From: Chitinophagales bacterium
GTDB taxonomy: Bacteria; Bacteroidota; Bacteroidia; Chitinophagales; Saprospiraceae
Length of the DNA: 64,000 nt
Assembly: GCA_013297745.1 (NCBI GenBank)
Contig: JAAFIM010000002.1
Span: forward strand, 1-64,000
Direction: 5' to 3'
The position numbers and the translations under genes are program-made. The notes beneath the pieces were generated by a model. That model was not told the DNA's origin. It saw only the letters and a program-made list of their open reading frames with translations, and did not search any database. Below are positions 1 through 64,000 of this stretch, piece after piece. Within the stretch, counting starts at the first letter, position 1, and every line of letters starts with the position of its first letter.

Positions 1-859
1 TTTCGGCGTGGTAAGAAGAACGCACCAACGCGCCACTTTCCACATAATCAAAACCTTTGGCCAAACCAACCTCTTTGTAGTGCGCGAATAAATCGGGGTG
101 AATGTATTCAGCTATATCAATGTGCATTTTGGTAGGCTGGAGATATTGTCCCAACGTCAGCACATCGCAACCGTGAGCTACCAAGTCATCCATCAGTTGA
201 TAAACTTCCTCTTTGGTTTCGCCTAAGCCCAGCATTGCGCCCGATTTGGTGCGTTTGCCGAATTCTTTGGTGCGGCGGATTTGCTCTAAGCTGCGCTCAT
301 ATTTAGCTTGAGGGCGAACTTTTTTGTACAAAGAAGCTACAGTTTCCATATTGTGAGAAACGACCTCTTGCCCAGCAGAAATCATCATCTCCAAAGCATC
401 CCAATTGGCGCGCGTATCGGGGATAAGTGTTTCTATAGTCGTTGTGGGCGTTTCGACTTTGGTTAATCTCACCGTTTCGTGCCAAACAAAAGCGCCTTTG
501 TCCTTCAACTCGTCGCGATTGACCGAAGTAATAACAGCGTGTTTTACCCCCATTAGGCGGATGGCTTCAGCCACACGGCGGGGTTCGTCCAAATCGTATT
601 CGGAAGGGCGACCTGTAGCTACAGCGCAGAAAGAACAAGAGCGGGTGCAAACGTTGCCCAAAATCATAAACGTAGCCGTACCCTCTCCCCAACATTCGCC
701 CATATTGGGACAATGCCCACTTTGGCAAATGGTATGTAGTTGATATTCGTCCACCAACTCGCGCACTTTGCGATAATTTTCACCTATAGGCAATTTTACC
801 CGCAACCAATCCGGTTTTTTGCGCTTTTCAGGTTGAGATACAATGGGTAATTCTATCAT
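1..859 (-). CDS. lipA: Lipoyl synthase (C-terminal end cut by window edge)
   Basis: Radical-SAM enzyme that inserts two sulfurs into protein-bound octanoyl chains to make the lipoyl cofactor. From the ATG, 286 codons are visible with no stop. The auxiliary [4Fe-4S] motif is Cys45, Cys50, Cys56 (CQSGHC then PNMGEC). The radical-SAM motif CxxxCxxC is Cys71, Cys75, Cys78. The C-terminal RSSYHA motif lies close to the edge, so only a few residues should be missing, since bacterial LipA is about 290-330 residues. The secreted-protein gene upstream on the same strand ends 57 bases before this start, so cotranscription is possible. Targets in this window would be the PDH E2 and GcvH proteins. Confidence 0.97.
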
Positions 860-916
860 ATTGATAATACGAATTTATTGAAATTTAGAATTTTTGTATT
901 GAATTTTGTAAAAAGG

Positions 917-1669
917 TTACCAACGTCCCCCCAAATGTATATTGGCGTGTATATTCAAAAATACAGGTGGCGATTCATTGGCAATCATAATCGGCAATTG
1001 GCGGCTAAAAAAATCAGCAGACAAACCCAATTCTATAGCTGCAATAAACGAACTTTCCGCTTTAAAATCTATCCACAAAGAACCTTTGGCAAAAAGCCCC
1101 AATTTGAATTGCAAATCATCCCAACCTCGCGTAAAACCTCCAGTGCCGCGAATCACAGAAGGGTCTAAAAACAAATAGGCATTTTGTGGGCTATAAGATT
1201 GATAATTGTCAACAAAACTGCTATCAGAGCGATAATACAACTGTAAATAATAAGGCTTGAGTACAGCCAAAGAAAGTCCAGTTTGATAACTTAAAGCTAA
1301 AGTTATATTTTGGTCATTTTGTTTTTCGGAAATATAATGCTTATTGCCCCAACCTGCACGCAATAAATAACAGTTATTGCGCTTGCCATAAACATAAGCG
1401 TTGCCTGTATTTTGTGCGGTAGAACCTCTATTGTTATTGCCGCGAAGGCGTTCTTTACTGGAGCGTAATTCAGCAATATCTATATTGAATAAAGTAGTCC
1501 GATAAGGTTGGGTCACTCGCCCATAAACTGCTGTGCTATTAAAACCCAAACCCATCATACCCAAACCCACAGAAAACTCTTCTTTTAGCCCACTTTTATT
1601 TTTGTTGGATTGTGATTTTAGATGAGCGAAGCCACTAAGTAATATAATAAACAATAAAAACTTATGCAT
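917..1669 (-). CDS. Secreted/outer-membrane barrel-like protein of unknown function
   Basis: About 250 residues. The ATG at 1669 is preferred over upstream alternatives because it begins directly with a hydrophobic signal peptide (MHKFLLFIILLSGFAHLKSQ), and a TACCTTTG -7 box lies just upstream on the same strand. The mature part alternates hydrophobic and polar residues with many Tyr/Gly/Leu strands and ends in ...IHLGGRW, a terminal aromatic typical of outer-membrane barrels. No enzymatic motif was recognised. It lies immediately upstream of lipA on the same strand. The barrel assignment is an inference from pattern only. Confidence 0.75.
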   Translation of the reverse strand: MHKFLLFIILLSGFAHLKSQSNKNKSGLKEEFSVGLGMMGLGFNSTAVYGRVTQPYRTTLFNIDIAELRSSKERLRGNNNRGSTAQNTGNAYVYGKRNNCYLLRAGWGNKHYISEKQNDQNITLALSYQTGLSLAVLKPYYLQLYYRSDSSFVDNYQSYSPQNAYLFLDPSVIRGTGGFTRGWDDLQFKLGLFAKGSLWIDFKAESSFIAAIELGLSADFFSRQLPIMIANESPPVFLNIHANIHLGGRW

Positions 1670-1689
1670 AATGATTAAAATTTTATAGG

Positions 1690-1697
1690 CAAAGGTA
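1690..1697 (-). promoter_or_regulatory. -7 element (TAnnTTTG) for the gene starting at 1669
   Basis: The minus strand reads TACCTTTG about 20 bases before the chosen ATG, matching the Bacteroidota -7 consensus TAnnTTTG. I did not fix a -33 element. Confidence 0.55.
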
Positions 1698-1734
1698 ATA
1701 TTTTTTATCAAGAACAAAACAAAAAATAAATGAT

Positions 1735-1768
1735 TTTGGTTTAAAAACGGAAAAAAATACTAATTTTG
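1735..1768 (+). promoter_or_regulatory. Promoter of ftsK (TTTG ... TAATTTTG)
   Basis: TTTG at 1735-1738 and TAATTTTG at 1761-1768 are separated by 22 bases, close to the Bacteroidota -33/-7 arrangement. The ftsK ATG follows 46 bases later. Confidence 0.6.
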
Positions 1769-1814
1769 CGCTTTATTTATAAGCAAAAGACCAAAAACAA
1801 ATAGATATTTAACT

Positions 1815-4412
1815 ATGGCTACACCCAAAGGAAAGCCCCAATTTTCGTTACGTATAGGTTTCAACGATGCCCGTTTTCCAAAATTAATTGGTTTATTATT
1901 TTTATTTTTTACCCTATACTGTTTCGTAGCTTTTACCTCTTATCTATTCACTTGGAAAGAAGATATGAGTAAAGCCAACTGGGCAGTTTTATTGCGTCCT
2001 ACTGAGATGGCCAATGCTTTGGGCAGACTTGGGGCTGTAATTTCGCATACATTTTTCTACTACAGTTTCGGTTTCTCCTCGTATATGTTCGTTTATATGC
2101 TCTATTCAACGGGAATGGGCTATATTATGGGCAAAAAGATGTCGGATTTGATGCCTTTGTACCGCCAATCGCTGATAACGATGCTATGGACGAGTTATTT
2201 ATTAGCTTTTATATTCCAAAGTTCAGAATTTCATTGGGGCGGCGCTTGGGGAACAGCATTAGTGGGGCTAACGAGCTCGTTTTTAGGCTCGGCGGGGATT
2301 ATTTTTGTGCTAATTTTTATCGGGGTGGGGATGTTGGTATGGAATAAAAACCCAGACTTTAGCACGTGGAATTGGAATTTGATAAAAACCCAATTAAGTT
2401 TCTCCGTATTATGGGAATCTTTACGCGATATGGTAGCCAAAAGACCCAAATTAGGCGACTTTATCCGAAATAAAAAACCTGAATTAGCAGCGGGCGAAGA
2501 AGACGGCGCAGACACAGCCGAAAACACCAGCGAAGCAGCGCAAAAATCTGCCCAAAATACAGAAAAAACCAACACGGTAAAAGCTGCCGAAACTAATGTA
2601 ATTAGTGAGGTTTCGCCCGAAAAAGATAAGAATAAACCCACTCCAGTAAAATCCGACGTAACCAGAGAAGAATTAGAGCAAAAAGTGCGCGAATTAACCA
2701 ACAATCAGGTTGATTTAGACCTCAATAAAGCGGTAAAAGAAGAGCAAGAAAATACTGGCGATATCGATACGGTAGAATCTCCCTTTGCACAGGCTGAAAA
2801 CGAGCTGGAGGTGGAAATTAACACAGAAGAAGACACCACCAACCTACAAATTACCGCCGAAAATCAAGAGCATTTTGAGCCTTACGACCCCACTTTAGAC
2901 CTGCCGCAGTTTGAAAATCCCGTTTTGGACTTATTAGAAGACTACGACGACCAAAAACCCGTAATTGACCGCGCCGAGTTGGAAGCCAACAAAGACCAGA
3001 TTATAGAAACGCTGTTAAATTACAAGATAGAAATTCTAAAAATCAAGGCAACCATAGGCCCAACCGTAACTTTATACGAAATCGTACCCGCGCCAGGGGT
3101 CAGAATATCCAAAATTAAATCATTGGAGGACGACATCGCGCTAAGTTTGGCAGCTTTGGGTATTCGTATCATCGCCCCCATACCGGGCAAAGGCACTATA
3201 GGTATAGAAGTTCCCAACCGCAACAAGCAAGTAGTCGCGCTAAAAGAGGTTTTATCCTCCACCAAGTTCAGACAAGCCAAAATGGATTTGCCCATAGCGT
3301 TGGGAAAAACCATCTCCAACGAGGTTTTTGTAGCGGACTTAGCCAAAATGCCCCACTTGTTGATAGCGGGTGCTACAGGTCAGGGTAAATCTGTGGGTAT
3401 CAATGCGATTATAATGAGTTTGTTGTATAAAAAACACCCTTCTCAACTCAAATTGATATTAGTTGACCCCAAAAAGGTAGAATTGTCCATTTACGACCGC
3501 ATCGTCAATCACTATTTGGGCTATTTGCCCGATGCTTTAGAACCTATAGTAACTGATACGTCCAAAGTGGTGCAAACGCTGCATTCTTTGACCATAGAAA
3601 TGGACGACCGCTACAATTTATTGAAAAAAGCCAGTGTTAGAAACATCAACGAATACAACCAAAAGTTTGTACAACGGCGACTAAACCCAGAAAAAGGACA
3701 CCGTTTTATGCCTTTTATCGTGTTGATTGTGGATGAGTTTGCAGATTTGATAATGACGGCGGGCAAAGAGGTAGAACTACCCATAAGCCGCTTGGCTCAA
3801 TTGGCGCGCGCTGTGGGCATACACCTAATCATTGCCACCCAAAGACCTTCAGTTAATATCATCACGGGCGTTATCAAAGCCAACTTCCCCGCCCGATTGG
3901 CGTTTAAAGTAGCTTCCAAAATAGACTCTCGCACCATTTTGGACAGTTCGGGCGCAGAACAATTGATAGGGCGTGGCGATATGCTCCTTTCGGCTGGTAG
4001 CGATGTAATACGGATACAATGCGCTTTTGTGGATACGCCCGAAGTAGACAGGGTGATTGATTATATTGCTGAACAAAAAGGTTATCCCGAACCATTTTAT
4101 TTGCCCGAGTATAAAACGGAAGAAACTGAAGATAATAAGGATAAAAGCGCGCAAATGTTGGCTGATATTGACGAATTTTTTGAAGATGCAGCCCGCCTAA
4201 TTGTTGCTACTCAACAGGGTTCAACCTCAATGATACAACGCAGGCTAAAATTGGGTTACAACCGCGCTGGGCGTATCGTTGACCAATTAGAACATTTTGG
4301 CATCGTCGGCCCCAGCGAAGGGAGCAAAGCCCGCAGTGTTTTAATCCAAGACGAGATGGAATTGGAACAACAACTGAAAATGATTCGGGAAAAAAAGGCT
4401 AAAATGTTGTAA
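1815..4412 (+). CDS. ftsK: DNA translocase FtsK/SpoIIIE
   Basis: Septal double-stranded DNA pump that clears chromosome dimers and termini from the closing septum. At 865 residues it is typical for Bacteroidota. The N-terminus holds about four membrane segments (roughly residues 22-45, 70-100, 115-140, 155-180). A charged Glu/Lys-rich linker runs to about residue 400. The FtsK alpha/beta motor follows, with Walker A GATGQGKS near residue 519 and Walker B IVDEFADL near 637. The C-terminal winged-helix gamma domain (QGSTSMIQRRLKLGYNRAGR), which reads orienting DNA motifs, starts near 790. A lolA-like gene follows on the same strand, an arrangement common in the phylum. Confidence 0.98.
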   Translation: MATPKGKPQFSLRIGFNDARFPKLIGLLFLFFTLYCFVAFTSYLFTWKEDMSKANWAVLLRPTEMANALGRLGAVISHTFFYYSFGFSSYMFVYMLYSTGMGYIMGKKMSDLMPLYRQSLITMLWTSYLLAFIFQSSEFHWGGAWGTALVGLTSSFLGSAGIIFVLIFIGVGMLVWNKNPDFSTWNWNLIKTQLSFSVLWESLRDMVAKRPKLGDFIRNKKPELAAGEEDGADTAENTSEAAQKSAQNTEKTNTVKAAETNVISEVSPEKDKNKPTPVKSDVTREELEQKVRELTNNQVDLDLNKAVKEEQENTGDIDTVESPFAQAENELEVEINTEEDTTNLQITAENQEHFEPYDPTLDLPQFENPVLDLLEDYDDQKPVIDRAELEANKDQIIETLLNYKIEILKIKATIGPTVTLYEIVPAPGVRISKIKSLEDDIALSLAALGIRIIAPIPGKGTIGIEVPNRNKQVVALKEVLSSTKFRQAKMDLPIALGKTISNEVFVADLAKMPHLLIAGATGQGKSVGINAIIMSLLYKKHPSQLKLILVDPKKVELSIYDRIVNHYLGYLPDALEPIVTDTSKVVQTLHSLTIEMDDRYNLLKKASVRNINEYNQKFVQRRLNPEKGHRFMPFIVLIVDEFADLIMTAGKEVELPISRLAQLARAVGIHLIIATQRPSVNIITGVIKANFPARLAFKVASKIDSRTILDSSGAEQLIGRGDMLLSAGSDVIRIQCAFVDTPEVDRVIDYIAEQKGYPEPFYLPEYKTEETEDNKDKSAQMLADIDEFFEDAARLIVATQQGSTSMIQRRLKLGYNRAGRIVDQLEHFGIVGPSEGSKARSVLIQDEMELEQQLKMIREKKAKML

Positions 4413-4520
4413 TTTTTTTGTATAAAAACCCCTTTTGGTACGATATTTGCTAACCTTGCAGAACTTTATCCGCTCAAAACGGTTTTTATTAAAAAAATTA
4501 TAAACTCAAAGTTTCAACTT

Positions 4521-5177
4521 ATGAATAAAATACTCTCTGCGCTATTCGCTTTTTTCGTGTTATTGAGCAATAGCCAAGCGCAAAATCCCAAACCTTTTGT
4601 AGAGAAATCTGACCCAGATGCGGTAAAAATACTCAACAAACTCCGCGATAAGTACAAAACTTACAAATCAATGCGGATAGATTACAGCCTTTTGATAGAA
4701 AATGGCGATGAGAAAGAAACCCAACAGGGCAAAATCAGCCAAAAAGGGGACAAATTTCGCGTTATTAACCAAAGCAACGAGATGATTTGCGATGGCAAAA
4801 ATGTTTGGTTGTACACCAAAAAACAAAATGAGGTGCAAATTACCGAGTTTGAAGAAGATAACGAAGAGCTACTATCGCCCTCCAAAATGATGAATTTTTA
4901 CGAAAATGAGAAAAAATTTATCTGCGCCCTCACCGACCGCACCGCAGAAAGCGAATCTATAGAGTTCAAACCTTTGGATAAGTCCGCCGAATACTCCAAA
5001 ATGCGGGTGAAAATTAGCAAAACCAAAAACGAACCCCAACAAATTAAGATATTTATGAAAGATGGCAGCCGCTATACTTTAGATATTAAAAAAATGGAGA
5101 ATGCGGATATCAACGATAACCAATTCGTTTTTGACAAATCACAATACCCGAACGTGCGTATTACCGATTTGCGATAA
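4521..5177 (+). CDS. lolA: LolA-like outer-membrane lipoprotein carrier
   Basis: Periplasmic chaperone that takes lipoproteins released by LolCDE to the outer membrane. The 218-residue product begins with a signal peptide (cleavage likely after NSQAQ). The mature chain has the LolA signature order: an N-terminal amphipathic helix, a region asking for 'dgk.vW.Y....qv' (here CDGKNVWLYTKKQNEVQIT), then a C-terminal sheet ending in DLR. It lies 108 bases after ftsK, in the ftsK-lolA order often seen in Bacteroidota. Overall sequence divergence in this family is high, so the assignment rests on fold-like pattern plus context. Confidence 0.88.
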   Translation: MNKILSALFAFFVLLSNSQAQNPKPFVEKSDPDAVKILNKLRDKYKTYKSMRIDYSLLIENGDEKETQQGKISQKGDKFRVINQSNEMICDGKNVWLYTKKQNEVQITEFEEDNEELLSPSKMMNFYENEKKFICALTDRTAESESIEFKPLDKSAEYSKMRVKISKTKNEPQQIKIFMKDGSRYTLDIKKMENADINDNQFVFDKSQYPNVRITDLR

Positions 5178-5228
5178 TTAGCGTCAGATTTTTAAACCCC
5201 AACCCACATCACCTTAAAAAACAAGTGT

Positions 5229-5693
5229 ATGAAAAATTACCTCTTATTTTTTCTGTTTCTTCTCCTGGCTGTTGGCTACACCCAAGCACAGCCCAGCACT
5301 GAAGCCGAGCGCAAAAAGCATTTTAACCTCCAAAGGGGCTTTGCTGCTGACGGCTACGACCCTGTGAGCTATTTTGATAATAAACCCCTAAAAGGGAACA
5401 AAAATATCACTTTCACCCACAAAGGGATAAAATACGCTTTTGCCAACCACGAAAATTTGAAAAGATTTAGAGAAAAACCCGATTTTTACGAACCTCAATA
5501 CGGCGGCTGGTGTGCTTATGCCGTCGGTTTGGACGGTAGCAAGGTAGAAATCAACCCCAACACTTATAAAATTGTGGATAATAAACTCTATCTTTTCTAC
5601 AACTCGTTTGGCAATAATACCAAAAATGATTGGGACAAAAACGAAAAGAAACTACTCCCCGATGCGAATAAGTACTGGTCAAAAATTAAATAA
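5229..5693 (+). CDS. Secreted YHS-domain protein
   Basis: 154 residues with a signal peptide (ends near GYTQAQ), then a YHS domain with the usual order: DGYDPVSYF, a 'G' loop, the strand ITFTHKGIKYAFANHENLKRF, and the block YGGWCAYAVG. The domain is small and often linked to metal or redox systems (copper ATPases, bacterial YHS proteins); its ligand here is unknown. It follows lolA by 51 bases and is closed by a strong terminator, so it is probably the last gene of an ftsK-lolA-YHS group. Confidence 0.88.
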   Translation: MKNYLLFFLFLLLAVGYTQAQPSTEAERKKHFNLQRGFAADGYDPVSYFDNKPLKGNKNITFTHKGIKYAFANHENLKRFREKPDFYEPQYGGWCAYAVGLDGSKVEINPNTYKIVDNKLYLFYNSFGNNTKNDWDKNEKKLLPDANKYWSKIK

Positions 5694-5733
5694 AAAAAAC
5701 CAAGTTTCATAGACAAGAAACTTGGTTTTTTTT
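5692..5733. terminator. Intrinsic terminator (bidirectional) after the YHS gene
   Basis: Perfect 9-bp stem CCAAGTTTC / GAAACTTGG, loop of 8, flanked by an A-run on the left and eight T on the right. It can serve the plus-strand YHS gene and the converging minus-strand GTPase gene. Confidence 0.85.
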
Positions 5734-5772
5734 ATAAAATGTGGCATTATTCCCAATAAAGCGGATAATACA

Positions 5773-6975
5773 CTACCATTGAGGAAATTTATCCACAGCA
5801 CCGCGATTTTTTTTGAAAAAAGCCCATTCTTCATCCGTACAAAGGCAAGCATTTAACGTCTTCAATATGCCTGTTATGTGCATCATTTGCCCAATAAAGA
5901 CAAGCTCTTGCTGTCTATCGCCAAATTGTTTATCCCATTTAGATTGTATAAACTCTTGATTTTCAAGATAATAAGCATTTTCTAACCGTTTTTCAAAGCT
6001 AATAGCTGCCCACCAACGCCCTGCTGGTTCTACCCGCAAAGAGCCCCCAGCTTGCGACCAATTAATGGCAGATTCTGGGCGAGACGCCAACCAAAATACC
6101 CCTTTGCTTCTCACCACACTACGCGGGAAATTGAAGTTTAAAAAATCATAAAATCTATCCGGGTGAAAAGGTCGTTTTTCGCGAAATACAAAAGAAGAAA
6201 TCCCATACGCATCCGTTTCGGGGGTATGTTCGGCTTTGTTTAATTCTTGTATCCAACCAGCAGATTGAGAAGCCGTTTCAAAATCAAATTTATGCGTGTT
6301 CAAAATTTTAGCTGGGCTTATTTTCCCAAATTCAGAACGTATAATTTCTACCTTAGGATTTAATTTTAACAAAATACCCGTTAATTCAGCCAACTGTTCA
6401 GAAGACACCAAGTCCGTTTTATTCAAAATAATCACATCAGCAAATTCTATCTGTTCGGTCAACAAATTTACTACAGGGCGCGTGTCGGCCTCGTCATTGG
6501 TCAAATCCCTATCCAAAAGCGTATCCGCCGAACCAAAATCTTTATAAAAATTGAACGCATCCACCACAGTAACCATCGTATCCAAACGCGCAAATTCGCT
6601 CATATCTAAGCCTTCTTCGTTGCTAAAAGTTAGCGTTTGCGCCACAGGCAAAGGTTCGGAAATACCCGTGCTTTCTATCAACAAATAATCAAAACGTTGC
6701 TCTTTTGCCAATTTTTGCACTTCTTCCAACAAATCTTCGCGCAAAGTGCAGCAAATGCAGCCATTAGAAAGTTCGACTAATTTTTCTTCTGTGCGCGAAA
6801 GTTGAGTTTGTTGCGCCACCAACTGCGCGTCTATATTCACCTCGCTCATATCGTTGACTATTACAGCCACTTTCAAACCTTCGCGATTGTTCAACACGTG
6901 ATTTAATAAAGTTGTTTTACCCGCGCCCAAAAAGCCCGACAAAACCGTAACTGGGATTCTTTTTACCTGTTCCAT
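5773..6975 (-). CDS. COG0523 GTPase, zinc metallochaperone type (CobW/YciC/ZNG1)
   Basis: G3E-family GTPase of about 400 residues, thought in this subfamily to deliver zinc to client enzymes under zinc limitation. The ATG at 6975 ([20 protein letters not shown]) is chosen because upstream residues are unlike the family and lie over the promoter. Walker [10 protein letters not shown] is residues 14-22. The metal-binding CxCC motif is NGCICC (Cys73, Cys75, Cys76). ESTGISEP and NKTDL switch motifs follow, and the C-terminal CobW domain is of the long YciC/ZigA type ([12 protein letters not shown]). Its -33 region contains the inverted repeat at 7038-7052, which suggests metalloregulation. The family is certain; zinc is inferred from subfamily and operator position. 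Confidence 0.93.
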
Positions 6976-7012
6976 AAAAAATTTATATCTTGTGGTTATT
7001 GATTTTAGGGCG

Positions 7013-7045
7013 CAAAGATACAACTTATTTTTAATAATGCAACAA
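7013..7045 (-). promoter_or_regulatory. Promoter of the COG0523 GTPase gene
   Basis: On the minus strand TATCTTTG (7013-7020) is the -7 element. TTG trinucleotides 19-22 bases further upstream lie inside the inverted repeat at 7038-7052, so a protein bound there would cover the -33 element. Confidence 0.6.
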
Positions 7046-7052
7046 TGTTGCA
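7038..7052. promoter_or_regulatory. Candidate Fur-family (Zur-like) operator, 7-1-7 palindrome
   Basis: TGCAACA-A-TGTTGCA is a perfect 7-1-7 inverted repeat. This architecture is typical of Fur/Zur-family operators. It overlaps the -33 region of the GTPase promoter and lies between that gene and the divergent AraC-type gene. A related repeat (TGCAA-N5-TTGCA) lies at 8845-8859. That the protein is Zur is inference; no fur or zur gene is in the window. Confidence 0.6.
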
Positions 7053-7124
7053 AAAATAAAGTGGGAAAATTTCAGGTGTAACAAAAAACCAAAATTTTAT
7101 AAACTCGCAAACTGCCCTTTGGCG

Positions 7125-7132
7125 TATCTTTG
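7125..7132 (+). promoter_or_regulatory. -7 element of the AraC-type regulator gene
   Basis: TATCTTTG 20 bases before the ATG at 7152, matching TAnnTTTG. No good -33 TTG at the usual distance, as is common for activator-dependent promoters. Confidence 0.5.
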
Positions 7133-7151
7133 CAGCAAATTATGACAAAGT

Positions 7152-7712
7152 ATGGAAATTTTATACCTCAAAAATATGGTCTGCGGGCGTTGTGTGGCTG
7201 TAGTAAAACAAGAGTTTGAAAAACTACAAATCCAAATAAATCGTATAGAACTGGGAAAAATTGAGCTTTTTGAAGAATTAAATGTTGAAAAAAAGACGAT
7301 TCTAACCGAAAATTTGCAAAAATGGGGTTTTGAACTACTAGAAAACAAACAAGCACAATGGATTGAACAGGTAAAAAAAGCCATTTTAACTTGGCTACAA
7401 CTGCCCGACAAAGAAAAACAGCCCAACGCTTCCGATTTTATCTCCAAAAATGTGGGACGCGATTATTCTTTTCTAAGCAATTTGTTCTCTTTGGTTGAAG
7501 GGCTTACGGTTGAAAAATATATTATTTTGCAAAAAATAGAAAAAGCCAAAGAATTATTGGTTTATAACGAATTAACCCTTTCAGAAATTGCGATTATTTT
7601 GAATTATAGCAGCGTACAGCATTTGTCCGCCCAATTTAAGAAAATTACAGGTTTTACCGTCAGCGAGTTCAAAAAACTACAACCACCACGCCAAGCCATA
7701 GATAAAATTTAA
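7152..7712 (+). CDS. AraC-type regulator with a CxxC metal-binding-like head
   Basis: 186 residues. The N-terminus (EILYLKNMVCGRCVAVV) looks like the first strand and metal loop of an HMA domain, with Cys11 and Cys14 as the likely metal or thiol site. The C-terminal part from about residue 110 is an AraC helix-turn-helix: LTLSEIAIILNYSSVQHLSAQFKKITG. Short regulators of this build are frequent in Bacteroidota beside heavy-metal genes. It opens a plus-strand run of a cytochrome, an HMA-membrane protein, a Cys-rich protein and a receptor, and so is the obvious local sensor. That it senses metal is inferred from the CxxC and the neighbours. Confidence 0.85.
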   Translation: MEILYLKNMVCGRCVAVVKQEFEKLQIQINRIELGKIELFEELNVEKKTILTENLQKWGFELLENKQAQWIEQVKKAILTWLQLPDKEKQPNASDFISKNVGRDYSFLSNLFSLVEGLTVEKYIILQKIEKAKELLVYNELTLSEIAIILNYSSVQHLSAQFKKITGFTVSEFKKLQPPRQAIDKI

Positions 7713-7742
7713 TCATTTTCTCCACTTTTTCAATCTATCAAT

Positions 7743-8093
7743 ATGAAAAAAATTAGCATTTTCAGTTTATTTTCTCTCGGTTTTGTAGCTTGTATGCAAC
7801 ACGAAGCCGATTTAAGCGCTTATAATTGCAGCAGCACAATACCTACTTATACTGCTGATATTCAGCCAATTATGACTACCCATTGTACGAATTGCCACGG
7901 CGCAAGCAATCCTTCTGATGGTTTAGATTTAAGCACCTACACCAACGTAAAAGAACACGTGCAACACGCTCGCTTTTGGGGTTCATTGGAACATAAATCA
8001 AAATATGAAGCTATGCCAAAAAATGCGGCAAAATTGCCCGATAGCGTACTCACTAAAATCGCTTGTTGGGCAAAAAATGGTAGCCCTCAATAG
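7743..8093 (+). CDS. Small c-type cytochrome lipoprotein
   Basis: 116 residues. A short hydrophobic leader ends in a lipobox-like FVAC (Cys17), so the protein is probably lipid-anchored and periplasm-facing. One haem-binding motif CTNCH is Cys48-His52, and a Met near residue 90 (YEAMPKN) could be the distal ligand. The TYTADIQPIMTTHC lead-in is typical of the Planctomycete-type/DUF1549-like cytochrome domain found alone in Bacteroidota. It sits 30 bases after the AraC-type gene and 30 before the HMA gene, so it is probably in the same operon; a redox role in metal reduction or thiol chemistry is possible but not shown. Confidence 0.88.
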   Translation: MKKISIFSLFSLGFVACMQHEADLSAYNCSSTIPTYTADIQPIMTTHCTNCHGASNPSDGLDLSTYTNVKEHVQHARFWGSLEHKSKYEAMPKNAAKLPDSVLTKIACWAKNGSPQ

Positions 8094-8123
8094 TTTTAAA
8101 CCCAAAAATACCTATTTTAAATT

Positions 8124-8840
8124 ATGCAACAAACCCTTTTCATCAACGGCATCACTTGTGCAGCCTGCGAGTATAAAATCAAGCATTTATTCGGCAACAT
8201 TCCCAATGTGGAGCAGGTAGAAGTGGATTTAGCAACGGGGAAAACTGACGTTTTCAGCTCACAAAGCGTTGATATACAACAATTTGAAGAAACGCTAAAA
8301 CCTTACCCAAAATACAGCATCAGCAAGCCCCAAATTAGCGAAAAAGCAGCAGAAACGCCCAAAACTTGGTTGCAAACTTACAAGCCTATTCTGTTGATAT
8401 TCAGCTACATAACGGGAATTTCTGCCTTTATAGGCTTACAAAGCGGGAATTTCGATTTAATGCTGTTTATGCGCGCGTTTATGGCAGCGTTTTTCCTCTT
8501 ATTTTCGTTTTTTAAAATGTTGGATTTGCGCGGATTTGCCGATAGTTATCAAATGTACGATTTGGTGGCTAAAAAACTCCCCATTTGGGGCTTAATTTAT
8601 CCTTTTGTAGAGTTATTTTTAGGAATAGCCTATTTGGTTGATTTTCAACCTTTTATTACTAATATCATTTGCGCTGTGGTGATGTCGGTTAGCTTATTGG
8701 GCGTTTTGCAATCTGTATTTAATAAAAATAAAATTCGCTGTGCTTGTTTAGGTTCAGTTTTTAATTTGCCTATGTCCACAATTACCATTATAGAAGATGG
8801 TTTGATGATAATTATGGCAATTTTTATGCTGATTTTATAA
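8124..8840 (+). CDS. HMA domain fused to a MauE/DoxX-like membrane protein
   Basis: 238 residues. Residues 1-65 form a heavy-metal-associated domain with the metal loop GITCAACE (Cys12, Cys15). From about residue 87 there are four or five membrane helices in the MauE/DoxX-like pattern (ILLIFSYITGISAFIGL, FFLLFSFFKMLDLRGFADSY, FVELFLGIAYL). A second CxC pair (RCACLG) lies in the last loop, as in MauE-like proteins that carry reducing equivalents across the membrane. It could pass metal or electrons between cytoplasm and periplasm. It is the third gene of the metal run and is followed by an operator-like repeat. Confidence 0.88.
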   Translation: MQQTLFINGITCAACEYKIKHLFGNIPNVEQVEVDLATGKTDVFSSQSVDIQQFEETLKPYPKYSISKPQISEKAAETPKTWLQTYKPILLIFSYITGISAFIGLQSGNFDLMLFMRAFMAAFFLLFSFFKMLDLRGFADSYQMYDLVAKKLPIWGLIYPFVELFLGIAYLVDFQPFITNIICAVVMSVSLLGVLQSVFNKNKIRCACLGSVFNLPMSTITIIEDGLMIIMAIFMLIL

Positions 8841-8844
8841 ACGC

Positions 8845-8859
8845 TGCAAACGGGTTGCA
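8845..8859. promoter_or_regulatory. Second TGCAA-N5-TTGCA inverted repeat (candidate metalloregulator site)
   Basis: TGCAAAC-G-GGTTGCA shares both 5-base half-site ends and the 15-bp length with the palindrome at 7038-7052. It starts 5 bases after the HMA-membrane gene and 26 bases upstream of the -33 element of the Cys-rich gene. The inner arms are imperfect (one mismatch). Confidence 0.5.
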
Positions 8860-8884
8860 AAAACTAACCTTTTTTGCTAAAAAA

Positions 8885-8916
8885 CTTGCTGGATAGTGTA
8901 TAAGTGCGTATATTTG
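8885..8916 (+). promoter_or_regulatory. Promoter of the Cys-rich protein and receptor genes
   Basis: TTG at 8885-8887 and TATATTTG at 8909-8916 with 21 bases between: a good match to the Bacteroidota -33/-7 promoter. The ATG at 8947 follows 30 bases later. Confidence 0.7.
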
Positions 8917-8946
8917 CGCATATTTTCAATCTAAAACGTTAAACAA

Positions 8947-9438
8947 ATGGCTCGTTATCAACATTTTATCGCGTGCTGGCTGGCTTTGCTGGTGTTCTTG
9001 TCCTCTGTGGGCGTGAACGCCTACGCTGGTTATTGCACCTGTCGCGGGCAAAATTTTGTTTCGTTTTTGTACAAAAATCAATGCTGCAAGCACGAAGATA
9101 CACCCAAATGCTGCCTTTCTGCGGGCAAAATTTGCACAAAAGCGGATTTTGAACCAGAAAAAAAACAGTTGAAAAAGAAAGATTGCTGCGAAACCGAATC
9201 TTTTTACAGCAACGTCAGCACAGAAATTGATAAATTACCCGCGTTCAGTTTTTCGCCGTATAAAATAGCTTTTGTTCTGCCCAAATTTAGTTTTTTGTAC
9301 AAAAATACTGCCCAACAGTTTTTTTACCGTATAAAAATTAAAACGGACGAGATAAAAACCAATTTCGTAAATTGGTTGCCGCCGCCCAGTCTTTCGGGTA
9401 GAAAATTACTGAACTTCTGCCAAGTTTATAGATGTTAG
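8947..9438 (+). CDS. Cys-rich secreted protein, HYC_CC_PP-like
   Basis: 163 residues with an N-terminal hydrophobic segment (residues 7-26). The mature part has a string of Cys pairs: CTC, CC near 48, CC near 57, a single C, and CC near 77. The C-terminal block is NWLPPPSLSGR. This spacing (aromatic-Cys, CC, then PP near the end) matches small proteins encoded next to TonB receptors in Bacteroidota, called HYC_CC_PP. Function is unknown; the thiols suggest soft-metal binding at the periplasmic side. It ends 56 bases before the receptor ATG, so the two are probably cotranscribed. Confidence 0.8.
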   Translation: MARYQHFIACWLALLVFLSSVGVNAYAGYCTCRGQNFVSFLYKNQCCKHEDTPKCCLSAGKICTKADFEPEKKQLKKKDCCETESFYSNVSTEIDKLPAFSFSPYKIAFVLPKFSFLYKNTAQQFFYRIKIKTDEIKTNFVNWLPPPSLSGRKLLNFCQVYRC

Positions 9439-9494
9439 CCAAAAAATAAGTGTTCAAAACCTTATTTTTTAATATGCTAATCTCTTTAAATAAT

Positions 9495-12077
9495 ATGCAA
9501 AAATTCTTTTTTTTAATTTTTAGCCTTTTTTTATTGGTAAAAAATGCAGAAGCACAGAATAAAAATCTATTTCGTGCAAAAATTGTAGATGCGGAAAAAT
9601 CCACGCTGATTGGCGCAATTGTGCGCTGGGAAAATACAGAAATTGCCACCACTACAGATGAAAACGGCTGGATGGAAATTCAGCGAGTGGATAGCATCAA
9701 CGGTTATAATCTACAAATTTCTTACGTGGGTTATGACGATGTTTTGGTGGAAATTCTACCCGAAGAAGATAGTTTGCAGCTAAAACTTACCGCGCCCACA
9801 ACTTTAGAAATGGTTACGGTAGAAACCAAAGCCGAAAATACAGCCGTTTCTGTAGTCAATAATTTCAACATAGAAACTATAGGCGAGGGCGAACTCAAAC
9901 GCGCCGCTTGTTGCTCATTATCAGAGAGTTTTGAAACCAACGGAACTGTGAATGTGAACGCTACCGATGCAGTTTCTGGGGTCAAAGAGATTGAAATGTT
10001 GGGACTCAAGGGCGCAAATATCCAAATGCAGGTAGAAAATCGCCCAGTTTTAAACCGTTTGGATAGAAATTTTGGGTTGGAATATCTCGCAGGTTCGGTT
10101 ATTCAGCACATACAAATCTCCAAAGGCGCGAGTTCTGCCCGCACAGGCGTGCAGGGTTTGGCGGGACAAATCAACATAGAGTTACTAAAACCGCAAAAAG
10201 CGTCCTTATTTTTCATCAATTTGTACGCCAACCAATTCGGTAGAACAGAACTCAACACCAATTTCAACTACCGCTTGCCCAAAGGCTGGGCTGTGGGGAT
10301 TTTGGTTCATACCAACTATTTTCAGAACGAAATTGACCACAACCACGACGCTTTTTTGGATATTACCAAGAAAAAACAATGGAATGTTATCAACCGTTGG
10401 GTCAAACAGAGTAAAGAATGGCATATAGAATTTAACCTACACGCGCTACAAGATGATAGAAAAGGCGGCCAAACGGTGGATATTTACCACCATTTATACA
10501 ATCGCCACCCCGCCAAGTTATACCAAGTCAATAGCCAAGCCCAACGTTATGAATTTTTTGGCAAAATCGGCTATCTCGGTTCGCCCCGTCCCAACGAAAG
10601 TATGTCTTTGATTTACAACGTTTTGCATTACAACCAAAATATGCAAATTGGGGATAGAAAATACAACGGACTTCAGCAATCGGCTTATGTGAGCGGGATT
10701 TATCAAAACAACCTTTTCAATAGCAAAGAGCATTTTATCAACGCGGGCTTTCAGTATAATTTTGATAAATTGAATGAAAATTTTGAAAATATCGCATTGA
10801 ATAGAAACGAGCAACTAGCTGCTGTATATGCAGAGTACGAATTTGATAAAAAATTGCAGAATGGGCAAAGTTTGGGCTTAATCGCTACGGCTAACGTTTC
10901 GCATTTTGTGCTGATGAATAATGTGCAAAAAACGTACTTTTCGCCCCGCTTGAATTTCAAATATAACCTTTCTTCAGCTTCCATTTTGCGCGCTTCAGCT
11001 GGGCGCGGGGTGCGTATGCCCTTGGCTTTGGCTGAAAATGTGCGTTATATGGTTTCTGGTAGAAATTTTGTTTTGAACGAGTACATTATGCCCGAAGAGG
11101 GTTGGAATTATGGTATCAATTACACCCATAAATTTTATATTTTGCTAAAAGCGGCTTCTTTGAACATAGATTTGTACAGAACCGACTTCCAAAATCAACT
11201 GGTGGCGGACTTAGACCGCGAAAATGGGCAAGTTTTTTTAACCAATTTGAACGGAAAATCTTATTCCAACAGCTTTTTGCTCACTTATAGCCAAGATTTG
11301 TTCAAAAATTTCAACCTGCGCGCTGCTTACAAATTCAACGATGTGCGCACCACTTTGGCGGGCGAAACTCAACTGCAAATTTTGCAACCGCAGCACAGGG
11401 GGCTGATTACCGCCCAATACCAAAACACCAAAATTGGCTGGCAAGTGGATATAACCGCGCAATTCATTGGTTCTCAACGATTACCGCACAGTAGTAATTA
11501 TTCCAAACCTTACGCGCTGATGCTGGCTCAAGTTACCAAAATTTTCAAAAATGGCTGGGAAGTGTATTTGGGGGGCGAAAATCTAACCAATTACACACAA
11601 CAAAATCCGATTATTAACTACCAAAACCCGTTCTCGGCTACATTTGACGCGTCTTTGGTGTATGCGCCCGTTATGGGAACGATGATTTACGCAGGTTTCC
11701 GCTATTCTATCCCGCAAAAAAAGGGAAAAAATGAAGTTCGTTCAGCCTGCAACCACGAAGCCAACGAATCTTATAGCCACAAATCAATCCCAGCCGACAA
11801 ACACCCAGAAGGCGCGCACTTGCACAGCGTAGAGATTAAAACTTCTGCCCAATGTGGTATGTGCAAAACAGCACTAGAAAAACGCCTTTCTAAAATGCCC
11901 GAAGTTGAAGCCGTAGATTTGAACTTAGAAACGCAAATTTTTACTATAACTTTCCAACACGGCGGCGATACCGATTTTTACAAAAAAACGATTAGCCTAC
12001 TCGGTTATGATGCGGATGAAATTCCCGCCAACGCTAAGGCTTATGCCAAATTGCCCGCTTGTTGCAAAAAAGAATAA
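9495..12077 (+). CDS. TonB-dependent receptor with a C-terminal HMA domain
   Basis: Outer-membrane active transporter of 860 residues from the ATG that begins a signal peptide (MQKFFFLIFSLFLLVKNAEAQ); earlier starts are possible. Order: carboxypeptidase-like N-terminal domain (residues ~25-105), plug with a Cys pair (RAACCSLSESFETN, near 138) and the MLGLKGANIQMQVENRPV block, then the 22-strand barrel to about 745. A His-rich linker follows (HEANESYSHKS, KHPEGAHLHS). The last ~80 residues form an HMA fold with CGMC (Cys787, Cys790) and a CC pair three residues before the C-terminal KKE. Both ends of such barrels face the periplasm, so the HMA domain would meet metal emerging from the pore. 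The substrate is inferred to be a soft metal (Cu or Zn) or its complex. Confidence 0.93.
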   Translation: MQKFFFLIFSLFLLVKNAEAQNKNLFRAKIVDAEKSTLIGAIVRWENTEIATTTDENGWMEIQRVDSINGYNLQISYVGYDDVLVEILPEEDSLQLKLTAPTTLEMVTVETKAENTAVSVVNNFNIETIGEGELKRAACCSLSESFETNGTVNVNATDAVSGVKEIEMLGLKGANIQMQVENRPVLNRLDRNFGLEYLAGSVIQHIQISKGASSARTGVQGLAGQINIELLKPQKASLFFINLYANQFGRTELNTNFNYRLPKGWAVGILVHTNYFQNEIDHNHDAFLDITKKKQWNVINRWVKQSKEWHIEFNLHALQDDRKGGQTVDIYHHLYNRHPAKLYQVNSQAQRYEFFGKIGYLGSPRPNESMSLIYNVLHYNQNMQIGDRKYNGLQQSAYVSGIYQNNLFNSKEHFINAGFQYNFDKLNENFENIALNRNEQLAAVYAEYEFDKKLQNGQSLGLIATANVSHFVLMNNVQKTYFSPRLNFKYNLSSASILRASAGRGVRMPLALAENVRYMVSGRNFVLNEYIMPEEGWNYGINYTHKFYILLKAASLNIDLYRTDFQNQLVADLDRENGQVFLTNLNGKSYSNSFLLTYSQDLFKNFNLRAAYKFNDVRTTLAGETQLQILQPQHRGLITAQYQNTKIGWQVDITAQFIGSQRLPHSSNYSKPYALMLAQVTKIFKNGWEVYLGGENLTNYTQQNPIINYQNPFSATFDASLVYAPVMGTMIYAGFRYSIPQKKGKNEVRSACNHEANESYSHKSIPADKHPEGAHLHSVEIKTSAQCGMCKTALEKRLSKMPEVEAVDLNLETQIFTITFQHGGDTDFYKKTISLLGYDADEIPANAKAYAKLPACCKKE

Positions 12078-12090
12078 ATAATTATACCCC

Positions 12091-12119
12091 AAAGCTCGCT
12101 CAAAAGGCGGGCTTTTTTT
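12091..12119 (+). terminator. Terminator after the receptor gene (GCTCGC family)
   Basis: AAAGCTCGCT, short A-rich loop, AGGCGGGCTTT, then eight T. Near-identical hairpins close the genes ending at 12664 and 14557. Confidence 0.8.
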
Positions 12120-12190
12120 TATGCTTTCTTTAACTTTTATAACCCAACTTTTAATTTTATCGCCCCGTTTTTGGTAAAAAAAATAAGATT

Positions 12191-12664
12191 ATGAACTTTA
12201 TTAAATTTTTATGTTTACCCATATTGAGTGGATTATTATTAACAGCTTGTCGCAAAGAACCAGTACCCACAGCAGAAATCGTTAGCATAAAGGGAAGTTA
12301 TAGTGGCATTAGCTCAATTTGCGATGATAGCATTCCCGATATGCTTGTGGAGTTGTATAACTTAGACGGCAGTCGTTTTTTTGCTGCTAATTTATACGCC
12401 AAAAGTGAATGTACTAATATCTGCCGTACAGTTTATGACCACATCTGCACGCCCACAACTATAGTACCTGATATTGGCGAGCAACAAAAAACGATTAAAA
12501 TTTCGCAGTATTTGGATTATCCAAACAACGAAACCCAACCCATTACCACACAAACCTTTTACATTTGGAGTCCAAACTGGTTGGGAGATAATAAAAATAA
12601 CAAGTTTGAATCGCGTACTATGGATTTTGACCAATTTTCGCTCACTATAGATTATCAATGGTAA
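12191..12664 (+). CDS. Small lipoprotein of unknown function
   Basis: 157 residues. The signal peptide ends in the lipobox LLTAC, with the acylated Cys near residue 20, followed by RKEPVP. The mature part holds four further Cys (SICDD, SECTNIC, HICT) that could form two disulfides, and a C-terminal strand-rich region ending in DYQW. No domain was recognised. It stands alone between two hairpins of the same terminator family, downstream of the metal-island receptor but not obviously part of that operon. Confidence 0.8.
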   Translation: MNFIKFLCLPILSGLLLTACRKEPVPTAEIVSIKGSYSGISSICDDSIPDMLVELYNLDGSRFFAANLYAKSECTNICRTVYDHICTPTTIVPDIGEQQKTIKISQYLDYPNNETQPITTQTFYIWSPNWLGDNKNNKFESRTMDFDQFSLTIDYQW

Positions 12665-12670
12665 ACCCCC

Positions 12671-12700
12671 AAAGCTCGCTCACAAGGCGGGCTTTTTTTT
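12671..12700 (+). terminator. Terminator after the lipoprotein gene (GCTCGC family)
   Basis: AAAGCTCGCTCACAAGGCGG followed by GC and eight T. It differs from the hairpin at 12091-12119 mainly in one loop base. Confidence 0.8.
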
Positions 12701-12755
12701 ATGAAAAAATTTTACTAAAAAAATTATAAAATAACATAAATCTGCAAACTATTTG

Positions 12756-12763
12756 TATATTTG
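12756..12763 (+). promoter_or_regulatory. -7 element of the three-gene unit
   Basis: TATATTTG 38 bases before the ATG at 12802, matching TAnnTTTG. No clear -33 TTG at the usual distance. Confidence 0.5.
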
Positions 12764-12801
12764 CAACGTTTTACAGTCTAAAATACAAAAATATAACAAA
12801 A

Positions 12802-13464
12802 ATGGCAACTCCTCAAATCAATATTCTCGTAAAAGACCATAATAAATTTTTAACATTTATTAATCTTGATGCTCATCTCAAACAACAGATTTTTGACCTA
12901 TTACGCCAACCCAATGCGTCGCTATCTTCCATACAAGACGTTAAAACTACAATTGAGAAGCAAATCAAAGAGCTAACTCAACAAGAAGTCGAAAGTGTTG
13001 TCTTCGTTTTTTTGCTTCTTTTACAAATTAAAGCAGATTTTAAAATCACAAACAGCGAGGCTGTAAGCGTTTCGTTAGACAGTTTGGAACGAGCTAAAAA
13101 TCCTGCCTTAGCTAACTTGCGAGCATATACACAAGATTTTTTACAACTTGTAGAAAACAATAGTGCAATCCTTGTAGCTAAACGCAATCAAATTGTATCT
13201 GTAATGGTTGATAATCCAACCAACTTTGCTAAATCTGAAATTTATCCAAGTATAAAACCTGTTTTTGACGAAAATAACCAGTTTTTGGGAAGTTCAATCG
13301 TATACAATTTAAAGTTAACTACTTCAGGAACAGAAGAAAAAGTTATCTTTCTTGCCTTAGATGACAATGATTTAGAAGTATTGGAAAATACTTTGCGGCA
13401 AGCTAAACAACAAGCCAAATTAATTAAAAAACATTTTGAAAATGCGGCTATTATTCAACCTTAA
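12802..13464 (+). CDS. Unknown protein, first of a three-gene unit
   Basis: 220 residues, no signal peptide, so probably cytoplasmic. The N-terminal half is mostly helical. The C-terminal third (SSIVYNLKLTTSGTEEKVIF then LALDDNDLEVLENTLRQAKQ and a closing helix) is a strand-hairpin followed by a long helix, a pattern that loosely recalls the COMM domain; this resemblance is by eye and weak. The next gene starts 11 bases later and the third overlaps the second by four bases, so the three are one transcription unit and may form a complex. I do not recognise a function. Confidence 0.8.
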   Translation: MATPQINILVKDHNKFLTFINLDAHLKQQIFDLLRQPNASLSSIQDVKTTIEKQIKELTQQEVESVVFVFLLLLQIKADFKITNSEAVSVSLDSLERAKNPALANLRAYTQDFLQLVENNSAILVAKRNQIVSVMVDNPTNFAKSEIYPSIKPVFDENNQFLGSSIVYNLKLTTSGTEEKVIFLALDDNDLEVLENTLRQAKQQAKLIKKHFENAAIIQP

Positions 13465-13475
13465 AAACTCCTGAT

Positions 13476-14156
13476 ATGGAAAAAACACTATCAAAAAGAA
13501 ACTATCCCCTTGTAACAGAGGATGATTCTTACGGCATCGTCAGCAACTTTCCTGACCAAGAAACAAGCGGCTTCATAGTTCCTATCAAACGCCAAGGAGC
13601 AATATATTTATACCATTTAGAACGCAATAATTGGCTATATTTGGCTCCTAACGGAAACACTCTTTATAATAGCCTATCTAGTTTTGAAATTGTGGGATTT
13701 CCAGAAGAACAACAATTCAAAAAGAAAGCTATAAGAAAAAGAAGCCATTTTGATAACTCTTTTTTACAGTCTGCCATTGAAAAAGCAACATACATATACA
13801 AGCCTCCTTATGACAAAGACAATTGGGATGAAGCTGGCAGCAAGGGTTACACAAAAGAAACTCTTGACAAATCTATTCATTTCCTACATCAATATGCTAA
13901 ATGGGTATTTGAACACTTGAAACAAAATATTCTTCCACCAAAAATATTCCCAGGTAGAGACGGAGGAATAGATTTTTTATGGAAGAACGGGAATGTAAAC
14001 CTACTTATGCGAGTTGATAAAGATGTCTCAAAAATTAGCTATTCGGCACAAGATAAATCCTTTTGTATTTCTGAAGGGAATGATATTCCTCTTTTCTCCA
14101 CTGAGAACACCATAAATTACAATATTTTTTCTAAAATTATTCCACCTATTGAATGA
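13476..14156 (+). CDS. Unknown protein, second of a three-gene unit
   Basis: 226 residues, soluble. The N-terminal part is probably strand-rich (YLYHLERNNWLYLAPNGN). The central stretch contains Tyr/Lys/Trp-rich YKPPYDKDNWDEAGSK and a helix with KETLDKSIHFLHQYAKWVFE. After it comes a motif with P-P-K-I-F-P-G-R-D-G-G-I-D-F-L-W-K (residues ~153-169), of the kind I know from widespread uncharacterised proteins as PGPDGSIDLxW. Those proteins are usually encoded in two- or three-gene units with a partner like the next gene. The stop codon overlaps the next start (ATGA). No catalytic role can be assigned. Confidence 0.8.
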   Translation: MEKTLSKRNYPLVTEDDSYGIVSNFPDQETSGFIVPIKRQGAIYLYHLERNNWLYLAPNGNTLYNSLSSFEIVGFPEEQQFKKKAIRKRSHFDNSFLQSAIEKATYIYKPPYDKDNWDEAGSKGYTKETLDKSIHFLHQYAKWVFEHLKQNILPPKIFPGRDGGIDFLWKNGNVNLLMRVDKDVSKISYSAQDKSFCISEGNDIPLFSTENTINYNIFSKIIPPIE

Positions 14157-14557
14157 GTACAATAGAAATTATACCTGACGAAGATAAGCTATTTTGTCGC
14201 GTTCACAAAAACCTTATCAATACTGAAGGTGATATTTTACCTAGAGCATTTGACCCAACCCCTTATCCACCAGAGATACCTGATGGTTTATCTGTGAATT
14301 GGTCTAAGTACTCATCCGCTCAAGAGACTCAAGTACAAGTAAAAGCAAATAACAAAAATCCGCAAGATTACGCTGTTGTTTCATTTACTGCGGGAGCAGT
14401 TAGAGGTATTGGCTCTGTTGGTGTTACTCACGACCCAAAAGAGGATAATCTAGCGCATTCCCTTATTACTGGCATTCCACCGAGAAAATCCTCAGATACA
14501 CGCATTATTCGCGAACTACAAAAACAAGCCCAACAATCTTGGGAAATTAACATTTAG
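14153..14557 (+). CDS. Unknown protein, third of a three-gene unit
   Basis: 134 residues beginning STIEIIPDEDKLFCRVHKNLI. The layout is an N-terminal 'D.LFCR..' strand, a middle ILPRAFDPTP and GLSVNWSKYSSA block, and a C-terminal block with GAVRGIGSVGVTHDP and NLAHSLITGIP. This layout (residues such as AF...LSV then R..G..V...P...AH..I.G) recurs in small proteins of unknown function encoded beside relatives of the upstream gene. The ATG overlaps the previous stop by four bases, implying translational coupling. The stop codon runs directly into a terminator, so the unit ends here. Confidence 0.8.
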   Translation: MSTIEIIPDEDKLFCRVHKNLINTEGDILPRAFDPTPYPPEIPDGLSVNWSKYSSAQETQVQVKANNKNPQDYAVVSFTAGAVRGIGSVGVTHDPKEDNLAHSLITGIPPRKSSDTRIIRELQKQAQQSWEINI

Positions 14558-14586
14558 CCCCCGCTCACAAAGCGGGCTTTTTTTTA
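14556..14586 (+). terminator. Terminator after the three-gene unit (GC-rich hairpin family)
   Basis: AGCCCCCGCT, loop CACA, AAGCGGGCTTT then a T-run. It starts inside the stop codon of the third gene and belongs to the same family as the hairpins at 12091 and 12671. Confidence 0.85.
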
Positions 14587-14592
14587 TTATTA

Positions 14593-14623
14593 TTTGTAGA
14601 TTATTTAAAAAAGGCTACCTTTG
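14593..14623 (+). promoter_or_regulatory. Promoter of the secreted protein gene at 14675
   Basis: TTTG at 14593-14596, 19 bases, TACCTTTG at 14616-14623: close to the ideal Bacteroidota promoter. Its position rules out start codons before about 14640. Confidence 0.75.
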
Positions 14624-14674
14624 CGCCGTTTTCAGCCTCTTTTAATCATTACAAATAATCAATTTTTCCATTCG

Positions 14675-15298
14675 ATGCGTTTTTTACTCGTTTTATGCTG
14701 CTGTGTGGCTGTATTTTCGGCAGTTTTTGCCCAACCCAACGCCAAAGACCAAGCCTATTCGGAATACGTGGGCAATTATGTGCAGAATGTACTTTCGGAG
14801 ATAAAATTTTGCGAACAGGGCATTTGTCCCCACAACTTGCGCAAAATCAGCTTTTCGCTCAACCAATACGACACTTGCAGTTTGGGCAATTGCGCAGGGA
14901 ACAAAGAAGTTCAGATTTGGTATAAAATCAACCCCCAAGCCCAACCCGACGAAGAAAAGGGCGAAGATTGGACAGTGGCGATAAATCCCGTGCGTATTTT
15001 GGTGATTGATAAAAGCCAATTTTGGGAAGGGCAACAATTTATCTACGAGAGGAAAAAATTATTGTACTATAGTTTTGAAAATCAGTTGGAAGCGGGTGAA
15101 TTTGCCATCCGCGATACCAATATCGTAGCAAGGGCAGAGCAATTGTCTACTTTTGGCAAAGAAGAAAAGCAAAAGCCGCTCTTAAATCAATACCAATTGG
15201 CTCAAAGTCAATGGAAAAATGGAGCGATTATCCAACAACAGGCTGCCCGATATATACAAAAATTATTGGCTATATGTAGTTTATATTTAGAGCGATAA
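14675..15298 (+). CDS. Secreted protein of unknown function
   Basis: 207 residues from the ATG that opens a signal peptide (MRFLLVLCCCVAVFSAVFAQ). The mature part holds two closely spaced Cys pairs (CEQGICPHN and CSLGNC) likely to form disulfides in the periplasm. The rest is mixed helix/strand with no recognised domain. A strong promoter lies just upstream, and the gene stands alone between the three-gene unit and the phosphate transporter. Confidence 0.8.
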   Translation: MRFLLVLCCCVAVFSAVFAQPNAKDQAYSEYVGNYVQNVLSEIKFCEQGICPHNLRKISFSLNQYDTCSLGNCAGNKEVQIWYKINPQAQPDEEKGEDWTVAINPVRILVIDKSQFWEGQQFIYERKKLLYYSFENQLEAGEFAIRDTNIVARAEQLSTFGKEEKQKPLLNQYQLAQSQWKNGAIIQQQAARYIQKLLAICSLYLER

Positions 15299-15319
15299 AA
15301 ACTTAACAATTTCTTAAAC

Positions 15320-15347
15320 TTGCAATTGCAACTTTATGCTAATTTTG
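15320..15347 (+). promoter_or_regulatory. Promoter of the phosphate transporter gene
   Basis: TTG at 15320-15322, 17 bases, TAATTTTG at 15340-15347; the ATG at 15397 follows about 50 bases later. Confidence 0.6.
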
Positions 15348-15396
15348 CCGTTTGAAAGTCAAGACTTGTATTATTTTATCAAAAACATATATAAAA

Positions 15397-16818
15397 ATGA
15401 ATTTATTTTTGTTGGGGGGATTAAATCTAACCACAGGCGCATTAATTTTGCTAATTATCTGTTTATTAGCAGTTTGTGTATTTGAATTTGTCAACGGATT
15501 TCACGACACAGCCAACGCAGTAGCTACAGTTATTTATACCCACAGTTTGCGCCCTACTACGGCGGTTGTGTTGTCGGGAGTACTCAATTTTTTGGGGGTT
15601 ATTTTGGGCGGTTTGGGGGTAGCGATGGGCATTCTGAAAATTTTGCCACTAACGGAGCTAATGTACGCGTCTTTGTATGAAAACGTAGCTTTTCTGTTGG
15701 GGGTATTGCTATCTGCTATTATTTGGAATATAGGCACTTGGTATTTGGGTTTGCCCGCATCCAGCTCACACACTTTAATAGGCGCGTTGGTAGGGGCAAG
15801 TTTGGTATTTGGTAGCGGTAGTTTGTCAGATGCGCAAACCATCAAAGTTTATGAAATACTAACTTTTTTGGTAATATCGCCATTTTTAGGATTCATGATA
15901 GCTTTGTTTTTGCTTAAGCTGATGCGCAAATTTGTACGAAGTAGAGATTTGTACGAAAAACCCAAAGGAGAAGCCCCTCCGCCTATGTGGGTAAGAATTT
16001 TGATAATTTTGGGTTGTGTGGGGGTAAGTTTTAGCCACGGTTCTAATGACGGGCAGAAAGGAGTGGGTTTAATGTTGGTGGTTTTAATCGCTTTTTTGCC
16101 CGCGCAATTTGCTTTGGTGCCCGATTTCAACCCCAAAGACTGTTTAGGTTCGCTACAATCTATAGAAAATATAGCCGCACCAGTAGCCAAAACAGGCCAT
16201 CCGTTGGAAACTGAAGCTACGCTTTTGTTGACAGAAATAAAAATTGCCCGAGAACTAGCCACTAGTTATGAGCCATTGACTCCAGAGGATAAAAAAATAC
16301 AATTGCGCAAACAATTGGGTGGTTCCATCCCCAAAGCGGTAAAAAGTTTAAGCAAAAAAAGCAAAGAAATCGAAATCAACAACCCTACACAAACTATTGA
16401 CAATAAAGCACTTGAATCGGCAAGAAACTCGCTAAAAAACTACACTGATTTTGCGCCGCAATGGTCTATTATTCTAATCTCTTTATGTTTGGGATTGGGT
16501 ACAATGGTGGGTTGGAAACGCATAGTAGAAACCATAGGCGAAAAAATTGGCAAATCGGGTTTTGACTATTCGCAAGGGCTAATTTCGCAATTTGTGTCTT
16601 CAGCTACTATATTTTTGAGCACAGCCTTGAGTCTTCCCGTTAGCACAACCCATATTGTTTCGTCCTCTGTGATGGGTACAATGTTTGCCAAAGGGGGAAA
16701 AGAGAACATACAGCGCAAAACTGTAGTCAATATAGCATTGGCGTGGGGGCTTACTTTGCCTGTTTGCATTGGTTTATCCGCATTTTTATATTGGTTGATA
16801 GCAGCCATTTTAGTTTAA
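15397..16818 (+). CDS. pit: Inorganic phosphate transporter, PiT family
   Basis: Cation-coupled phosphate permease of 473 residues from the ATG at 15397 (MNLFLLGG); the leader before it overlaps the promoter. It has the duplicated PiT core: the first repeat contains NGFHDTANAVAT, the second the corresponding FSHGSNDGQKGVG, and about ten membrane helices in all. The central cytoplasmic loop (about 110 residues, charged, Ser/Lys-rich) separates the two halves and is long, as in other Bacteroidota members. A later ALSLPVSTTHIVSSSVMGTM block is typical of the second half. A PAP2 phosphatase gene follows by 14 bases, a plausible phosphate-linked pair. Confidence 0.95.
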   Translation: MNLFLLGGLNLTTGALILLIICLLAVCVFEFVNGFHDTANAVATVIYTHSLRPTTAVVLSGVLNFLGVILGGLGVAMGILKILPLTELMYASLYENVAFLLGVLLSAIIWNIGTWYLGLPASSSHTLIGALVGASLVFGSGSLSDAQTIKVYEILTFLVISPFLGFMIALFLLKLMRKFVRSRDLYEKPKGEAPPPMWVRILIILGCVGVSFSHGSNDGQKGVGLMLVVLIAFLPAQFALVPDFNPKDCLGSLQSIENIAAPVAKTGHPLETEATLLLTEIKIARELATSYEPLTPEDKKIQLRKQLGGSIPKAVKSLSKKSKEIEINNPTQTIDNKALESARNSLKNYTDFAPQWSIILISLCLGLGTMVGWKRIVETIGEKIGKSGFDYSQGLISQFVSSATIFLSTALSLPVSTTHIVSSSVMGTMFAKGGKENIQRKTVVNIALAWGLTLPVCIGLSAFLYWLIAAILV

Positions 16819-16832
16819 AATTAAGCTCCTTT

Positions 16833-17324
16833 ATGGAAAACAAACCACTCAAAAGGCGAAAATTTGCCGAGTATATACAGGATTTCACCGCACTGGGAAA
16901 TCCTTTTTTGTTATTATTAATTAGCTTTTTTGCCACACAAGGCGATTTTTGGCTTAGCAAAACCCAAATTTGGGGGGTTCTGATTGGGGGGTTTTTAATT
17001 AATGAATTTGTCTGTTCTGGGATAAAGTATCTTTGGCACAAGCCCCGCCCCAACTCGCAATCATTTGCTGACGGTTTTGAAAAAATAGACGCAGGAAGTT
17101 TTCCCAGTATTCACGCAGCGCGGATAAGTTTTGTATATTCGAGTTTGGGATATTTGCATTATGTTCAAAATCAAAGCATTGGGCTAATAATTATCTGCTT
17201 TTTGGTGGTGCTAACAGTAGGCTATAGCCGCGTGTTTTTGCGCAAACATTTTATAGAAGATGTGCTTGCTGGTTACGGGTTTGGTTTATTGATGAGTTTT
17301 GTGGGGTGGAATTATACAGTTTAG
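16833..17324 (+). CDS. PAP2-family membrane phosphatase
   Basis: 163 residues from the ATG at 16833. The three phosphatase motifs are in order: KYLWHKPRP (KxxxxxxRP), PSIHA in place of the usual PSGH, and SRVFLRKHFIEDVLAG (SRxxxxxHxxxD). About four to five membrane helices surround them. Substrates in this family are lipid phosphates or undecaprenyl pyrophosphate. The PSGH glycine is replaced by Ile, which occurs in some active members. Tight spacing after pit suggests cotranscription; released phosphate could feed the transporter, though that is inference. Confidence 0.9.
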   Translation: MENKPLKRRKFAEYIQDFTALGNPFLLLLISFFATQGDFWLSKTQIWGVLIGGFLINEFVCSGIKYLWHKPRPNSQSFADGFEKIDAGSFPSIHAARISFVYSSLGYLHYVQNQSIGLIIICFLVVLTVGYSRVFLRKHFIEDVLAGYGFGLLMSFVGWNYTV

Positions 17325-17408
17325 CCCCTTGATTTGAGCTAAAGCGGATAAAAAATATAAAAAGCGATAAAAAAAACCAAAAAAAAGTTAAAAATATAAA
17401 AAACGTTG

Positions 17409-17416
17409 TACCTTTG
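17409..17416 (+). promoter_or_regulatory. -7 element of the HU-like gene
   Basis: TACCTTTG about 79 bases before the ATG at 17495, implying a long leader of roughly 70 bases, AT-rich and without an evident fold. Confidence 0.55.
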
Positions 17417-17494
17417 CAGCCGCTTTAAAAAATTCTAAGCGAAACCTAATATATAAAAATAAATTTTTAATAACATACAGACCACGTTCTTGCA

Positions 17495-17878
17495 ATGAGA
17501 AAAACGGATTTGATAAACAACATCTACAAATCTATTATGTCGTCTCCTGCCTACAAACCAAGAGAGGATGATAAGCCTATCGAAAAAAGTGATGTACTTT
17601 TTGTAATATCCCATTTTTTCGAAGAAGTGAAAAAGAGCCTAATCGCGGGCGAAAATATCTACGTGCGTACATTTGGTAGCTTTATCTTAAAGAAACGCGC
17701 TCATAAAGTTGGACGCCACATTAAAGCTGGTAAAACGGTAGAAATACCCGCACATTATATACCAGCGTTTAAACCAGCCAAAGAATTGGCTGAAAAAGTA
17801 AAAGAATTGCCTGTTGCTGCCGAAAAAGCTAAGTCGGTCAAAAAAACCCGCAGCAAGACAAGCAAAACTATAAAATAA
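17495..17878 (+). CDS. HU/IHF-family DNA-binding protein
   Basis: 127 residues. The HU/IHF fold covers residues 1-95, with the conserved NIYVRTFGSF block before the DNA-gripping arm and KAGKTVEIPAHYIPAFKPAKEL after it. The last ~25 residues are a Lys/Ser/Thr-rich tail (AKSVKKTRSKTSK) that adds charge for nonspecific DNA binding. An insertion near residue 20 (PAYKPREDDKP) is common in Bacteroidota members. It probably bends DNA in the nucleoid. A strong hairpin terminator follows directly. Confidence 0.93.
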   Translation: MRKTDLINNIYKSIMSSPAYKPREDDKPIEKSDVLFVISHFFEEVKKSLIAGENIYVRTFGSFILKKRAHKVGRHIKAGKTVEIPAHYIPAFKPAKELAEKVKELPVAAEKAKSVKKTRSKTSKTIK

Positions 17879-17897
17879 ATACAAGACAATTGTTGGG

Positions 17898-17937
17898 AAA
17901 GCGCAAATTTTTGAAAACCAAAGTTTGCGCTTTTTTA
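17898..17937 (+). terminator. Terminator after the HU-like gene
   Basis: Perfect 10-bp stem AAAGCGCAAA / TTTGCGCTTT with a 15-base loop and a T-run. Confidence 0.85.
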
Positions 17938-18060
17938 TAAAAAATAGAGACCAATAAATAATAATAATCAAAGATATACCACAAACCTATTTCAAAAGTA
18001 TATAAATCAAACAAATTCGCCGCTGGCGATACGTTTTTATATTAAATTATCTATTCGTCC

Positions 18061-18930
18061 ATGCAACTCAACAAATTTCAGTACCTACTTATAGGGGCAG
18101 CCTTTTTGCTGCTAGCTGCGCTCTATTTTTTTCCTACGCGCGTCCCAAAAACTAAGAAAGGGCAAGAAACCAGCTCTCAAGATACTATCGCCCTCAATGG
18201 CGAGGCTATTTTGTTGGAAGCGCGTAAATCATTGGACAGCAATCAATTGAAACAACTTTCGGCTTTAGAAGCCCGCAAAGCACAAGCCACCAACATAAAA
18301 GAAGAAATGGAAACTTATAAAGAGTTTTCGAAAGTGTGGAATGGCTGGAATAATTTTGCTGCTGGCGGATTTTATGCGCAGAAAGTAGCCGAACTATTGC
18401 CTTCGGGAGAAGCTTGGTCTATAGCTGGTACTACTTACGGTATTGCTTTCCAAAAAGACCAAAATCCAGCGGTCAAGAAATTTGCAGCCCAAACGTCTAT
18501 CAAATGTTTTGAAGAAGCAGCCAAAATTGAACCCGACAGCGTGCGCCATCGCATCAATGAAGCGGTTATGTATATAGATTTGTCAGAAGTGGATAGAAGC
18601 ATCCCGCCTATGATGGGAGCGCAAAAATTATTGGCATTAGATAAAGATTTTCCCCAAAATATAGAAATCAACTTTGCCTTAGCAAGGTTATCTATGCAGC
18701 GTTCTGGGGACTTCAACAAAGCCAGCAAACGCTTAGAAACCATACTTAGTTTTCCCAATCTAAGCAAAACAGATAAATTAGATACTCATTATTTATTGAC
18801 AGAATGTTATAAACAGCTCAACCAAAAGGATAAAGTATTAATCCATTTTGATGAAGCTATAGCTGTGGCTGATGACAAAGGTGTGCGCTCCCAACTACAA
18901 AGAGCCAAAGCCGCTTACGAGCAAAAATAA
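18061..18930 (+). CDS. TPR protein with N-terminal membrane anchor
   Basis: 289 residues. One hydrophobic segment (residues 8-25, YLLIGAAFLLLAALYFF) anchors it, probably with the rest in the periplasm. From about residue 95 the chain consists of tetratricopeptide-like helical hairpins (AWSIAGTTYGIAFQKDQNPA, IKCFEEAAKIEPDSVRHRIN, FALARLSMQRSGDFNKASK, LLTECYKQLNQKDKVLIHFD). TPR arrays mediate protein contacts; the partner is unknown. It lies between the HU-like gene and the RNase E/G gene, a neighbourhood I recall as conserved in Bacteroidota. Confidence 0.88.
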   Translation: MQLNKFQYLLIGAAFLLLAALYFFPTRVPKTKKGQETSSQDTIALNGEAILLEARKSLDSNQLKQLSALEARKAQATNIKEEMETYKEFSKVWNGWNNFAAGGFYAQKVAELLPSGEAWSIAGTTYGIAFQKDQNPAVKKFAAQTSIKCFEEAAKIEPDSVRHRINEAVMYIDLSEVDRSIPPMMGAQKLLALDKDFPQNIEINFALARLSMQRSGDFNKASKRLETILSFPNLSKTDKLDTHYLLTECYKQLNQKDKVLIHFDEAIAVADDKGVRSQLQRAKAAYEQK

Positions 18931-18993
18931 GTTTAACTTTTTGAATATTTTTTTTCACATATTTTTTTCACCCTTTAATTTTACAATTCCAAT

Positions 18994-19089
18994 ATGCCTT
19001 GCGGAAAAAAACGTAAAAAACATAAAATTGCGACCCACAAACGCAAAAAGCGTCTACGCAAAAATCGCCACAAAAAGAAAAATCGTTAA
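18994..19089 (+). CDS. 31-residue COX24/AURKAIP1-type small ribosomal protein
   Basis: A tiny ORF starting ATG CCT TGC GGA and ending in TAA. The product begins MPCGKKRKKHKIATHKRKK, is almost entirely Lys/Arg/His, and has 31 residues. It matches the Bacteroidota family named AURKAIP1/COX24 domain-containing, related to mitochondrial mS38 and actinobacterial bS22, small-subunit proteins that sit in rRNA near the decoding site. The CDS lies 63 bases after the TPR gene and upstream of the RNase E/G gene, the usual Bacteroidota order. Its extreme basic composition agrees with an rRNA-binding role. Easy to miss because of its length. Confidence 0.93.
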   Translation: MPCGKKRKKHKIATHKRKKRLRKNRHKKKNR

Positions 19090-19113
19090 TCTGGCCTTTT
19101 TGTACCAATCAAT

Positions 19114-19150
19114 GGATAGGGCAAGTGCTTTAAAAGGCTTGCCCCTATCC
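19114..19150. promoter_or_regulatory. Strong hairpin in the RNase E/G leader
   Basis: GGATAGGGCAAG (19114-19125) pairs with CTTGCCCCTATCC (19138-19150), leaving one bulged base and a 12-base loop. It lies between the COX24-type gene and the TTG start of the RNase gene. The downstream sequence (tattttatcaa) is a poor T-run, so it could be a weak terminator, an mRNA stabiliser or an autoregulatory element like the RNase E leader hairpin of enterobacteria. Function is inferred. Confidence 0.55.
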
Positions 19151-19187
19151 TATTTTATCAACCACCAAATGAAGAAGAATTTGAATT

Positions 19188-20744
19188 TTGGAAAAAGAAC
19201 TCATTATTCATTCGACCGAGAAGGAGATACATATAGCGCTGCTTGAAAATAAAAAATTGGTGGAAATTCATCAAGAAGAAATAAAAAGCAACCTAAACGT
19301 GGGCGATATTTTTTTGGGGCGTATTTCCAAAATTTTACCAGGGCTAAATGCTGCCTTTGTAGATATTGGCTTGCCAGAAAAAGATTCGTTCTTGCATTAT
19401 ACGGATTTAGGTCCCCAATTGCGTTCAACGCTCAAATTTACCCAAGGAGCAATGACAGGGGGCATTCCTTCCCATTTACTCAAAGATTTTAAAATAGAGG
19501 CTGAAATTTCCAAAAAAGGAAAAATGGGAGAAGTCCTTATCAAAGGACAATATGTGCTGGTACAAGTACTCAAAGAACCCATTTCTACCAAAGGTCCTCG
19601 TTTATGTTGTGACATCACCTTACCAGGGCGTTATTTGGTACTCAATCCTTTTGGCTCTGGAATTTCTGTTTCCAAAAAAATAGAAAGCGAAGAAGAACGC
19701 AATCGGCTAAAAAATCTAATAGATAGTATACGCCCTCACAACTTTACCTTTATCGTACGAACAGCAGCAGAAGGCGCAAGCCTTACCGAACTACACGAAG
19801 ATATAAATCAATTATTGGCTAAATGGAAAGAAATCCACGCCCAACTGCTCAACGTAAAAGCTCCTATGAAATGCCTCAGCGAATTGAATAAAACCAAAAC
19901 GTTGCTGCGGGATTTTTGGAACGAAACTTTTACGGGAATTGTCGTTGATGATAAAGATGTATATAATGAAGTAGTGGGCGAAATGCAAAAAATAGCCCCA
20001 GAACAAACCAATATAGTTAAATACTACAACCCAAGCAGCCGCCCTATTTTTGACCAATACAGCGTCACCCGCCAAATAAAAGCCTCTTTTGGCAAAACCG
20101 CCACTATGCCAAGCGGTGCTTATATTGTGCTCGAACATACAGAAGCTATGCATGTAATAGATGTCAATAGCGGACACAAAATGAGTAATACAGACCAAGA
20201 ACAAAATGCGCTAAGGGTCAATACAGAAGCAGCCGAAGAAACAGCCCGACAACTACGGTTGCGAGATATAGGGGGAATTATCATCATTGATTTTATTGAT
20301 ATGAAAAACCCCGACAATCGGCTTAAATTGTACCAAGATATGAAAACATTTATGGAAAATGACAAAGCCAAACATACGATTTTGCCCCTTTCCAAATTCG
20401 GACTTATGCAAATCACCCGCGAGCGCGTACGCCCACAGGTTACCATTGCTACCGCCGAAACCTGCCCTACTTGCAACGGTACAGGCAAAATAAATGCTAC
20501 CATTTTGGTAACTGATGACATCAACCGCGATTTGGATTTTATTATGCGCTCTCAACGCCCTAGTCGATTGACCTTAGTAGTACACCCTTTTTTGTATGCT
20601 TATCTACGCAAAGGCTTTTTTTGGCAACAAATTAGCTGGTGGCGCGAACATCGCCGTTGGGTAAGGATTAAAGCTGATAGCAATTACCCTCTAGTAGAAT
20701 ACAAATTTTTTGATGAAAATAACGAAGAAATTCGCTTGAATTAA
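19188..20744 (+). CDS. rng: Ribonuclease E/G family endoribonuclease
   Basis: 518 residues starting at TTG (MEKELIIHSTEKEIHIALLE); no in-frame ATG precedes the S1-like domain, and the nearby ATG at 19169 is in another frame. It cuts single-stranded A/U-rich RNA in rRNA maturation and mRNA decay. Residues 38-125 form the S1 domain (VGDIFLGRISKILPGLNAAFVDIG). The catalytic DNase I-like region contains HVIDVNSGHK and IIIIDFIDMKN with the metal-binding Asp residues. The Zn-link motif CPTCNGTG joins subunits. Length and lack of a long C-terminal scaffold fit RNase G. A bidirectional terminator follows. Confidence 0.96.
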   Translation: MEKELIIHSTEKEIHIALLENKKLVEIHQEEIKSNLNVGDIFLGRISKILPGLNAAFVDIGLPEKDSFLHYTDLGPQLRSTLKFTQGAMTGGIPSHLLKDFKIEAEISKKGKMGEVLIKGQYVLVQVLKEPISTKGPRLCCDITLPGRYLVLNPFGSGISVSKKIESEEERNRLKNLIDSIRPHNFTFIVRTAAEGASLTELHEDINQLLAKWKEIHAQLLNVKAPMKCLSELNKTKTLLRDFWNETFTGIVVDDKDVYNEVVGEMQKIAPEQTNIVKYYNPSSRPIFDQYSVTRQIKASFGKTATMPSGAYIVLEHTEAMHVIDVNSGHKMSNTDQEQNALRVNTEAAEETARQLRLRDIGGIIIIDFIDMKNPDNRLKLYQDMKTFMENDKAKHTILPLSKFGLMQITRERVRPQVTIATAETCPTCNGTGKINATILVTDDINRDLDFIMRSQRPSRLTLVVHPFLYAYLRKGFFWQQISWWREHRRWVRIKADSNYPLVEYKFFDENNEEIRLN

Positions 20745-20751
20745 TCTTCAT

Positions 20752-20792
20752 AAAAAAGCCCCCACAAGAATTAACTTGTGAGGGCTTTTTTT
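20752..20792. terminator. Bidirectional terminator (CACAAG family, copy 1)
   Basis: AAAAAGCCCCCACAAG, loop AATTAA, CTTGTGAGGGCTTTTT. The A-run and T-run let it act on both strands, between rng (+) and the XRE gene (-). The same sequence recurs at 22131-22168. Confidence 0.85.
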
Positions 20793-21194
20793 TTATTCAT
20801 TTTTTGGCAATTTGTGAATAAGGTCTTTTATTTGGATGCGCAAAAACGAAATTTCTTCTTGCTGTTTTTTTATTAACTCATCTTTACTTTGCAAAAGTGA
20901 ATCAATCATTTTGCTATTTTTTGAGTTATTAATAATTTTTTTGGCTACATCCCTTGTATTACCAAAAATGGGGGTAGAATTTATGAAAAGCTTGTTTGTA
21001 TCAAACTCCCTAATAGTTTCCACCGAAATACCCAATATTTTTGCTATTTGCTCAAGCCTATCTTCATCCATTTTAGTTTTATTTCGCTCTAAATTAGAAT
21101 AAACTTGCGGTAAAATATTTAATTTTTCAGCCATTTCTTTTTGTTCTAATCCTTTTATCTCCCGAATTTTTCTTATTTTATCCCCTATTTTCAT
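20793..21194 (-). CDS. XRE-family helix-turn-helix regulator
   Basis: 133 residues. Residues 1-60 are a Cro/CI-type HTH (MKIGDKIRKIREIKGLEQKEMAEKLNILPQVYSNLERNKTKM in three helices with recognition helix PQVYSNLER). The C-terminal part is a Lys/Glu-rich coiled coil (ELIKKQQEEISFLRIQIKDL) probably for dimerisation. It is divergent from an SH3-domain gene, and their -7 elements face each other within 22 bases, so binding there could control both. No target is known. Confidence 0.9.
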   Translation of the reverse strand: MKIGDKIRKIREIKGLEQKEMAEKLNILPQVYSNLERNKTKMDEDRLEQIAKILGISVETIREFDTNKLFINSTPIFGNTRDVAKKIINNSKNSKMIDSLLQSKDELIKKQQEEISFLRIQIKDLIHKLPKNE

Positions 21195-21256
21195 ATTTTT
21201 TATTTTGTTTATTTATTCATACAAAAATTTGCCGCCCTCAAACAATAAAAACACGG

Positions 21257-21287
21257 TTTGAGTAAATTTTATTTTGAAGTAATTTTG
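21257..21287 (+). promoter_or_regulatory. Promoter of the SH3-domain gene
   Basis: TTTG at 21257-21260, 19 bases, TAATTTTG at 21280-21287. Close to the ideal Bacteroidota arrangement. Confidence 0.75.
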
Positions 21288-21293
21288 CAGCCG

Positions 21294-21301
21294 CAAAGAT
21301 A
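21294..21301 (-). promoter_or_regulatory. -7 element of the XRE gene
   Basis: Minus strand TATCTTTG, 6 bases from the plus-strand -7 box. The two form an inverted TTTGC...GCAAA arrangement, so the divergent promoters overlap and probably compete. Confidence 0.55.
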
Positions 21302-21352
21302 CAACAATACCCTGTATCTAAAAAATTAAATTTCCACAAAATAGCTAAATTT

Positions 21353-21862
21353 ATGAATTATATTAAATTTATAGTAGTTTTTTTAACTTTCATTTGTAAC
21401 CTGAACGGCCAAAATACTATTTTTGAGTCTAACTATTCAGGAGTAAGGGTAAGAAGTTTGCCTAATTTGGATAGTGAGGTTTTGTATAATTTGAGAAAAG
21501 GCAAAGATGTTATTTTATTGAATGAAAAATCTAGTAATACATCTATTGTTACACTTGGCGGGGTAGAACAAACTGGTTATTGGCAAAAAGTACAAGTTGA
21601 AAATACTGATATTATTGGGTGGGTTCACGAAGCGGCTTTAGTTCCAAAAGCTAATAATTCAACTTCATATAAAAATACCAATAGACCAGAAAAAACAACT
21701 ACACTAAAAACAAAATCAGAACCTTCCCAAAAAGAAGAAAAAAAACTTACTTTAACTGATTATGTTGGGTTAGGGATAGTAATTGTAATTATACTTTGGT
21801 ACTTAAATAATCGGGGTGGTGGTGATGAAGAGTACATTGGCGTTTTTAAGAGAAGACGCTAA
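21353..21862 (+). CDS. Membrane-anchored SH3-domain protein
   Basis: 169 residues. A signal sequence (IKFIVVFLTFICNLNGQ) precedes a bacterial SH3 domain at residues ~25-85 (SGVRVRSLPNLDSEVLYNLRKG, then YWQKVQVENTDIIGWVHEAAL). A Ser/Thr/Lys-rich linker and a membrane helix near residues 135-152 (YVGLGIVIVIILWYLNN) follow, and the end is basic (FKRRR). The SH3 would face the periplasm, where such domains bind peptidoglycan or peptides. It is the first gene of a two-gene unit with a DUF4177-like protein. Confidence 0.85.
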   Translation: MNYIKFIVVFLTFICNLNGQNTIFESNYSGVRVRSLPNLDSEVLYNLRKGKDVILLNEKSSNTSIVTLGGVEQTGYWQKVQVENTDIIGWVHEAALVPKANNSTSYKNTNRPEKTTTLKTKSEPSQKEEKKLTLTDYVGLGIVIVIILWYLNNRGGGDEEYIGVFKRRR

Positions 21863-21894
21863 CTCAATCAAATAATTTTTTAAACTACAATAAT

Positions 21895-22131
21895 ATGCCA
21901 CAATACAAATGCGTGCCAGCAGAAAAAGAAATAATCATTAACTCTAAAAAAGGCTATAATGATGCGGTTCATTCCTTTGCCGATTTAATCAACAAAGAAG
22001 CCATACAAGGTTGGAGTTTTTATTCTATGGAGAGTATAGCAGTAACACAACAAGCAGGCTGTTTAGGTGCTTTACTTGGTCAAAAAAATACAACAATTTA
22101 CTTCAATATGTTGATTTTTGTTAAAGATTAA
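21895..22131 (+). CDS. Small DUF4177-like protein
   Basis: 78 residues. The pattern is a strand (QYKCVPAEKEIII), a helix (YNDAVHSFADLINKEAIQGWSFYSMESIAV) and a closing strand (TTIYFNMLIFVKD), with the Gly-Trp of QGWSF, as in DUF4177-type proteins. Between the Q-Q-A-G-C-L-G-A and the last strand lies a small loop that is often variable. Function unknown. It ends at the second copy of the CACAAG terminator. Confidence 0.75.
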   Translation: MPQYKCVPAEKEIIINSKKGYNDAVHSFADLINKEAIQGWSFYSMESIAVTQQAGCLGALLGQKNTTIYFNMLIFVKD

Positions 22132-22168
22132 AAAAGCCCCCACAAGAATTAACTTGTGAGGGCTTTTT
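22131..22168. terminator. Bidirectional terminator (CACAAG family, copy 2)
   Basis: Identical over the whole stem-loop to the copy at 20752-20792. It separates the DUF4177-like gene (+) from the type IX-secreted protein gene (-). Confidence 0.85.
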
Positions 22169-22194
22169 TTATCGCTATGATTTTATAAAATTTA

Positions 22195-24258
22195 TTATTG
22201 TACTTTTACAAAAGGAACGCGCGCGGTTTGGTTTTGGTTGCGAATTTCTACGAAATAAGTTCCAGCCGCCAAATTGGTTTGTAACTCTACCCTGTGCGTA
22301 CCCGCATTTAATGGATTAAGTACTTGATTGTGTTGTACTTGTCCCAAACTGTTGATAACGCGAATTTGAGTTTCTGGGCTATTTTCTGCCAATTCAAACT
22401 CCAAATAGGCTTGATTTTGAACAGGATTTGGTACTACTTTTGCCGCAAAGTTATAATTTACATTATTTTGCACGCTGGTTGGATTGACGTTGAAAGTAGC
22501 CGCGCTGGTCGTAACGGGGATAACTATATTAGAACTGTTGATAATTTTATCGCTAACAAAACCTAAAACAGGGCTAGTATTGCCCGCGTTATTGGATAAA
22601 ATGAATGAAATTTCACCCACTTTACCAAAACCGTTCATACCCATTTGATTATGGCGAACTTGAGCAATATCAATTTGATTGGAAGCAGCTAATTCTTTAG
22701 ACAAAGTCCAAACATCAGCGTTTGTACCCAAGAACGAGTTGGTTGGGGTAAATTGCAAACTACCCGCGCGGAAGATATTACCAACATCTATTTTGAAAAA
22801 GTAGCCGTAAGCATCTGTAAACGCGGTGGTATTATTGCCCAAAACCACATCAATTTTTACCAAATCGCCCACATTATAAGTGGCTTGTTGGGGTACAAGC
22901 TGTACATCAGCGCCTGAATTTACGGTAGAATTGGCAGTACGCAAGTGAGTAAGCGAATAATTTTGAATTATCGCCAAACTATCACCCCCATCAACTTGCC
23001 CATCGCCGTTGCAATCTGCGTGTTTGGCTTCAGCCATACCAACATTTGAACCCCAATCTATAGCAGGTTGAGCAACCCAATTGATAGAAGCATTGGCGCG
23101 TATATTTCCCCAAAGTCCGTTGGCTAAACCCAATTGCAACCAATCATCGCCATCTACGATTAAGTTATCATCCGCATCGCCAGCCCACACTGGCGAACAA
23201 ATATAAAAATCATAATAAATATCTATGATAGAGTCACAACCGCTGGGATTAACTATTGTATCTGTATAATAACCAGACGTGTATTGCCAAGCTCCACCCA
23301 CAAAAATAGAATCGCCAACGCATAATTCTATATCTCTATATCCTGAAAACTGATTAATATTTAATGTAGTACCAAAAATAGTATCACAACCTGCTGAATT
23401 GGTGACTGTATCATAATAAACACCTTGAGCATAACGCCATTGTCCATAAATAAAAGCAGAATCTCCTGTGCATATTGAATTAGCAATATTCACTCTAATA
23501 GCTGATGTGGTCGGAACATTTATAGAGTTATTGGCAAAAGTCGCGCCTGTAGCATCTGTAACCGTAAAACTATAGAATCCAGCCGACAAGCCACTAATTC
23601 CACTAGTTGTCGCCCCATTTGACCACACATAAGTATAGGGGGCAGTGCCATTAGTTACGTTTGTGCTGATACTTCCATTTATCGCGTTGGAACAAGTGCC
23701 AGTGATAACAGGCGCACCTACATAAGGATTAACCATTGTAGCTGTGCTATTGCCGCCCAATACGATTTGAGTATTGCCTGTCGTGGGTGAATTGGAAAAA
23801 TTGGTAACCAATAACAAATAAAAATCGCCCGCATTACCATTATTAACATTCACCAATTCATTGGCTGCTGTAGAATAGCTACAATCTACTACAGAAGCAC
23901 CAGAGCCACCATTACCCAAATTGCCGCAACCCGCCAAAGCAGCGTTGGCCGACGCAAACGGACCGTATAAAATAAAATCTACATCCACATTAGCTGTATT
24001 ACTCAATAGGAGCTCCAAAGAGCCAGCGGTATTCAGTTGAAAATAAAACCAAAGCGGATTAGGTTGAGAACCTAAACAGTTATAATTATTGCCTGCTGGC
24101 GCACTTGGCTGATTGACAGGCAGCGGATAGCTGGGATTGATAGCTCCTATCATTAAAGCATTTTGGCAGGTAGCATTGGTAGCTTGAGCTTTGAGTTGAG
24201 AATTAAAACCCAAACAACAAGCCAATAGCAGAATAGAAGCAAGTAATAAATTTCGCAT
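22195..24258 (-). CDS. Type IX-secreted protein with dockerin-like segment
   Basis: 687 residues from the ATG at 24258, which starts a signal peptide (MRNLLLASILLLACC...LKAQ). An N-terminal lectin/PPC-like region (FYFQLNTAGSLELLLSNT, VDFILYGPF) precedes an SprB-type repeat (GTCSNAINGSISTNVTNG, YVWSNGATTSGISGLSAG), and two copies of a GDSxF...WxY repeat. A dockerin-like segment follows with calcium-loop Asp/Asn clusters (DADDNLIVDGDDW, HADCNGDGQVDGGDSL). The C-terminal ~85 residues (VVPNPVQNQAYLEFEL to the end) are a type A sorting domain that sends the protein through the type IX system to the cell surface. Probably a surface adhesin-like protein. Confidence 0.93.
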   Translation of the reverse strand: MRNLLLASILLLACCLGFNSQLKAQATNATCQNALMIGAINPSYPLPVNQPSAPAGNNYNCLGSQPNPLWFYFQLNTAGSLELLLSNTANVDVDFILYGPFASANAALAGCGNLGNGGSGASVVDCSYSTAANELVNVNNGNAGDFYLLLVTNFSNSPTTGNTQIVLGGNSTATMVNPYVGAPVITGTCSNAINGSISTNVTNGTAPYTYVWSNGATTSGISGLSAGFYSFTVTDATGATFANNSINVPTTSAIRVNIANSICTGDSAFIYGQWRYAQGVYYDTVTNSAGCDTIFGTTLNINQFSGYRDIELCVGDSIFVGGAWQYTSGYYTDTIVNPSGCDSIIDIYYDFYICSPVWAGDADDNLIVDGDDWLQLGLANGLWGNIRANASINWVAQPAIDWGSNVGMAEAKHADCNGDGQVDGGDSLAIIQNYSLTHLRTANSTVNSGADVQLVPQQATYNVGDLVKIDVVLGNNTTAFTDAYGYFFKIDVGNIFRAGSLQFTPTNSFLGTNADVWTLSKELAASNQIDIAQVRHNQMGMNGFGKVGEISFILSNNAGNTSPVLGFVSDKIINSSNIVIPVTTSAATFNVNPTSVQNNVNYNFAAKVVPNPVQNQAYLEFELAENSPETQIRVINSLGQVQHNQVLNPLNAGTHRVELQTNLAAGTYFVEIRNQNQTARVPFVKVQ

Positions 24259-24441
24259 CGTGAAATGATTTAATTTTAAAAAAATTGTGTTTATGGTATT
24301 AAAACGGATAAAAAAACCAAATGCTGCCTTTAGCAACAGATATTTATTTAATAAATTTGATAAAAAACAAAAAAGCCTTATCCCATAAAAACGAGAAAAG
24401 GCTTAATATATTTTAGGTACAACCTATAACTTTTTTTATAG

Positions 24442-25434
24442 TTAAATACTTTGAGTAGCGGGTTGAGATTGCAAAAACTGCTTAAGTCTATTGATATGCA
24501 CAGCCGAGCCGATAAAAATAGGCGTGCGTTCGTGTAATTTGCCCGCTTTGAGCTGCAAAATATCCGTATAACCATCAGTAGCCGCACCGCCCGCTTTTTT
24601 GATAATAAAAGCCAACGGATTACATTCATACAACAAGCGCAACTTACCATTAGGATAAGGGCGAGTGGCTGGATACATAAAAACTCCCCCTTTCAATAGC
24701 GTGCGATGCACATCAGCCACCATAGAACCAATATATCTAAACTCCATATCTTGCGCCACACAATCGTCTATATATTGTTGTACTTTTACATCAAATTCGC
24801 CATATTTCGCATAATTGACTGAATAAGTACGCCCTTTGGGGATTTGCATATTGGGGTGAGAGAGGCAAAATTCGCAAATAGAATTATCCAAAGTAAAGCC
24901 ATTGACAGTACCATTTTTGGTAGCATAAACCAACATAGTGGAAGTTCCATATAATGCATAACCAGCAGCCACTTGTTTGTAACCCTGTTGCAAAAAATCG
25001 CGCTCTTGGCACTCTTGCCCCAACTCTGTATCCCGTTGATAGATAGCAAAAATAGTCCCTATTGAGACATTGACATCTATATTGGAAGAACCGTCCAACG
25101 GGTCAAAAAGCACCACATACTTTGCGTTATTACTATCGCTAATTTCTACAAAATTGGTATTTTCTTCAGAGGCTATAGCACAACAATGCCCACTATTTTT
25201 GAGGTGCTCTTGCATACTCAAATCGGCTATAATATCCAACTTTTGCACCTCTTCGCCAGAAGCATTTTGGTTGCCAATTTTGCCTAATATGTCTACTAGA
25301 CCAGCTTTATTGATTTGGTGGCTGATAATTTTGGCTGCAGTAGCTATATCCAATATCAAACCCGATAATTCACCCGTTGCACCGTGTTCTTTTTGCTGTT
25401 GGGCTACAAATTTTTCTAAGGTAACAATTTTCAT
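24442..25434 (-). CDS. fbp: Fructose-1,6-bisphosphatase class I
   Basis: Hydrolyses fructose-1,6-bisphosphate in gluconeogenesis; cytoplasmic. 330 residues from the ATG at 25434 (MKIVTLEKFVAQQQKEHGAT). Metal-binding motifs are present: ASEEN and the signature DPLDGSSNIDVNVSIGTIF. The substrate-binding block YIGSMVADVHRTLLKGGVFMYP and the C-terminal ERTPIFIGS are also intact. The class I enzyme fits an aerobic heterotroph. A short non-coding stretch follows downstream on its 3' side before the type IX protein. Confidence 0.97.
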   Translation of the reverse strand: MKIVTLEKFVAQQQKEHGATGELSGLILDIATAAKIISHQINKAGLVDILGKIGNQNASGEEVQKLDIIADLSMQEHLKNSGHCCAIASEENTNFVEISDSNNAKYVVLFDPLDGSSNIDVNVSIGTIFAIYQRDTELGQECQERDFLQQGYKQVAAGYALYGTSTMLVYATKNGTVNGFTLDNSICEFCLSHPNMQIPKGRTYSVNYAKYGEFDVKVQQYIDDCVAQDMEFRYIGSMVADVHRTLLKGGVFMYPATRPYPNGKLRLLYECNPLAFIIKKAGGAATDGYTDILQLKAGKLHERTPIFIGSAVHINRLKQFLQSQPATQSI

Positions 25435-25537
25435 ATAAACAAGAAACAAAATTGATAAAATACTTACAAAACCGTTATAGTGTCATAACGAGAATAAAGA
25501 CGTAAAAGTATGGGAAAGGATTTAATATTTTAAAAAA

Positions 25538-25661
25538 TAATTTTGTTATTAATGCTATTCGCTGTTGATTTATTAGCTGTGCGAGGACAAAATCAAAACT
25601 TATATAAACCTTTCAGATAAAAAAGCCCTCGCAAGCATAACTTGTGAGGGCTTTTTTTTAT
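25538..25661 (+). ncRNA. Candidate small transcript: promoter box, 22-codon ORF, terminator
   Basis: TAATTTTG at 25538-25545 fits a -7 element. The stretch ends at a CACAAG-type terminator (25615-25661), giving a transcript of about 105 bases. Within it a 22-codon ORF (25552-25620) starts ATGCTATTCGCTGTT and its TAA touches the terminator stem. The sequence could be a small RNA, a small peptide gene or the remains of a lost gene. No -33 element is obvious. Confidence 0.35.
25615..25661. terminator. Terminator (CACAAG family, variant)
   Basis: AAAAAAGCCCTCGCAAG, loop CATAA, CTTGTGAGGGCTTTTTTTT. It differs from copies 1 and 2 in the left arm and loop. No convincing long gene precedes it on either strand. 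Confidence 0.8.
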
Positions 25662-25675
25662 CAAACAAATAAATA

Positions 25676-25915
25676 ACTGACCTTTCGCAGTTAAAAAATT
25701 TGGTGGATTGAAAAAAATAACAGTGTGCGCTCAATAGCGTGGGGTTTTACACCCCACGCACAAAAATGGTAAAAAATGTTATATTTTCTATTTTTTTATG
25801 GAAAATTTATCAGCGCGCGGGGTATAAAACCCCACGCTATTGAGCGCATATAGGAAAATTTAACTGCAAAAAGCTAATTGTAAAAAAAATGAAAAATATA
25901 CTGCGAAAGGTCAGT
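25676..25915. mobile_element. MITE-like element with 16-bp terminal inverted repeats
   Basis: The 240-bp element begins ACTGACCTTTCGCAGT and ends with its exact reverse complement. Both outer flanks carry TA (25674-25675 and 25916-25917), consistent with a TA target duplication as in Tc1/mariner-IS630 transposition. Inside are 30-base subterminal inverted repeats (25726-25755 and 25819-25848; 29 of 30 match). These contain local hairpins of the GCGTGGGG/CCCCACGC kind. It has no transposase ORF, so it would move in trans. It sits between fbp and atpC, downstream of atpC. Confidence 0.85.
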
Positions 25916-25922
25916 TAATAAG

Positions 25923-26165
25923 TTATTGCTGTACAAGTATAGAAATGTCGTTATTCAACACCTCCACAAAACCGCCAGAAATTTCTACCTTATTCTTTTT
26001 GGAAGTATTATCAGTGATAATAATTGCGCCTTGAGCAAGTGCAGCCACAACAGCAGCGTGATTGGTCAAAACTTCAAAATTGCCATCAACACTAGGCAAA
26101 ATAACACTGCTAGCTTGTCCTTCGTATAATTTTTTCTCTGGTGTGAGAATGGTAATGTTAAGCAT
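25923..26165 (-). CDS. atpC: ATP synthase epsilon subunit
   Basis: 80 residues: the N-terminal beta-sandwich domain only (ITILTPEKKLYEGQASSVILP, FEVLTNHAAVVAALAQGAI, EISGGFVEVLNNDISILV). The C-terminal helical hairpin found in longer epsilon subunits is absent, as is usual in Bacteroidota. It joins the central stalk of F1. It follows atpD by eight bases in the same direction. The other F1Fo genes are not in this window, which agrees with the split atp arrangement of the phylum. Confidence 0.95.
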   Translation of the reverse strand: MLNITILTPEKKLYEGQASSVILPSVDGNFEVLTNHAAVVAALAQGAIIITDNTSKKNKVEISGGFVEVLNNDISILVQQ

Positions 26166-26173
26166 AGCTAAGA

Positions 26174-27730
<1,557 letters not shown>

Positions 27731-27751
27731 CTATTTTGTTCATTGCGGGCG

Positions 27752-27759
27752 CAAAGGTA
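27752..27759 (-). promoter_or_regulatory. -7 element of atpDC
   Basis: TACCTTTG on the minus strand about 67 bases before the atpD ATG. A leader of that length is plausible; no -33 TTG was identified. Confidence 0.5.
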
Positions 27760-27820
27760 GCAACTTTTTTGTTAGTTTTTATCTTTTTCTAAATTTTTTG
27801 CATATTTTTTTCATAAACAC

Positions 27821-27857
27821 AAAAAAACAACCTACTTGGCTGGGCAAATAGGTTGTG
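27821..27857 (-). terminator. Terminator after the DUF4276 gene
   Basis: On the minus strand ACAACCTA-type stem: CAACCTATT...AAGTAGGTTG followed by a T-run (plus strand A-run at 27821-27827). It lies 16 bases after the stop. Confidence 0.7.
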
Positions 27858-27872
27858 AGGAGATATACTTTT

Positions 27873-28622
27873 CTATATTAGAAAAGCCTCTATGACTTCA
27901 ATCAATTCATTTAATGCTGGAAATTTACTTCGTACTCCTGTGCGGATATGAGTATAGTCTAAACAGTCAACGGTTTTTTCAACTCTGTCTTTATTTTTGT
28001 TATAGCCTTTTTTTGGGGTTGCTAGCTGATAGACATCGTGTAAATCCTTTGATGCTTCATTGGTGCGTGTTGTTAAATCGTCAGTACAAGGATTAAAGCC
28101 TAAACTTGCTACTTGTATCGCATCAAGTGTAAGTGAAGGGTCAATACAAGTGTAATGATTACACTCTGCTAAAAACCAATCTTCTATTTCCCGAACAGCA
28201 ATTACGAATTTTGTATTTGGTCTTAACGAGGGAGTTTTTTTACCTCCTTTAAGAGTTTTTCCATTCAAAATTTCGTCTTTCAAATCAACCAATTTTGATA
28301 AGGGCTTAGGATATAAATCCCTCAGACCTATAATTTCATTAACTTTTGTTGATGTTGGCGAATTATAAAATTCTAAAATCCTATTTCTTACTCCATCATC
28401 GTTGCTACAATCAAGTATATAGAGGTGATGAGTGGGATCAGGAGTGTTGGGTATTTTAGGTGAAATGTTTTTAGGGGACTTTCCCTTGCCTAAAAATTTT
28501 TCTAAAATGACATGGAGCTTTACATTACCCTTGCTACTTTGTTCTTTAACAATCTCACTCACCAACTTTTCGATAAAAATTTGCTCAGTTTGCCCCTCAA
28601 CAAAAAATGCTATTTTTTTCAT
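27873..28622 (-). CDS. DUF4276-like TOPRIM-type protein (defence partner)
   Basis: 249 residues. The N-terminus has the TOPRIM-like glutamate in VEGQTE (Glu9), and a strand ending HLYILDCSNDD provides the Asp cluster (Asp71, Asp75, Asp76) expected for a metal-dependent nuclease fold. A later REIEDWFLAE motif is typical of DUF4276. Such proteins are paired with SMC-like ATPases in candidate anti-phage systems, where the TOPRIM part is the effector. The start codon overlaps the stop of the ATPase gene by four bases, implying coupled translation and an equimolar complex. Nuclease activity is inferred from the residues. Confidence 0.82.
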   Translation of the reverse strand: MKKIAFFVEGQTEQIFIEKLVSEIVKEQSSKGNVKLHVILEKFLGKGKSPKNISPKIPNTPDPTHHLYILDCSNDDGVRNRILEFYNSPTSTKVNEIIGLRDLYPKPLSKLVDLKDEILNGKTLKGGKKTPSLRPNTKFVIAVREIEDWFLAECNHYTCIDPSLTLDAIQVASLGFNPCTDDLTTRTNEASKDLHDVYQLATPKKGYNKNKDRVEKTVDCLDYTHIRTGVRSKFPALNELIEVIEAFLI

Positions 28623-29797
28623 TCGGCAGAATTATTTGCAATCTCTAAATTATCAACATAGTATTCACCAGAGAACAAATCAAAATTGTTTAGTCCAGTT
28701 TCTTTAAATTCGTCAAAAATTTCTTGAGAATTTTGATAATTATAAAACAAAGTTTTTTTAGGAACGCGATGAACAATAGCCCAATACTCTAAAGGAACTT
28801 TATTCATAACAAATCTATCATTTGTAGTCATAACTACTTGGACGGACGAGCCTTTTACTTTCTCAATAATTAAGTCAATTAAGCTTTTTGACCTTTCATA
28901 ATCCAAGCCTTCCCCAATATCATCTATTAAAATGCAACTTGGGATTTGGTAAAACAAAGAAAAGTTTAACTGGATAAGAAGCGACAAAGCTCTAAACATA
29001 CCTTGCGACATTTCTCTTTGGTCTGTAATACCTTCAATATCAATTTCTTTTACACTCATACCAAAAGCAGTAATGGGTAAAAGTTTTAACGTGTCAACAT
29101 CTATAGTGTTGATTTCGTAATCAATTGCTTTCATATCATCAAGAATCGCATTAATGAATTTTTCTTGAAATTTCTTTTTGCCTTGTATAAAAATTGCAGC
29201 CACATCATCACTATCTTTCAATACAATTTCTTTGTCTTCTTGGACTGCATTTATATCCCGCAGGTAAGAGTTTTTGCCAAGTTGTTCACCAAAACGATAA
29301 TGACTAAGCAATTTACCCCAATTTTGTAAAGGCTCAAAGAAAGGTTGCTGTATTTTATCAACAAGTGAAACTGCTAATTTTTCGTTTTCCATTTGGAATG
29401 CCATATTATTACCAAGTTCTTGATAGAATTTTTCACCTTTTTCACTATTCCTATTGAGTTTTGGTTCTCCATCAATTGTAAAGATTTCTTTTGTTATTTT
29501 TCCCTCTGCAAATTCTAAAGAGTAAGTAATCTTTTTACCATTATCTTCAAATAGCAAATCATAAGCAGATGTATGATATACTAATTGAGATAGTTTTGCT
29601 TCTCCCGACAATAAATCAGATAATTGTCTTATAACATTGATAGTTTTACTTTTTCCTGTTGCATTTTTGCCAACAATAAGATTGATATTTTGAAAAAAAA
29701 CAGGCTGATTATAAATTCCGTTTAACGGCTTGCCTTCCATTGACCATTCGTATGGCTGCCCTTTAAAACGAGAAAATTTAATGCTTTTAAGAATCAT
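28619..29797 (-). CDS. SMC/ABC-type AAA ATPase of a two-gene unit
   Basis: 392 residues. Walker A GKNATGKS is residues 43-50 after a first strand INLIVGKN. The ABC-like signature is within QREMSQGMFRALSLLI; Walker B is CILIDDIGEGLD; and the H-loop position reads VVMTTNDRF. This AAA_15/21 type without a long coiled coil matches the ATPase subunits of OLD/PARIS/AbiL-like modules. A TATTTTTG box lies about 70 bases upstream on the minus strand. It is the first gene of the pair with the DUF4276 protein. Role as a phage or nucleic-acid sensor is inference. Confidence 0.88.
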   Translation of the reverse strand: MILKSIKFSRFKGQPYEWSMEGKPLNGIYNQPVFFQNINLIVGKNATGKSKTINVIRQLSDLLSGEAKLSQLVYHTSAYDLLFEDNGKKITYSLEFAEGKITKEIFTIDGEPKLNRNSEKGEKFYQELGNNMAFQMENEKLAVSLVDKIQQPFFEPLQNWGKLLSHYRFGEQLGKNSYLRDINAVQEDKEIVLKDSDDVAAIFIQGKKKFQEKFINAILDDMKAIDYEINTIDVDTLKLLPITAFGMSVKEIDIEGITDQREMSQGMFRALSLLIQLNFSLFYQIPSCILIDDIGEGLDYERSKSLIDLIIEKVKGSSVQVVMTTNDRFVMNKVPLEYWAIVHRVPKKTLFYNYQNSQEIFDEFKETGLNNFDLFSGEYYVDNLEIANNSAE

Positions 29798-29866
29798 AAT
29801 TCAAAAAATTAGAAAGTATTTTTTAGATATTAATATTGAAGGTTTTATAGCCTATCAATCACGCCG

Positions 29867-29874
29867 CAAAAATA
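29867..29874 (-). promoter_or_regulatory. -7 element of the ATPase-DUF4276 pair
   Basis: Minus strand TATTTTTG, 70 bases before the ATPase ATG. Confidence 0.45.
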
Positions 29875-29936
29875 CAACATCTTATCCACTCCACCAAATT
29901 TTTTCCACAAAAATAGAAAATAACTTAAAAAATCCG

Positions 29937-30623
29937 CTACCAAATAGGCTTAGCCACTGTAGCAAAAGGCGGTTTGAGATAAAAAGGCTCACAATAAGCT
30001 ACATCTTCAAACTGCTTTTTTTCAAAGGCTTGTTGTGCCAAACCGACCAAATGCGCCGCGCTGTTGTGGATTATTGGGCTGAAAACAAACTGTTCGTTGT
30101 TGGGCAAAAGTGGTTTATACTTTTCTGCTGCATTGCCGCCGATGATGATTTTTTTGTCGTAATTTGCCAATAAATCGCTGCTAAGTGTATAACATTCTAC
30201 GGGCTTAATTAATTGAAAATCAGTATCATACAAAGCTGCGTAAGCGTCCATTCGGCGCGCATCTATAGCGGGAAAATATAAATAATCGCTGGGATTTTCA
30301 ACTTTTTGGCGCATAGCCCAAGCCAAACTTTGCAAGGTGCTGATTAGAATAATCGGTTTATTGACCGCATAACAAATCCCTTTGGCTACAGAAAAACCCA
30401 CACGCAATCCCGTGTAAGAACCCGCGCCTTTGCTCACCGCTACAGCATCCAAATCGGACATTTTTAACCCCGTTTCAGTTAGTAATTCTTGTATAAAAAG
30501 GGTCAAAAAAGCGGTGTGATTGTTGGCTTCGCGGTTTTCTCTTATGGCTAAAATTTGGTTATCTTGTGCCAAAGCGACCGAACAAACTTCTGTAGCGGTT
30601 TCTATCAATAAAATATAAGCCAT
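29937..30623 (-). CDS. tsaB: tRNA threonylcarbamoyladenosine protein TsaB
   Basis: 228 residues, ASKHA fold. It partners TsaD in placing the t6A modification at A37 of ANN-decoding tRNAs. The N-terminus ILLIETATEVCSVAL and the following NNHTAFL and VAVSKGAGSYTGLRVGFSVAKG motifs are diagnostic. C-terminal length matches the family. It is the last gene of a minus-strand run after ribF (32-base gap). Confidence 0.95.
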   Translation of the reverse strand: MAYILLIETATEVCSVALAQDNQILAIRENREANNHTAFLTLFIQELLTETGLKMSDLDAVAVSKGAGSYTGLRVGFSVAKGICYAVNKPIILISTLQSLAWAMRQKVENPSDYLYFPAIDARRMDAYAALYDTDFQLIKPVECYTLSSDLLANYDKKIIIGGNAAEKYKPLLPNNEQFVFSPIIHNSAAHLVGLAQQAFEKKQFEDVAYCEPFYLKPPFATVAKPIW

Positions 30624-30655
30624 TTTAAATTATAAAATTTATAAAAAAGATGAAA

Positions 30656-31594
30656 TTAAAGTTGGTGATTTTCAAAAAAAAGCAAACTCTGCCGCTTGTC
30701 CTCTTCCAGTTGCGCGGTAAGCTCTTGCAAATTAGATAATTTTTTATCTTCGCGCAAATGTGCCAATAATTCTATCCTAAGTGGTTGAAAATAAATATCT
30801 TGTGCAAAATCAAAAATATGCAGTTCTATAGTTTGGGCTAAATTATTGTCTAATGTTGGGCGGCGGCCAATGTATAACATCGCTTTGTATTTTTGTTGGT
30901 TCAGAACAGCCATTGCTACATAAATGCCTTCGGGCGGAACTAATTTTTGACTTTCAGCTATGTAAAGATTGGCGGTGGGAAAACCTATTTTATGCCCAAT
31001 TTGCTGCCCTTTTACTACAGTTCCAGATAGGCTAAAGTTATGATTTAATAACTTATTGGCCTGTTCTATCTGTTTTTTGGATAAAAAATTTCGTATTTTG
31101 GTGGAGGAAACGACCAAATTATCCACATCACGGGGGGCAATTTCTTCCACTTCATAAGCGAAAAACTCGCTTCTATTCTTCAAAAAATCCAAATTTCCCC
31201 TCCTTTGACGCCCAAAATGGTGGTCATAACCGATAACAATCAACTTTGGGGATAAGTTTTTAACCAAAAAATCGGCTATATAATCTTCAGCGGAGAGGTT
31301 GGCAAAATCGGCGTTAAATTCCATTACCAACAGAATATCCACACCCAAATTTGCCAATAAATCGCCCTTTTCGGCTGTGCTGGTGAGCAAAGGTACTTTT
31401 TCCTGTGGGTTGAAAAATACGCGCGGATGGGGTTCAAAACTGACCACAATGGATAAAATTTGCCTTTTTTGGGCTTCTGCGACTACTTTTTTGATGATTT
31501 GTTGATGTCCAAAATGTACGCCGTCGAATGAGCCTATAGTGACTACGCTGGCGTTTATGGGGGGAAGTTGTTGGATGCCGAAACAGACTTGCAT
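30656..31594 (-). CDS. ribF: Bifunctional riboflavin kinase/FAD synthetase
   Basis: 312 residues; makes FMN and FAD from riboflavin. The N-terminal nucleotidyltransferase has SFDGVHFGHQ (residues ~23-32) and VIGYDHHFGRQRRGN. The C-terminal flavokinase begins near residue 180 with GTVVKGQQIGHKIGFPTANL and contains YKAMLYIGRRPT and ELHIFDF. All core motifs are intact. Two oxygenase-like genes lie upstream in the same direction (28-base gap), tsaB downstream. Confidence 0.97.
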   Translation of the reverse strand: MQVCFGIQQLPPINASVVTIGSFDGVHFGHQQIIKKVVAEAQKRQILSIVVSFEPHPRVFFNPQEKVPLLTSTAEKGDLLANLGVDILLVMEFNADFANLSAEDYIADFLVKNLSPKLIVIGYDHHFGRQRRGNLDFLKNRSEFFAYEVEEIAPRDVDNLVVSSTKIRNFLSKKQIEQANKLLNHNFSLSGTVVKGQQIGHKIGFPTANLYIAESQKLVPPEGIYVAMAVLNQQKYKAMLYIGRRPTLDNNLAQTIELHIFDFAQDIYFQPLRIELLAHLREDKKLSNLQELTAQLEEDKRQSLLFFENHQL

Positions 31595-31622
31595 TGTGGT
31601 TGAGGTTTTAGAAAAGATAACG

Positions 31623-32417
31623 CTAAAATTTAACCCTTGGCGGCAGCATATCGCTGGGGCTTATGGTGTATGAAATATCGGGATAATTGTAATTAAGTTG
31701 TTGATTTTCAGCAGATTTTAACCTGTAAAATTCGGCAATTTGCACTTCAGTAGCCATAGTAAGCGGTTGTCCATTGGGGAAAAAAGGCTGCCCGTTTTCA
31801 AACTCTACAAAAGTTTTGGATTGGCGGAAAGTTATCCCTAACCATTGATTATCAACCTCTTGCGCTTTGGGGCGGTTTTCTGCGGGAAGGATAATTTTAT
31901 GCTGATAATCTTGGTTGGTTTGGGTAGAAAACAAAATAACCGAATTGTGTTCTAAATCCAATTCTTGCTCTTCTTCGCCATTTTTGGCTTGTATTTTCAA
32001 CCTTCTTAACCCCAAAGGTAGTTTTTCGGGCTGTTGATAACAGGAAAAAAGCGCGATGTATGAATTAGCAGCCAAATCCAACCCTTGGTCGGAATGGTAT
32101 TTCATCTTGAAATAGTTTTGGTTGTATATTTCCGCCGTAGCGTGGTTGAAAATTATATCTTGTTCTAAATCAATTACTTGCGCAGATTGATTTTGGATAT
32201 TTTTTATAATCAACTGATGAATGGGCGCGAATTGTTGGGCTGGCTGTTGATAAATGCTGGTTGTGCGCAAAATTGGGACTTTATTGCCGCTTGTAGCTAA
32301 CAAGTTGGCTATTTTATTATCGTTTGCAAACTGTTCAAAATCAACGGAATGTGCTAATTCCGCGAATAAATTAGCGGGTAAATTAAGCTGTATTTTATAA
32401 AAAGGGAACTTATCCAT
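31623..32417 (-). CDS. 2OG-Fe(II) oxygenase-like protein A (AlkB-like pattern)
   Basis: 264 residues, no signal peptide. The iron triad and 2-oxoglutarate Arg of the double-stranded beta-helix dioxygenases can be placed: His108 and Asp110 (KYHSDQ), His173 (DYQHKI) and Arg198 (GITFRQSK). Strands IALFSCY, LDLEHNSVILFST and WLGITF frame them. This order and spacing recall AlkB-like proteins, but no nucleotide-recognition lid was recognised. It starts three bases after the stop of oxygenase B, so the pair is probably cotranslated. Substrate unknown. Confidence 0.72.
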   Translation of the reverse strand: MDKFPFYKIQLNLPANLFAELAHSVDFEQFANDNKIANLLATSGNKVPILRTTSIYQQPAQQFAPIHQLIIKNIQNQSAQVIDLEQDIIFNHATAEIYNQNYFKMKYHSDQGLDLAANSYIALFSCYQQPEKLPLGLRRLKIQAKNGEEEQELDLEHNSVILFSTQTNQDYQHKIILPAENRPKAQEVDNQWLGITFRQSKTFVEFENGQPFFPNGQPLTMATEVQIAEFYRLKSAENQQLNYNYPDISYTISPSDMLPPRVKF

Positions 32418-32420
32418 AAG

Positions 32421-33641
32421 CTATAAAATGGGTTTTTGATAATCGCCCTCATTCATACTAAAATCAACCTTTCCATACTCAATTTTATGCGTGGTTTGGT
32501 TCTCTTCTTGATACGAATTTTTAAGATTGGACATATTCTCATCGCTCATTTCGGACAATTTTACCCACGTTTCGCCCTCTTTTACAAAGGTTTCTCCGTT
32601 GATAAAAACGGCTTTTTTGTCCGAACAGCGCAGCACATAACCCATTCTGGTGGGAATTTTATCTATATTCAGCATAGAGGGTTTAATCTCGTGCGTATAG
32701 AGCCGATTGGTGGAAAGGGGGATAATAAACACAGAATTTGGGTATAAAATTACGGTAAATTCCTTGGCTAAATTTGGGTTGTTTTCTGCATCTTTTAGCT
32801 TAAACTGTAGTCGGGTAAAACCGCTAATTTCTTTATAAACCCAATCAAAATTATCTTTTTTAGATTGCGTAAGTGGTTGAAAATCAGCTGTATCGTAAAA
32901 TGTGCAAAAGGCGATTAAGCCGTTGGCGGGCATATCTTTGGTTTTATCCGAATGGGCTTTAATTTTAGCCTTTTTCTCTTTCAAATCTGCGCTTACACTA
33001 TTCTCATAAATCTGCGCCAAAACGTGGTTTAAGTCCGTTTTTTGTTCAAAAACTGCGCTTGCGGCTTCATTTATAGCTGTTATAATCTCGCGGTCGGGTT
33101 GGCGAAAATTGTCCGTTGCGCCCGAAAAATTGCTGGAGCATCTCAACAGGTGAAAATGTAGCATTTCTTCATTCGCGGGGCTGATTTCTTGGCAAACTTC
33201 GGTTATATAAATTCCCTTTCTGAACGCTTTACTCGGTTTGGAAGATTCGGTGAGTTCTTGGAATTGGTGCGCGCTGCTAATTTGTGCGAAATAATCTTTT
33301 TTTACAAAAAAATCCCTAAAAAATACTCCAGCATCGGCTACAATTATCGGCACTTCTCCTATTGATAATAATTTAAACCCGTTTCCAACCCAATTTTCAT
33401 ACCCAAAAGAAAGTTCTTTTATTATCATAAACGGTTGAAAATCAAGCGGTATATTTTCCAAATTGCCACCAATGTAGATTTTTTTGTTTTGAAACTGCCT
33501 GTCTATATTTTGGGGATTTTCTACCACTATTCCGCAAAAATTTTGGATTAAATCGGCAATTTCTGGAGTTTTTTCCGCTTCTGTTTGGAAAAACACAAAC
33601 AGGATATTTTTATCTTTGGCTATGCTATTTTCGGTGTTCAT
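32421..33641 (-). CDS. 2OG-Fe(II) oxygenase-like protein B
   Basis: 406 residues, no signal peptide. The first ~150 residues are unrelated to protein A and of unknown fold. The second half again shows the dioxygenase order: His230 and Asp232 (KAHSDKT), His317 (YTHEIK) and Arg338 (GYVLRCS), with LIAFCTFYD and FTVILYPNSVFIIPL as framing strands. Thus two divergent oxygenase-like proteins are encoded in tandem, and B is upstream. The Cys in VLRCS follows the Arg directly. The substrate is unknown; the extra N-terminal part may recognise it. Confidence 0.68.
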   Translation of the reverse strand: MNTENSIAKDKNILFVFFQTEAEKTPEIADLIQNFCGIVVENPQNIDRQFQNKKIYIGGNLENIPLDFQPFMIIKELSFGYENWVGNGFKLLSIGEVPIIVADAGVFFRDFFVKKDYFAQISSAHQFQELTESSKPSKAFRKGIYITEVCQEISPANEEMLHFHLLRCSSNFSGATDNFRQPDREIITAINEAASAVFEQKTDLNHVLAQIYENSVSADLKEKKAKIKAHSDKTKDMPANGLIAFCTFYDTADFQPLTQSKKDNFDWVYKEISGFTRLQFKLKDAENNPNLAKEFTVILYPNSVFIIPLSTNRLYTHEIKPSMLNIDKIPTRMGYVLRCSDKKAVFINGETFVKEGETWVKLSEMSDENMSNLKNSYQEENQTTHKIEYGKVDFSMNEGDYQKPIL

Positions 33642-33674
33642 AAGTTGGATAAGTTTTTGAAAACCAGTAATTTG

Positions 33675-33706
33675 AAAAAAAAAGCCCTGCTATTAGGCAG
33701 AGCTTT
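33675..33706 (-). terminator. Terminator after the PDH E2 gene
   Basis: Minus strand AAGCTCTGC, short loop, GCAGGGCTT then nine T. One A/C mismatch interrupts the stem. Confidence 0.75.
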
Positions 33707-33727
33707 ATTGATTGGATAAGCGATTTT

Positions 33728-34972
33728 TTAGATAATCAAGCGCAAAGGCTCTTCCAAAATATCTTTTATAGTTTTGAGGAATTTTGCCCCAGATACGCCA
33801 TCCACTACGCGGTGGTCGCAAGAAAGGGTAAGTTTCATCACATTGATTTGTTTTACATTACCTTCTTCCAAAATCAACTTAGTGCCGATTTGTCCTACAG
33901 CCAAAATACAAGCATCAGGCGGGTTGATAATAGCTGTAAATTCTTCTATACCAAACATTCCCAGATTAGAAATCGTGAACGTATTCCCTTGCATATCAGC
34001 AGGTTGTATTTTTCTATCGCGGGCTTTGTCAGCCAATTCGCGCACTTCGTTGGTGATGGTAGAAAGGGATTTGGTATCTGCATTTTTAATCACAGGCACC
34101 ATCAAGCCCTCTTCTACAGCTACAGCTACGCCGATATTGACGTAATGATATTGGCGGATTTTGTCCCCCAACCAAGAAGAATTAACTGTAGGGTGCAAAG
34201 TGAGTGCTTTGGCGGCAGCTTTGATGATAAAATCGTTGAAAGAAATTTTTGTTTCGCTCAATTTGTTGATTTTAGCGCGAGTTTCCATACATTTATCCAT
34301 AACCACTTCCATAGTTAGGTAGAAATGTGGGGCGGAGAATTTGCTTTCGCTCAATCGGCGCGCTATAGTTTTGCGCATTTGAGAAACGGGCGTATCTTCG
34401 TAAGCACCAGCTGGGGCAACTTCAACGGTTTTGGCGGCTACGGGTTGGGCAACAACTTGATTTTTTTGCTCCAAAAATGCTTCCACATCTTTTTTGACAA
34501 TACGCCCTTCATCGCCAGAACCTTTGACTTGCGACAAATCTACCCCTTCAGTTTGCGCTATGGCTTTGGCCAAAGGAGAAGCCTTTAGTCTGTTGTCGCT
34601 GCTGGCTGGGTTGCTGATAAGTTCGGTTAATTTTTCTATAGATTGTGTATCCGCAATTGGATTATCTACAACCTGTGCTGCAGTTTCTACAGCTGGGCTT
34701 TCTTCTGTTTTCAATAAAGCATTAACATCATCGCCTTGCTTACCCAAAATAGCTATAATTGTATCAACAGGCACAGATTTTCCTTCTTCTACCCCTGTGT
34801 ATAACAAAGTGCCATCGTATAGGCTTTGAAATTCCATAACGGCTTTGTCAGTTTCTATCTCTGCCAGCAAATCCCCTGATTTGACCGCGTCGCCTACTTT
34901 TTTGTGCCAAGCTATGAGCGTGCCTGTGGTCATTGTATCGCTCAATGCGGGCATTTTGATAATATCTGCCAT
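33728..34972 (-). CDS. pdhC: Pyruvate dehydrogenase E2 (dihydrolipoamide acetyltransferase)
   Basis: 414 residues. One lipoyl domain at residues 1-80 with the lipoylated Lys43 in EIETDKAVMEF, a linker rich in Ala/Thr/Val, a peripheral-subunit-binding domain near 125-165 (ASPLAKAIAQTEGVDLSQVKGSGDEGRIVKKDV in two parts), and the catalytic domain from about 185, ending with SCDHRVVDG (His387, Asp391). It transfers acetyl groups from the E1-bound thiamine to CoA. It depends on LipA, encoded at the start of the window. It is single-gene here, with its own terminator and promoter. Confidence 0.96.
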   Translation of the reverse strand: MADIIKMPALSDTMTTGTLIAWHKKVGDAVKSGDLLAEIETDKAVMEFQSLYDGTLLYTGVEEGKSVPVDTIIAILGKQGDDVNALLKTEESPAVETAAQVVDNPIADTQSIEKLTELISNPASSDNRLKASPLAKAIAQTEGVDLSQVKGSGDEGRIVKKDVEAFLEQKNQVVAQPVAAKTVEVAPAGAYEDTPVSQMRKTIARRLSESKFSAPHFYLTMEVVMDKCMETRAKINKLSETKISFNDFIIKAAAKALTLHPTVNSSWLGDKIRQYHYVNIGVAVAVEEGLMVPVIKNADTKSLSTITNEVRELADKARDRKIQPADMQGNTFTISNLGMFGIEEFTAIINPPDACILAVGQIGTKLILEEGNVKQINVMKLTLSCDHRVVDGVSGAKFLKTIKDILEEPLRLII

Positions 34973-35046
34973 AAAAAATGTATATTTTTGGTTTGCAAAA
35001 TTTAATGAATAACGAATTTATAAATATATTTGTTTATAAAACGGCA

Positions 35047-35054
35047 CAAAAGTA
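35047..35054 (-). promoter_or_regulatory. -7 element of the PDH E2 gene
   Basis: Minus strand TACTTTTG, 75 bases before the ATG. Confidence 0.5.
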
Positions 35055-35107
35055 GCTTTATTTTGTTGAAAAGCAGGCTTATCAAATTATTTTTTTATAA
35101 AAAAGCA

Positions 35108-35147
35108 AAAAAAATCCCCCCAGGCCAAACCTAAGGGGATTTTTTAT
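35108..35147 (-). terminator. Terminator after the TonB-like gene
   Basis: Stem AATCCCC ... AGG / CCT ... GGGGATT with one mismatch, followed on the minus strand by a T-run. Confidence 0.75.
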
Positions 35148-35166
35148 ACAAAAAATAACAGAGAAT

Positions 35167-36150
35167 TTATTTAAGTTTGAATTGAACGGGCAAGTTGTAC
35201 AAAACTTTTACGGGTTTGCCACGTTGGCGTCCAGGCGTCCATTTGGTTTGTAATTTAGCCATAGACTTAACCACACGCATAGACTCATCGCCACAATCGC
35301 CGCCTATATCTTTCACCAATTTGATGTCAGTAATAGAACCGTCCGTATCCACGACAAAAGAAACGAATACTTTGCCCTCTACACCCAACTCGCGAGCCAT
35401 AGGCGGATATTTGATTTGGGAATAAATGTACTCCATCAATTTGCCTTGAGCGCATTTTTCTTTATCTTTGTCTGTACCAGCCATATCTTCGCAACCGGGG
35501 AAACGAGGCATTTGTTCTACCACTTTGAAAATTTCAGCTGGAGGTGGAGCCTCCACTTTTTCTTCTACCTCTACAGGTTTAGACATTTCTTTGCTATCAT
35601 CGCTAAACTTGCCTGTATTATTATTGGCATCATAGAGTTTTGGCTCTTCTTCTTCTTTGGGTGGCGGGGTAATTTTTTCCTCAATTTCTATATCCACAAC
35701 TTTGGGCGGCACGGCTGCTGGTGGTGGCGGTGGTGGCGGTGGTGGTGGAGGCGGGGGCGATGGAGGTGTAGGTGGGGGTTCTATAGCTATATCTTCAGCT
35801 AGCACGATTTCTTGTTCTGCTGGTTTGACATACTTAGTGAAAGTTGTCCAATTGAGAACCAAAAACGTAACCACTAAAGCAGCTACAGAGCCTGCAAAAA
35901 AGAAAGAGCTGCGGTGTTGTTCCGTTTGCACCTCATCATATTTGCGTACCAGCGGCGATTGACTTTCTGGGCTTTCGTCATACTTGGTGGGCAATTGTTT
36001 GGCTTTATTATTCAGATAAGCTTTTACTGCCAGAGTAACTCCAGTAAGTATAGCTATTGTCAATAAAGTTCCGCCAATTACGCCTCCAGTGAAGATTTTC
36101 ACCCCTGCCAAATACAGCTGCCCTGTCATAAATAACTTTAGGCTAATCAT
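35167..36150 (-). CDS. tonB: TonB-family energy transducer with two membrane segments
   Basis: 327 residues. Unlike classical TonB it has two hydrophobic segments: residues ~20-45 (TGGVIGGTLLTIAILTGVTL) and ~82-100 (SSFFFAGSVAALVVTFLVL). A Pro-rich stretch with an unbroken run of 13 Pro follows near 132-144, then Glu/Lys-rich repeats. The C-terminal TonB domain starts near 225 (PRFPGCEDMAG, YPPMARELGVEGKVFVSFVV, LPVQFKLK). It would couple the proton-motive force to outer-membrane receptors such as that at 9.5-12 kb. ATG at 36150 is used; a start 21 bases later is possible. No exbBD genes lie beside it. Confidence 0.9.
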   Translation of the reverse strand: MISLKLFMTGQLYLAGVKIFTGGVIGGTLLTIAILTGVTLAVKAYLNNKAKQLPTKYDESPESQSPLVRKYDEVQTEQHRSSFFFAGSVAALVVTFLVLNWTTFTKYVKPAEQEIVLAEDIAIEPPPTPPSPPPPPPPPPPPPPAAVPPKVVDIEIEEKITPPPKEEEEPKLYDANNNTGKFSDDSKEMSKPVEVEEKVEAPPPAEIFKVVEQMPRFPGCEDMAGTDKDKEKCAQGKLMEYIYSQIKYPPMARELGVEGKVFVSFVVDTDGSITDIKLVKDIGGDCGDESMRVVKSMAKLQTKWTPGRQRGKPVKVLYNLPVQFKLK

Positions 36151-36204
36151 ACTGTTTTGTTAGTTTTGAGCGTGAGTAAATAAAAATGTAAAGATAAATT
36201 TGGT

Positions 36205-36600
36205 TTAAAAGCGTATAAATTTGTGTCGCAAAAGCCAAGCCCAAGCTACAATAGCTAAAACTGCACCTAAGCAATTGGCCAACATATCAGCATAATCAAA
36301 ACTGCGATAAGGCAAACTCGCTTGCACAAATTCTAAAAAAGCACCATACACACTCGCCAATATCACCATTAAAAGCCAAAACTTTGATTGATTGTTGGCA
36401 TTTATAGCTGCTGTAGATTTATGCGTTGCCCAACACAATAATAAGGTTAGCACAGCATAAAAAACTAAATGTCCTAATTTATCCCAAGACAAAAGTTTGA
36501 ATTTGGGCAAATGTGCTGGATTGTTGGTAGAAAGGGCGAAAATTAACCCTGCCCACAAAAACGAAGGCAAAAAGTATAAAAAACGCAATTTATTTGCCAA
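36205..36600 (-). CDS. VanZ-like membrane protein
   Basis: 131 residues with four membrane helices in the VanZ pattern: [15 protein letters not shown], the [17 protein letters not shown] block with DKxx[26 protein letters not shown] and a last helix. No ATG precedes the first helix, so the start is TTG at 36600, which overlaps the gcvH stop by 11 bases. Role unknown; VanZ itself gives low teicoplanin resistance in another phylum. The overlap with gcvH implies translational coupling. Confidence 0.85.
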
Positions 36601-36970
36601 TTTTGGCGCGATAAGTGGCTGCGTCCATCAAGTCCTCTAGTTCGGCGGGATTGCTAAGTTTTATTTTTATCAACCAACCTTTCAAGTAAGGGTCAGAATT
36701 GAGCAACTCGGGTTCGCCGTCCAAGTCTTTATTCACTTCTAATACTTGACCAGATACGGGCATAAATAAATCGGCTACGGTTTTTACCGCTTCCACTGTG
36801 CCAAAAACTGCATCTTTGTCCAAGCTATCACCCAAGCTGCTGATGTCCACGTAAACGATGTCGCCCAATTCGCTTTGAGCAAAATCGGTAACACCTACTG
36901 TAGCGGTATCGCCTTCAACAGATATCCATTCGTGTTCTTGAGTATAACGTAATTCGCTAGGAAAATTCAT
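36590..36970 (-). CDS. gcvH: Glycine cleavage system H protein
   Basis: 126 residues, the normal length. It carries the aminomethyl group between P, T and L proteins on a lipoyl arm attached at Lys63 ([12 protein letters not shown]). Other family blocks are present: [30 protein letters not shown] and the C-terminal [16 protein letters not shown]. It needs LipA (at 1-859) for its cofactor. P, T and L proteins are not in the window. A TAATTTTG box lies upstream at 37008-37015. Confidence 0.97.
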
Positions 36971-37285
36971 ATTTTTTTAATTTAAATGATTATTTAGAAA
37001 ACTGCGGCAAAATTAGCAATTATTTCTAAATGCGTATCTTTTTACTAAAAAAAATTATTTTTTTGGGAATTTGTAAGCTTAGATGCGAACAATTATTTTT
37101 TTGGTGGGTGGTTTTTGCTTTTTTGTCTAAAAAAATGATTTTTTTTCGTATTTTTTTCCATTCTTTCAACAAAATACTATATTTTTGCCCTTGATAGTAG
37201 TTTTTTTTATAAAATTTCTCTATTTTTATTTGCCTAAGCGACTACACAATTTTAAATATCTATCTTAAATTATTAAAATAAAAAT
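36971..37285. other. AT-rich intergenic region with divergent promoter boxes
   Basis: Between divergent gcvH and the 566-residue protein gene. TAATTTTG on the minus strand at 37008-37015 serves gcvH; TATTTTTG on the plus strand at 37180-37187 may serve the plus gene, leaving a leader of about 95 bases. The rest is made of long T and A runs, with no ORF or stable hairpin that I can see. Confidence 0.55.
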
Positions 37286-38986
37286 ATGTCTAATCAAAAT
37301 CCTCCCGTTAGCAGTACAGTCTCTGATTGGTCTTTATTGGCCAAAATCCAAACTTTTTTATACGCGGGTTTAATCATTATCATCGCGCCGCTTTATTTAT
37401 ATATGAGTTTGCCCGTTTTGCATTATTCATTTTGGAGTTTTGCGACGGGATTTTTCTTTGTGAGCGTATTTATAGCCACTTTGGAAATGGGCTTGCGGCG
37501 GCGGCAGTCGGGTTGGCTGCTGTATTCGGCGATTATTAGTAGCTTATTATCGGCTATTTATATCCTAATTATGTGGTTGGCTTCGTCGGAAATGGTCAGA
37601 ACTTCAGCGCACCGCAATTTAATCGGCGAAATCAAAGTGGGAGAGTCTTTTTCTAAGGATATTGCCCCCATTTCTCTCGACGATATTCGCATTGTTGACC
37701 AAGAAGTAGCGGATAGATTAGGGGATAAAGTGCTGGGGGAAAAGCCCGCGCTCGGTAGCCAATGCGAGGTGGGTACTTTCAACATACAAAAGGTCGGAAA
37801 TGGGCTGTTTTGGGTCGCTCCGCTATTGCATACGGGCTACTTCAAATGGTTGAGCAATAGAAGCGGAACGCCCGCTTATGTTATCGTTTCGGCTACTAAT
37901 GAGCGCGATGTGCGTATGGTTACGGAGATTAAAGGCCGCCCTATCAAAATTAAGTACCAACCTGCTGCTTTTTTGGGGGATAATTTACAACGACACTTAT
38001 ATTTTAGCGGTTTTGCTACTACGGGTTTGACCGATTACACGTTCGAAATTGATGACGAGGGCAATCCCTACTGGGTGGTTACGCTTTACACGAATAAAAT
38101 CGGCTTTGAAGGTGCTGATGCCTACGGTGTGGCGGTCGTAAATGCGGAAACGGGCGAGATAAAACAGTACGGTATTAACGATGCGCCCGCTTGGGTGGAT
38201 AGAATACAACCCAAAGAGTTTGTAAAACATCAACTAAATGCTTGGGGCAACTATGTGAACGGTTATTTCAACTTCTCTGGGGCGGAAAAATTGACCACCA
38301 CAGACGGAATTTCTTTGGTCTATGGCTCAGATAACCGCTCTTATTGGTACGCGGGGCTAACTTCTGTGGGTCGCGACCAAGGTACTGTAGGTTTTGTGTT
38401 GGTGGATACTCGCAATAAATCCGCTACTTGGTACAAACAAGCGGGCGCAACCGAAGACGCTGCCCAATTATCCGCGAAGGGTAAAGTGCAAGAAAAAGGT
38501 TATACGGCTTCATTCCCTATTCTTTATAATATAAACGGAGTGCCTACTTATGTAATGTCGCTCAAGGATAATGCTGGGTTGATAAAAATGATAGCTTTGG
38601 TTTCGGTGGAAGATTATTCTATCGTGGGTGTGGGCAATGATTTAAAATCTGCTGTGCGCGCTTACAAAGATGCTTACAACGGCAGCGGCAAAGATAGCGA
38701 TTTCAAACTAACCCCTACAGCACAAGGCTATAGCGTAGCGGGCAAATTATCGCGTATATCTGTAGATGTTAGCCAAGGCAATTCTTATTATTATATCTAT
38801 TTGGATAACGTGCCCAATAAAATTTTTATCGGTTCAACCTCAATTTCCAACGAATTACCAATCACTCAAGTGGGCGATTCTGTACTACTCAAGTACGACG
38901 ACAGCCGCACCGAAACTGTAGATTTGACCAGTTTTGACAATTTGGGGTTAAATCCCACAGTTACCAGCGAAATTCAGATTAAATAA
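37286..38986 (+). CDS. Large membrane protein of unknown function (PepSY-like exterior)
   Basis: 566 residues. Three N-terminal hydrophobic segments (residues ~20-42, 48-66, 78-100) anchor it. The remaining ~460 residues are soluble and probably outside the cytoplasmic membrane. They contain strand-helix repeats such as NPYWVVTLYTNKIG, YGVAVVNAETGEIKQYGI and TVGFVLVDTRNKSATWYKQ that resemble PepSY-type units. The sequence RTSAHRNLIGEIKVGESFS just after the membrane part is characteristic of a family I have seen but that has no assigned role. It stands alone between two promoters. Confidence 0.85.
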   Translation: MSNQNPPVSSTVSDWSLLAKIQTFLYAGLIIIIAPLYLYMSLPVLHYSFWSFATGFFFVSVFIATLEMGLRRRQSGWLLYSAIISSLLSAIYILIMWLASSEMVRTSAHRNLIGEIKVGESFSKDIAPISLDDIRIVDQEVADRLGDKVLGEKPALGSQCEVGTFNIQKVGNGLFWVAPLLHTGYFKWLSNRSGTPAYVIVSATNERDVRMVTEIKGRPIKIKYQPAAFLGDNLQRHLYFSGFATTGLTDYTFEIDDEGNPYWVVTLYTNKIGFEGADAYGVAVVNAETGEIKQYGINDAPAWVDRIQPKEFVKHQLNAWGNYVNGYFNFSGAEKLTTTDGISLVYGSDNRSYWYAGLTSVGRDQGTVGFVLVDTRNKSATWYKQAGATEDAAQLSAKGKVQEKGYTASFPILYNINGVPTYVMSLKDNAGLIKMIALVSVEDYSIVGVGNDLKSAVRAYKDAYNGSGKDSDFKLTPTAQGYSVAGKLSRISVDVSQGNSYYYIYLDNVPNKIFIGSTSISNELPITQVGDSVLLKYDDSRTETVDLTSFDNLGLNPTVTSEIQIK

Positions 38987-39024
38987 ATACAGTAGCGCAT
39001 ATTTACAACGCCAATTATCTCCAC

Positions 39025-39060
39025 AAGCAGCCTTTTACTTCGGTAAGGGTTGCTTTTTTT
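39025..39060 (+). terminator. Weak terminator before hutH
   Basis: AAGCAGCC...TTA / TAAGGGTTGCTT with mismatches, followed by seven T. Placed 40 bases after the membrane protein stop. Confidence 0.45.
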
Positions 39061-39083
39061 ATCCCTTTTTATACAAAAAATAC

Positions 39084-39091
39084 TACTTTTG
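39084..39091 (+). promoter_or_regulatory. -7 element of hutH
   Basis: TACTTTTG 19 bases before the ATG at 39110. It also argues against earlier starts. Confidence 0.55.
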
Positions 39092-39109
39092 CGCCCAAAT
39101 TTTATCAAT

Positions 39110-40615
39110 ATGCAAAATCATCATCCATCTAATCATCTGCTGACTTTGGCTCATCTCAACCTGTCCGAGCTAAAAAATATATTCCAACAAAACCAACCTT
39201 TGCAACTATCGCCTGAAGTCAATCAGGCTATACAAAAAAGTTATGATTATTTGCAACAGCGCATCGCCAACTCCGACGACTTAGTTTATGGGGTAAATAC
39301 GGGTTTTGGCTCTTTGTGCAACGTGCGGATTAGTCCCAGCGAGTTGGGCGAATTGCAGCATAATCTTATCCTTTCCCACGCTTGTGGCACGGGCGAATTG
39401 GTGGATAAATCTATAGCTAAGTTGATTATGTTGTTGAAAATCAAAAACTTATCTTTGGGTTATTCTGCTGTCCAGCCCGCTACGGCTAATTTATTATTGC
39501 GTTTATACAACGCCGATATTGTGCCTGTTATCTACCAACAGGGTTCTTTGGGCGCATCGGGCGACCTTGCTCCTTTGGCGCATTTATCGCTGCCTTTATT
39601 GGGAAAAGGGCGAGTTTATTATCAAAACCAAATTCAGGAAACTCCAGCCGTTTTTGAAAAAGAAAATATATCCGCTTTGCAGTTGCAGATGAAAGAGGGT
39701 TTGGCTTTATTGAATGGCACCCAATTTTGTTTGGCACACGGCATTTATGCGTTTTGGGAAGCTGCGCGCTTGTTGGAATTTGCTGATGTAGCTGCTGCTT
39801 TGTCTATAGATGCTTTTGGTTGTCGTTTGTCTCCTTTTCATCATTTGTTGCAACAAATACGCCCACACCAAGGGCAGATTAAAACCGCCCAAAATATACT
39901 CAATTATCTAAAAGATAGCCCTTTGCAACAAACCCCGCGCTTGGCTGTGCAAGACCCGTACTCGTTCCGTTGTGTGCCTCAAGTACACGGAGCGACCCGC
40001 GACGCTTTGGCTTACGCCGAAAAAGTGTTGGAAACAGAACTCAATTCGGTTACAGACAATCCCACCGTTTTTGCCGATGAGGAGGAAATTTTGTCTGGAG
40101 GCAATTTTCACGCCCAACCTTTGGCTTTGGTGTTGGATTTTATGGCTATAGCTTTGTCCGAGTTGGCAAATATATCCGAAAGGCGCATTTATCAACTTAT
40201 TGGCGGACAGCGCGAACTGCCCCCATTTTTGACCCAACAGGCTGGGCTTCATTCTGGAATGATGATTTTGCAATATACAGCCGCTTCTATTGTTAGCCAA
40301 AACAAACAATTATGCACGCCCGCTTCTGTGGATAGTATCGTATCTTGCGCGGGGCAAGAAGACCACGTGAGTATGGCAGCCAATGCAGGCACAAAATTGC
40401 AAAAAGTAATCGCCAACGTAGAGCGAGTTTTGGCTATAGAATGGTTGGTGGCCAATCAAGCCCTATCTTTGCGCAACGCCCCAACAGCCGATTTTATACA
40501 ACAATTGCACACCGAATTTAGAAAAATTGTACCAACATTACAAACTGACCGTGCTTTGTACGAAGATATAGAAAAATCAATCCAATTTGTGAAAAATATC
40601 CAGCTTATTCCCTAA
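39110..40615 (+). CDS. hutH: Histidine ammonia-lyase
   Basis: 501 residues from the ATG at 39110. It deaminates histidine to urocanate, the first step of histidine degradation; cytoplasmic. The self-forming MIO cofactor comes from Ala149-Ser150-Gly151 in GSLGASGDLAPLAHL. YGVNTGFG near the N-terminus, NGTQF and QDPYSFRCVPQVHGA are the other active-site blocks. hutU, hutI and hutF are not nearby, so the pathway genes are split. The stop overlaps the converging DUF3817 gene by 11 bases. Confidence 0.97.
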   Translation: MQNHHPSNHLLTLAHLNLSELKNIFQQNQPLQLSPEVNQAIQKSYDYLQQRIANSDDLVYGVNTGFGSLCNVRISPSELGELQHNLILSHACGTGELVDKSIAKLIMLLKIKNLSLGYSAVQPATANLLLRLYNADIVPVIYQQGSLGASGDLAPLAHLSLPLLGKGRVYYQNQIQETPAVFEKENISALQLQMKEGLALLNGTQFCLAHGIYAFWEAARLLEFADVAAALSIDAFGCRLSPFHHLLQQIRPHQGQIKTAQNILNYLKDSPLQQTPRLAVQDPYSFRCVPQVHGATRDALAYAEKVLETELNSVTDNPTVFADEEEILSGGNFHAQPLALVLDFMAIALSELANISERRIYQLIGGQRELPPFLTQQAGLHSGMMILQYTAASIVSQNKQLCTPASVDSIVSCAGQEDHVSMAANAGTKLQKVIANVERVLAIEWLVANQALSLRNAPTADFIQQLHTEFRKIVPTLQTDRALYEDIEKSIQFVKNIQLIP

Positions 40616-40901
40616 ACAGTTTTTTATCCGCCCAAAACGTACCAAAGGGGATTATAGCCGCCAACATAGCCAAAGCCATTTTCGACCAAGACCAATCTTT
40701 TTCTATTTTGAGTTGAAGCACCCAAAGCAAATATAGCAAAAATAATATACCGTGTATCATAGCGGTAACTTTGCCCAAAGCCACATAGCCAGCCCAATAT
40801 CTCAGCGGCATTGTGATAAATATCATCATCAGAAAAGAAACGCCTTCCAAAAAGGCTAAAATGCGCAAACGCCCCAATTGGGTGGTTAATAATGCCAACA
40901 T
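40605..40901 (-). CDS. DUF3817-like small membrane protein
   Basis: 98 residues from the ATG at 40901 (MLALLTTQLGRLRILAFLEG). Three membrane helices and the blocks GRLRILAFLEGVSFL, MPLRYWAG and HGILFLLYLLWVLQ fit DUF3817. The end is PFGTFWADKKLF. Possible earlier starts would lie in the inverted-repeat element at 40943-41131, which makes them unlikely. Function unknown; the family is widespread in aerobic bacteria. Confidence 0.85.
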   Translation of the reverse strand: MLALLTTQLGRLRILAFLEGVSFLMMIFITMPLRYWAGYVALGKVTAMIHGILFLLYLLWVLQLKIEKDWSWSKMALAMLAAIIPFGTFWADKKLFRE

Positions 40902-40942
40902 ATTCGTGGTGTTATAAATGTGTAAATGATTGTGATAAAATA

Positions 40943-41131
40943 GAAGTTGTTTAGTATTCAAAAAATACAAAAAATAGCTCACGGATTTGACGGATAAAAC
41001 GGGTTAACACCGATTTTTTTTATAAAACAATTCCAATTTTACGGATTTAAAACTAAAAAACGAAAAACAAATCTGTGCATATCTGTAAAATCCGTCAAAT
41101 CCGTGAGCTAACTTTAATACTAAACAACTTC
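40943..41131. mobile_element. MITE-like nested inverted-repeat element
   Basis: A 189-bp element with perfect 16-bp ends GAAGTTGTTTAGTATT / AATACTAAACAACTTC. Inside lies a second, perfect inverted repeat TAGCTCACGGATTTGACGGA (40975-40994) whose complement is at 41091-41110. It has no ORF of note. It is wedged between two small membrane protein genes. A 13-base end motif AGTTGTTTAGTAT recurs at 47405-47417. Target duplication is not obvious. Confidence 0.75.
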
Positions 41132-41147
41132 ATCGTTTGAAAATAGC

Positions 41148-41591
41148 TTACCAAAATTTGAATAAACCCCTAAACCAAGGCACAGCTGCTAAAATTAACA
41201 ATAAAGCGATACTAAATGATATAGCCACAAATTTAAACTTTTGTTGGTCTATTTCCGCCCGCTTGGCTAAAGAACTCCCCACTGACATAACCCACACAGC
41301 CGCTATCATCATCAAAATATGGAAAAAACCGAAAAACCAAACTTGATAGTCGCCCGTATCGCCCCCTTTCAAATAGGTTATGCTATAGGGGCTATAGGCT
41401 AAATAGAGGGTAAAACCTATCAAAAATTGACTGTGGCTCAATCCCGTCGCAGCCGACACGGTTATTCTATCCAATTTGTTGTATATGCGCTTGGTTAGCC
41501 AGCCTTGCCAAGCCAAACAAGTACTTATTACTAAAAATAACAGCAACAACCAGCGCAGCCAACTGTGTAGAAAGAGGAAAAAAGCGTACAT
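41148..41591 (-). CDS. Four-helix membrane protein
   Basis: 147 residues, four membrane helices: SWLRWLLLLFLVISTCLAW, a second containing GLSHSQFLIGFTLYLAYS, FGFFHILMMIAAVWVMSVG and ISFSIALLLILAAVPWF. Conserved His (HSWLRW, LSHSQ, FFHILM) recall small haem-binding membrane proteins, and Bacteroidota relatives are often labelled cytochrome b-like, but the evidence is thin. A TAATTTTG box lies upstream at 41639-41646 on the same strand. Confidence 0.8.
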   Translation of the reverse strand: MYAFFLFLHSWLRWLLLLFLVISTCLAWQGWLTKRIYNKLDRITVSAATGLSHSQFLIGFTLYLAYSPYSITYLKGGDTGDYQVWFFGFFHILMMIAAVWVMSVGSSLAKRAEIDQQKFKFVAISFSIALLLILAAVPWFRGLFKFW

Positions 41592-41638
41592 TTTTGTATT
41601 TTATTTAATTAGTTTTTGGTTAAAAATCAACGCGAGCG

Positions 41639-41646
41639 CAAAATTA
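41639..41646 (-). promoter_or_regulatory. -7 element of the four-helix membrane protein gene
   Basis: Minus strand TAATTTTG 48 bases before the ATG. Confidence 0.5.
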
Positions 41647-41701
41647 TACCAAAAAACTAACCCAGCAGCAAATTTAAAGTCAATAGTTTGTAAAAAAAAA
41701 T

Positions 41702-41709
41702 TACCTTTG
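41702..41709 (+). promoter_or_regulatory. -7 element of the mlaF-like gene
   Basis: TACCTTTG 22 bases before the ATG at 41732. Confidence 0.55.
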
Positions 41710-41731
41710 CGCGCTCAAAATTAGAATCCTT

Positions 41732-42505
41732 ATGATTAAAGTAGAAAATATAAAGAAAACTTTTGGCGAACAAGACGTTTTGAAGGGGATAAATACCGTT
41801 TTTGAACAGGGCAAAACCAACCTTATCATCGGCAAAAGTGGTGCGGGCAAAACCGTATTGCTCAAAATTTTGGTGGGATTGGTACAGCCTTCGAGCGGAG
41901 CGATTTGGTACGATAATGTCAATTTTACCAACTTAAACGTCAAACAGCGCAAAGAAATCCGCAACCAAATGGGGATGCTGTTTCAAGGTTCTGCCCTTTT
42001 TGATTCTATGACTGTGGAAGAAAACGTGCGCTTTCCTTTGGATATGTTCACCAATCTGACCCCAAAAGAAAAGTTGATGCGTGTCAATGAAACCCTAGAA
42101 CGGGTAGAACTCAAAGGCAGCAATCATAAATATCCCTCCGAAGTATCGGGCGGTATGCAAAAACGCGTGGGTATAGCCCGCGCCATAATCCTCAAACCCA
42201 AATATCTGTTTTGTGATGAACCCAATTCGGGCTTAGACCCTACCACTTCTATCAAAATAGATGAACTTATCCGCAATATCACCGTCGAAAATCAGATGAC
42301 TACAGTTATCAACACCCACGATATGAACTCTGTGATGGAAATTGGGGACAAAATCAACCTGCTTTATTTCGGCAACCTCGCTTGGGTGGGCAATTGCAAA
42401 GAGGTAATGAGCAGCAACAACGAAATTTTACAAGATTTTATCTTCGCTAGTCCCTTTTTGCAGCGTTTGCGCAAAGCGGCTATTGATAACGGGTTAAAAT
42501 CATAA
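41732..42505 (+). CDS. mlaF: MlaF-like ABC ATPase (lipid asymmetry transport)
   Basis: 257 residues. Walker A GKSGAGKTVLLK, Q-loop in MGMLFQGSALFDSMTVEENV, signature SGGMQKRVGIARA and Walker B YLFCDEPNSGLDP are intact. The MLFQGSALFDSMTV block is typical of the MlaF/Ttg2A branch that powers phospholipid movement between inner and outer membrane. The MlaE permease and MlaD genes are not adjacent; the permease would normally lie just upstream in Bacteroidota, but the gene there is on the other strand. truA follows by 15 bases. Confidence 0.9.
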   Translation: MIKVENIKKTFGEQDVLKGINTVFEQGKTNLIIGKSGAGKTVLLKILVGLVQPSSGAIWYDNVNFTNLNVKQRKEIRNQMGMLFQGSALFDSMTVEENVRFPLDMFTNLTPKEKLMRVNETLERVELKGSNHKYPSEVSGGMQKRVGIARAIILKPKYLFCDEPNSGLDPTTSIKIDELIRNITVENQMTTVINTHDMNSVMEIGDKINLLYFGNLAWVGNCKEVMSSNNEILQDFIFASPFLQRLRKAAIDNGLKS

Positions 42506-42520
42506 CTTTATAACTTTTAT

Positions 42521-43297
42521 ATGCGTTTTAAATTAGAGATTGAATACAACGGCACTAATTATAGCGGTTGGCAAATTCAAAAATACGAAAAAACTATCCA
42601 AGGCGAACTCCTCACTGTTGCCAAAAAATTATTTGAAACAGATGTGGTAGAAATTTATGGCTCAGGCCGTACCGATGCTGGTGTTCACGCTTTGTCGCAA
42701 ACAGCACATTTGGATGTAGAAACTCGCCTTCGCCCAGAGCAAATTTTATCCGAACTGAATAAGGAATTACCACACGATATTCACATTTTATCAGTATCGC
42801 CAGCCGAAGCCAAATTCCACGCTCGCCACGATGCGGAAATGCGTAGTTATATCTACCAAATTAGCAGCCGACGCTCTGCTTTTGGCAAAAAACATATTTG
42901 GTGGGTCAAAGAACCTCTAAATGTCAAAGCTATGTATGAAGCTGCCCAACAATTGGTCGGTTTTCACAACTTTGCTTCTTTTGCGGACAAAAATCCTTTG
43001 GAACAAGTTTCTACTACAGTCGAAATGCGCCACGTGGATATTTATGAAAAAGGTGATTTGATTATCATACGCGTGGTGGGTTCTCATTTTTTGTGGAAAA
43101 TGGTGCGCCGTATCGTAGGTTCGTTGGTAGAAGTAGGCAAAGGCAATTTGCAACCTGCTGACTTACAGCGTTTTACTAAAGAAGAAACTCGCGAACCAGC
43201 CCGTTTTACTGCCCCTTCTGCAGGCTTGTTTTTGGAGCGGGTATATTATAAAAATGACAAAGTCAATCGCAGCTTAGAACGTTTTTTAAATATCTAA
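42521..43297 (+). CDS. truA: tRNA pseudouridine(38-40) synthase
   Basis: 258 residues. It isomerises uridines 38-40 of the tRNA anticodon arm. The catalytic Asp52 is in GSGRTDAGVHAL. Other TruA blocks are FHARHDAEMRSYIYQI and VVGSHFLWKMVRRIVGSLVEVGKG. Length is standard. It is preceded by the mlaF-like gene with a 15-base gap and so probably shares its promoter. Confidence 0.97.
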   Translation: MRFKLEIEYNGTNYSGWQIQKYEKTIQGELLTVAKKLFETDVVEIYGSGRTDAGVHALSQTAHLDVETRLRPEQILSELNKELPHDIHILSVSPAEAKFHARHDAEMRSYIYQISSRRSAFGKKHIWWVKEPLNVKAMYEAAQQLVGFHNFASFADKNPLEQVSTTVEMRHVDIYEKGDLIIIRVVGSHFLWKMVRRIVGSLVEVGKGNLQPADLQRFTKEETREPARFTAPSAGLFLERVYYKNDKVNRSLERFLNI

Positions 43298-43631
43298 TTG
43301 TAGTGAGCTAATAAGTAAGTAGACAAAAATAAAGTAAATAATCGCGCGAAGCGCGTAACTGCACCAATCCGTTGAGTTTCTATACTGTCTGAAGTGAGAC
43401 GGAGCGCAGCGTTAGCAAGCGGAGCGAACAAGTTTATAGAACGGCGTAAGCCCTCCCCTGAAACAAGGCGTTTTTGGTACTTTTTGCGCCTGCAAAAAGT
43501 ACGAAGAAAAGAAATTTTTAGGCGTAAGCCGTTAAGAAAATTTCCAAAACCCAAGTTTTTACTGAAGCGTAAAAATTACTTCTATTTTGTTCAGTTACTT
43601 ATATGCTACATAAAGCCTATCGTTAAAAATA
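43298..43631. repeat. Intergenic region with repeat-like sequence
   Basis: 334 bases between truA and the methyltransferase gene. It holds a perfect 11-bp stem hairpin GTACTTTTTGC, loop GCCT, GCAAAAAGTAC (43477-43502), the decamer GGCGTAAGCC twice (43443-43452 and 43522-43531), GCGCGAAGCGCG (43343-43354) and GGAGCGCAGCG beside AAGCGGAGCGAA. These GC-richer words contrast with other intergenic sequence and look like a dispersed repeat. ORFs across it (43394-43639) are Arg/Lys-rich and unlikely to be real. Confidence 0.5.
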
Positions 43632-44279
43632 ATGAATAACGAACAATACTATAATGCTGATTATTTCAATTGGCAAAAAAATATGGGCGCTTTTGGCGGC
43701 TGGGCAAATTTACGTTTTTTTCAACCGCATATCGGCGCTGATTCTTCAGTTATAGATTTTGGCTGTGGGGGCGGTTTTTTGCTCAATAATCTAAAATGTA
43801 AAGAGAAATTGGGGGTCGAAATCAACGATATAGCCCGCCAAACTATAGATTCTTTTGGTATAAAATCCCATAAATACACAGCCGATGTGGCTGACAATTG
43901 GGCTGATGTTATCATCTCTTGCCACGCTTTGGAACACGTGCCGCAGCCTTTGGCTGAATTGCAATTGCTCAAAACTAAACTCAAAAAAGGGGGCAAAATT
44001 ATTTTTATGGTGCCTTTTGATACTTATGATTATCGCCCCAACGATGTCAATTATCATTTGTATTCTTGGAGTGCGATGAATTTGGGCAATTTGTTCACCG
44101 AAGCTGGGTTCAAAGTCATCAGCTGCCGCAATGTGTACGATGCTTGGCCGCCTTTTTACCAAAAAATAGCCAAATGGTTTGGTGCTAGCATATTCCGCTT
44201 AAGTTGTAAAATTTATGGCTGGTGGCGCAAAAATAAATTAGCCCAATCTATGGTTATCGCCGAAAAAATTGATGACTAA
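43632..44279 (+). CDS. Class I SAM-dependent methyltransferase
   Basis: 215 residues. Motif I VIDFGCGGGFLL binds SAM, the acidic loop is GVEINDIARQ, motif II DVIISCHALEHVPQP and motif III LKKGGKIIFMVP follow. The Methyltransf_11/23 pattern with 'HALEHV' is common in polysaccharide and lipid pathways. The gene is followed by a membrane protein and a sugar transferase gene in overlapping order, so it probably belongs to a small glycan-assembly cluster. Substrate unknown. Confidence 0.9.
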   Translation: MNNEQYYNADYFNWQKNMGAFGGWANLRFFQPHIGADSSVIDFGCGGGFLLNNLKCKEKLGVEINDIARQTIDSFGIKSHKYTADVADNWADVIISCHALEHVPQPLAELQLLKTKLKKGGKIIFMVPFDTYDYRPNDVNYHLYSWSAMNLGNLFTEAGFKVISCRNVYDAWPPFYQKIAKWFGASIFRLSCKIYGWWRKNKLAQSMVIAEKIDD

Positions 44280-45411
44280 TCTAAGCACGATAAAATTTTT
44301 ATCCATTCTTGTCCTCATCTACATAACGCAGATGGGGGCTTTTTTTGCGCTGCAAGTCCAAACTGATAGCCCCAGTTTTGCCAACGCTATAGCCTTGTTG
44401 GCTGGCGACGAGGCTTTGCCCGACAGATTGATGCGACTTTCCAAACCGTTAAGTTTGTTGTTGCCGTTATTTTTGTACAAAATTGGTTTTTCTGCTTATG
44501 CCGCTTTGCTTATCCAATCGCATTTGGCTTTGGGGCTGGCTTTATTTTTTTTGTACAAAATCGCCTTCCGTCTCTCCTATTCTGTGCCATTGGCGCAATT
44601 GATTTGTATTTTATATGCGGGCTGTGGAGCTATTGGGGTGTATGGCTTGGCGATATTGGTAGATATGTGGGCTTGGGCTGTGATGTTGGGTTTGATATGT
44701 TGGAGTTTGTGGATTTATACGGATAAAAATGTCTCTTATCCCCGATTATTTTCGCTGGGGATTGGGTTGGGATTAGCTTTTTTTGTGAAAGAAAACGCGG
44801 TAATTAGTGGCATTTTTTTATTTTTAATGATAATTTTTAGCCCTAATTATTCACTCAAGAGCAAATTTTTCCAACTCTGCGCTGTAGGTTTAGCTTTTTG
44901 CGCCGCACTTAGTTTGGGTTTGTTGCTAACCAGCCATTTTTTCGGTTATAATCTTTACGATTGGATAGTTTTTAACCAAATCAACGCCGTAGTATATGCA
45001 TCCCCGCTCAAAGCTTTTTTTACCCAAACCTTTCGCAGTTTGGATGTGGGTTGGTGCTTGGTTGGGTTGGGTATAATTCAAACAATAAGGGCTAAAAACG
45101 GGCTAAATTTCGCTGAATGGGCTTTTATTATCACGGGTTTTGTGGGTTTGTGCCTATTTCCGCTCATTTGGGGCTATTATATGGACAGAATTTTGTTTAT
45201 GTTTGCGCCCTGTTGGTTGTATTTGGCAGCGCGCGGGTTGTTGTTTTTTACCAAAAGGGCTTATTTCTTAGCTATTTTTGCGTCAGCTTCCAATATAATC
45301 GCTAATTTTGTGGTTTATAACTATCCTATAGCGCAATTTTTGCCCTTTATTTATACGGTTTATGCGCTTATGCTGATGGCTTTTTTTATCAAAAGAGAGA
45401 AAATATGTTAG
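44272..45411 (+). CDS. Polytopic membrane protein, GT-C-like
   Basis: 379 residues from the ATG at 44272, which overlaps the methyltransferase stop by eight bases. About ten membrane helices. The layout, with a first extracytoplasmic loop containing QTDSPSFANAIALLAGDE and later helices FVKENAVISGIFLF and IWGYYMDRILFMFAP, suggests a GT-C type membrane glycosyltransferase (dolichol- or undecaprenol-sugar user), but the expected acidic pair is not clear. It overlaps the next gene by seven bases. Probably part of the same glycan cluster. Confidence 0.78.
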   Translation: MTNLSTIKFLSILVLIYITQMGAFFALQVQTDSPSFANAIALLAGDEALPDRLMRLSKPLSLLLPLFLYKIGFSAYAALLIQSHLALGLALFFLYKIAFRLSYSVPLAQLICILYAGCGAIGVYGLAILVDMWAWAVMLGLICWSLWIYTDKNVSYPRLFSLGIGLGLAFFVKENAVISGIFLFLMIIFSPNYSLKSKFFQLCAVGLAFCAALSLGLLLTSHFFGYNLYDWIVFNQINAVVYASPLKAFFTQTFRSLDVGWCLVGLGIIQTIRAKNGLNFAEWAFIITGFVGLCLFPLIWGYYMDRILFMFAPCWLYLAARGLLFFTKRAYFLAIFASASNIIANFVVYNYPIAQFLPFIYTVYALMLMAFFIKREKIC

Positions 45412-46316
45412 ATGTTCCCGTTTTAATGCTGGTTTTCAATCGTATAGAAACCACCGCTAAAGTTTTTGAGCAAATCCAAAAAGCTCGCCCCCGTCGCCTC
45501 TATGTAGTGGCTGATGGCGCTAGGGCGCACAAAGTGGGTGAAATGCAAAAATGTGAGGCTGTACGGCAATTATTTTTGGACAAAATAGATTGGGATTGTG
45601 AATTATATACTTTATTCAGAAGCGAAAATTTGGGTTGTCGTCGTTCTGTATCTACAGGTATAAGTTGGTTTTTTGAGCAAGAAGAAGAGGGAATTATTTT
45701 AGAAGATGATTGTGTGCCCGAACAAAGTTTTTTTAGCTTTTGCCAAGAAATGCTGGATAAATATCGCCACAATGACCAAATAATGCATATTAGCGGCTCT
45801 CAATTATTGCCCCAAAGATACCAAACACAACCAGATGCCTATCTGTATGCTCGTGTGCCTTATATTTGGGGTTGGGCTACTTGGCGGCGCGCTTGGCAAT
45901 TGTACGACGCAGAAATGCAAGCTTGGCCAAATTTTTTGGCTACACGCACCAATGAATTGCTAGGGTTGGGAAATTTTATTAAAAATAAATTTCTAAAAAA
46001 TATGCAAGCCGTATATCGCTATGAATTAGATACTTGGGATTATCAATGGACTTTTAGCCTTTGGCAAAACAAAGGGCTAAGTATAGTGCCCAACCGCAAT
46101 TTGATTTCCAATATCGGTTTTGGGGCTGATGCGACCCACACCGCTACAGTTTCTCACCTAGCCAACCAAAAATTAACAACTATTGGAAAAAATTTAAACC
46201 CCAGCAATCAACTGCCTGTTGATTTTGAGCACGACCGCCATATTTTTTTATTTGTATATGGTGCTAATATATTCGTGCGGGGTTGGCGTTGGTTCAAAAC
46301 CAAATTTTTAAAATAA
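45405..46316 (+). CDS. Nucleotide-diphospho-sugar transferase-like (GT-A fold)
   Basis: 303 residues. N-terminus PVLMLVFNRIETTAKVFEQI and the LYVVADGARAHK, FRSENLGCRRSVSTGISWFF and GIILEDDCVPEQSFFSF blocks form a GT-A fold; the EDD is the metal-binding acidic motif. A later VPYIWGWATWRRAW is typical of this HlpA/GT2-like branch. It probably transfers a sugar to a surface glycan. The start overlaps the stop of the membrane protein gene, a sign of coupled expression. Confidence 0.87.
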   Translation: MLDVPVLMLVFNRIETTAKVFEQIQKARPRRLYVVADGARAHKVGEMQKCEAVRQLFLDKIDWDCELYTLFRSENLGCRRSVSTGISWFFEQEEEGIILEDDCVPEQSFFSFCQEMLDKYRHNDQIMHISGSQLLPQRYQTQPDAYLYARVPYIWGWATWRRAWQLYDAEMQAWPNFLATRTNELLGLGNFIKNKFLKNMQAVYRYELDTWDYQWTFSLWQNKGLSIVPNRNLISNIGFGADATHTATVSHLANQKLTTIGKNLNPSNQLPVDFEHDRHIFLFVYGANIFVRGWRWFKTKFLK

Positions 46317-46332
46317 AAAATCAATTTATATA

Positions 46333-47031
46333 ATGAAAAATGTACTAATCACAGGCGCAAGCAAGGGCATAGGCAAGGCTATAGCTATAGCTGCGGCTCA
46401 AAAAGGTTATAATATCGCCATTTGCGCAAGAGGTGAAGAGGCTCTAACCAAATTGACTTTTGAACTGATGGCTATCAACGAGGATATAATCGTGGCTGCG
46501 CACGCTGGCGATATGTCCAAAGAAGCGGATTGTGTAGCTTTTGTAGAATTTGCTAAATCCAATTTTGGGCATATTGATATAGTGGTGAACAATGCGGGAG
46601 TTTTTCTGCCCACTGCGCTAATCAATCCCGATAATAACGCCGCTTTTCGCCAAATGATGGATACCAATTTGTACAGCACGCACTACATCACCCAAACTGC
46701 GCTAAAATATATGCCCTCACAACCCACGAGCCATATTTTCAACATCTGTTCTATAGCCAGCATTATGCCTTATAGCGGTTATAGCGTGTCCAAATTTGCT
46801 ATGTTGGGTTATTCCAAAGTCTTGCGGGAAGAGCTAAAAGCGCGCCATATCCGCGTTACCGCTTTATTGCCTGGGGCAACGCTTACGGATTCTTGGGCTG
46901 GTACAGAATTGCCAAAAGAACGGTTTATGACCGCTGAAGACATAGCAGCAGCTTTATGGGCTTGTTATGATTTGAGCGCGCATACAGTAGTAGAAGAGAT
47001 GATACTAAGACCTTTGCAAGGAGATTTATAA
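46333..47031 (+). CDS. Short-chain dehydrogenase/reductase
   Basis: 232 residues. Cofactor motif TGASKGIGKAIA (residues 8-19), NNAG strand, catalytic Ser (SIAS) and YSVSK with Tyr and Lys are in the classical SDR order. The basic residue after the first strand (ARGEE) suggests NADP preference. The substrate is unknown; classical SDRs act on keto groups of sugars, lipids or fatty-acyl chains. It lies 16 bases after the sugar transferase gene and ends the cluster with a terminator. Confidence 0.93.
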   Translation: MKNVLITGASKGIGKAIAIAAAQKGYNIAICARGEEALTKLTFELMAINEDIIVAAHAGDMSKEADCVAFVEFAKSNFGHIDIVVNNAGVFLPTALINPDNNAAFRQMMDTNLYSTHYITQTALKYMPSQPTSHIFNICSIASIMPYSGYSVSKFAMLGYSKVLREELKARHIRVTALLPGATLTDSWAGTELPKERFMTAEDIAAALWACYDLSAHTVVEEMILRPLQGDL

Positions 47032-47044
47032 ATAAAAACACCAG

Positions 47045-47081
47045 CAAGCCCTTATGAGTTAATTCTTAGGGGCTTTTTTTT
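47045..47081 (+). terminator. Terminator after the SDR gene (CACAAG family relative)
   Basis: AAGCCCTTATGAG, loop TTAA, TTCTTAGGGGCTT then a T-run. Arms are related to the hairpins at 20752 and 22131 but mismatched. Confidence 0.7.
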
Positions 47082-47160
47082 ATAAAAAAATTTAGTTTAC
47101 TATACTTTTTTTTATTTGGAACGTTTTTTGGTTGGTAAATGTAATTCTACTAAATAAAGA

Positions 47161-47414
47161 TGTTTAGTAAGAATTTTTTTACATTTTCAATCAAGAAAAA
47201 TAACTGTTTATGCCTTTTAAGCAACAGACTAAAGTCTGTTGCAATTGTTTTTTTGTCCTTCAACGGGTTAAAACCCGTTGGTATTGACCGATAAAAGTAT
47301 AAAACGCGCGGGGCTTCAGCCCCAAAAGCGCGAAAAAATCCTAAATATCAATTGTGCTGGGACTTTAGTCCCGCACAACATAGAGAAATTAAAAGATAAA
47401 AATCATACTAAACA
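47161..47414. repeat. REP-like hairpin cluster with imperfect terminal repeats
   Basis: Four palindromes in about 160 bases: GCAACAGACT-AA-AGTCTGTTGC (47221-47242), CAACGGGTT-AA-AACCCGTTG (47261-47280), GGGGCTTCAGCCCC within CGCG arms (47305-47332), and TTGTGC-GGGACTTTAGTCCC-GCACAA (47352-47378). The block is bounded by TGTTTAGTAAGAATTTTTT at 47161-47179 and its near-complement (16 of 19) at 47396-47414. Such palindromes are typical of REP sequences moved by RAYT transposases; none is in the window. It lies just before the type IX protein gene. Confidence 0.7.
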
Positions 47415-47441
47415 ACTCCTAAATTAATAATTTCTTCCACT

Positions 47442-49202
47442 ATGATTAAATTTTTATTCCTATTCTGTTTATTAGCTATCGCACAACTACAAGCCCAGCA
47501 CGTAAACATCAACCAAAACTATGGCTCGTTAGAAGTTGGCCAACCTTACCCTTTTACAGCAACTGTTAGCAAATTGAGCAAAGGGCAAAGCGTAACACAA
47601 TGGACTTGGTCTGCTCAAGATTTAGGCACAGGAGGCAGCATCAATGGGCAAATCACCAACTTTGCAAGAGGAACTTTTAGTCGCACCATTTTTAGCTCCG
47701 CAACTTCCAGCAACGCAATTATCATTTGGCAGCACCTTACACCTAGAAGGGTACGAATTACCGCGAGAGCTACTATTTCTTCAGTTGATGCGCAAGGGAA
47801 TGTATCAACAAGAGATATTCACCAAAAAATTTATCTGCAAGTTCTAGATGTTTGCCCACCACGCATATCGGGACCAAATCCTGTGCAACAATGTTGTACT
47901 TCACCTTTGACTTATACAGCAAACGATTTTTGCGATGCGGATTATTTTATTTGGACTGTGCCTAATGATTGGACTATACAAAGCGGACAAAATACGCGTA
48001 CTATAGTAGCCATTCCGCCCTATTCTCTTAGACCTAATCCTGGCACTATCTCCTGCCGCGCGTATAGAATGGCTGCGCCTGCTCGTCCCAACGAATTGGG
48101 CGAATTGCAACTTACCTCGTATTATCCCAGCGCAAATATATCGGCTATTCCCAACGCTTTGTACAATATCTGCCCTAATGAAACCCATACTTATTCTGTC
48201 GAACCGAGTTGTGGGGTGCAATCTTACACTTGGCAATTTCCTTTGGGTTGGACTATACAAAACGGACAAAATACCAACAGCGTTACCGCTTGGACGGGTA
48301 CAAATCCCAGACAGGGCGATGTTAGAGTTTATGTAAATTATGGTGCAAATTCCCCCTGCAATGTTGCCGATACCCAACATTTAGATGTAATTAGAGACGG
48401 CGTAGCCGCTTTTCGGGTACAAAACAGACCAGCCGAGTTTGATTATACCTATTTCCATTGCAATCGTTGGTGGTTTTGTGCTAATAACAGCCACAATTAT
48501 ATAACAGGGCAAGCCTATAGACAAACGGAGCGGGTAATTTGGCAAATTTCAGCCCCTTGGCATTTTAGACTACCCAACGGCACGCGCACTAGAAGCGTAA
48601 CTTGGAACGTCAATTATACCCAAACGATGAACCTCGTCTCACCCGCTATTGGTTGTGATAATAACGGCGTAGGCTCAAGCGGCGGCGGAACGGTAACTAT
48701 TACTACAGGAAATTGTTTGGGAGCTACTTCCACCACACAAGCATTTAGCAGAGAATTAAGCACATTTTGCCAAGGCAATACTTCCTGTTATCCCGCCCAT
48801 TGCGCTTGCTGCGGCTCTAATTCGGGTTGTGCACAAAACCCTTTGCGCCCAGATATAGACCCTCAAAATCAACCCAGCACGGAAGATATTAGTTTTGAGG
48901 AAATAAGTTTTGGAAACGAACCATTAAGCACAGAAAATATGGATGAAGAGAACGTTTCCGTATGGGTTAATGATTTGGTGGAAATTTATCCCAACCCCAG
49001 CACGGGCATTTTCTACGTACAAAGTAAGGAAATTATAGAAACAATTAGAATTTTTGATACGCAAGGGCGTTTGGTTTATGAACAAAATAATCCCAATTCC
49101 CAAACAGAAATTAATCTAAACCAACAGCCAAGCGGCATTTATTGGCTGCAAAGCATAGCTAAAGGCAGCAGCAAAACCACCAAAATCATTTTGGCAAAAT
49201 AA
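47442..49202 (+). CDS. Type IX-secreted surface protein with PKD-like modules
   Basis: 586 residues. Signal peptide MIKFLFLFCLLAIAQLQAQ. Two related modules of about 90 residues start near ISGPNPVQQCCTSPLTYTANDFC and ALYNICPNETHTYSVEPSCG; each contains the sequence WTIQ(S/N)GQNT, as in PKD-like Ig folds that follow a Cys-bounded strand. A Cys-rich stretch (CYPAHCACCGSNSGC) lies near residue 450. The last ~75 residues (VEIYPNPSTGIFYVQSK... to KIILAK) are a type A sorting domain. Probably exported to the surface by the type IX system. Confidence 0.92.
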   Translation: MIKFLFLFCLLAIAQLQAQHVNINQNYGSLEVGQPYPFTATVSKLSKGQSVTQWTWSAQDLGTGGSINGQITNFARGTFSRTIFSSATSSNAIIIWQHLTPRRVRITARATISSVDAQGNVSTRDIHQKIYLQVLDVCPPRISGPNPVQQCCTSPLTYTANDFCDADYFIWTVPNDWTIQSGQNTRTIVAIPPYSLRPNPGTISCRAYRMAAPARPNELGELQLTSYYPSANISAIPNALYNICPNETHTYSVEPSCGVQSYTWQFPLGWTIQNGQNTNSVTAWTGTNPRQGDVRVYVNYGANSPCNVADTQHLDVIRDGVAAFRVQNRPAEFDYTYFHCNRWWFCANNSHNYITGQAYRQTERVIWQISAPWHFRLPNGTRTRSVTWNVNYTQTMNLVSPAIGCDNNGVGSSGGGTVTITTGNCLGATSTTQAFSRELSTFCQGNTSCYPAHCACCGSNSGCAQNPLRPDIDPQNQPSTEDISFEEISFGNEPLSTENMDEENVSVWVNDLVEIYPNPSTGIFYVQSKEIIETIRIFDTQGRLVYEQNNPNSQTEINLNQQPSGIYWLQSIAKGSSKTTKIILAK

Positions 49203-49203
49203 T

Positions 49204-49241
49204 AAAGCCCTCACAAGTTCATTCTTGTGGGGGCTTTTGGT
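49204..49241. terminator. Bidirectional terminator (CACAAG family, variant)
   Basis: AAAGCCCTCACAAG, loop TTCATT, CTTGTGGGGGCTTTT. It separates the type IX protein gene (+) from a converging small gene (-). The T-tract is interrupted by GG. Confidence 0.75.
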
Positions 49242-49249
49242 TTTTATGT

Positions 49250-49702
49250 TTATAAAATCTGTATCAATTTTTCAGTCGCTATAAATTCTTGTTCTACTTC
49301 TACAGGTATAAAACGGAAACGGATTGGGATAAATTTAGCGATTTCCAACTCTTCGTAGAAGTATAAAAATAGTCTACAATTTGCTTGGTTTTCTATTGTA
49401 TTGCTATTCAAAAAAATAGCGTAGCTCAACGTTTCTTCGTTATTTGCATATTGAAAAACAGTTTGGAATTGGCTTTTTTTATCCACAAAAAATTTTTTAA
49501 CAAAATTGTCTACTATTTCTTGCGCATCAATAGGCTGATGCAAAAAACAGATATTCGCCATTTCAAAAAATTTCTCATTATCAAATATATCCATTTCTAC
49601 ATTTTTTTGGTATTGTTGAAACAACCAAATCAACGTTTCTACTGGGTTTTTGACGTGAGATAATTGTAGGTTTTGTAAGTTATTTTTGGCTATTGTACTC
49701 AT
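49250..49702 (-). CDS. Small hypothetical protein
   Basis: 150 residues, soluble, acidic. No known domain: the N-terminal part is helical, the middle contains NICFLHQPIDAQEIVDNFVKKFF and a strand-rich C-terminal half ends IPVEVEQEFIATEKLIQIL. A TATTTTTG box lies 19 bases upstream on the minus strand, preceded by CTGC, the same sequence context as the box before the next gene upstream. Possibly co-regulated with it. No function can be offered. Confidence 0.7.
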   Translation of the reverse strand: MSTIAKNNLQNLQLSHVKNPVETLIWLFQQYQKNVEMDIFDNEKFFEMANICFLHQPIDAQEIVDNFVKKFFVDKKSQFQTVFQYANNEETLSYAIFLNSNTIENQANCRLFLYFYEELEIAKFIPIRFRFIPVEVEQEFIATEKLIQIL

Positions 49703-49720
49703 ATTGCTATAATTTTACTG

Positions 49721-49728
49721 CAAAAATA
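49721..49728 (-). promoter_or_regulatory. -7 element of the gene starting at 49702
   Basis: Minus strand TATTTTTG; plus strand context is CTGCAAAAATA. Confidence 0.5.
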
Positions 49729-49795
49729 GTAAAAAAAATCCAAAACGGACTAGCCAAAACCAAAATTTAGAAAATAATTTCCAAAAAATCGCCAA

Positions 49796-50206
49796 TTACT
49801 TCTGCAATCCCCAAGTATTCACTAAATAATTGACAAAGTTGTTGAAGTGTTCTTTGCTTTTTTCATAATTATCTTCAATCTGTTTTTGATATACAATTTT
49901 GCTATTATCAATTTCATAACGGTAAAATTCTGAGCAATCTTTTAGTGTAATGTAGGCGTCATATATGTAAATTTTAAACGTAAAAATTTTTATCTGAGAG
50001 TTAGGATTAATTGAATTTTTTATCTTCTCGTGAGTATCGCCTAATGTTTTGTTTTTTTGCGAAGCCATAGCGTGTAAATAATGCATTGCTGCGTAGAAAA
50101 GACAAGTAGTTTTTAACCCTAACATTTGATTAGGAAACGCACTTTCTAACAAATTAGCGTCTTGTTCAAATTCTTTGGCTTTTTCCAAGTGGCTGTAGTT
50201 ATCCAT
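49796..50206 (-). CDS. HEPN-like small helical protein
   Basis: 136 residues, all-helical. The order HLEKAKEFEQDANLLE, TTCLFYAAMHYLHAMAS and HEKIKNSI recalls HEPN-domain proteins (helical, 'yYA..h...A'), but the RNase motif RxxxxH is not evident. It may be a non-catalytic HEPN relative or an MNT/HEPN-type antitoxin partner; no nucleotidyltransferase gene is beside it. A TATTTTTG box lies at 50233-50240 on the minus strand. Confidence 0.6.
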   Translation of the reverse strand: MDNYSHLEKAKEFEQDANLLESAFPNQMLGLKTTCLFYAAMHYLHAMASQKNKTLGDTHEKIKNSINPNSQIKIFTFKIYIYDAYITLKDCSEFYRYEIDNSKIVYQKQIEDNYEKSKEHFNNFVNYLVNTWGLQK

Positions 50207-50511
50207 ATTATTATTATTTTAAAATTATACTGCAAAAATAAATCGGAAATTCTGAATAAAAAATTTTTTTATTTAAAAAGATTTGTTAAGGTAGTATAAT
50301 TTATTATGTTTTGTAACACACTAATTATTAATAATTTACATCATACAAAAATCACCAAAAGCTTTTGTATAGTTGCTTATTAAAATTTTTATAATTTGTA
50401 TAAAAAACTATCAAAATCTAATCAAAACTGCAACAAAATTGTGCAAAACAAAAAAACCAACCCCCACAGCGCGGAAGTTGGTTTCTATAAATTTATATTC
50501 TATTCTAACGA
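50207..50511. other. AT-rich gap with thiolase terminator
   Basis: Between two minus-strand genes. TATTTTTG at 50233-50240 (minus) serves the HEPN-like gene. A hairpin AAACCAAC ... GTTGGTTT (50449-50487) followed on the minus strand by a T-run ends the thiolase transcript. The rest is AT-rich with no gene or larger structure that I can see. Confidence 0.55.
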
Positions 50512-51696
50512 TTAGCAACGTTCAATAACCACAGCAGAAGCACCGCCGCCGCCGTTACAGATAGCAGCCACGCCAATTTTGCCGTTAATTTGTTGCAAAG
50601 CAGTAATCAAAGTGATGATAATACGCGCGCCAGAAACGCCGATTGGGTGTCCCATAGCCACAGCACCGCCCAAAATGTTGATTTTATCGTGGGGGATGTT
50701 CAATATCTGCATATTCGCCAAAGCCACTACTGAAAAGGCTTCGTTGATTTCAAACGCATCTACTTGCGAAAGGCTCAAACCCGCTTTTTCCAACGCTTTA
50801 GGAATAGCTATAGATGGGGTGGTTGTAAATTGCGCTGGAGTTTGGTTGGCATCAGCATAAGACAAAATTTTAGCCAAAGGTTTCAAACCCAACTCTTTCA
50901 CCGTTTCGGCATCAGCCAACACCAAAGCAGCTGCACCATCGTTGATTTTGGAAGCATTGACAGCAGAAACTGTAGTTTTGAACACAGCGCGAGCAGCTTT
51001 TACCCCAGCCAAATCAGTAACGCGAGCATTTTGTACCTCTTCATCTTTATTGATAACAATAGCCGCTTTTTTAGGCACTTGTATAGTTACGGGTACGATT
51101 TCCGCATCAAAAACACCAGCAGCAGCAGCTTTACGCGCTCTTTCGTAAGAAGCCCAAGCGTATTCATCTTGAGCATCTTTGCTGATATTGTATTCGGTAG
51201 CGCACAATTCGCCACAATTTCCCATCATTTCGCCATTATACGGGTCTTGCAAACCATCGCGAACTATAGCGTCCAACACTTTGCTATCGCCATATTTTAC
51301 CCCGTTGCGCATAGAGGGCAAATAGTGGGGCGCGTTGGTCATACTTTCCATCCCACCAGCTATAGCCACTTTATTATCGCCCAATAAGATAGATTGAGCC
51401 GCGAATATAACCGATTTCATCCCTGACGCGCAAACTTTATTCACAGTCGTACAAGCCACACTTGCGGGCAAACCAGCAGCGAGCGAAACTTGCGTAGTGG
51501 GTGCTTGGCCTGTATTAGCGGACAAAACATTACCCAAAAATACCTCTGTAACCTTTTCAGCAGGCACAGCAGAACGCTCCAAAGCAGCTTTAACAGCTAT
51601 TGTTCCCAATTCTACAGCACTCAATCCAGCCAAACTTCCGCCCAAACTGCCTATAGGCGTGCGCGCTACAGACACGATAAAAACTTCTTTGCTCAT
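50512..51696 (-). CDS. Acetyl-CoA C-acetyltransferase (thiolase)
   Basis: 394 residues. It condenses or cleaves acetoacetyl-CoA. Nucleophile Cys89 is in VNKVCASGMKSV, the second set of catalytic residues is NEAFSVVALA, GGAVAMGHPIGVSGARI (His) and the acid Cys in CNGGGGASAVVIE. Length and motifs are those of biosynthetic or degradative AtoB-type thiolases. It stands alone with its own terminator. Without neighbours its pathway (beta-oxidation, ketone or leucine breakdown) cannot be told. Confidence 0.96.
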   Translation of the reverse strand: MSKEVFIVSVARTPIGSLGGSLAGLSAVELGTIAVKAALERSAVPAEKVTEVFLGNVLSANTGQAPTTQVSLAAGLPASVACTTVNKVCASGMKSVIFAAQSILLGDNKVAIAGGMESMTNAPHYLPSMRNGVKYGDSKVLDAIVRDGLQDPYNGEMMGNCGELCATEYNISKDAQDEYAWASYERARKAAAAGVFDAEIVPVTIQVPKKAAIVINKDEEVQNARVTDLAGVKAARAVFKTTVSAVNASKINDGAAALVLADAETVKELGLKPLAKILSYADANQTPAQFTTTPSIAIPKALEKAGLSLSQVDAFEINEAFSVVALANMQILNIPHDKINILGGAVAMGHPIGVSGARIIITLITALQQINGKIGVAAICNGGGGASAVVIERC

Positions 51697-51761
51697 TTTT
51701 TTATAAATTTTAATTTATTGATTTTTAGTTGTTTATAAAAAGAATAGAAATTGGAGCATTT

Positions 51762-53486
51762 TTATTTAAAAAGCGCATCAAATTCATATCCGAAATTCCA
51801 GCGTTTCCTAGCAAAACTTACCAATTCTGTCGTTCTTGCGTTGATGCTTGTCCCATTCCATTTAGTTTCTCTCGCTAATTTTTTTTCAATAAACAAATTA
51901 GAATGCTCATAAATTTTTATTTTATTATGAAATTCTTTGTTTGATAACGCAGCGTTTTGAAAAGTCAAAGTAAGATTACCAAGTTTATGAACATTTTTGA
52001 GCGGGTCATTCTGTAATGGAGTTTGGGGGCTAATATGCTCAATCTGTAAAATGCCACTGTTCCAATCTCTTTCAAATTTCTCAAAGCTATAGTTTTGAAA
52101 TTCTGATTTTTCTATTTCGTGCAGATGCTGTTCGTACTCAAATAATAAATAAGCTATCGCAGGGTTATCTTGCCTTAAGTAGAAATCGTCAATTTCTAAA
52201 AACCCCACAAAATAAAATGAGCTAGCATATTTATTTTTTGGTAGTTCTGCAGTTATATCATAAATATTTTTTGTTTGGTAAAAAATACCAAAAGCTAATT
52301 TATGCAATTCTTTTTGTGCTGCAACTGGTTTATGGTTATTGATTTTGTAAACCATAAAAGAAAAAATTTCTAGGCACTTGAGAGCTTCAAATAATTCATT
52401 TTCGTCGTAACGCATAAATAAAGATATAAGCAAAGGTATAAAATTCGTTGGGTTACCTAACCAAATAATTTTTTGAACCAAAGTTTTCAGCTTTGCATTA
52501 GCAATATCTCCACGTTTTAATTTTGAATAAACAGCAGCAGCTTTCTTTAAAAAATTAACATAATCCAATAAATTTTTTATTGTTGTGTATTCACCTTTTT
52601 TGGGCAACAAATTTTTTTTAATTTCATAATGCACATCAGATTGATTTGTGCCGCTATAGACAAGATAAGAGTAGCGTAAGAAATCATTTTCTTGATTAAG
52701 ACTAGTAGCCTGCATTTTCATTAACTCTTCAAAAACAGCACCAAAACAACTGTTTATGTGTTCTGCTAATTTCGTTTTTTTAGTTTCGTCTGTCTCCAAA
52801 TGGCCAGACAGGTAAATTAGATAATTTTTTACTTTATCCATCTGGGTTAAAGGCAGACCGCGATTATTCATAGTTTCAAATACAACCCCCACTTCATTTT
52901 CGTTTGAAAGTGTATGAAAATTAACCTGAAACTTACTTGTTAGCGTTTCATAAAGCTCTTGTATTTGGTCTATTTGAAATTTTTCCAAAAATTTAGTAAT
53001 CTGTTTTTTAGCATCAGCTAAATTTTGTTGTGCTTTATTGCTACAATTATCAGGCAATTGATTAATCAAACCTTTTAGAATGTATTTTTTATAAAAATCA
53101 TTAGTTTGATTATTCAATTCCAATAAGGGAATTTCTTTAAACTCTATATTTTCGCGAATGCTTTTTATATCCTCTTGACTGCCTACCCCTCCCAAGTGGC
53201 GTAAACGATTGCAAAAGCAACTAATAAAAATAGAAAACGTGGTTAAGCGTTGTTGCCCATCAACCACATCAAAAACATCAAAAGTCTTAGGAAAAATCCT
53301 TTTTTGCCCTTTATTTACCACAGTTATAGCTCCTGTGTAATGAGCTTTAACATTGGCATCAGTCGCTTCTTCCAAATCTTCCAAAAAATCTTTAATTTGC
53401 TCGCGCTCCCAAGCATACCCACGCTGGTAATTGGGGACAGTAAAAATACCTTTATCAAAAAGGGCTTGTACATTTAATAAGTCCAT
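51762..53486 (-). CDS. GmrSD-like protein (DUF262 + HNH DUF1524)
   Basis: 574 residues. N-terminal DUF262 (ParB/Srx-like) begins FTVPNYQRGYAWEREQIKDFLEDL and has the conserved VVDGQQRLTT (residues ~74-83). The C-terminal DUF1524 HNH-type nuclease is marked by IEHISPQTP and HKLGNLTLTFQNAALSNKEF. This build is found in GmrSD type IV restriction enzymes that cut modified phage DNA using nucleotide hydrolysis. S and D parts are fused here. No methylase is nearby, consistent with type IV behaviour. Restriction activity is inferred. Confidence 0.88.
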   Translation of the reverse strand: MDLLNVQALFDKGIFTVPNYQRGYAWEREQIKDFLEDLEEATDANVKAHYTGAITVVNKGQKRIFPKTFDVFDVVDGQQRLTTFSIFISCFCNRLRHLGGVGSQEDIKSIRENIEFKEIPLLELNNQTNDFYKKYILKGLINQLPDNCSNKAQQNLADAKKQITKFLEKFQIDQIQELYETLTSKFQVNFHTLSNENEVGVVFETMNNRGLPLTQMDKVKNYLIYLSGHLETDETKKTKLAEHINSCFGAVFEELMKMQATSLNQENDFLRYSYLVYSGTNQSDVHYEIKKNLLPKKGEYTTIKNLLDYVNFLKKAAAVYSKLKRGDIANAKLKTLVQKIIWLGNPTNFIPLLISLFMRYDENELFEALKCLEIFSFMVYKINNHKPVAAQKELHKLAFGIFYQTKNIYDITAELPKNKYASSFYFVGFLEIDDFYLRQDNPAIAYLLFEYEQHLHEIEKSEFQNYSFEKFERDWNSGILQIEHISPQTPLQNDPLKNVHKLGNLTLTFQNAALSNKEFHNKIKIYEHSNLFIEKKLARETKWNGTSINARTTELVSFARKRWNFGYEFDALFK

Positions 53487-53537
53487 TTTTTAATTTATTG
53501 ATTTTTAACGATTTATACAAATAAATTATATCAACTC

Positions 53538-54014
53538 CTAATCGTGGTGATAAGGCAAATTGTTTAGAATAGCCAAAGCGCGGTACAATTGTTCAGCCCA
53601 AATCAACCTAACCAATTGATGCGAAAAAGTCAATTTTGACAAAGCCACTTTAGCATTGGCGCGCTCATAAATTTCTTCATCAAAACCAAAAGCCCCACCG
53701 ATAAGAAAAACAATTTTTTTGCCCTGTTGTTGTTGCCAAAAGTCTAATTTTTCGGCAAATTGGCGCGAAGTGAACTGTTGCCCGTTTTCATCCAACAAAA
53801 CCAATATGTCGTTTTTATCCAATTTTTTCAAAATGGCTTCAGCTTCTTTGCTTTTTAGCTGGCTTTCGCTCAAATTTTTGGCTTGTTTGACATCAGGGAT
53901 TATCTGCGCCGCATAAGAGGGCAAAAGCCGCTCGATTCGTTGGCTGTACATAGCTATTCCCTCCTCCAAATGTTCAAAAGCGGTTTCGCCTATAGCCCAA
54001 GTTTCTATTTTCAT
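53538..54014 (-). CDS. rlmH: 23S rRNA (pseudouridine-1915-N3)-methyltransferase
   Basis: 158 residues, normal length. SPOUT-class methyltransferase acting on helix 69 of 23S rRNA in assembled 70S ribosomes. The knot region holds VFLIGGAFGFDEEIY and the C-terminal block LSKLTFSHQLVRLIWAEQLYRALAI with HHD at the end. A TAATTTTG box (minus strand 54037-54044) lies 23 bases upstream, divergent from gmhA. Confidence 0.96.
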   Translation of the reverse strand: MKIETWAIGETAFEHLEEGIAMYSQRIERLLPSYAAQIIPDVKQAKNLSESQLKSKEAEAILKKLDKNDILVLLDENGQQFTSRQFAEKLDFWQQQQGKKIVFLIGGAFGFDEEIYERANAKVALSKLTFSHQLVRLIWAEQLYRALAILNNLPYHHD

Positions 54015-54036
54015 AATTATTTTCTGTAAAACGGCG

Positions 54037-54085
54037 CAAAATTAGCAAATAATTCTTATTTTGGGATAAAACGCGCGTATATTTG
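54037..54085. promoter_or_regulatory. Divergent -7 elements of rlmH and gmhA
   Basis: Minus strand TAATTTTG at 54037-54044 serves rlmH; plus strand TATATTTG at 54078-54085 serves gmhA, whose ATG is 22 bases on. The two transcripts overlap or abut. Confidence 0.55.
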
Positions 54086-54106
54086 CGCTAAAATTTTAAT
54101 TTTTAT

Positions 54107-54685
54107 ATGAACACACAGGAAAAAATCGCTGAAGTGATAGCCGAAAGTATAGCGGTAAAAACCAAACTATTAGCTGATAATCAATTACTTAACAAGTTGG
54201 AAAATTTAGCTTTGCTTTGCGCTGAAGCGTTCAAAAATGGGCATAAAGTTTTTTTCGCTGGCAATGGAGGTAGCGCGGCGGACGCACAACATTTGGCTGC
54301 TGAGTGGTCGGGGCGTTTTTACAAAAACAGAAAAGCCTTATTTGCTGAAGCTTTGCATTGCAACGGCAGCTATTTGACCGCTGTGGGCAACGATTACGGT
54401 TTTGGGGAAATTTACGCGCGTTTGGTGGAAGGTTGGCTGCAAAAAGGGGATATTTTAATCCTAATTTCTACCTCTGGCAACTCGGAAAATATACTAAAAG
54501 CGGCTAAACAAGCCCAAACTCAATCCATTTTTTGCGTGGCTTGGACGGGCGAAACGGGCGGCGAGTTGAAAAATCATTGCGATATGTTGCTTAATATGCC
54601 CAGCCGCAACACGCCCCGAATACAAGAAGCGCATATTTTAATCGGGCATATTTTATGCGAATTGGTGGAAAATTTGCTTTTTTAA
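54107..54685 (+). CDS. gmhA: Sedoheptulose-7-phosphate isomerase-type SIS protein
   Basis: 192 residues, SIS domain. The phosphate-binding block AGNGGSAADAQHLAAEWSGRF and the later STSGNSENILKAAK are those of GmhA, which makes heptose precursors for lipopolysaccharide core or S-layer glycans. Final residues (RIQEAHILIGHILCELVE) hold the His and Glu for catalysis. It precedes a FemAB/GNAT-type gene by 22 bases. Other heptose genes (hldE, gmhB) are not in the window; some SIS relatives (DiaA) look alike, but the catalytic residues favour GmhA. Confidence 0.9.
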   Translation: MNTQEKIAEVIAESIAVKTKLLADNQLLNKLENLALLCAEAFKNGHKVFFAGNGGSAADAQHLAAEWSGRFYKNRKALFAEALHCNGSYLTAVGNDYGFGEIYARLVEGWLQKGDILILISTSGNSENILKAAKQAQTQSIFCVAWTGETGGELKNHCDMLLNMPSRNTPRIQEAHILIGHILCELVENLLF

Positions 54686-54707
54686 ACCCTACTTTTTTAG
54701 CCTTAAT

Positions 54708-55682
54708 ATGTTGAAAATCAGCTTATATCAACCCAAAGATAAAGATGCTTGGGATAGTTTTGTAATAACTGCTAAAAATGGGACTTTTTTGCACCAGCGC
54801 AATTTTATGGATTATCACGCGCACAAGTTTGAGGATTTTTCGCTAATAATTCGGAACGAAAAAGAGCAAGTTTTAGCAATTTTGCCCGCCAATCGGGTAG
54901 AAAATCAAATTTATTCGCACGCTGGGCTTACTTATGGGGGATTATTATTGCAAAAAGGGGAAAAATTGGCGAATATAATTTTGTATTGGCAACAATTACT
55001 TAGTTTTTTGGCTGAAAATGGGAAAGAAACCTTATTTTATAAAACTGTACCTTTTCATTATCACCAAGAATTGAGTTTGGAAGAACAGTATATTTTTTTC
55101 CTACTACAGGCGGAAATTTATCGCACAGATACAAGTTTTGTTATTGATAATCAACAATTTAGCGAGTTTAACTACAGAAGGCAGCGTTCTATTAAAAAAG
55201 CGTTGAAACAACAACCGACTATAGCTGAAGGTGATTTTGGTTTGTATTGGGAAAAAATTTTAGTGCCTAATTTGCAGGCGCGGTTTGGGGTAAATCCCGT
55301 GCATAGTTTGGAAGAGATATTATTGTTGAAAAGCAGATTTCCAACCTCTATTTTTCAATATAACCTATTTTTAAACCAACAGATTGCGGCGGGTGTAACG
55401 ATTTTCAAAACGGCGACTACAGCCCACGCGCAGTATATTTCCACCAACGAACTGGGAAAAGCTACGGGCGCGGTTGATTATTTATTCGATTTTTTGATAA
55501 AAACAGCCTTTAAAGATATGCGTTATTTCAGTTTTGGGATAGCCAACGAAGCGCAAGGGAAAAAAATGAACTGGGGTTTGGCAGAATGGAAAGAAAGTTT
55601 TAGCCCGCAAGTTTTCCCCCAGCATTTTTATAAAATTGATACCCAAAAAGCGCATTTATTAACAACAACGCTAAACGTATAA
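54708..55682 (+). CDS. FemAB/GNAT-like acyltransferase
   Basis: 324 residues, no signal peptide. The pattern LYQPKDKDAWDSFVITAKNGTFLHQRNFMDYH, an ILPANRVENQIYSHAGLTYGGLLL block and the C-terminal YNLFLNQQIAAGVTIFKTATTAHAQYIS, GAVDYLFDFLIKTAF fit the peptidyltransferase-like GNAT_6/FemAB group. Members add amino acids or acyl groups to peptidoglycan or polysaccharide precursors. The neighbour gmhA suggests a surface glycan role, but the substrate is unknown. Confidence 0.83.
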   Translation: MLKISLYQPKDKDAWDSFVITAKNGTFLHQRNFMDYHAHKFEDFSLIIRNEKEQVLAILPANRVENQIYSHAGLTYGGLLLQKGEKLANIILYWQQLLSFLAENGKETLFYKTVPFHYHQELSLEEQYIFFLLQAEIYRTDTSFVIDNQQFSEFNYRRQRSIKKALKQQPTIAEGDFGLYWEKILVPNLQARFGVNPVHSLEEILLLKSRFPTSIFQYNLFLNQQIAAGVTIFKTATTAHAQYISTNELGKATGAVDYLFDFLIKTAFKDMRYFSFGIANEAQGKKMNWGLAEWKESFSPQVFPQHFYKIDTQKAHLLTTTLNV

Positions 55683-55686
55683 AATA

Positions 55687-55725
55687 AAAAAAACCTGTCC
55701 AGCAGCAGCCGAACAGGTTTTTTAT
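55687..55725. terminator. Bidirectional terminator between FemAB-like and OMP genes
   Basis: AAACCTGT ... ACAGGTTT stem around a 16-base loop, A-run before and T-run after. Genes converge on it. Confidence 0.8.
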
Positions 55726-55745
55726 TTTGTATAAAAAGAGGTTGA

Positions 55746-56633
55746 TTAGAATACAACCCCAACACGCAAAGCTATACCTTGGAATGCAGAGCGAGGATTT
55801 TTTTCTGTAAAGCGTTGGCTTTGATTAGTTTGCAACGGGTCATACAATTGCACTTTTCTATTCATATCAAACACAGCCGTACTATAATAAATACCACCGA
55901 TTAATCGGATACCACCTTCAGAATTAGGCGACCATTCTACCCCAGCACCCACACCAGCAGCCAATTGTAAAGGATTGATGTCAGCCAATATGTTTTCGCC
56001 TTTTACTGCGCCATCTGTAGACATAAAACGAGAGCGATTGGTGCTATCAGCAGTAGCTGAAGGAATACCAGAAGCGGGCGCGTTGATTGTACCGCGAGCA
56101 GATACAGGGATTAAAATATCAATAGTAGGCAAATGGAAAAAAGCGCGGATATAAGATTGACCAAATTCAGCGGTGGTGATTTTAAACCCAGCAGAAATTG
56201 GCACATAATTAACCGAGTATTTTACGGTAGTACCAGCACCAAAAGCGTAAGCAGTATCTGTGTTGGAATAACCGGGACGCGCACCACCTACAGTTGTATA
56301 AGAGCTTTTATCTAAATCAGATTTAAGCAACACTTGCCCCCCATCTCTAAAATTAAGTTTGCCGCCTGCACCAGCCATAAATCCAACCCCAAAAGTGAGC
56401 GCATAAGTACCCTTTTCTTTATCTTCGCCAGCACCATTTTCGCCAAAGTACAAATCGCCTTGCATACCAAAACGGAAAGCAAAATTAGAACCATCTCTAA
56501 GCACCGCTTTGTCATTGCTACCCATAAAAGTAACGGTAGGGTCAAGATGTACCCCAAATTTAAACTTACTTTGTGCTTGCGCTGTAGTCAATGCAGCCGC
56601 TATAGCAGTAATCGTCAAAAAATTACGAATCAT
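55746..56633 (-). CDS. Outer-membrane beta-barrel protein
   Basis: 295 residues with a signal peptide (MIRNFLTITAIAAALTTAQAQ). The mature chain alternates hydrophobic and polar residues in strands such as KFKFGVHLDPTVTFMG, YALTFGVGFMAGAGGKL, AFHLP-like stretches and GIRLIGGIYYSTAVFDM, and ends GIALRVGVVF with C-terminal Phe, the usual barrel-assembly signal. About 10-12 strands fit the length. A TACTTTTG box lies at 56693-56700 (minus). Ligand unknown. Confidence 0.87.
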   Translation of the reverse strand: MIRNFLTITAIAAALTTAQAQSKFKFGVHLDPTVTFMGSNDKAVLRDGSNFAFRFGMQGDLYFGENGAGEDKEKGTYALTFGVGFMAGAGGKLNFRDGGQVLLKSDLDKSSYTTVGGARPGYSNTDTAYAFGAGTTVKYSVNYVPISAGFKITTAEFGQSYIRAFFHLPTIDILIPVSARGTINAPASGIPSATADSTNRSRFMSTDGAVKGENILADINPLQLAAGVGAGVEWSPNSEGGIRLIGGIYYSTAVFDMNRKVQLYDPLQTNQSQRFTEKNPRSAFQGIALRVGVVF

Positions 56634-56692
56634 AGAATTTGTTTTGTTTGTTGTTTTATAAAAAATTTGTAATAAATCCCAAAAAAATTGTG

Positions 56693-56700
56693 CAAAAGTA
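56693..56700 (-). promoter_or_regulatory. -7 element of the outer-membrane protein gene
   Basis: Minus strand TACTTTTG, 60 bases before the ATG at 56633. Confidence 0.5.
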
Positions 56701-56705
56701 GCAAT

Positions 56706-58463
56706 TTATTTATAATAAATCATTTTTCGGTTCAAAATTTTCGCCAACTGTCCATTTTCTTCCAGCTCTTGTTTTTCCCAATTGCCTTTTTTATCGTAGC
56801 GGTAGGTTATTTTCACCGTTTTTTCAATCTCATTGCTGGGTGTGCGGAAAATTTGGCTTATGCAGTTGCCTTTTTTGTCGTATTCCAACAAACGCCTAAC
56901 GGTAAGTTTCTCCCCTTTTTGCACTTCAGTTTTCAACTCTTGCCCGTTTTTGTGGTATAAAATTCGCTTCAAACTACTCGGTTTATTCTCTGTATAAGTT
57001 TGAATTTCAACCTTTTGCAAATTGCCTTTTTTATCAAAAAACTTTTGGCTGCGGCTGCTGGTGTCTCCATTAACCTTGAGTGCGTAAATAAACGGTGTTT
57101 TGCTTTTTGGGGTTGGGTAAAGGTAAAAATTGCGGCTTTTTTCCAACGTTTTGGTTTCTAAGTTGAGATATTCGCTAATCTCCTCTTTTAGGTTGTTTTT
57201 GTCGTCATAACTGAATTGGGTAGAAACCACCAACTGCTTATTTTCGCCCTTTTGGCAAGCTGCAAGTGATTGATTATTAGGGTATAAATACGTTTCGGTG
57301 CTGATTAGTTGCTGTTTTTCGTTGTAGTAATAATCCATCTGGCGCAAAGTCTGTAAAGTAGGCTGCCACAACAATTTTTTAACCATTTTGCCGTTTGGGT
57401 TCAACTCTTCACTTTCATAAGCTGCCACATATTGCGCTATAGTTTGTTTTTCACCAATTAGTTGATTTTTTTCGTTATAAACAAGCGTTTTGCGTTTTAG
57501 TTCATTGCCCAAAGTATCCAAAAAGCGCAAAGTAGTCAGTTGATTTTTTTCGTTATAATCCCAATGTTGCACGCTAATTTCCTGCCCTAATTCATCGTAA
57601 GTCAACAACTCAATCAGTTGGTTTTGAGCATTATACGAAAATTTTTCTTTTTTAAACAATCTATCAAATTGCTGACTATTGCCAACTTTTTGCAGATAGA
57701 ATTTGCTCAACAACTGCCCTTTTTCGTTATACACTAAACTATCTTTATTTTGAGCCACCAAACGGCTGTCATAAGTCCAAATTGTGGAAATACTATCCAA
57801 TCCATACTCAAAAGTCTGCTTACGGCTCATTTCGCCATTATCATATTCAAAAATAGCGGTCAAAATTTTGTCATCTTTATACTCCCAAAACGTTTTTTGC
57901 TCGCGATTGCCATTTTTGGGCTGCTGATAAATCAACGCGACGGGATTATTTAGGCTGTCATATTCATAAGCCCAAACCTCCGTAGCTTGGTTGTCTTGAT
58001 TCAAAATTTCTTTTTTGGCGACTAAATTTTTCGGATTATATTGGTAAGTTTCTTTTTTCCAAAATAAGCCATTTTCATAATAAAAATCTACCGCTGCCAA
58101 TTGATTGTTGGCGTTATAGCTAAATTTAGCATCAAAACTTTGCTCGTTTCTAAATATATTTTCTCGCGTTTCTACCATTTTGCATAATCTGGCGGAGTCC
58201 AATTTTTCCAAAAAAAATTGAGTTTGCAACCATTCTCCTTTATAATTAAGCGCAGCGATTTGCTTGAGGTGAGATTTAGGGTCTAAAGTATAAATTTTGT
58301 CCCAAAAACCCCATTCCGTATTGGGTTGGATTAGATTAGTTTCATTTTCAAACACAAAATGCACGCCTTTTTTCCATTCTGACGTATTGGATTGAGCAAA
58401 CAAAACCCCTGTAGATAAACAAACAACAAACAAAAAGGGATAAAATGGGTTATAAATGGGCAT
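56706..58463 (-). CDS. Secreted protein with YD/RHS-like repeats
   Basis: 585 residues with a signal peptide (PFLFVVCLSTGVLFAQ). Most of the chain consists of about 20-residue units of the kind 'Y(N/D)EKNQL...(K)..(Y)': examples are FSYNANNQLAAVDFYY, YNEKGQLLSKFYL, WDYNEKNQLTTLRFL and YNEKQQLISTETYL. These resemble RHS/YD or MORN-like repeat strands and suggest an elongated beta structure outside the cell. No catalytic or sorting domain is visible. It converges on neither neighbour and has an unclear role. Confidence 0.85.
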   Translation of the reverse strand: MPIYNPFYPFLFVVCLSTGVLFAQSNTSEWKKGVHFVFENETNLIQPNTEWGFWDKIYTLDPKSHLKQIAALNYKGEWLQTQFFLEKLDSARLCKMVETRENIFRNEQSFDAKFSYNANNQLAAVDFYYENGLFWKKETYQYNPKNLVAKKEILNQDNQATEVWAYEYDSLNNPVALIYQQPKNGNREQKTFWEYKDDKILTAIFEYDNGEMSRKQTFEYGLDSISTIWTYDSRLVAQNKDSLVYNEKGQLLSKFYLQKVGNSQQFDRLFKKEKFSYNAQNQLIELLTYDELGQEISVQHWDYNEKNQLTTLRFLDTLGNELKRKTLVYNEKNQLIGEKQTIAQYVAAYESEELNPNGKMVKKLLWQPTLQTLRQMDYYYNEKQQLISTETYLYPNNQSLAACQKGENKQLVVSTQFSYDDKNNLKEEISEYLNLETKTLEKSRNFYLYPTPKSKTPFIYALKVNGDTSSRSQKFFDKKGNLQKVEIQTYTENKPSSLKRILYHKNGQELKTEVQKGEKLTVRRLLEYDKKGNCISQIFRTPSNEIEKTVKITYRYDKKGNWEKQELEENGQLAKILNRKMIYYK

Positions 58464-58563
58464 ATTAAAACTTAATAAAAAAGTTAAGCGGTTATTTTTT
58501 GGCTAAAAACAGCGCAATAGTACAAACATTTTCACAGTAAATATATTTTAAAATCATTTTTTT

Positions 58564-59640
58564 ATGTCTAAACTATTCAAAAACATTTTTATCTGCTCTG
58601 CTTTGGTATGGTTGAGCCTTTGTATGTGGGCTTGCAGCGAACAAGAACAAAAATTTATCCCCGATGTTAGCCAAATTCCAGCCCCCAAAGTCAATTTTAT
58701 GCGTTTGGAACAAAGTTTAAAGCAATTGGATAGCAACCAAATCGCGGCAAGTTGGGCAAAAGTGCAAGCTGACGAGCCAAAAATTGCGCATATTTTTACA
58801 AATTATATCATCGCCAACAGCCAAGTGGCCGATTCTATGCTCAATTTGCGCGCTTTTATCACATTCAAAGAAACCCGCGAGTTGATAGATTCTATACAGC
58901 TTTTGTACCCAGATATGCGCGAGAATGAAGCAGCTACGAGCCGAATGTTGCAGTTCAAAAGCTATTATTTGCCCCAAGACACGGTCAAATACGAACATTT
59001 TTTCACCTATCTTTCCCTTTACGCTTATGGCGGGTTTGTGTATGAGGACGTTATCGGCGTGGGTTTAGATTTTTATTTGGGTGAAAACCATCCTTATTAT
59101 CTAACTATAGAAAATTTGCGCCACGCTTACGTCCGCCGCCGTTTGGACAAAAAACACATTCAAGCCTCTATTGGTCAGGCCGTAGCCAACGATATTGTGC
59201 AAAGATATACCCAAGTAGCGGGGGGGAAATTGATAGACCAGATGATTTACAACGGGAAAGTGTTTCTACTGATGGATTTGCTCCAACCCGAACTACACGA
59301 TTCGCTAAAGTATAATTTTGGCAGCACACAGTTAGAGTATTGCCTCAAAGGCGAGGAGCAATTATACGATTTTTTGGTTAAAGAGAAGGTTTTGTACAGC
59401 GACCGCCAAAACGATTACCGCCGCTACATCACCGAAAGCGCGTTTAATCCAGAAATCAACTTATACAACCAATCCGCCAACTGGCTCGGTATGCAAATCG
59501 TAAGCCAATACATAGAACGCCAGCGCAAAAAGTCTAATTTGCCCCGCAATTCTCAAAATGATAGCCAATTGTTAATCAAGGCTTTGCAACAAACCAACCC
59601 GCAAGAGTTTCTTAAAAATTATAAACCTACCCGCCGATAA
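58564..59640 (+). CDS. gldB: Gliding motility lipoprotein GldB-like
   Basis: 358 residues. The signal peptide leads to a Cys at residue 24 (MWAC), the likely lipid anchor. The family blocks are present: FTYLSLYAYGGFVYEDVIGVGLDFYLGENHPYY in parts, VGLDFYLG, QMIYNGKVFLLMDLLQPEL, and LYSDRQNDYRRYITESAFNPE near the C-terminus. GldB is needed for gliding in Flavobacterium and its family is broader than motile strains. Together with two sorting-domain proteins it supports a type IX/gliding system elsewhere in the genome. The stop overlaps the next start by one base (TAATG). Confidence 0.92.
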   Translation: MSKLFKNIFICSALVWLSLCMWACSEQEQKFIPDVSQIPAPKVNFMRLEQSLKQLDSNQIAASWAKVQADEPKIAHIFTNYIIANSQVADSMLNLRAFITFKETRELIDSIQLLYPDMRENEAATSRMLQFKSYYLPQDTVKYEHFFTYLSLYAYGGFVYEDVIGVGLDFYLGENHPYYLTIENLRHAYVRRRLDKKHIQASIGQAVANDIVQRYTQVAGGKLIDQMIYNGKVFLLMDLLQPELHDSLKYNFGSTQLEYCLKGEEQLYDFLVKEKVLYSDRQNDYRRYITESAFNPEINLYNQSANWLGMQIVSQYIERQRKKSNLPRNSQNDSQLLIKALQQTNPQEFLKNYKPTRR

Positions 59641-60992
59641 TGTTTCAATCTAAAAATCCCCACACGGGACACGATTTAGCCAATTTTGCAATTCACAATC
59701 CCCACGAAATCAACGAATTATTACAAAAAAACCAACAGGGTTTCAACACTTGGCGACAGCTCAGTTTTGCCCAACGCGGGCAGGTTTTGGCTGGGGTAAA
59801 AACCGAATTATTGGCTAAAAAAGCCGAATTTGCTCAACTTATCACCGCAGAAATGGGCAAACCTATAACCCAATCTGTAGCAGAAATAGAAAAATGCGCC
59901 ACAGTTTTAGATTTTTATACCCACAACGCAGCCGATATTTTAAAACCTAAACCGTTGAAATACAACGACTTGCGCGCTAAAATTTTATACCAACCTTTGG
60001 GGCAAATTTTACTGATTATGCCCTGGAACTTTCCTTTTTGGCAAGTATTCCGTTTCGCAGCAGCCGCGCTTATGGCGGGCAATACGGTTGTGTTGAAACA
60101 CGCGCCCAACACCCAACTTTGCGCCGAAGCTATAGAAAAACTGTTTGCAGCAGCTTTTGAGAAAACAATTTTTGTAAATATACGGGTTGAAAATCAATCA
60201 GTTGAGCAGTTGATAGCTTCAGATTTCGTAAAAGGCGTTTCTATCACAGGCAGCAACCGCGCGGGCGCAGCTGTAGCCCAAAATGCGGGAAAAGTGTTGA
60301 AAAAATCCGTTTTGGAGTTGGGGGGAAACGATGCAGCTTTAATTTTTGCCGATGCGGACATCAATCGCGCTGTAGAAACGGTGTTGTGGTCGCGCTTACA
60401 AAATTCAGGGCAAACTTGCATAGCCACTAAGCGAATTTTGGTTCAAAAGGACATTTTCAACGATTTTTTATCCAAAAGCATAGATTTTATAAAAGCCCAA
60501 ACCGTAGGCAATCCTTTAGATTTGAATACAAAAATTAGCTGTTTGGCTCGGCGCGATTTGGCAGAAAATGCTAATAATCAATTAACTATAAGCCAAAAAA
60601 TGGGCGCGGAGGTTGTGTATCAGGGGATTGAGTTGAAGCATCATAATTTTTTCCCACCCACTTTATTAACCAACGTAAATTTCAACTCTCCCCTATTCAA
60701 TGAGGAAATTTTTGCCCCGATGGCGGGAATTTATACCTTTGAGACGGAACAAGAAGCGTTGGCTATAGCTAATAATTCTATCTACGGATTGGGCGCGAGC
60801 GTTTGGACTGCCGATTTTGAAAAAGGCGAATATGTAGCCGAACGGTTGGAAGTGGGCGCAGTAGCCATCAATCAGCTGCTCAAATCCGACGCAAGGCTGC
60901 CTTTTGGGGGAACGAAACAGTCTGGTTTTGGGCGCGAATTGGGCGAAGAGGGGATTAAAGAGTTTGTCAATATCAAAACGGTTAGCTTTTAG
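59640..60992 (+). CDS. NAD(P)-dependent aldehyde dehydrogenase (GabD/Sad-like)
   Basis: 450 residues, typical for the short succinate-semialdehyde dehydrogenase group. Cofactor blocks MPWNFPFWQVFRFAAAALMAGN and TGSNRAGAAVAQNAGK are intact. The general base Glu is in LELGGNDA and the nucleophile Cys in NSGQTCIATKR. The C-terminus contains PFGGTKQSGFGRELG. Substrate is likely succinate semialdehyde or a related aldehyde by family. The ATG shares one base with the gldB stop, so translation is coupled; no shared role is known. The converging flavoprotein gene overlaps its end by 11 bases. Confidence 0.95.
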   Translation: MFQSKNPHTGHDLANFAIHNPHEINELLQKNQQGFNTWRQLSFAQRGQVLAGVKTELLAKKAEFAQLITAEMGKPITQSVAEIEKCATVLDFYTHNAADILKPKPLKYNDLRAKILYQPLGQILLIMPWNFPFWQVFRFAAAALMAGNTVVLKHAPNTQLCAEAIEKLFAAAFEKTIFVNIRVENQSVEQLIASDFVKGVSITGSNRAGAAVAQNAGKVLKKSVLELGGNDAALIFADADINRAVETVLWSRLQNSGQTCIATKRILVQKDIFNDFLSKSIDFIKAQTVGNPLDLNTKISCLARRDLAENANNQLTISQKMGAEVVYQGIELKHHNFFPPTLLTNVNFNSPLFNEEIFAPMAGIYTFETEQEALAIANNSIYGLGASVWTADFEKGEYVAERLEVGAVAINQLLKSDARLPFGGTKQSGFGRELGEEGIKEFVNIKTVSF

Positions 60993-62235
60993 CCCTGTTA
61001 GCAATTTCCGTGCCAGCCAAAAATCCTCCAGTCCAAGCCGCTTGAAAATTGAAACCGCCCGTGAGCGCATCAATATCCAAAATTTCGCCCGCAAAGAATA
61101 AATTTTTATGCAAACGGCTCTCAAAACAGCCAAAATCAACCTGATTTAAAGCCACCCCGCCCGAAGTTACAAACTCATCTTTGAACGTACTTTTGCCATT
61201 GACCGCGAAAGTGCATTGGCAGAGTTGGGCAGCCAAATTTTGTATTTGTTTTTTGCTAATATCAGCAGCGTTTAGTTCGGGCGCAATCCCAGCAGCAGCC
61301 ACCAGCCGCTCCCAAAGGCGAGTAGGCAAGCCATATTGGGGATAATTTTGTATATGTTTGCGAGGATTTTCTTGTTTAAACTCGTTCAAAAAGTCTATAA
61401 CATCTTGCACTTTTTCAAAGCCAGTCCAGTTGAAAACCACCTCAAATTTATAATCTAATTCGTGCAAAACTCTCGCACCCCAAGCCGATAATCGCAACAC
61501 AGCAAAAGCAGACAAGCCCCAATGTGTAACCAATAAAGAACCTTCGGCGCTTAGTTTTTGAGATTTAACCGTAACTTGCGCTTGAGGCACAGCCACTCCA
61601 GCCAAATCTTTCAACCGCTCATCTTTGATATTGAAAGTGAAAAGCGAGGGGACAGGTTCAATAATTTGATAATCAATACTTTGCAACATATCCCAAATCG
61701 CTGCGCTGCTGCCTGTAGTGAGCAACAAATAATCGGTTTCTATGGGCGAATGTTGAGCAAAAGATAGTTTGTAACGGGGATTTTCTGCTGTTGGGGGTTG
61801 GATATTTACCAATTTTTGCGAGGTATGAATTTGCACTTTAGCCGTTTTGACCGCTTTCCAAAGGCAGTTGATAATCGTCTGCGAGTCGTCCGAAACGGGA
61901 AAAACGCGCCCATCGTCTTCTATTTTGGTTTTTACCCCGCGCTTATCAAACCAATCTATAGTGTCGCCCGTGCTAAATTTGTGAAAAGGCCCCAACAGTT
62001 CTTTATTACCACGGGGATAAAATTTGACCAAATCGCGCGGCACAAAACAAGCGTGGGTTAGATTACAACGCCCGCCGCCAGAAATGCGCACTTTTTGCAG
62101 CGTATCTTTGCCCTTTTCTATAATAATAACCTCCAAATTAGGGTTATTTTCGGCTGCGGTGATAGCCGCAAAAAATCCTGCCGCTCCCCCGCCAATAATC
62201 ACCAGGCGGGGCTTTTCTGTTGTTAAATTGTCCAA
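60982..62235 (-). CDS. HI0933/BaiN-family flavoprotein
   Basis: 417 residues. Rossmann FAD motif VIIGGGAAGFFAA (residues ~12-24), the GGGRCNLTH block that follows it in this family, a middle domain ending LLVTHWGLSAFAVLRLSAW, and the second FAD motif ALTGGFNFQAAWTGGFLAG at the end. The start is TTG, since a stop lies two codons before it and no ATG precedes the FAD fold. Relatives act on bile-acid or quinone-like substrates, but for most the reaction is unknown. Tail overlaps the aldehyde dehydrogenase gene by 11 bases. Confidence 0.93.
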   Translation of the reverse strand: MDNLTTEKPRLVIIGGGAAGFFAAITAAENNPNLEVIIIEKGKDTLQKVRISGGGRCNLTHACFVPRDLVKFYPRGNKELLGPFHKFSTGDTIDWFDKRGVKTKIEDDGRVFPVSDDSQTIINCLWKAVKTAKVQIHTSQKLVNIQPPTAENPRYKLSFAQHSPIETDYLLLTTGSSAAIWDMLQSIDYQIIEPVPSLFTFNIKDERLKDLAGVAVPQAQVTVKSQKLSAEGSLLVTHWGLSAFAVLRLSAWGARVLHELDYKFEVVFNWTGFEKVQDVIDFLNEFKQENPRKHIQNYPQYGLPTRLWERLVAAAGIAPELNAADISKKQIQNLAAQLCQCTFAVNGKSTFKDEFVTSGGVALNQVDFGCFESRLHKNLFFAGEILDIDALTGGFNFQAAWTGGFLAGTEIANRAKS

Positions 62236-62275
62236 GTTTTATGTTTTTGCAATTGATTGAATAATTATACGGAAT

Positions 62276-62767
62276 TTAATCTTTCTTCCCTTGTTTTTTT
62301 TCCCATTCTGGATTTACCACCCCATTGTAGCGGTCGTCATAATTTAAAAATTCGGGAACGCCATCCTCATCATAATTGTGCCAACCACCATTTTTGATTT
62401 TATTTTCCAAACTCTGTTCGCTCGTATTTTCATCCTTCGCTGCGTAGGGTTTTGTTTCAATTTTGGTGTGCTTTTTCGTCCATTCTGGATTTTCAATCCC
62501 GTTGTAGTGGTCGTCTGCGGTCAAGTATTGGGGAACACCTTCAGCGTCAAATAGATAGCCTTTTACCTCGTAATTTTCTATTGGTTTTTGGATTTTTTGA
62601 GCGGCTTTTTTCTGCTTTTGCAAAGGCAATTGTTCTTGTGCGGCTTTGTATTCGTCGTAACCTTCAGGTTTTACGGGCTCGCCTACTAAGTGCCTTGCGT
62701 GTGCATCTGCGCCATAATCTATAAACATTTGCAAATGCTGTTCGTATTCTTCAAAATCTTGTATCAT
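62276..62767 (-). CDS. Unknown protein with a duplicated NPEW repeat
   Basis: 163 residues, soluble, charged. The N-terminal part is helical (MIQDFEEYEQHLQMFIDYG). Two copies of a 26-residue unit follow at 74-99 and 133-158, of the form (E/D)-G-V-P-x-(Y/F)-L-x-x-D-D-x-Y-N-G-(I/V)-x-N-P-E-W-x-K-K. Ten or more positions are identical between the copies, so it is a recent or constrained duplication. It is the last of a four-gene operon of small acidic proteins, which could be immunity-type proteins, but no toxin is visible here. Confidence 0.78.
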   Translation of the reverse strand: MIQDFEEYEQHLQMFIDYGADAHARHLVGEPVKPEGYDEYKAAQEQLPLQKQKKAAQKIQKPIENYEVKGYLFDAEGVPQYLTADDHYNGIENPEWTKKHTKIETKPYAAKDENTSEQSLENKIKNGGWHNYDEDGVPEFLNYDDRYNGVVNPEWEKKQGKKD

Positions 62768-62784
62768 TGTTTGAAATTATTGTT

Positions 62785-63051
62785 TTAAATAGTGTAATTA
62801 ATTGTTGCTAATTTTTTTATCAAATCCTCTTTTGAGATTTCAAAAGCACCATAGCGTTTTGTACCCGCGTAATCAAGGTCATCAACCTCTTCCCAAGTAT
62901 AAGAATTAGTTTGTGGATAGTAGATAATTTCGTACCCATTGCGCGTATAGCCAGACCAAGAACTACCATAAGCCTTATCAAAATCCCAATACGTATGCTC
63001 TTCGCTATTGTGTAAAGTATCCAAAATATGTTGTATTTGTTCTGCTGTCAT
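62785..63051 (-). CDS. Small acidic hypothetical protein
   Basis: 88 residues, soluble. Aromatic-rich middle (TYWDFDKAYGSSWSGYTRNGYE, then IIYYPQTNSYTWEEVDDLDY) with a C-terminal helix SKEDLIKKLATINY. The layout is that of a single alpha/beta domain. No known family. It sits between two other unknowns, with gaps of 17 and 20 bases, in the same operon. Confidence 0.72.
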   Translation of the reverse strand: MTAEQIQHILDTLHNSEEHTYWDFDKAYGSSWSGYTRNGYEIIYYPQTNSYTWEEVDDLDYAGTKRYGAFEISKEDLIKKLATINYTI

Positions 63052-63071
63052 ATTGAAGTGATGGGGTTAAG

Positions 63072-63359
63072 TTACCAACAAGAAACGCTGTGTTCATTTT
63101 CAGATAAAAGGCGTTCCATAACTTCTTTTTCATTCAAATCTAAGTAAGAAATTTCTGGTTCGGTGTTATATTGTGAAGCGTAGAAATTGGTTTGTAAAAC
63201 AAATATCTGCCTTTCTGCATCATATCGCAATTCGTAAGCCCAATTAGCACCGCCGCCATAGGGGTCAGGGTCGTACTCTCCTGCGATTGTGAGTTTTTTT
63301 CCTCTTTTCAGTTCTTGAATAAAGGTTTCAATTTTGGGAATAGTGAGTTTTGGCATCAT
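63072..63359 (-). CDS. Small hypothetical protein
   Basis: About 95 residues. I use the first of two adjacent ATGs (63359), giving a seven-base gap to the upstream stop; longer starts would overlap that gene. The chain contains a Gly-rich strand turn (GEYDPDPYGGGANWAYELRY) and acidic C-terminal helix (DLNEKEVMERLLSENE), ending HSVSCW. Function unknown; part of the four-gene operon. Confidence 0.68.
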   Translation of the reverse strand: MMPKLTIPKIETFIQELKRGKKLTIAGEYDPDPYGGGANWAYELRYDAERQIFVLQTNFYASQYNTEPEISYLDLNEKEVMERLLSENEHSVSCW

Positions 63360-63366
63360 TTTATTT

Positions 63367-64000
63367 TTATTTGAATTTTCCTTGTTCTTTCCATTCGGCA
63401 AACATTTGGGCGGTTTTTTCAGCATCAAGCGGTTTTACCACAAAAAGCCAACCTTCGCCATAACAATCCGTCGTTAATGTTTCGCAAGGCTCGCCCAGAT
63501 TAGTCCAAACTTTGGGATTTACGGCTACGATTTCCATATCAAATTTGGGATAAAGCCATCTGCCAATGGGACCTGCCAAATCAACCCAGCAGATTTCCTG
63601 CGATTGCTCCATAGTATTATTGTTGATAAAAACCTTTCCTACAGGCGCATATTCCATAGGGTAAGCAGGCAGATGAATCCGCACATATTCATCGCTTTGT
63701 ATATCTAAGCCCATTTTTATAAAATCGCCCTCGTATTTGTACCAGCAACTATAATCTGTATAATAATTGACTTTGCTTTCTATTTTCAGTATAAAATCCT
63801 CTTTGATATTCATCAAAATCCAATTATTGGGTTGGGGATTGTATTGAGCTTTCAAAAGCAATTTTTCGTTAAAATAAACATTTTCAATATCATAAGGAGC
63901 GTGTAAATAAGCCGTTTTTTTATTTTTTTCTGCCAATTCCCATTTTTCTTCACCCAAACCAGCATAATTGGGGAAGTATTCAAAACTGCAAATTTTTTGT
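63367..64000 (-). CDS. Unknown protein with degenerate H-protein-like tail (partial)
   Basis: Open to the right window edge; 210 residues are visible and there is no stop between 63960 and 64000, so the start lies beyond the window. The last ~80 residues follow the glycine cleavage H-protein order: ICWVDLAGPIGRW, then DMEIVAVNPKVW, DCYGEGWLFVVKPLDAEKTAQMF, similar in pattern to GcvH at 36590-36970. The hairpin that carries the lipoyl lysine in true H proteins is missing. This suggests a non-lipoylated relative, but it is a judgement by eye. Middle part (YYTDYSCWYKYEGDFIKMGL) is unassigned. Confidence 0.65.
   Translation of the reverse strand, partial: QKICSFEYFPNYAGLGEEKWELAEKNKKTAYLHAPYDIENVYFNEKLLLKAQYNPQPNNWILMNIKEDFILKIESKVNYYTDYSCWYKYEGDFIKMGLDIQSDEYVRIHLPAYPMEYAPVGKVFINNNTMEQSQEICWVDLAGPIGRWLYPKFDMEIVAVNPKVWTNLGEPCETLTTDCYGEGWLFVVKPLDAEKTAQMFAEWKEQGKFK

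Follow-up and report, generated by a model that had tools for sequence, protein, structure and literature searches.

The window analyzed here, a 64,000-nucleotide stretch of a Chitinophagales bacterium genome (contig JAAFIM010000002.1, positions 1 to 64,000, forward strand), contains a gene whose product appears to join a TonB-dependent receptor to an HMA metal-binding domain. This locus raises the question of whether such a fusion is genuine and, if so, what a metal-binding domain would do at the end of an outer-membrane receptor. To our knowledge, the reception in the periplasm of metals released by TonB receptors is poorly known, and the fusion offers a single-chain protein for testing the hand-over.

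Architecture and recurrence of the fused receptor

The gene (9495-12077, forward strand) is an intact frame of 860 codons without an internal stop, and its 860-residue product (P0001) matches three Pfam families within one protein: CarbopepD_reg_2 (PF13715; residues 29-103, positions 9579-9803), which constitutes an N-terminal extension domain, the plug (PF07715; residues 125-224, positions 9867-10166), and HMA (PF00403; residues 787-820). Both the plug and the HMA matches exceed their cut-offs, the latter at 25.7 bits against 24.8, and two such separate matches are what the initial annotation had expected a domain search to return. The chain begins with a signal peptide (9495-9554), probably cleaved between AEA and Q, and the plug contains a Cys-Cys pair (C139-C140, positions 9909-9914; motif RAACCSLSESFE). 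The plug is followed by a predicted beta-barrel (approximately residues 239-740, positions 10209-11714, with the final strand at 730-739), a flexible linker containing five His and one Cys (approximately residues 746-775, positions 11730-11819), and the HMA domain (approximately residues 776-845, positions 11820-12029). The last of these carries the predicted metal-binding motif CGMC (residues 787-790, positions 11853-11864), and a second Cys-Cys pair lies close to the C-terminus (residues 856-857, positions 12060-12065).

An AlphaFold2 model built with 74 rows of related sequence (mean pLDDT 90.2) is confident for both the barrel and the HMA domain. Foldseek matches to the whole model were TonB transporters (E ~1e-23), including Cir, PhuR, and ZnuD, with OprC at rank 48; a plug over the PF07715 cut-off is thus combined with an outer-membrane barrel of the TonB-transporter type. 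Residues 777-851 are modelled in the order beta-alpha-beta-beta-alpha followed by a short helix (pLDDT ~93). This is the ferredoxin-like fold of the HMA family, whose first loop carries CxxC, and Foldseek assigns the domain likewise. The initial description of a receptor fused in one frame to a complete HMA-type fold with CGMC and a final Cys-Cys pair is therefore borne out. The ordered linker that had been expected as support was not found, as residues 748-772 are predicted to be disordered (linker core pLDDT 34-38), and the characterization of the linker as His-rich is right for the window protein but does not extend to its relatives, since the histidines are absent from the fusions of G021 and G091. 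Within the barrel region, the sequence DHNHDAFLD (residues 281-289, positions 10335-10361) corresponds to a conserved DxNxDGFLD-like motif resembling calcium-binding loops, in which D281, D285, F287, and D289 are each conserved in more than 96% of the family alignment.

The same C-terminal fusion occurs in at least six other genomes. Five of these come from the same family as the window (G021, G142, G091, G167, and G072, which is Saprospira grandis), have receptors 44-47% identical to the window protein, and form with it a fully supported clade in a FastTree tree of 156 receptors, where support values are local only; the sixth (G126) lies elsewhere in the tree. In G142, two HMA domains stand in tandem behind the barrel (locus L159, contig C1, receptor at 8328-11282, minus strand). 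A frameshift, misassembly, or chance match joining two genes, the error that the initial annotation had kept in view, has virtually no chance of being the explanation, because although the two parts are separate adjacent genes in most relatives, the same fusion recurs in at least six other genomes, five of which belong to the window's clade, and the genome of S. grandis (NC_016940.1) is complete. The receptor-HMA fusion is real.

A receptor family and its HMA partner

The plug Cys-Cys pair was present in all 156 aligned receptors, with or without an HMA neighbor, and is therefore a hallmark of the family and not the oddity for which it (RAACC) had originally been taken. Relatives of the receptor are spread across Bacteroidota, being found in 149 of the 199 sampled genomes of the window's own family (E 1e-60) and in 76 of 296 genomes sampled from the phylum (E 1e-70), both of which are lower bounds. 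A scan of genome contigs using the window protein as a single query gave no match, while a scan with the family alignment yielded 587 relatives, the top 80 being retained. The best PDB match of the profile search was XusA. Outside Bacteroidota proper, a family receptor was observed in an Ignavibacterium MAG (L059), where an adjoining HMA gene was not found. In addition, two records from human faeces labelled "Bacteriophage sp." (MT838850.1 and MT837870.1) contain a relative of the window receptor (32% identity), perhaps representing bacterial DNA in a virome.

In 69 of the 81 census loci, the HMA domain is encoded by a separate gene that always shares the strand of the receptor gene and in most cases directly follows it, and the separate HMA proteins inspected, which were examples from these loci, begin with signal peptides. 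Across the 296-genome sample, an HMA of the same type was found in 71 of the 76 receptor-positive genomes compared to 32 of the 220 receptor-negative genomes (Fisher p ~1e-36, a value overstated by the relatedness of the genomes); the remaining five receptor-positive genomes were without one. The CxxC motif occurs in 151/151 HMA domains of the family and the Cys-Cys pair in 133/151. Annotated records of Bernardetia and Parabacteroides distasonis also contain the receptor and HMA genes as part of a trio whose first gene is annotated as hypothetical. The initial generalization that the chaperone is usually a separate periplasmic protein thus applies to this receptor family, where it would be the exported product of the adjoining gene. 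Because the HMA domain is usually encoded by a separate adjoining gene across Bacteroidota, these findings suggest that the receptor and the HMA protein work as a pair importing a thiol-binding metal, most likely copper. The architecture and the receptor-HMA partnership are solid. The pairing is common but apparently undescribed, as no description of either the pair or the fusion was found in the open-access literature, and the fusion is its rare form.

Where the C-terminal fusion is present, a search with the HMA family identified no convincing separate copy in the same genome. One HMA match each was found in the window's own genome (G000), G021, G072, and G126, while G142 had two, both inside the receptor, and G091 had one further match that was weak (33.5 bits). 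By Pfam, G000 contains two HMA domains in total, the receptor fusion and a protein combining HMA with MauE (see below). The closest unfused Saprospiraceae receptors had no adjoining HMA gene within the flanks examined, and only some of their genomes have one elsewhere.

On the tree of 156 receptors, C-terminal fusion accounts for two changes, one in the six-member clade of the window and one in G126; N-terminal fusion, with one or two HMA domains per fusion, accounts for three. This count cannot separate gain from loss. N-terminal fusions were observed at L138-L142 (family f20) and at many Saprospiraceae loci (e.g., L018, L021, and L022). On the wider question of how many Bacteroidota receptors share the fusion, posed at the outset, this tree gives two C-terminal and three N-terminal origins. 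Both termini of TonB receptors face the periplasm; therefore, every fusion would place the HMA domain on the same side of the membrane. With the receiver tied to the receptor at five tree positions and in two orientations, the partner can be named. The earlier proposal of a cargo-catching domain beneath the pore is supported by the separate exported neighbors, by independent fusion to either terminus, and by the lack of a convincing separate copy in the genomes with a C-terminal fusion.

The HMA domain could alternatively serve as a periplasmic buffer or gate, capturing excess metal or sensing it and regulating the plug, without handing the metal on. A flexible tether beside the plug, invariant plug cysteines with which those of the HMA domain could form pairs, and copper-type neighbors at some loci are all compatible with such a role. 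However, the separate, exported HMA proteins of most relatives are more in keeping with a carrier than with a gate fixed in place, and N-terminal fusions with tandem HMA domains resemble a carrier chain, making a buffer or gate quite improbable.

Operon context and the candidate metal

The window receptor is the last gene of an apparent operon on the forward strand. The first gene encodes an AraC-type regulator (7152-7712; Pfam) with a conserved N-terminal MVCxRC motif, a candidate metal sensor with relatives in 16 loci, whose N-terminus matched the HMA family weakly (hhalign probability 40). It is followed by a small cytochrome c-like lipoprotein with one CxxCH (7743-8093; Pfam) and by the HMA-MauE membrane protein (8124-8840; PF00403 and PF07291, both over cut-off), a candidate inner-membrane recipient of the metal whose relatives occur in six loci, the window's copy included. 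Directly upstream of the receptor lies a gene for a small, Cys-rich, exported HYC_CC_PP-like protein (8947-9438), which occupies the position of the family neighbor at -1. This protein falls below the cut-off of NCBIfam model NF047658 (HYC_CC_PP; 17.3 bits against 28), a model matched by 43 of 65 selected upstream equivalents (E 0.001), and a Cys-Cys pair occurs in 94 of 103 small upstream neighbors of receptors, a set in which a few HMA and AraC proteins are counted. Just 3' of the receptor gene, a consensus scan identified a terminator-like stem-loop with a T run (12091-12115, forward strand), which likely marks the end of the operon.

Approximately 0.2 kb upstream of the operon, a divergent gene (5773-6975, minus strand) encodes a ZigA-like GTPase of the zinc-chaperone type, which lies under but close to the cut-off of NF038288 (578.9 bits against 600). 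The ZigA-like protein, a YHS protein, and the cytochrome encoded in the window were considered as conserved parts of the system and rejected because none has relatives near other family receptors, even though the operon includes the cytochrome gene.

Evidence on the metal comes from the HMA domain and from the neighbors of related receptors. When the HMA domain was modelled alone, the nearest solved structures were CsoZ, CopZ, CCS, and Atx1 (Foldseek), and the HMA-family profile ranked copper ATPases and CopZ at the top and zinc and mercury proteins further down. Neighbors of family receptors include a Cu-type P-ATPase and an HMBD protein (L048), DUF326 (L058 and L085), and a multicopper oxidase with DUF3347 (L071), while in G126 an MbnP gene and a MauG-type di-haem (MbnH-type) peroxidase gene (L161, 303-2128) lie directly upstream of the genes for the Cys-rich protein and receptor-HMA. 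Such clear copper-type neighbors are confined to a minority of the loci, mainly from Cytophagales, and a FeoB-like gene, identified by eye, follows the receptor at L109. No P-type ATPase (PF00122) was found in the window's genome, which is 96% complete, whereas all 14 control genomes were positive. The same genome carries COX1 and SCO1-type genes, and a use for copper therefore exists. Heme-copper oxidase presence was dropped as a clue to the metal because 283 of the 296 sampled genomes have such an oxidase. Taken from sequence and modelling, copper is the most likely cargo, whether ionic or chelated.

The same tethered-chaperone design might carry zinc or another thiol-binding metal. HMA domains with CxxC also serve zinc, mercury, and cadmium, the fold matches of the barrel place the zinc receptor ZnuD near the top, and the ZigA-like GTPase is encoded close by on the opposite strand. 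Nevertheless, copper proteins make up nearly all of the top matches to the HMA domain by sequence and by fold, the metal-related neighbors of some relatives are of copper type, and no ZigA relative lies near any other family receptor; zinc or another metal in place of copper is thus credible but unlikely.

A proposed relay and its relation to known importers

The topology, transport, metal identity, route, and hand-over are what we infer from these patterns. We give a probability of about 0.6 to the reading that the window protein is an outer-membrane importer acting in a relay with the metallochaperone tethered to it in the periplasm, copper included. Such an energized importer for a thiol-binding metal would capture its cargo outside the cell, and a TonB-driven rearrangement of the plug would admit it, with the invariant plug Cys pair as a likely thiol way-station. 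The HMA domain, hanging under the barrel on a linker of approximately 30 residues, would bind the metal as Cu(I) through CGMC, perhaps aided by the terminal Cys-Cys pair. From there, the metal may pass by ligand exchange to other thiol proteins that the operon encodes for the periplasm or inner membrane, namely the Cys-rich HYC_CC_PP-like protein and HMA-MauE. The tether would thus replace the separate HMA protein encoded beside the receptor in most relatives. Several observations count against a copper relay, including the zinc and mercury proteins among the weaker HMA matches, the nearby ZigA-like GTPase, the FeoB-like gene at L109, the receptor-positive genomes without such an HMA, those among the nearest Saprospiraceae relatives whose receptors have no adjoining HMA gene, the small share of loci with clear copper-type neighbors, and the lack of the genome's own P-type ATPase to receive copper.

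A broader proposal, to which we would give somewhat less than even odds, is that Bacteroidota possess their own widespread copper-import system, in which a TonB receptor with the invariant plug Cys pair delivers Cu(I) directly to its own periplasmic HMA chaperone, leaving none of the metal free in the periplasm. Fusions to either end would then have arisen repeatedly because the partners dock under the pore. No paper on copper import by Bacteroidota was found in the open-access literature, in which the copper receptors identified were OprC and CrtA.

Known systems resemble parts of this proposal. OprC/NosA of Proteobacteria share the TonB-dependent receptor fold and a plug thiol, which in OprC has a role in metal binding, and the copper site of OprC combines a plug CxxxM with an HxM of the barrel wall; the available part of that source describes no HMA domain for OprC (PMC8610252). 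The OprC-type CxxxM is absent from the window plug, where SLSESF follows the Cys pair, and the NCBIfam matches at E 0.1 or better included no TonB-copper model. In Bordetella, CrtA (BfrG) likewise imports copper through a TonB receptor and is linked to respiratory oxidases, but HMA and CxxC go unmentioned for CrtA in the available part of its source (PMC12914433). The G126 receptor adjoins an MbnP/MbnH-type pair and thereby recalls MbnT; MbnP and MbnH belong to methanobactin operons, with their role left open in that source, and the operons described there are without an HMA partner (PMC3621798).

CopZ, Atx1, CCS, and MerP share the HMA fold and CxxC metal site with the window domain, which differs in being exported and tethered to a receptor, in having an additional C-terminal helix with a Cys-Cys pair, and in the replacement of the usual Met of MxCxxC (SAQCGMC). 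XusA/XusB and BtuB/BtuG of Bacteroides likewise combine a Bacteroidota TonB receptor with a partner protein of its own; however, judging by structure titles, XusB and BtuG are cell-surface lipoproteins, unlike the periplasmic metal carrier proposed here. The receptor-HMA pair is also present in the gut commensal P. distasonis, and the question therefore extends past one aquatic genus.
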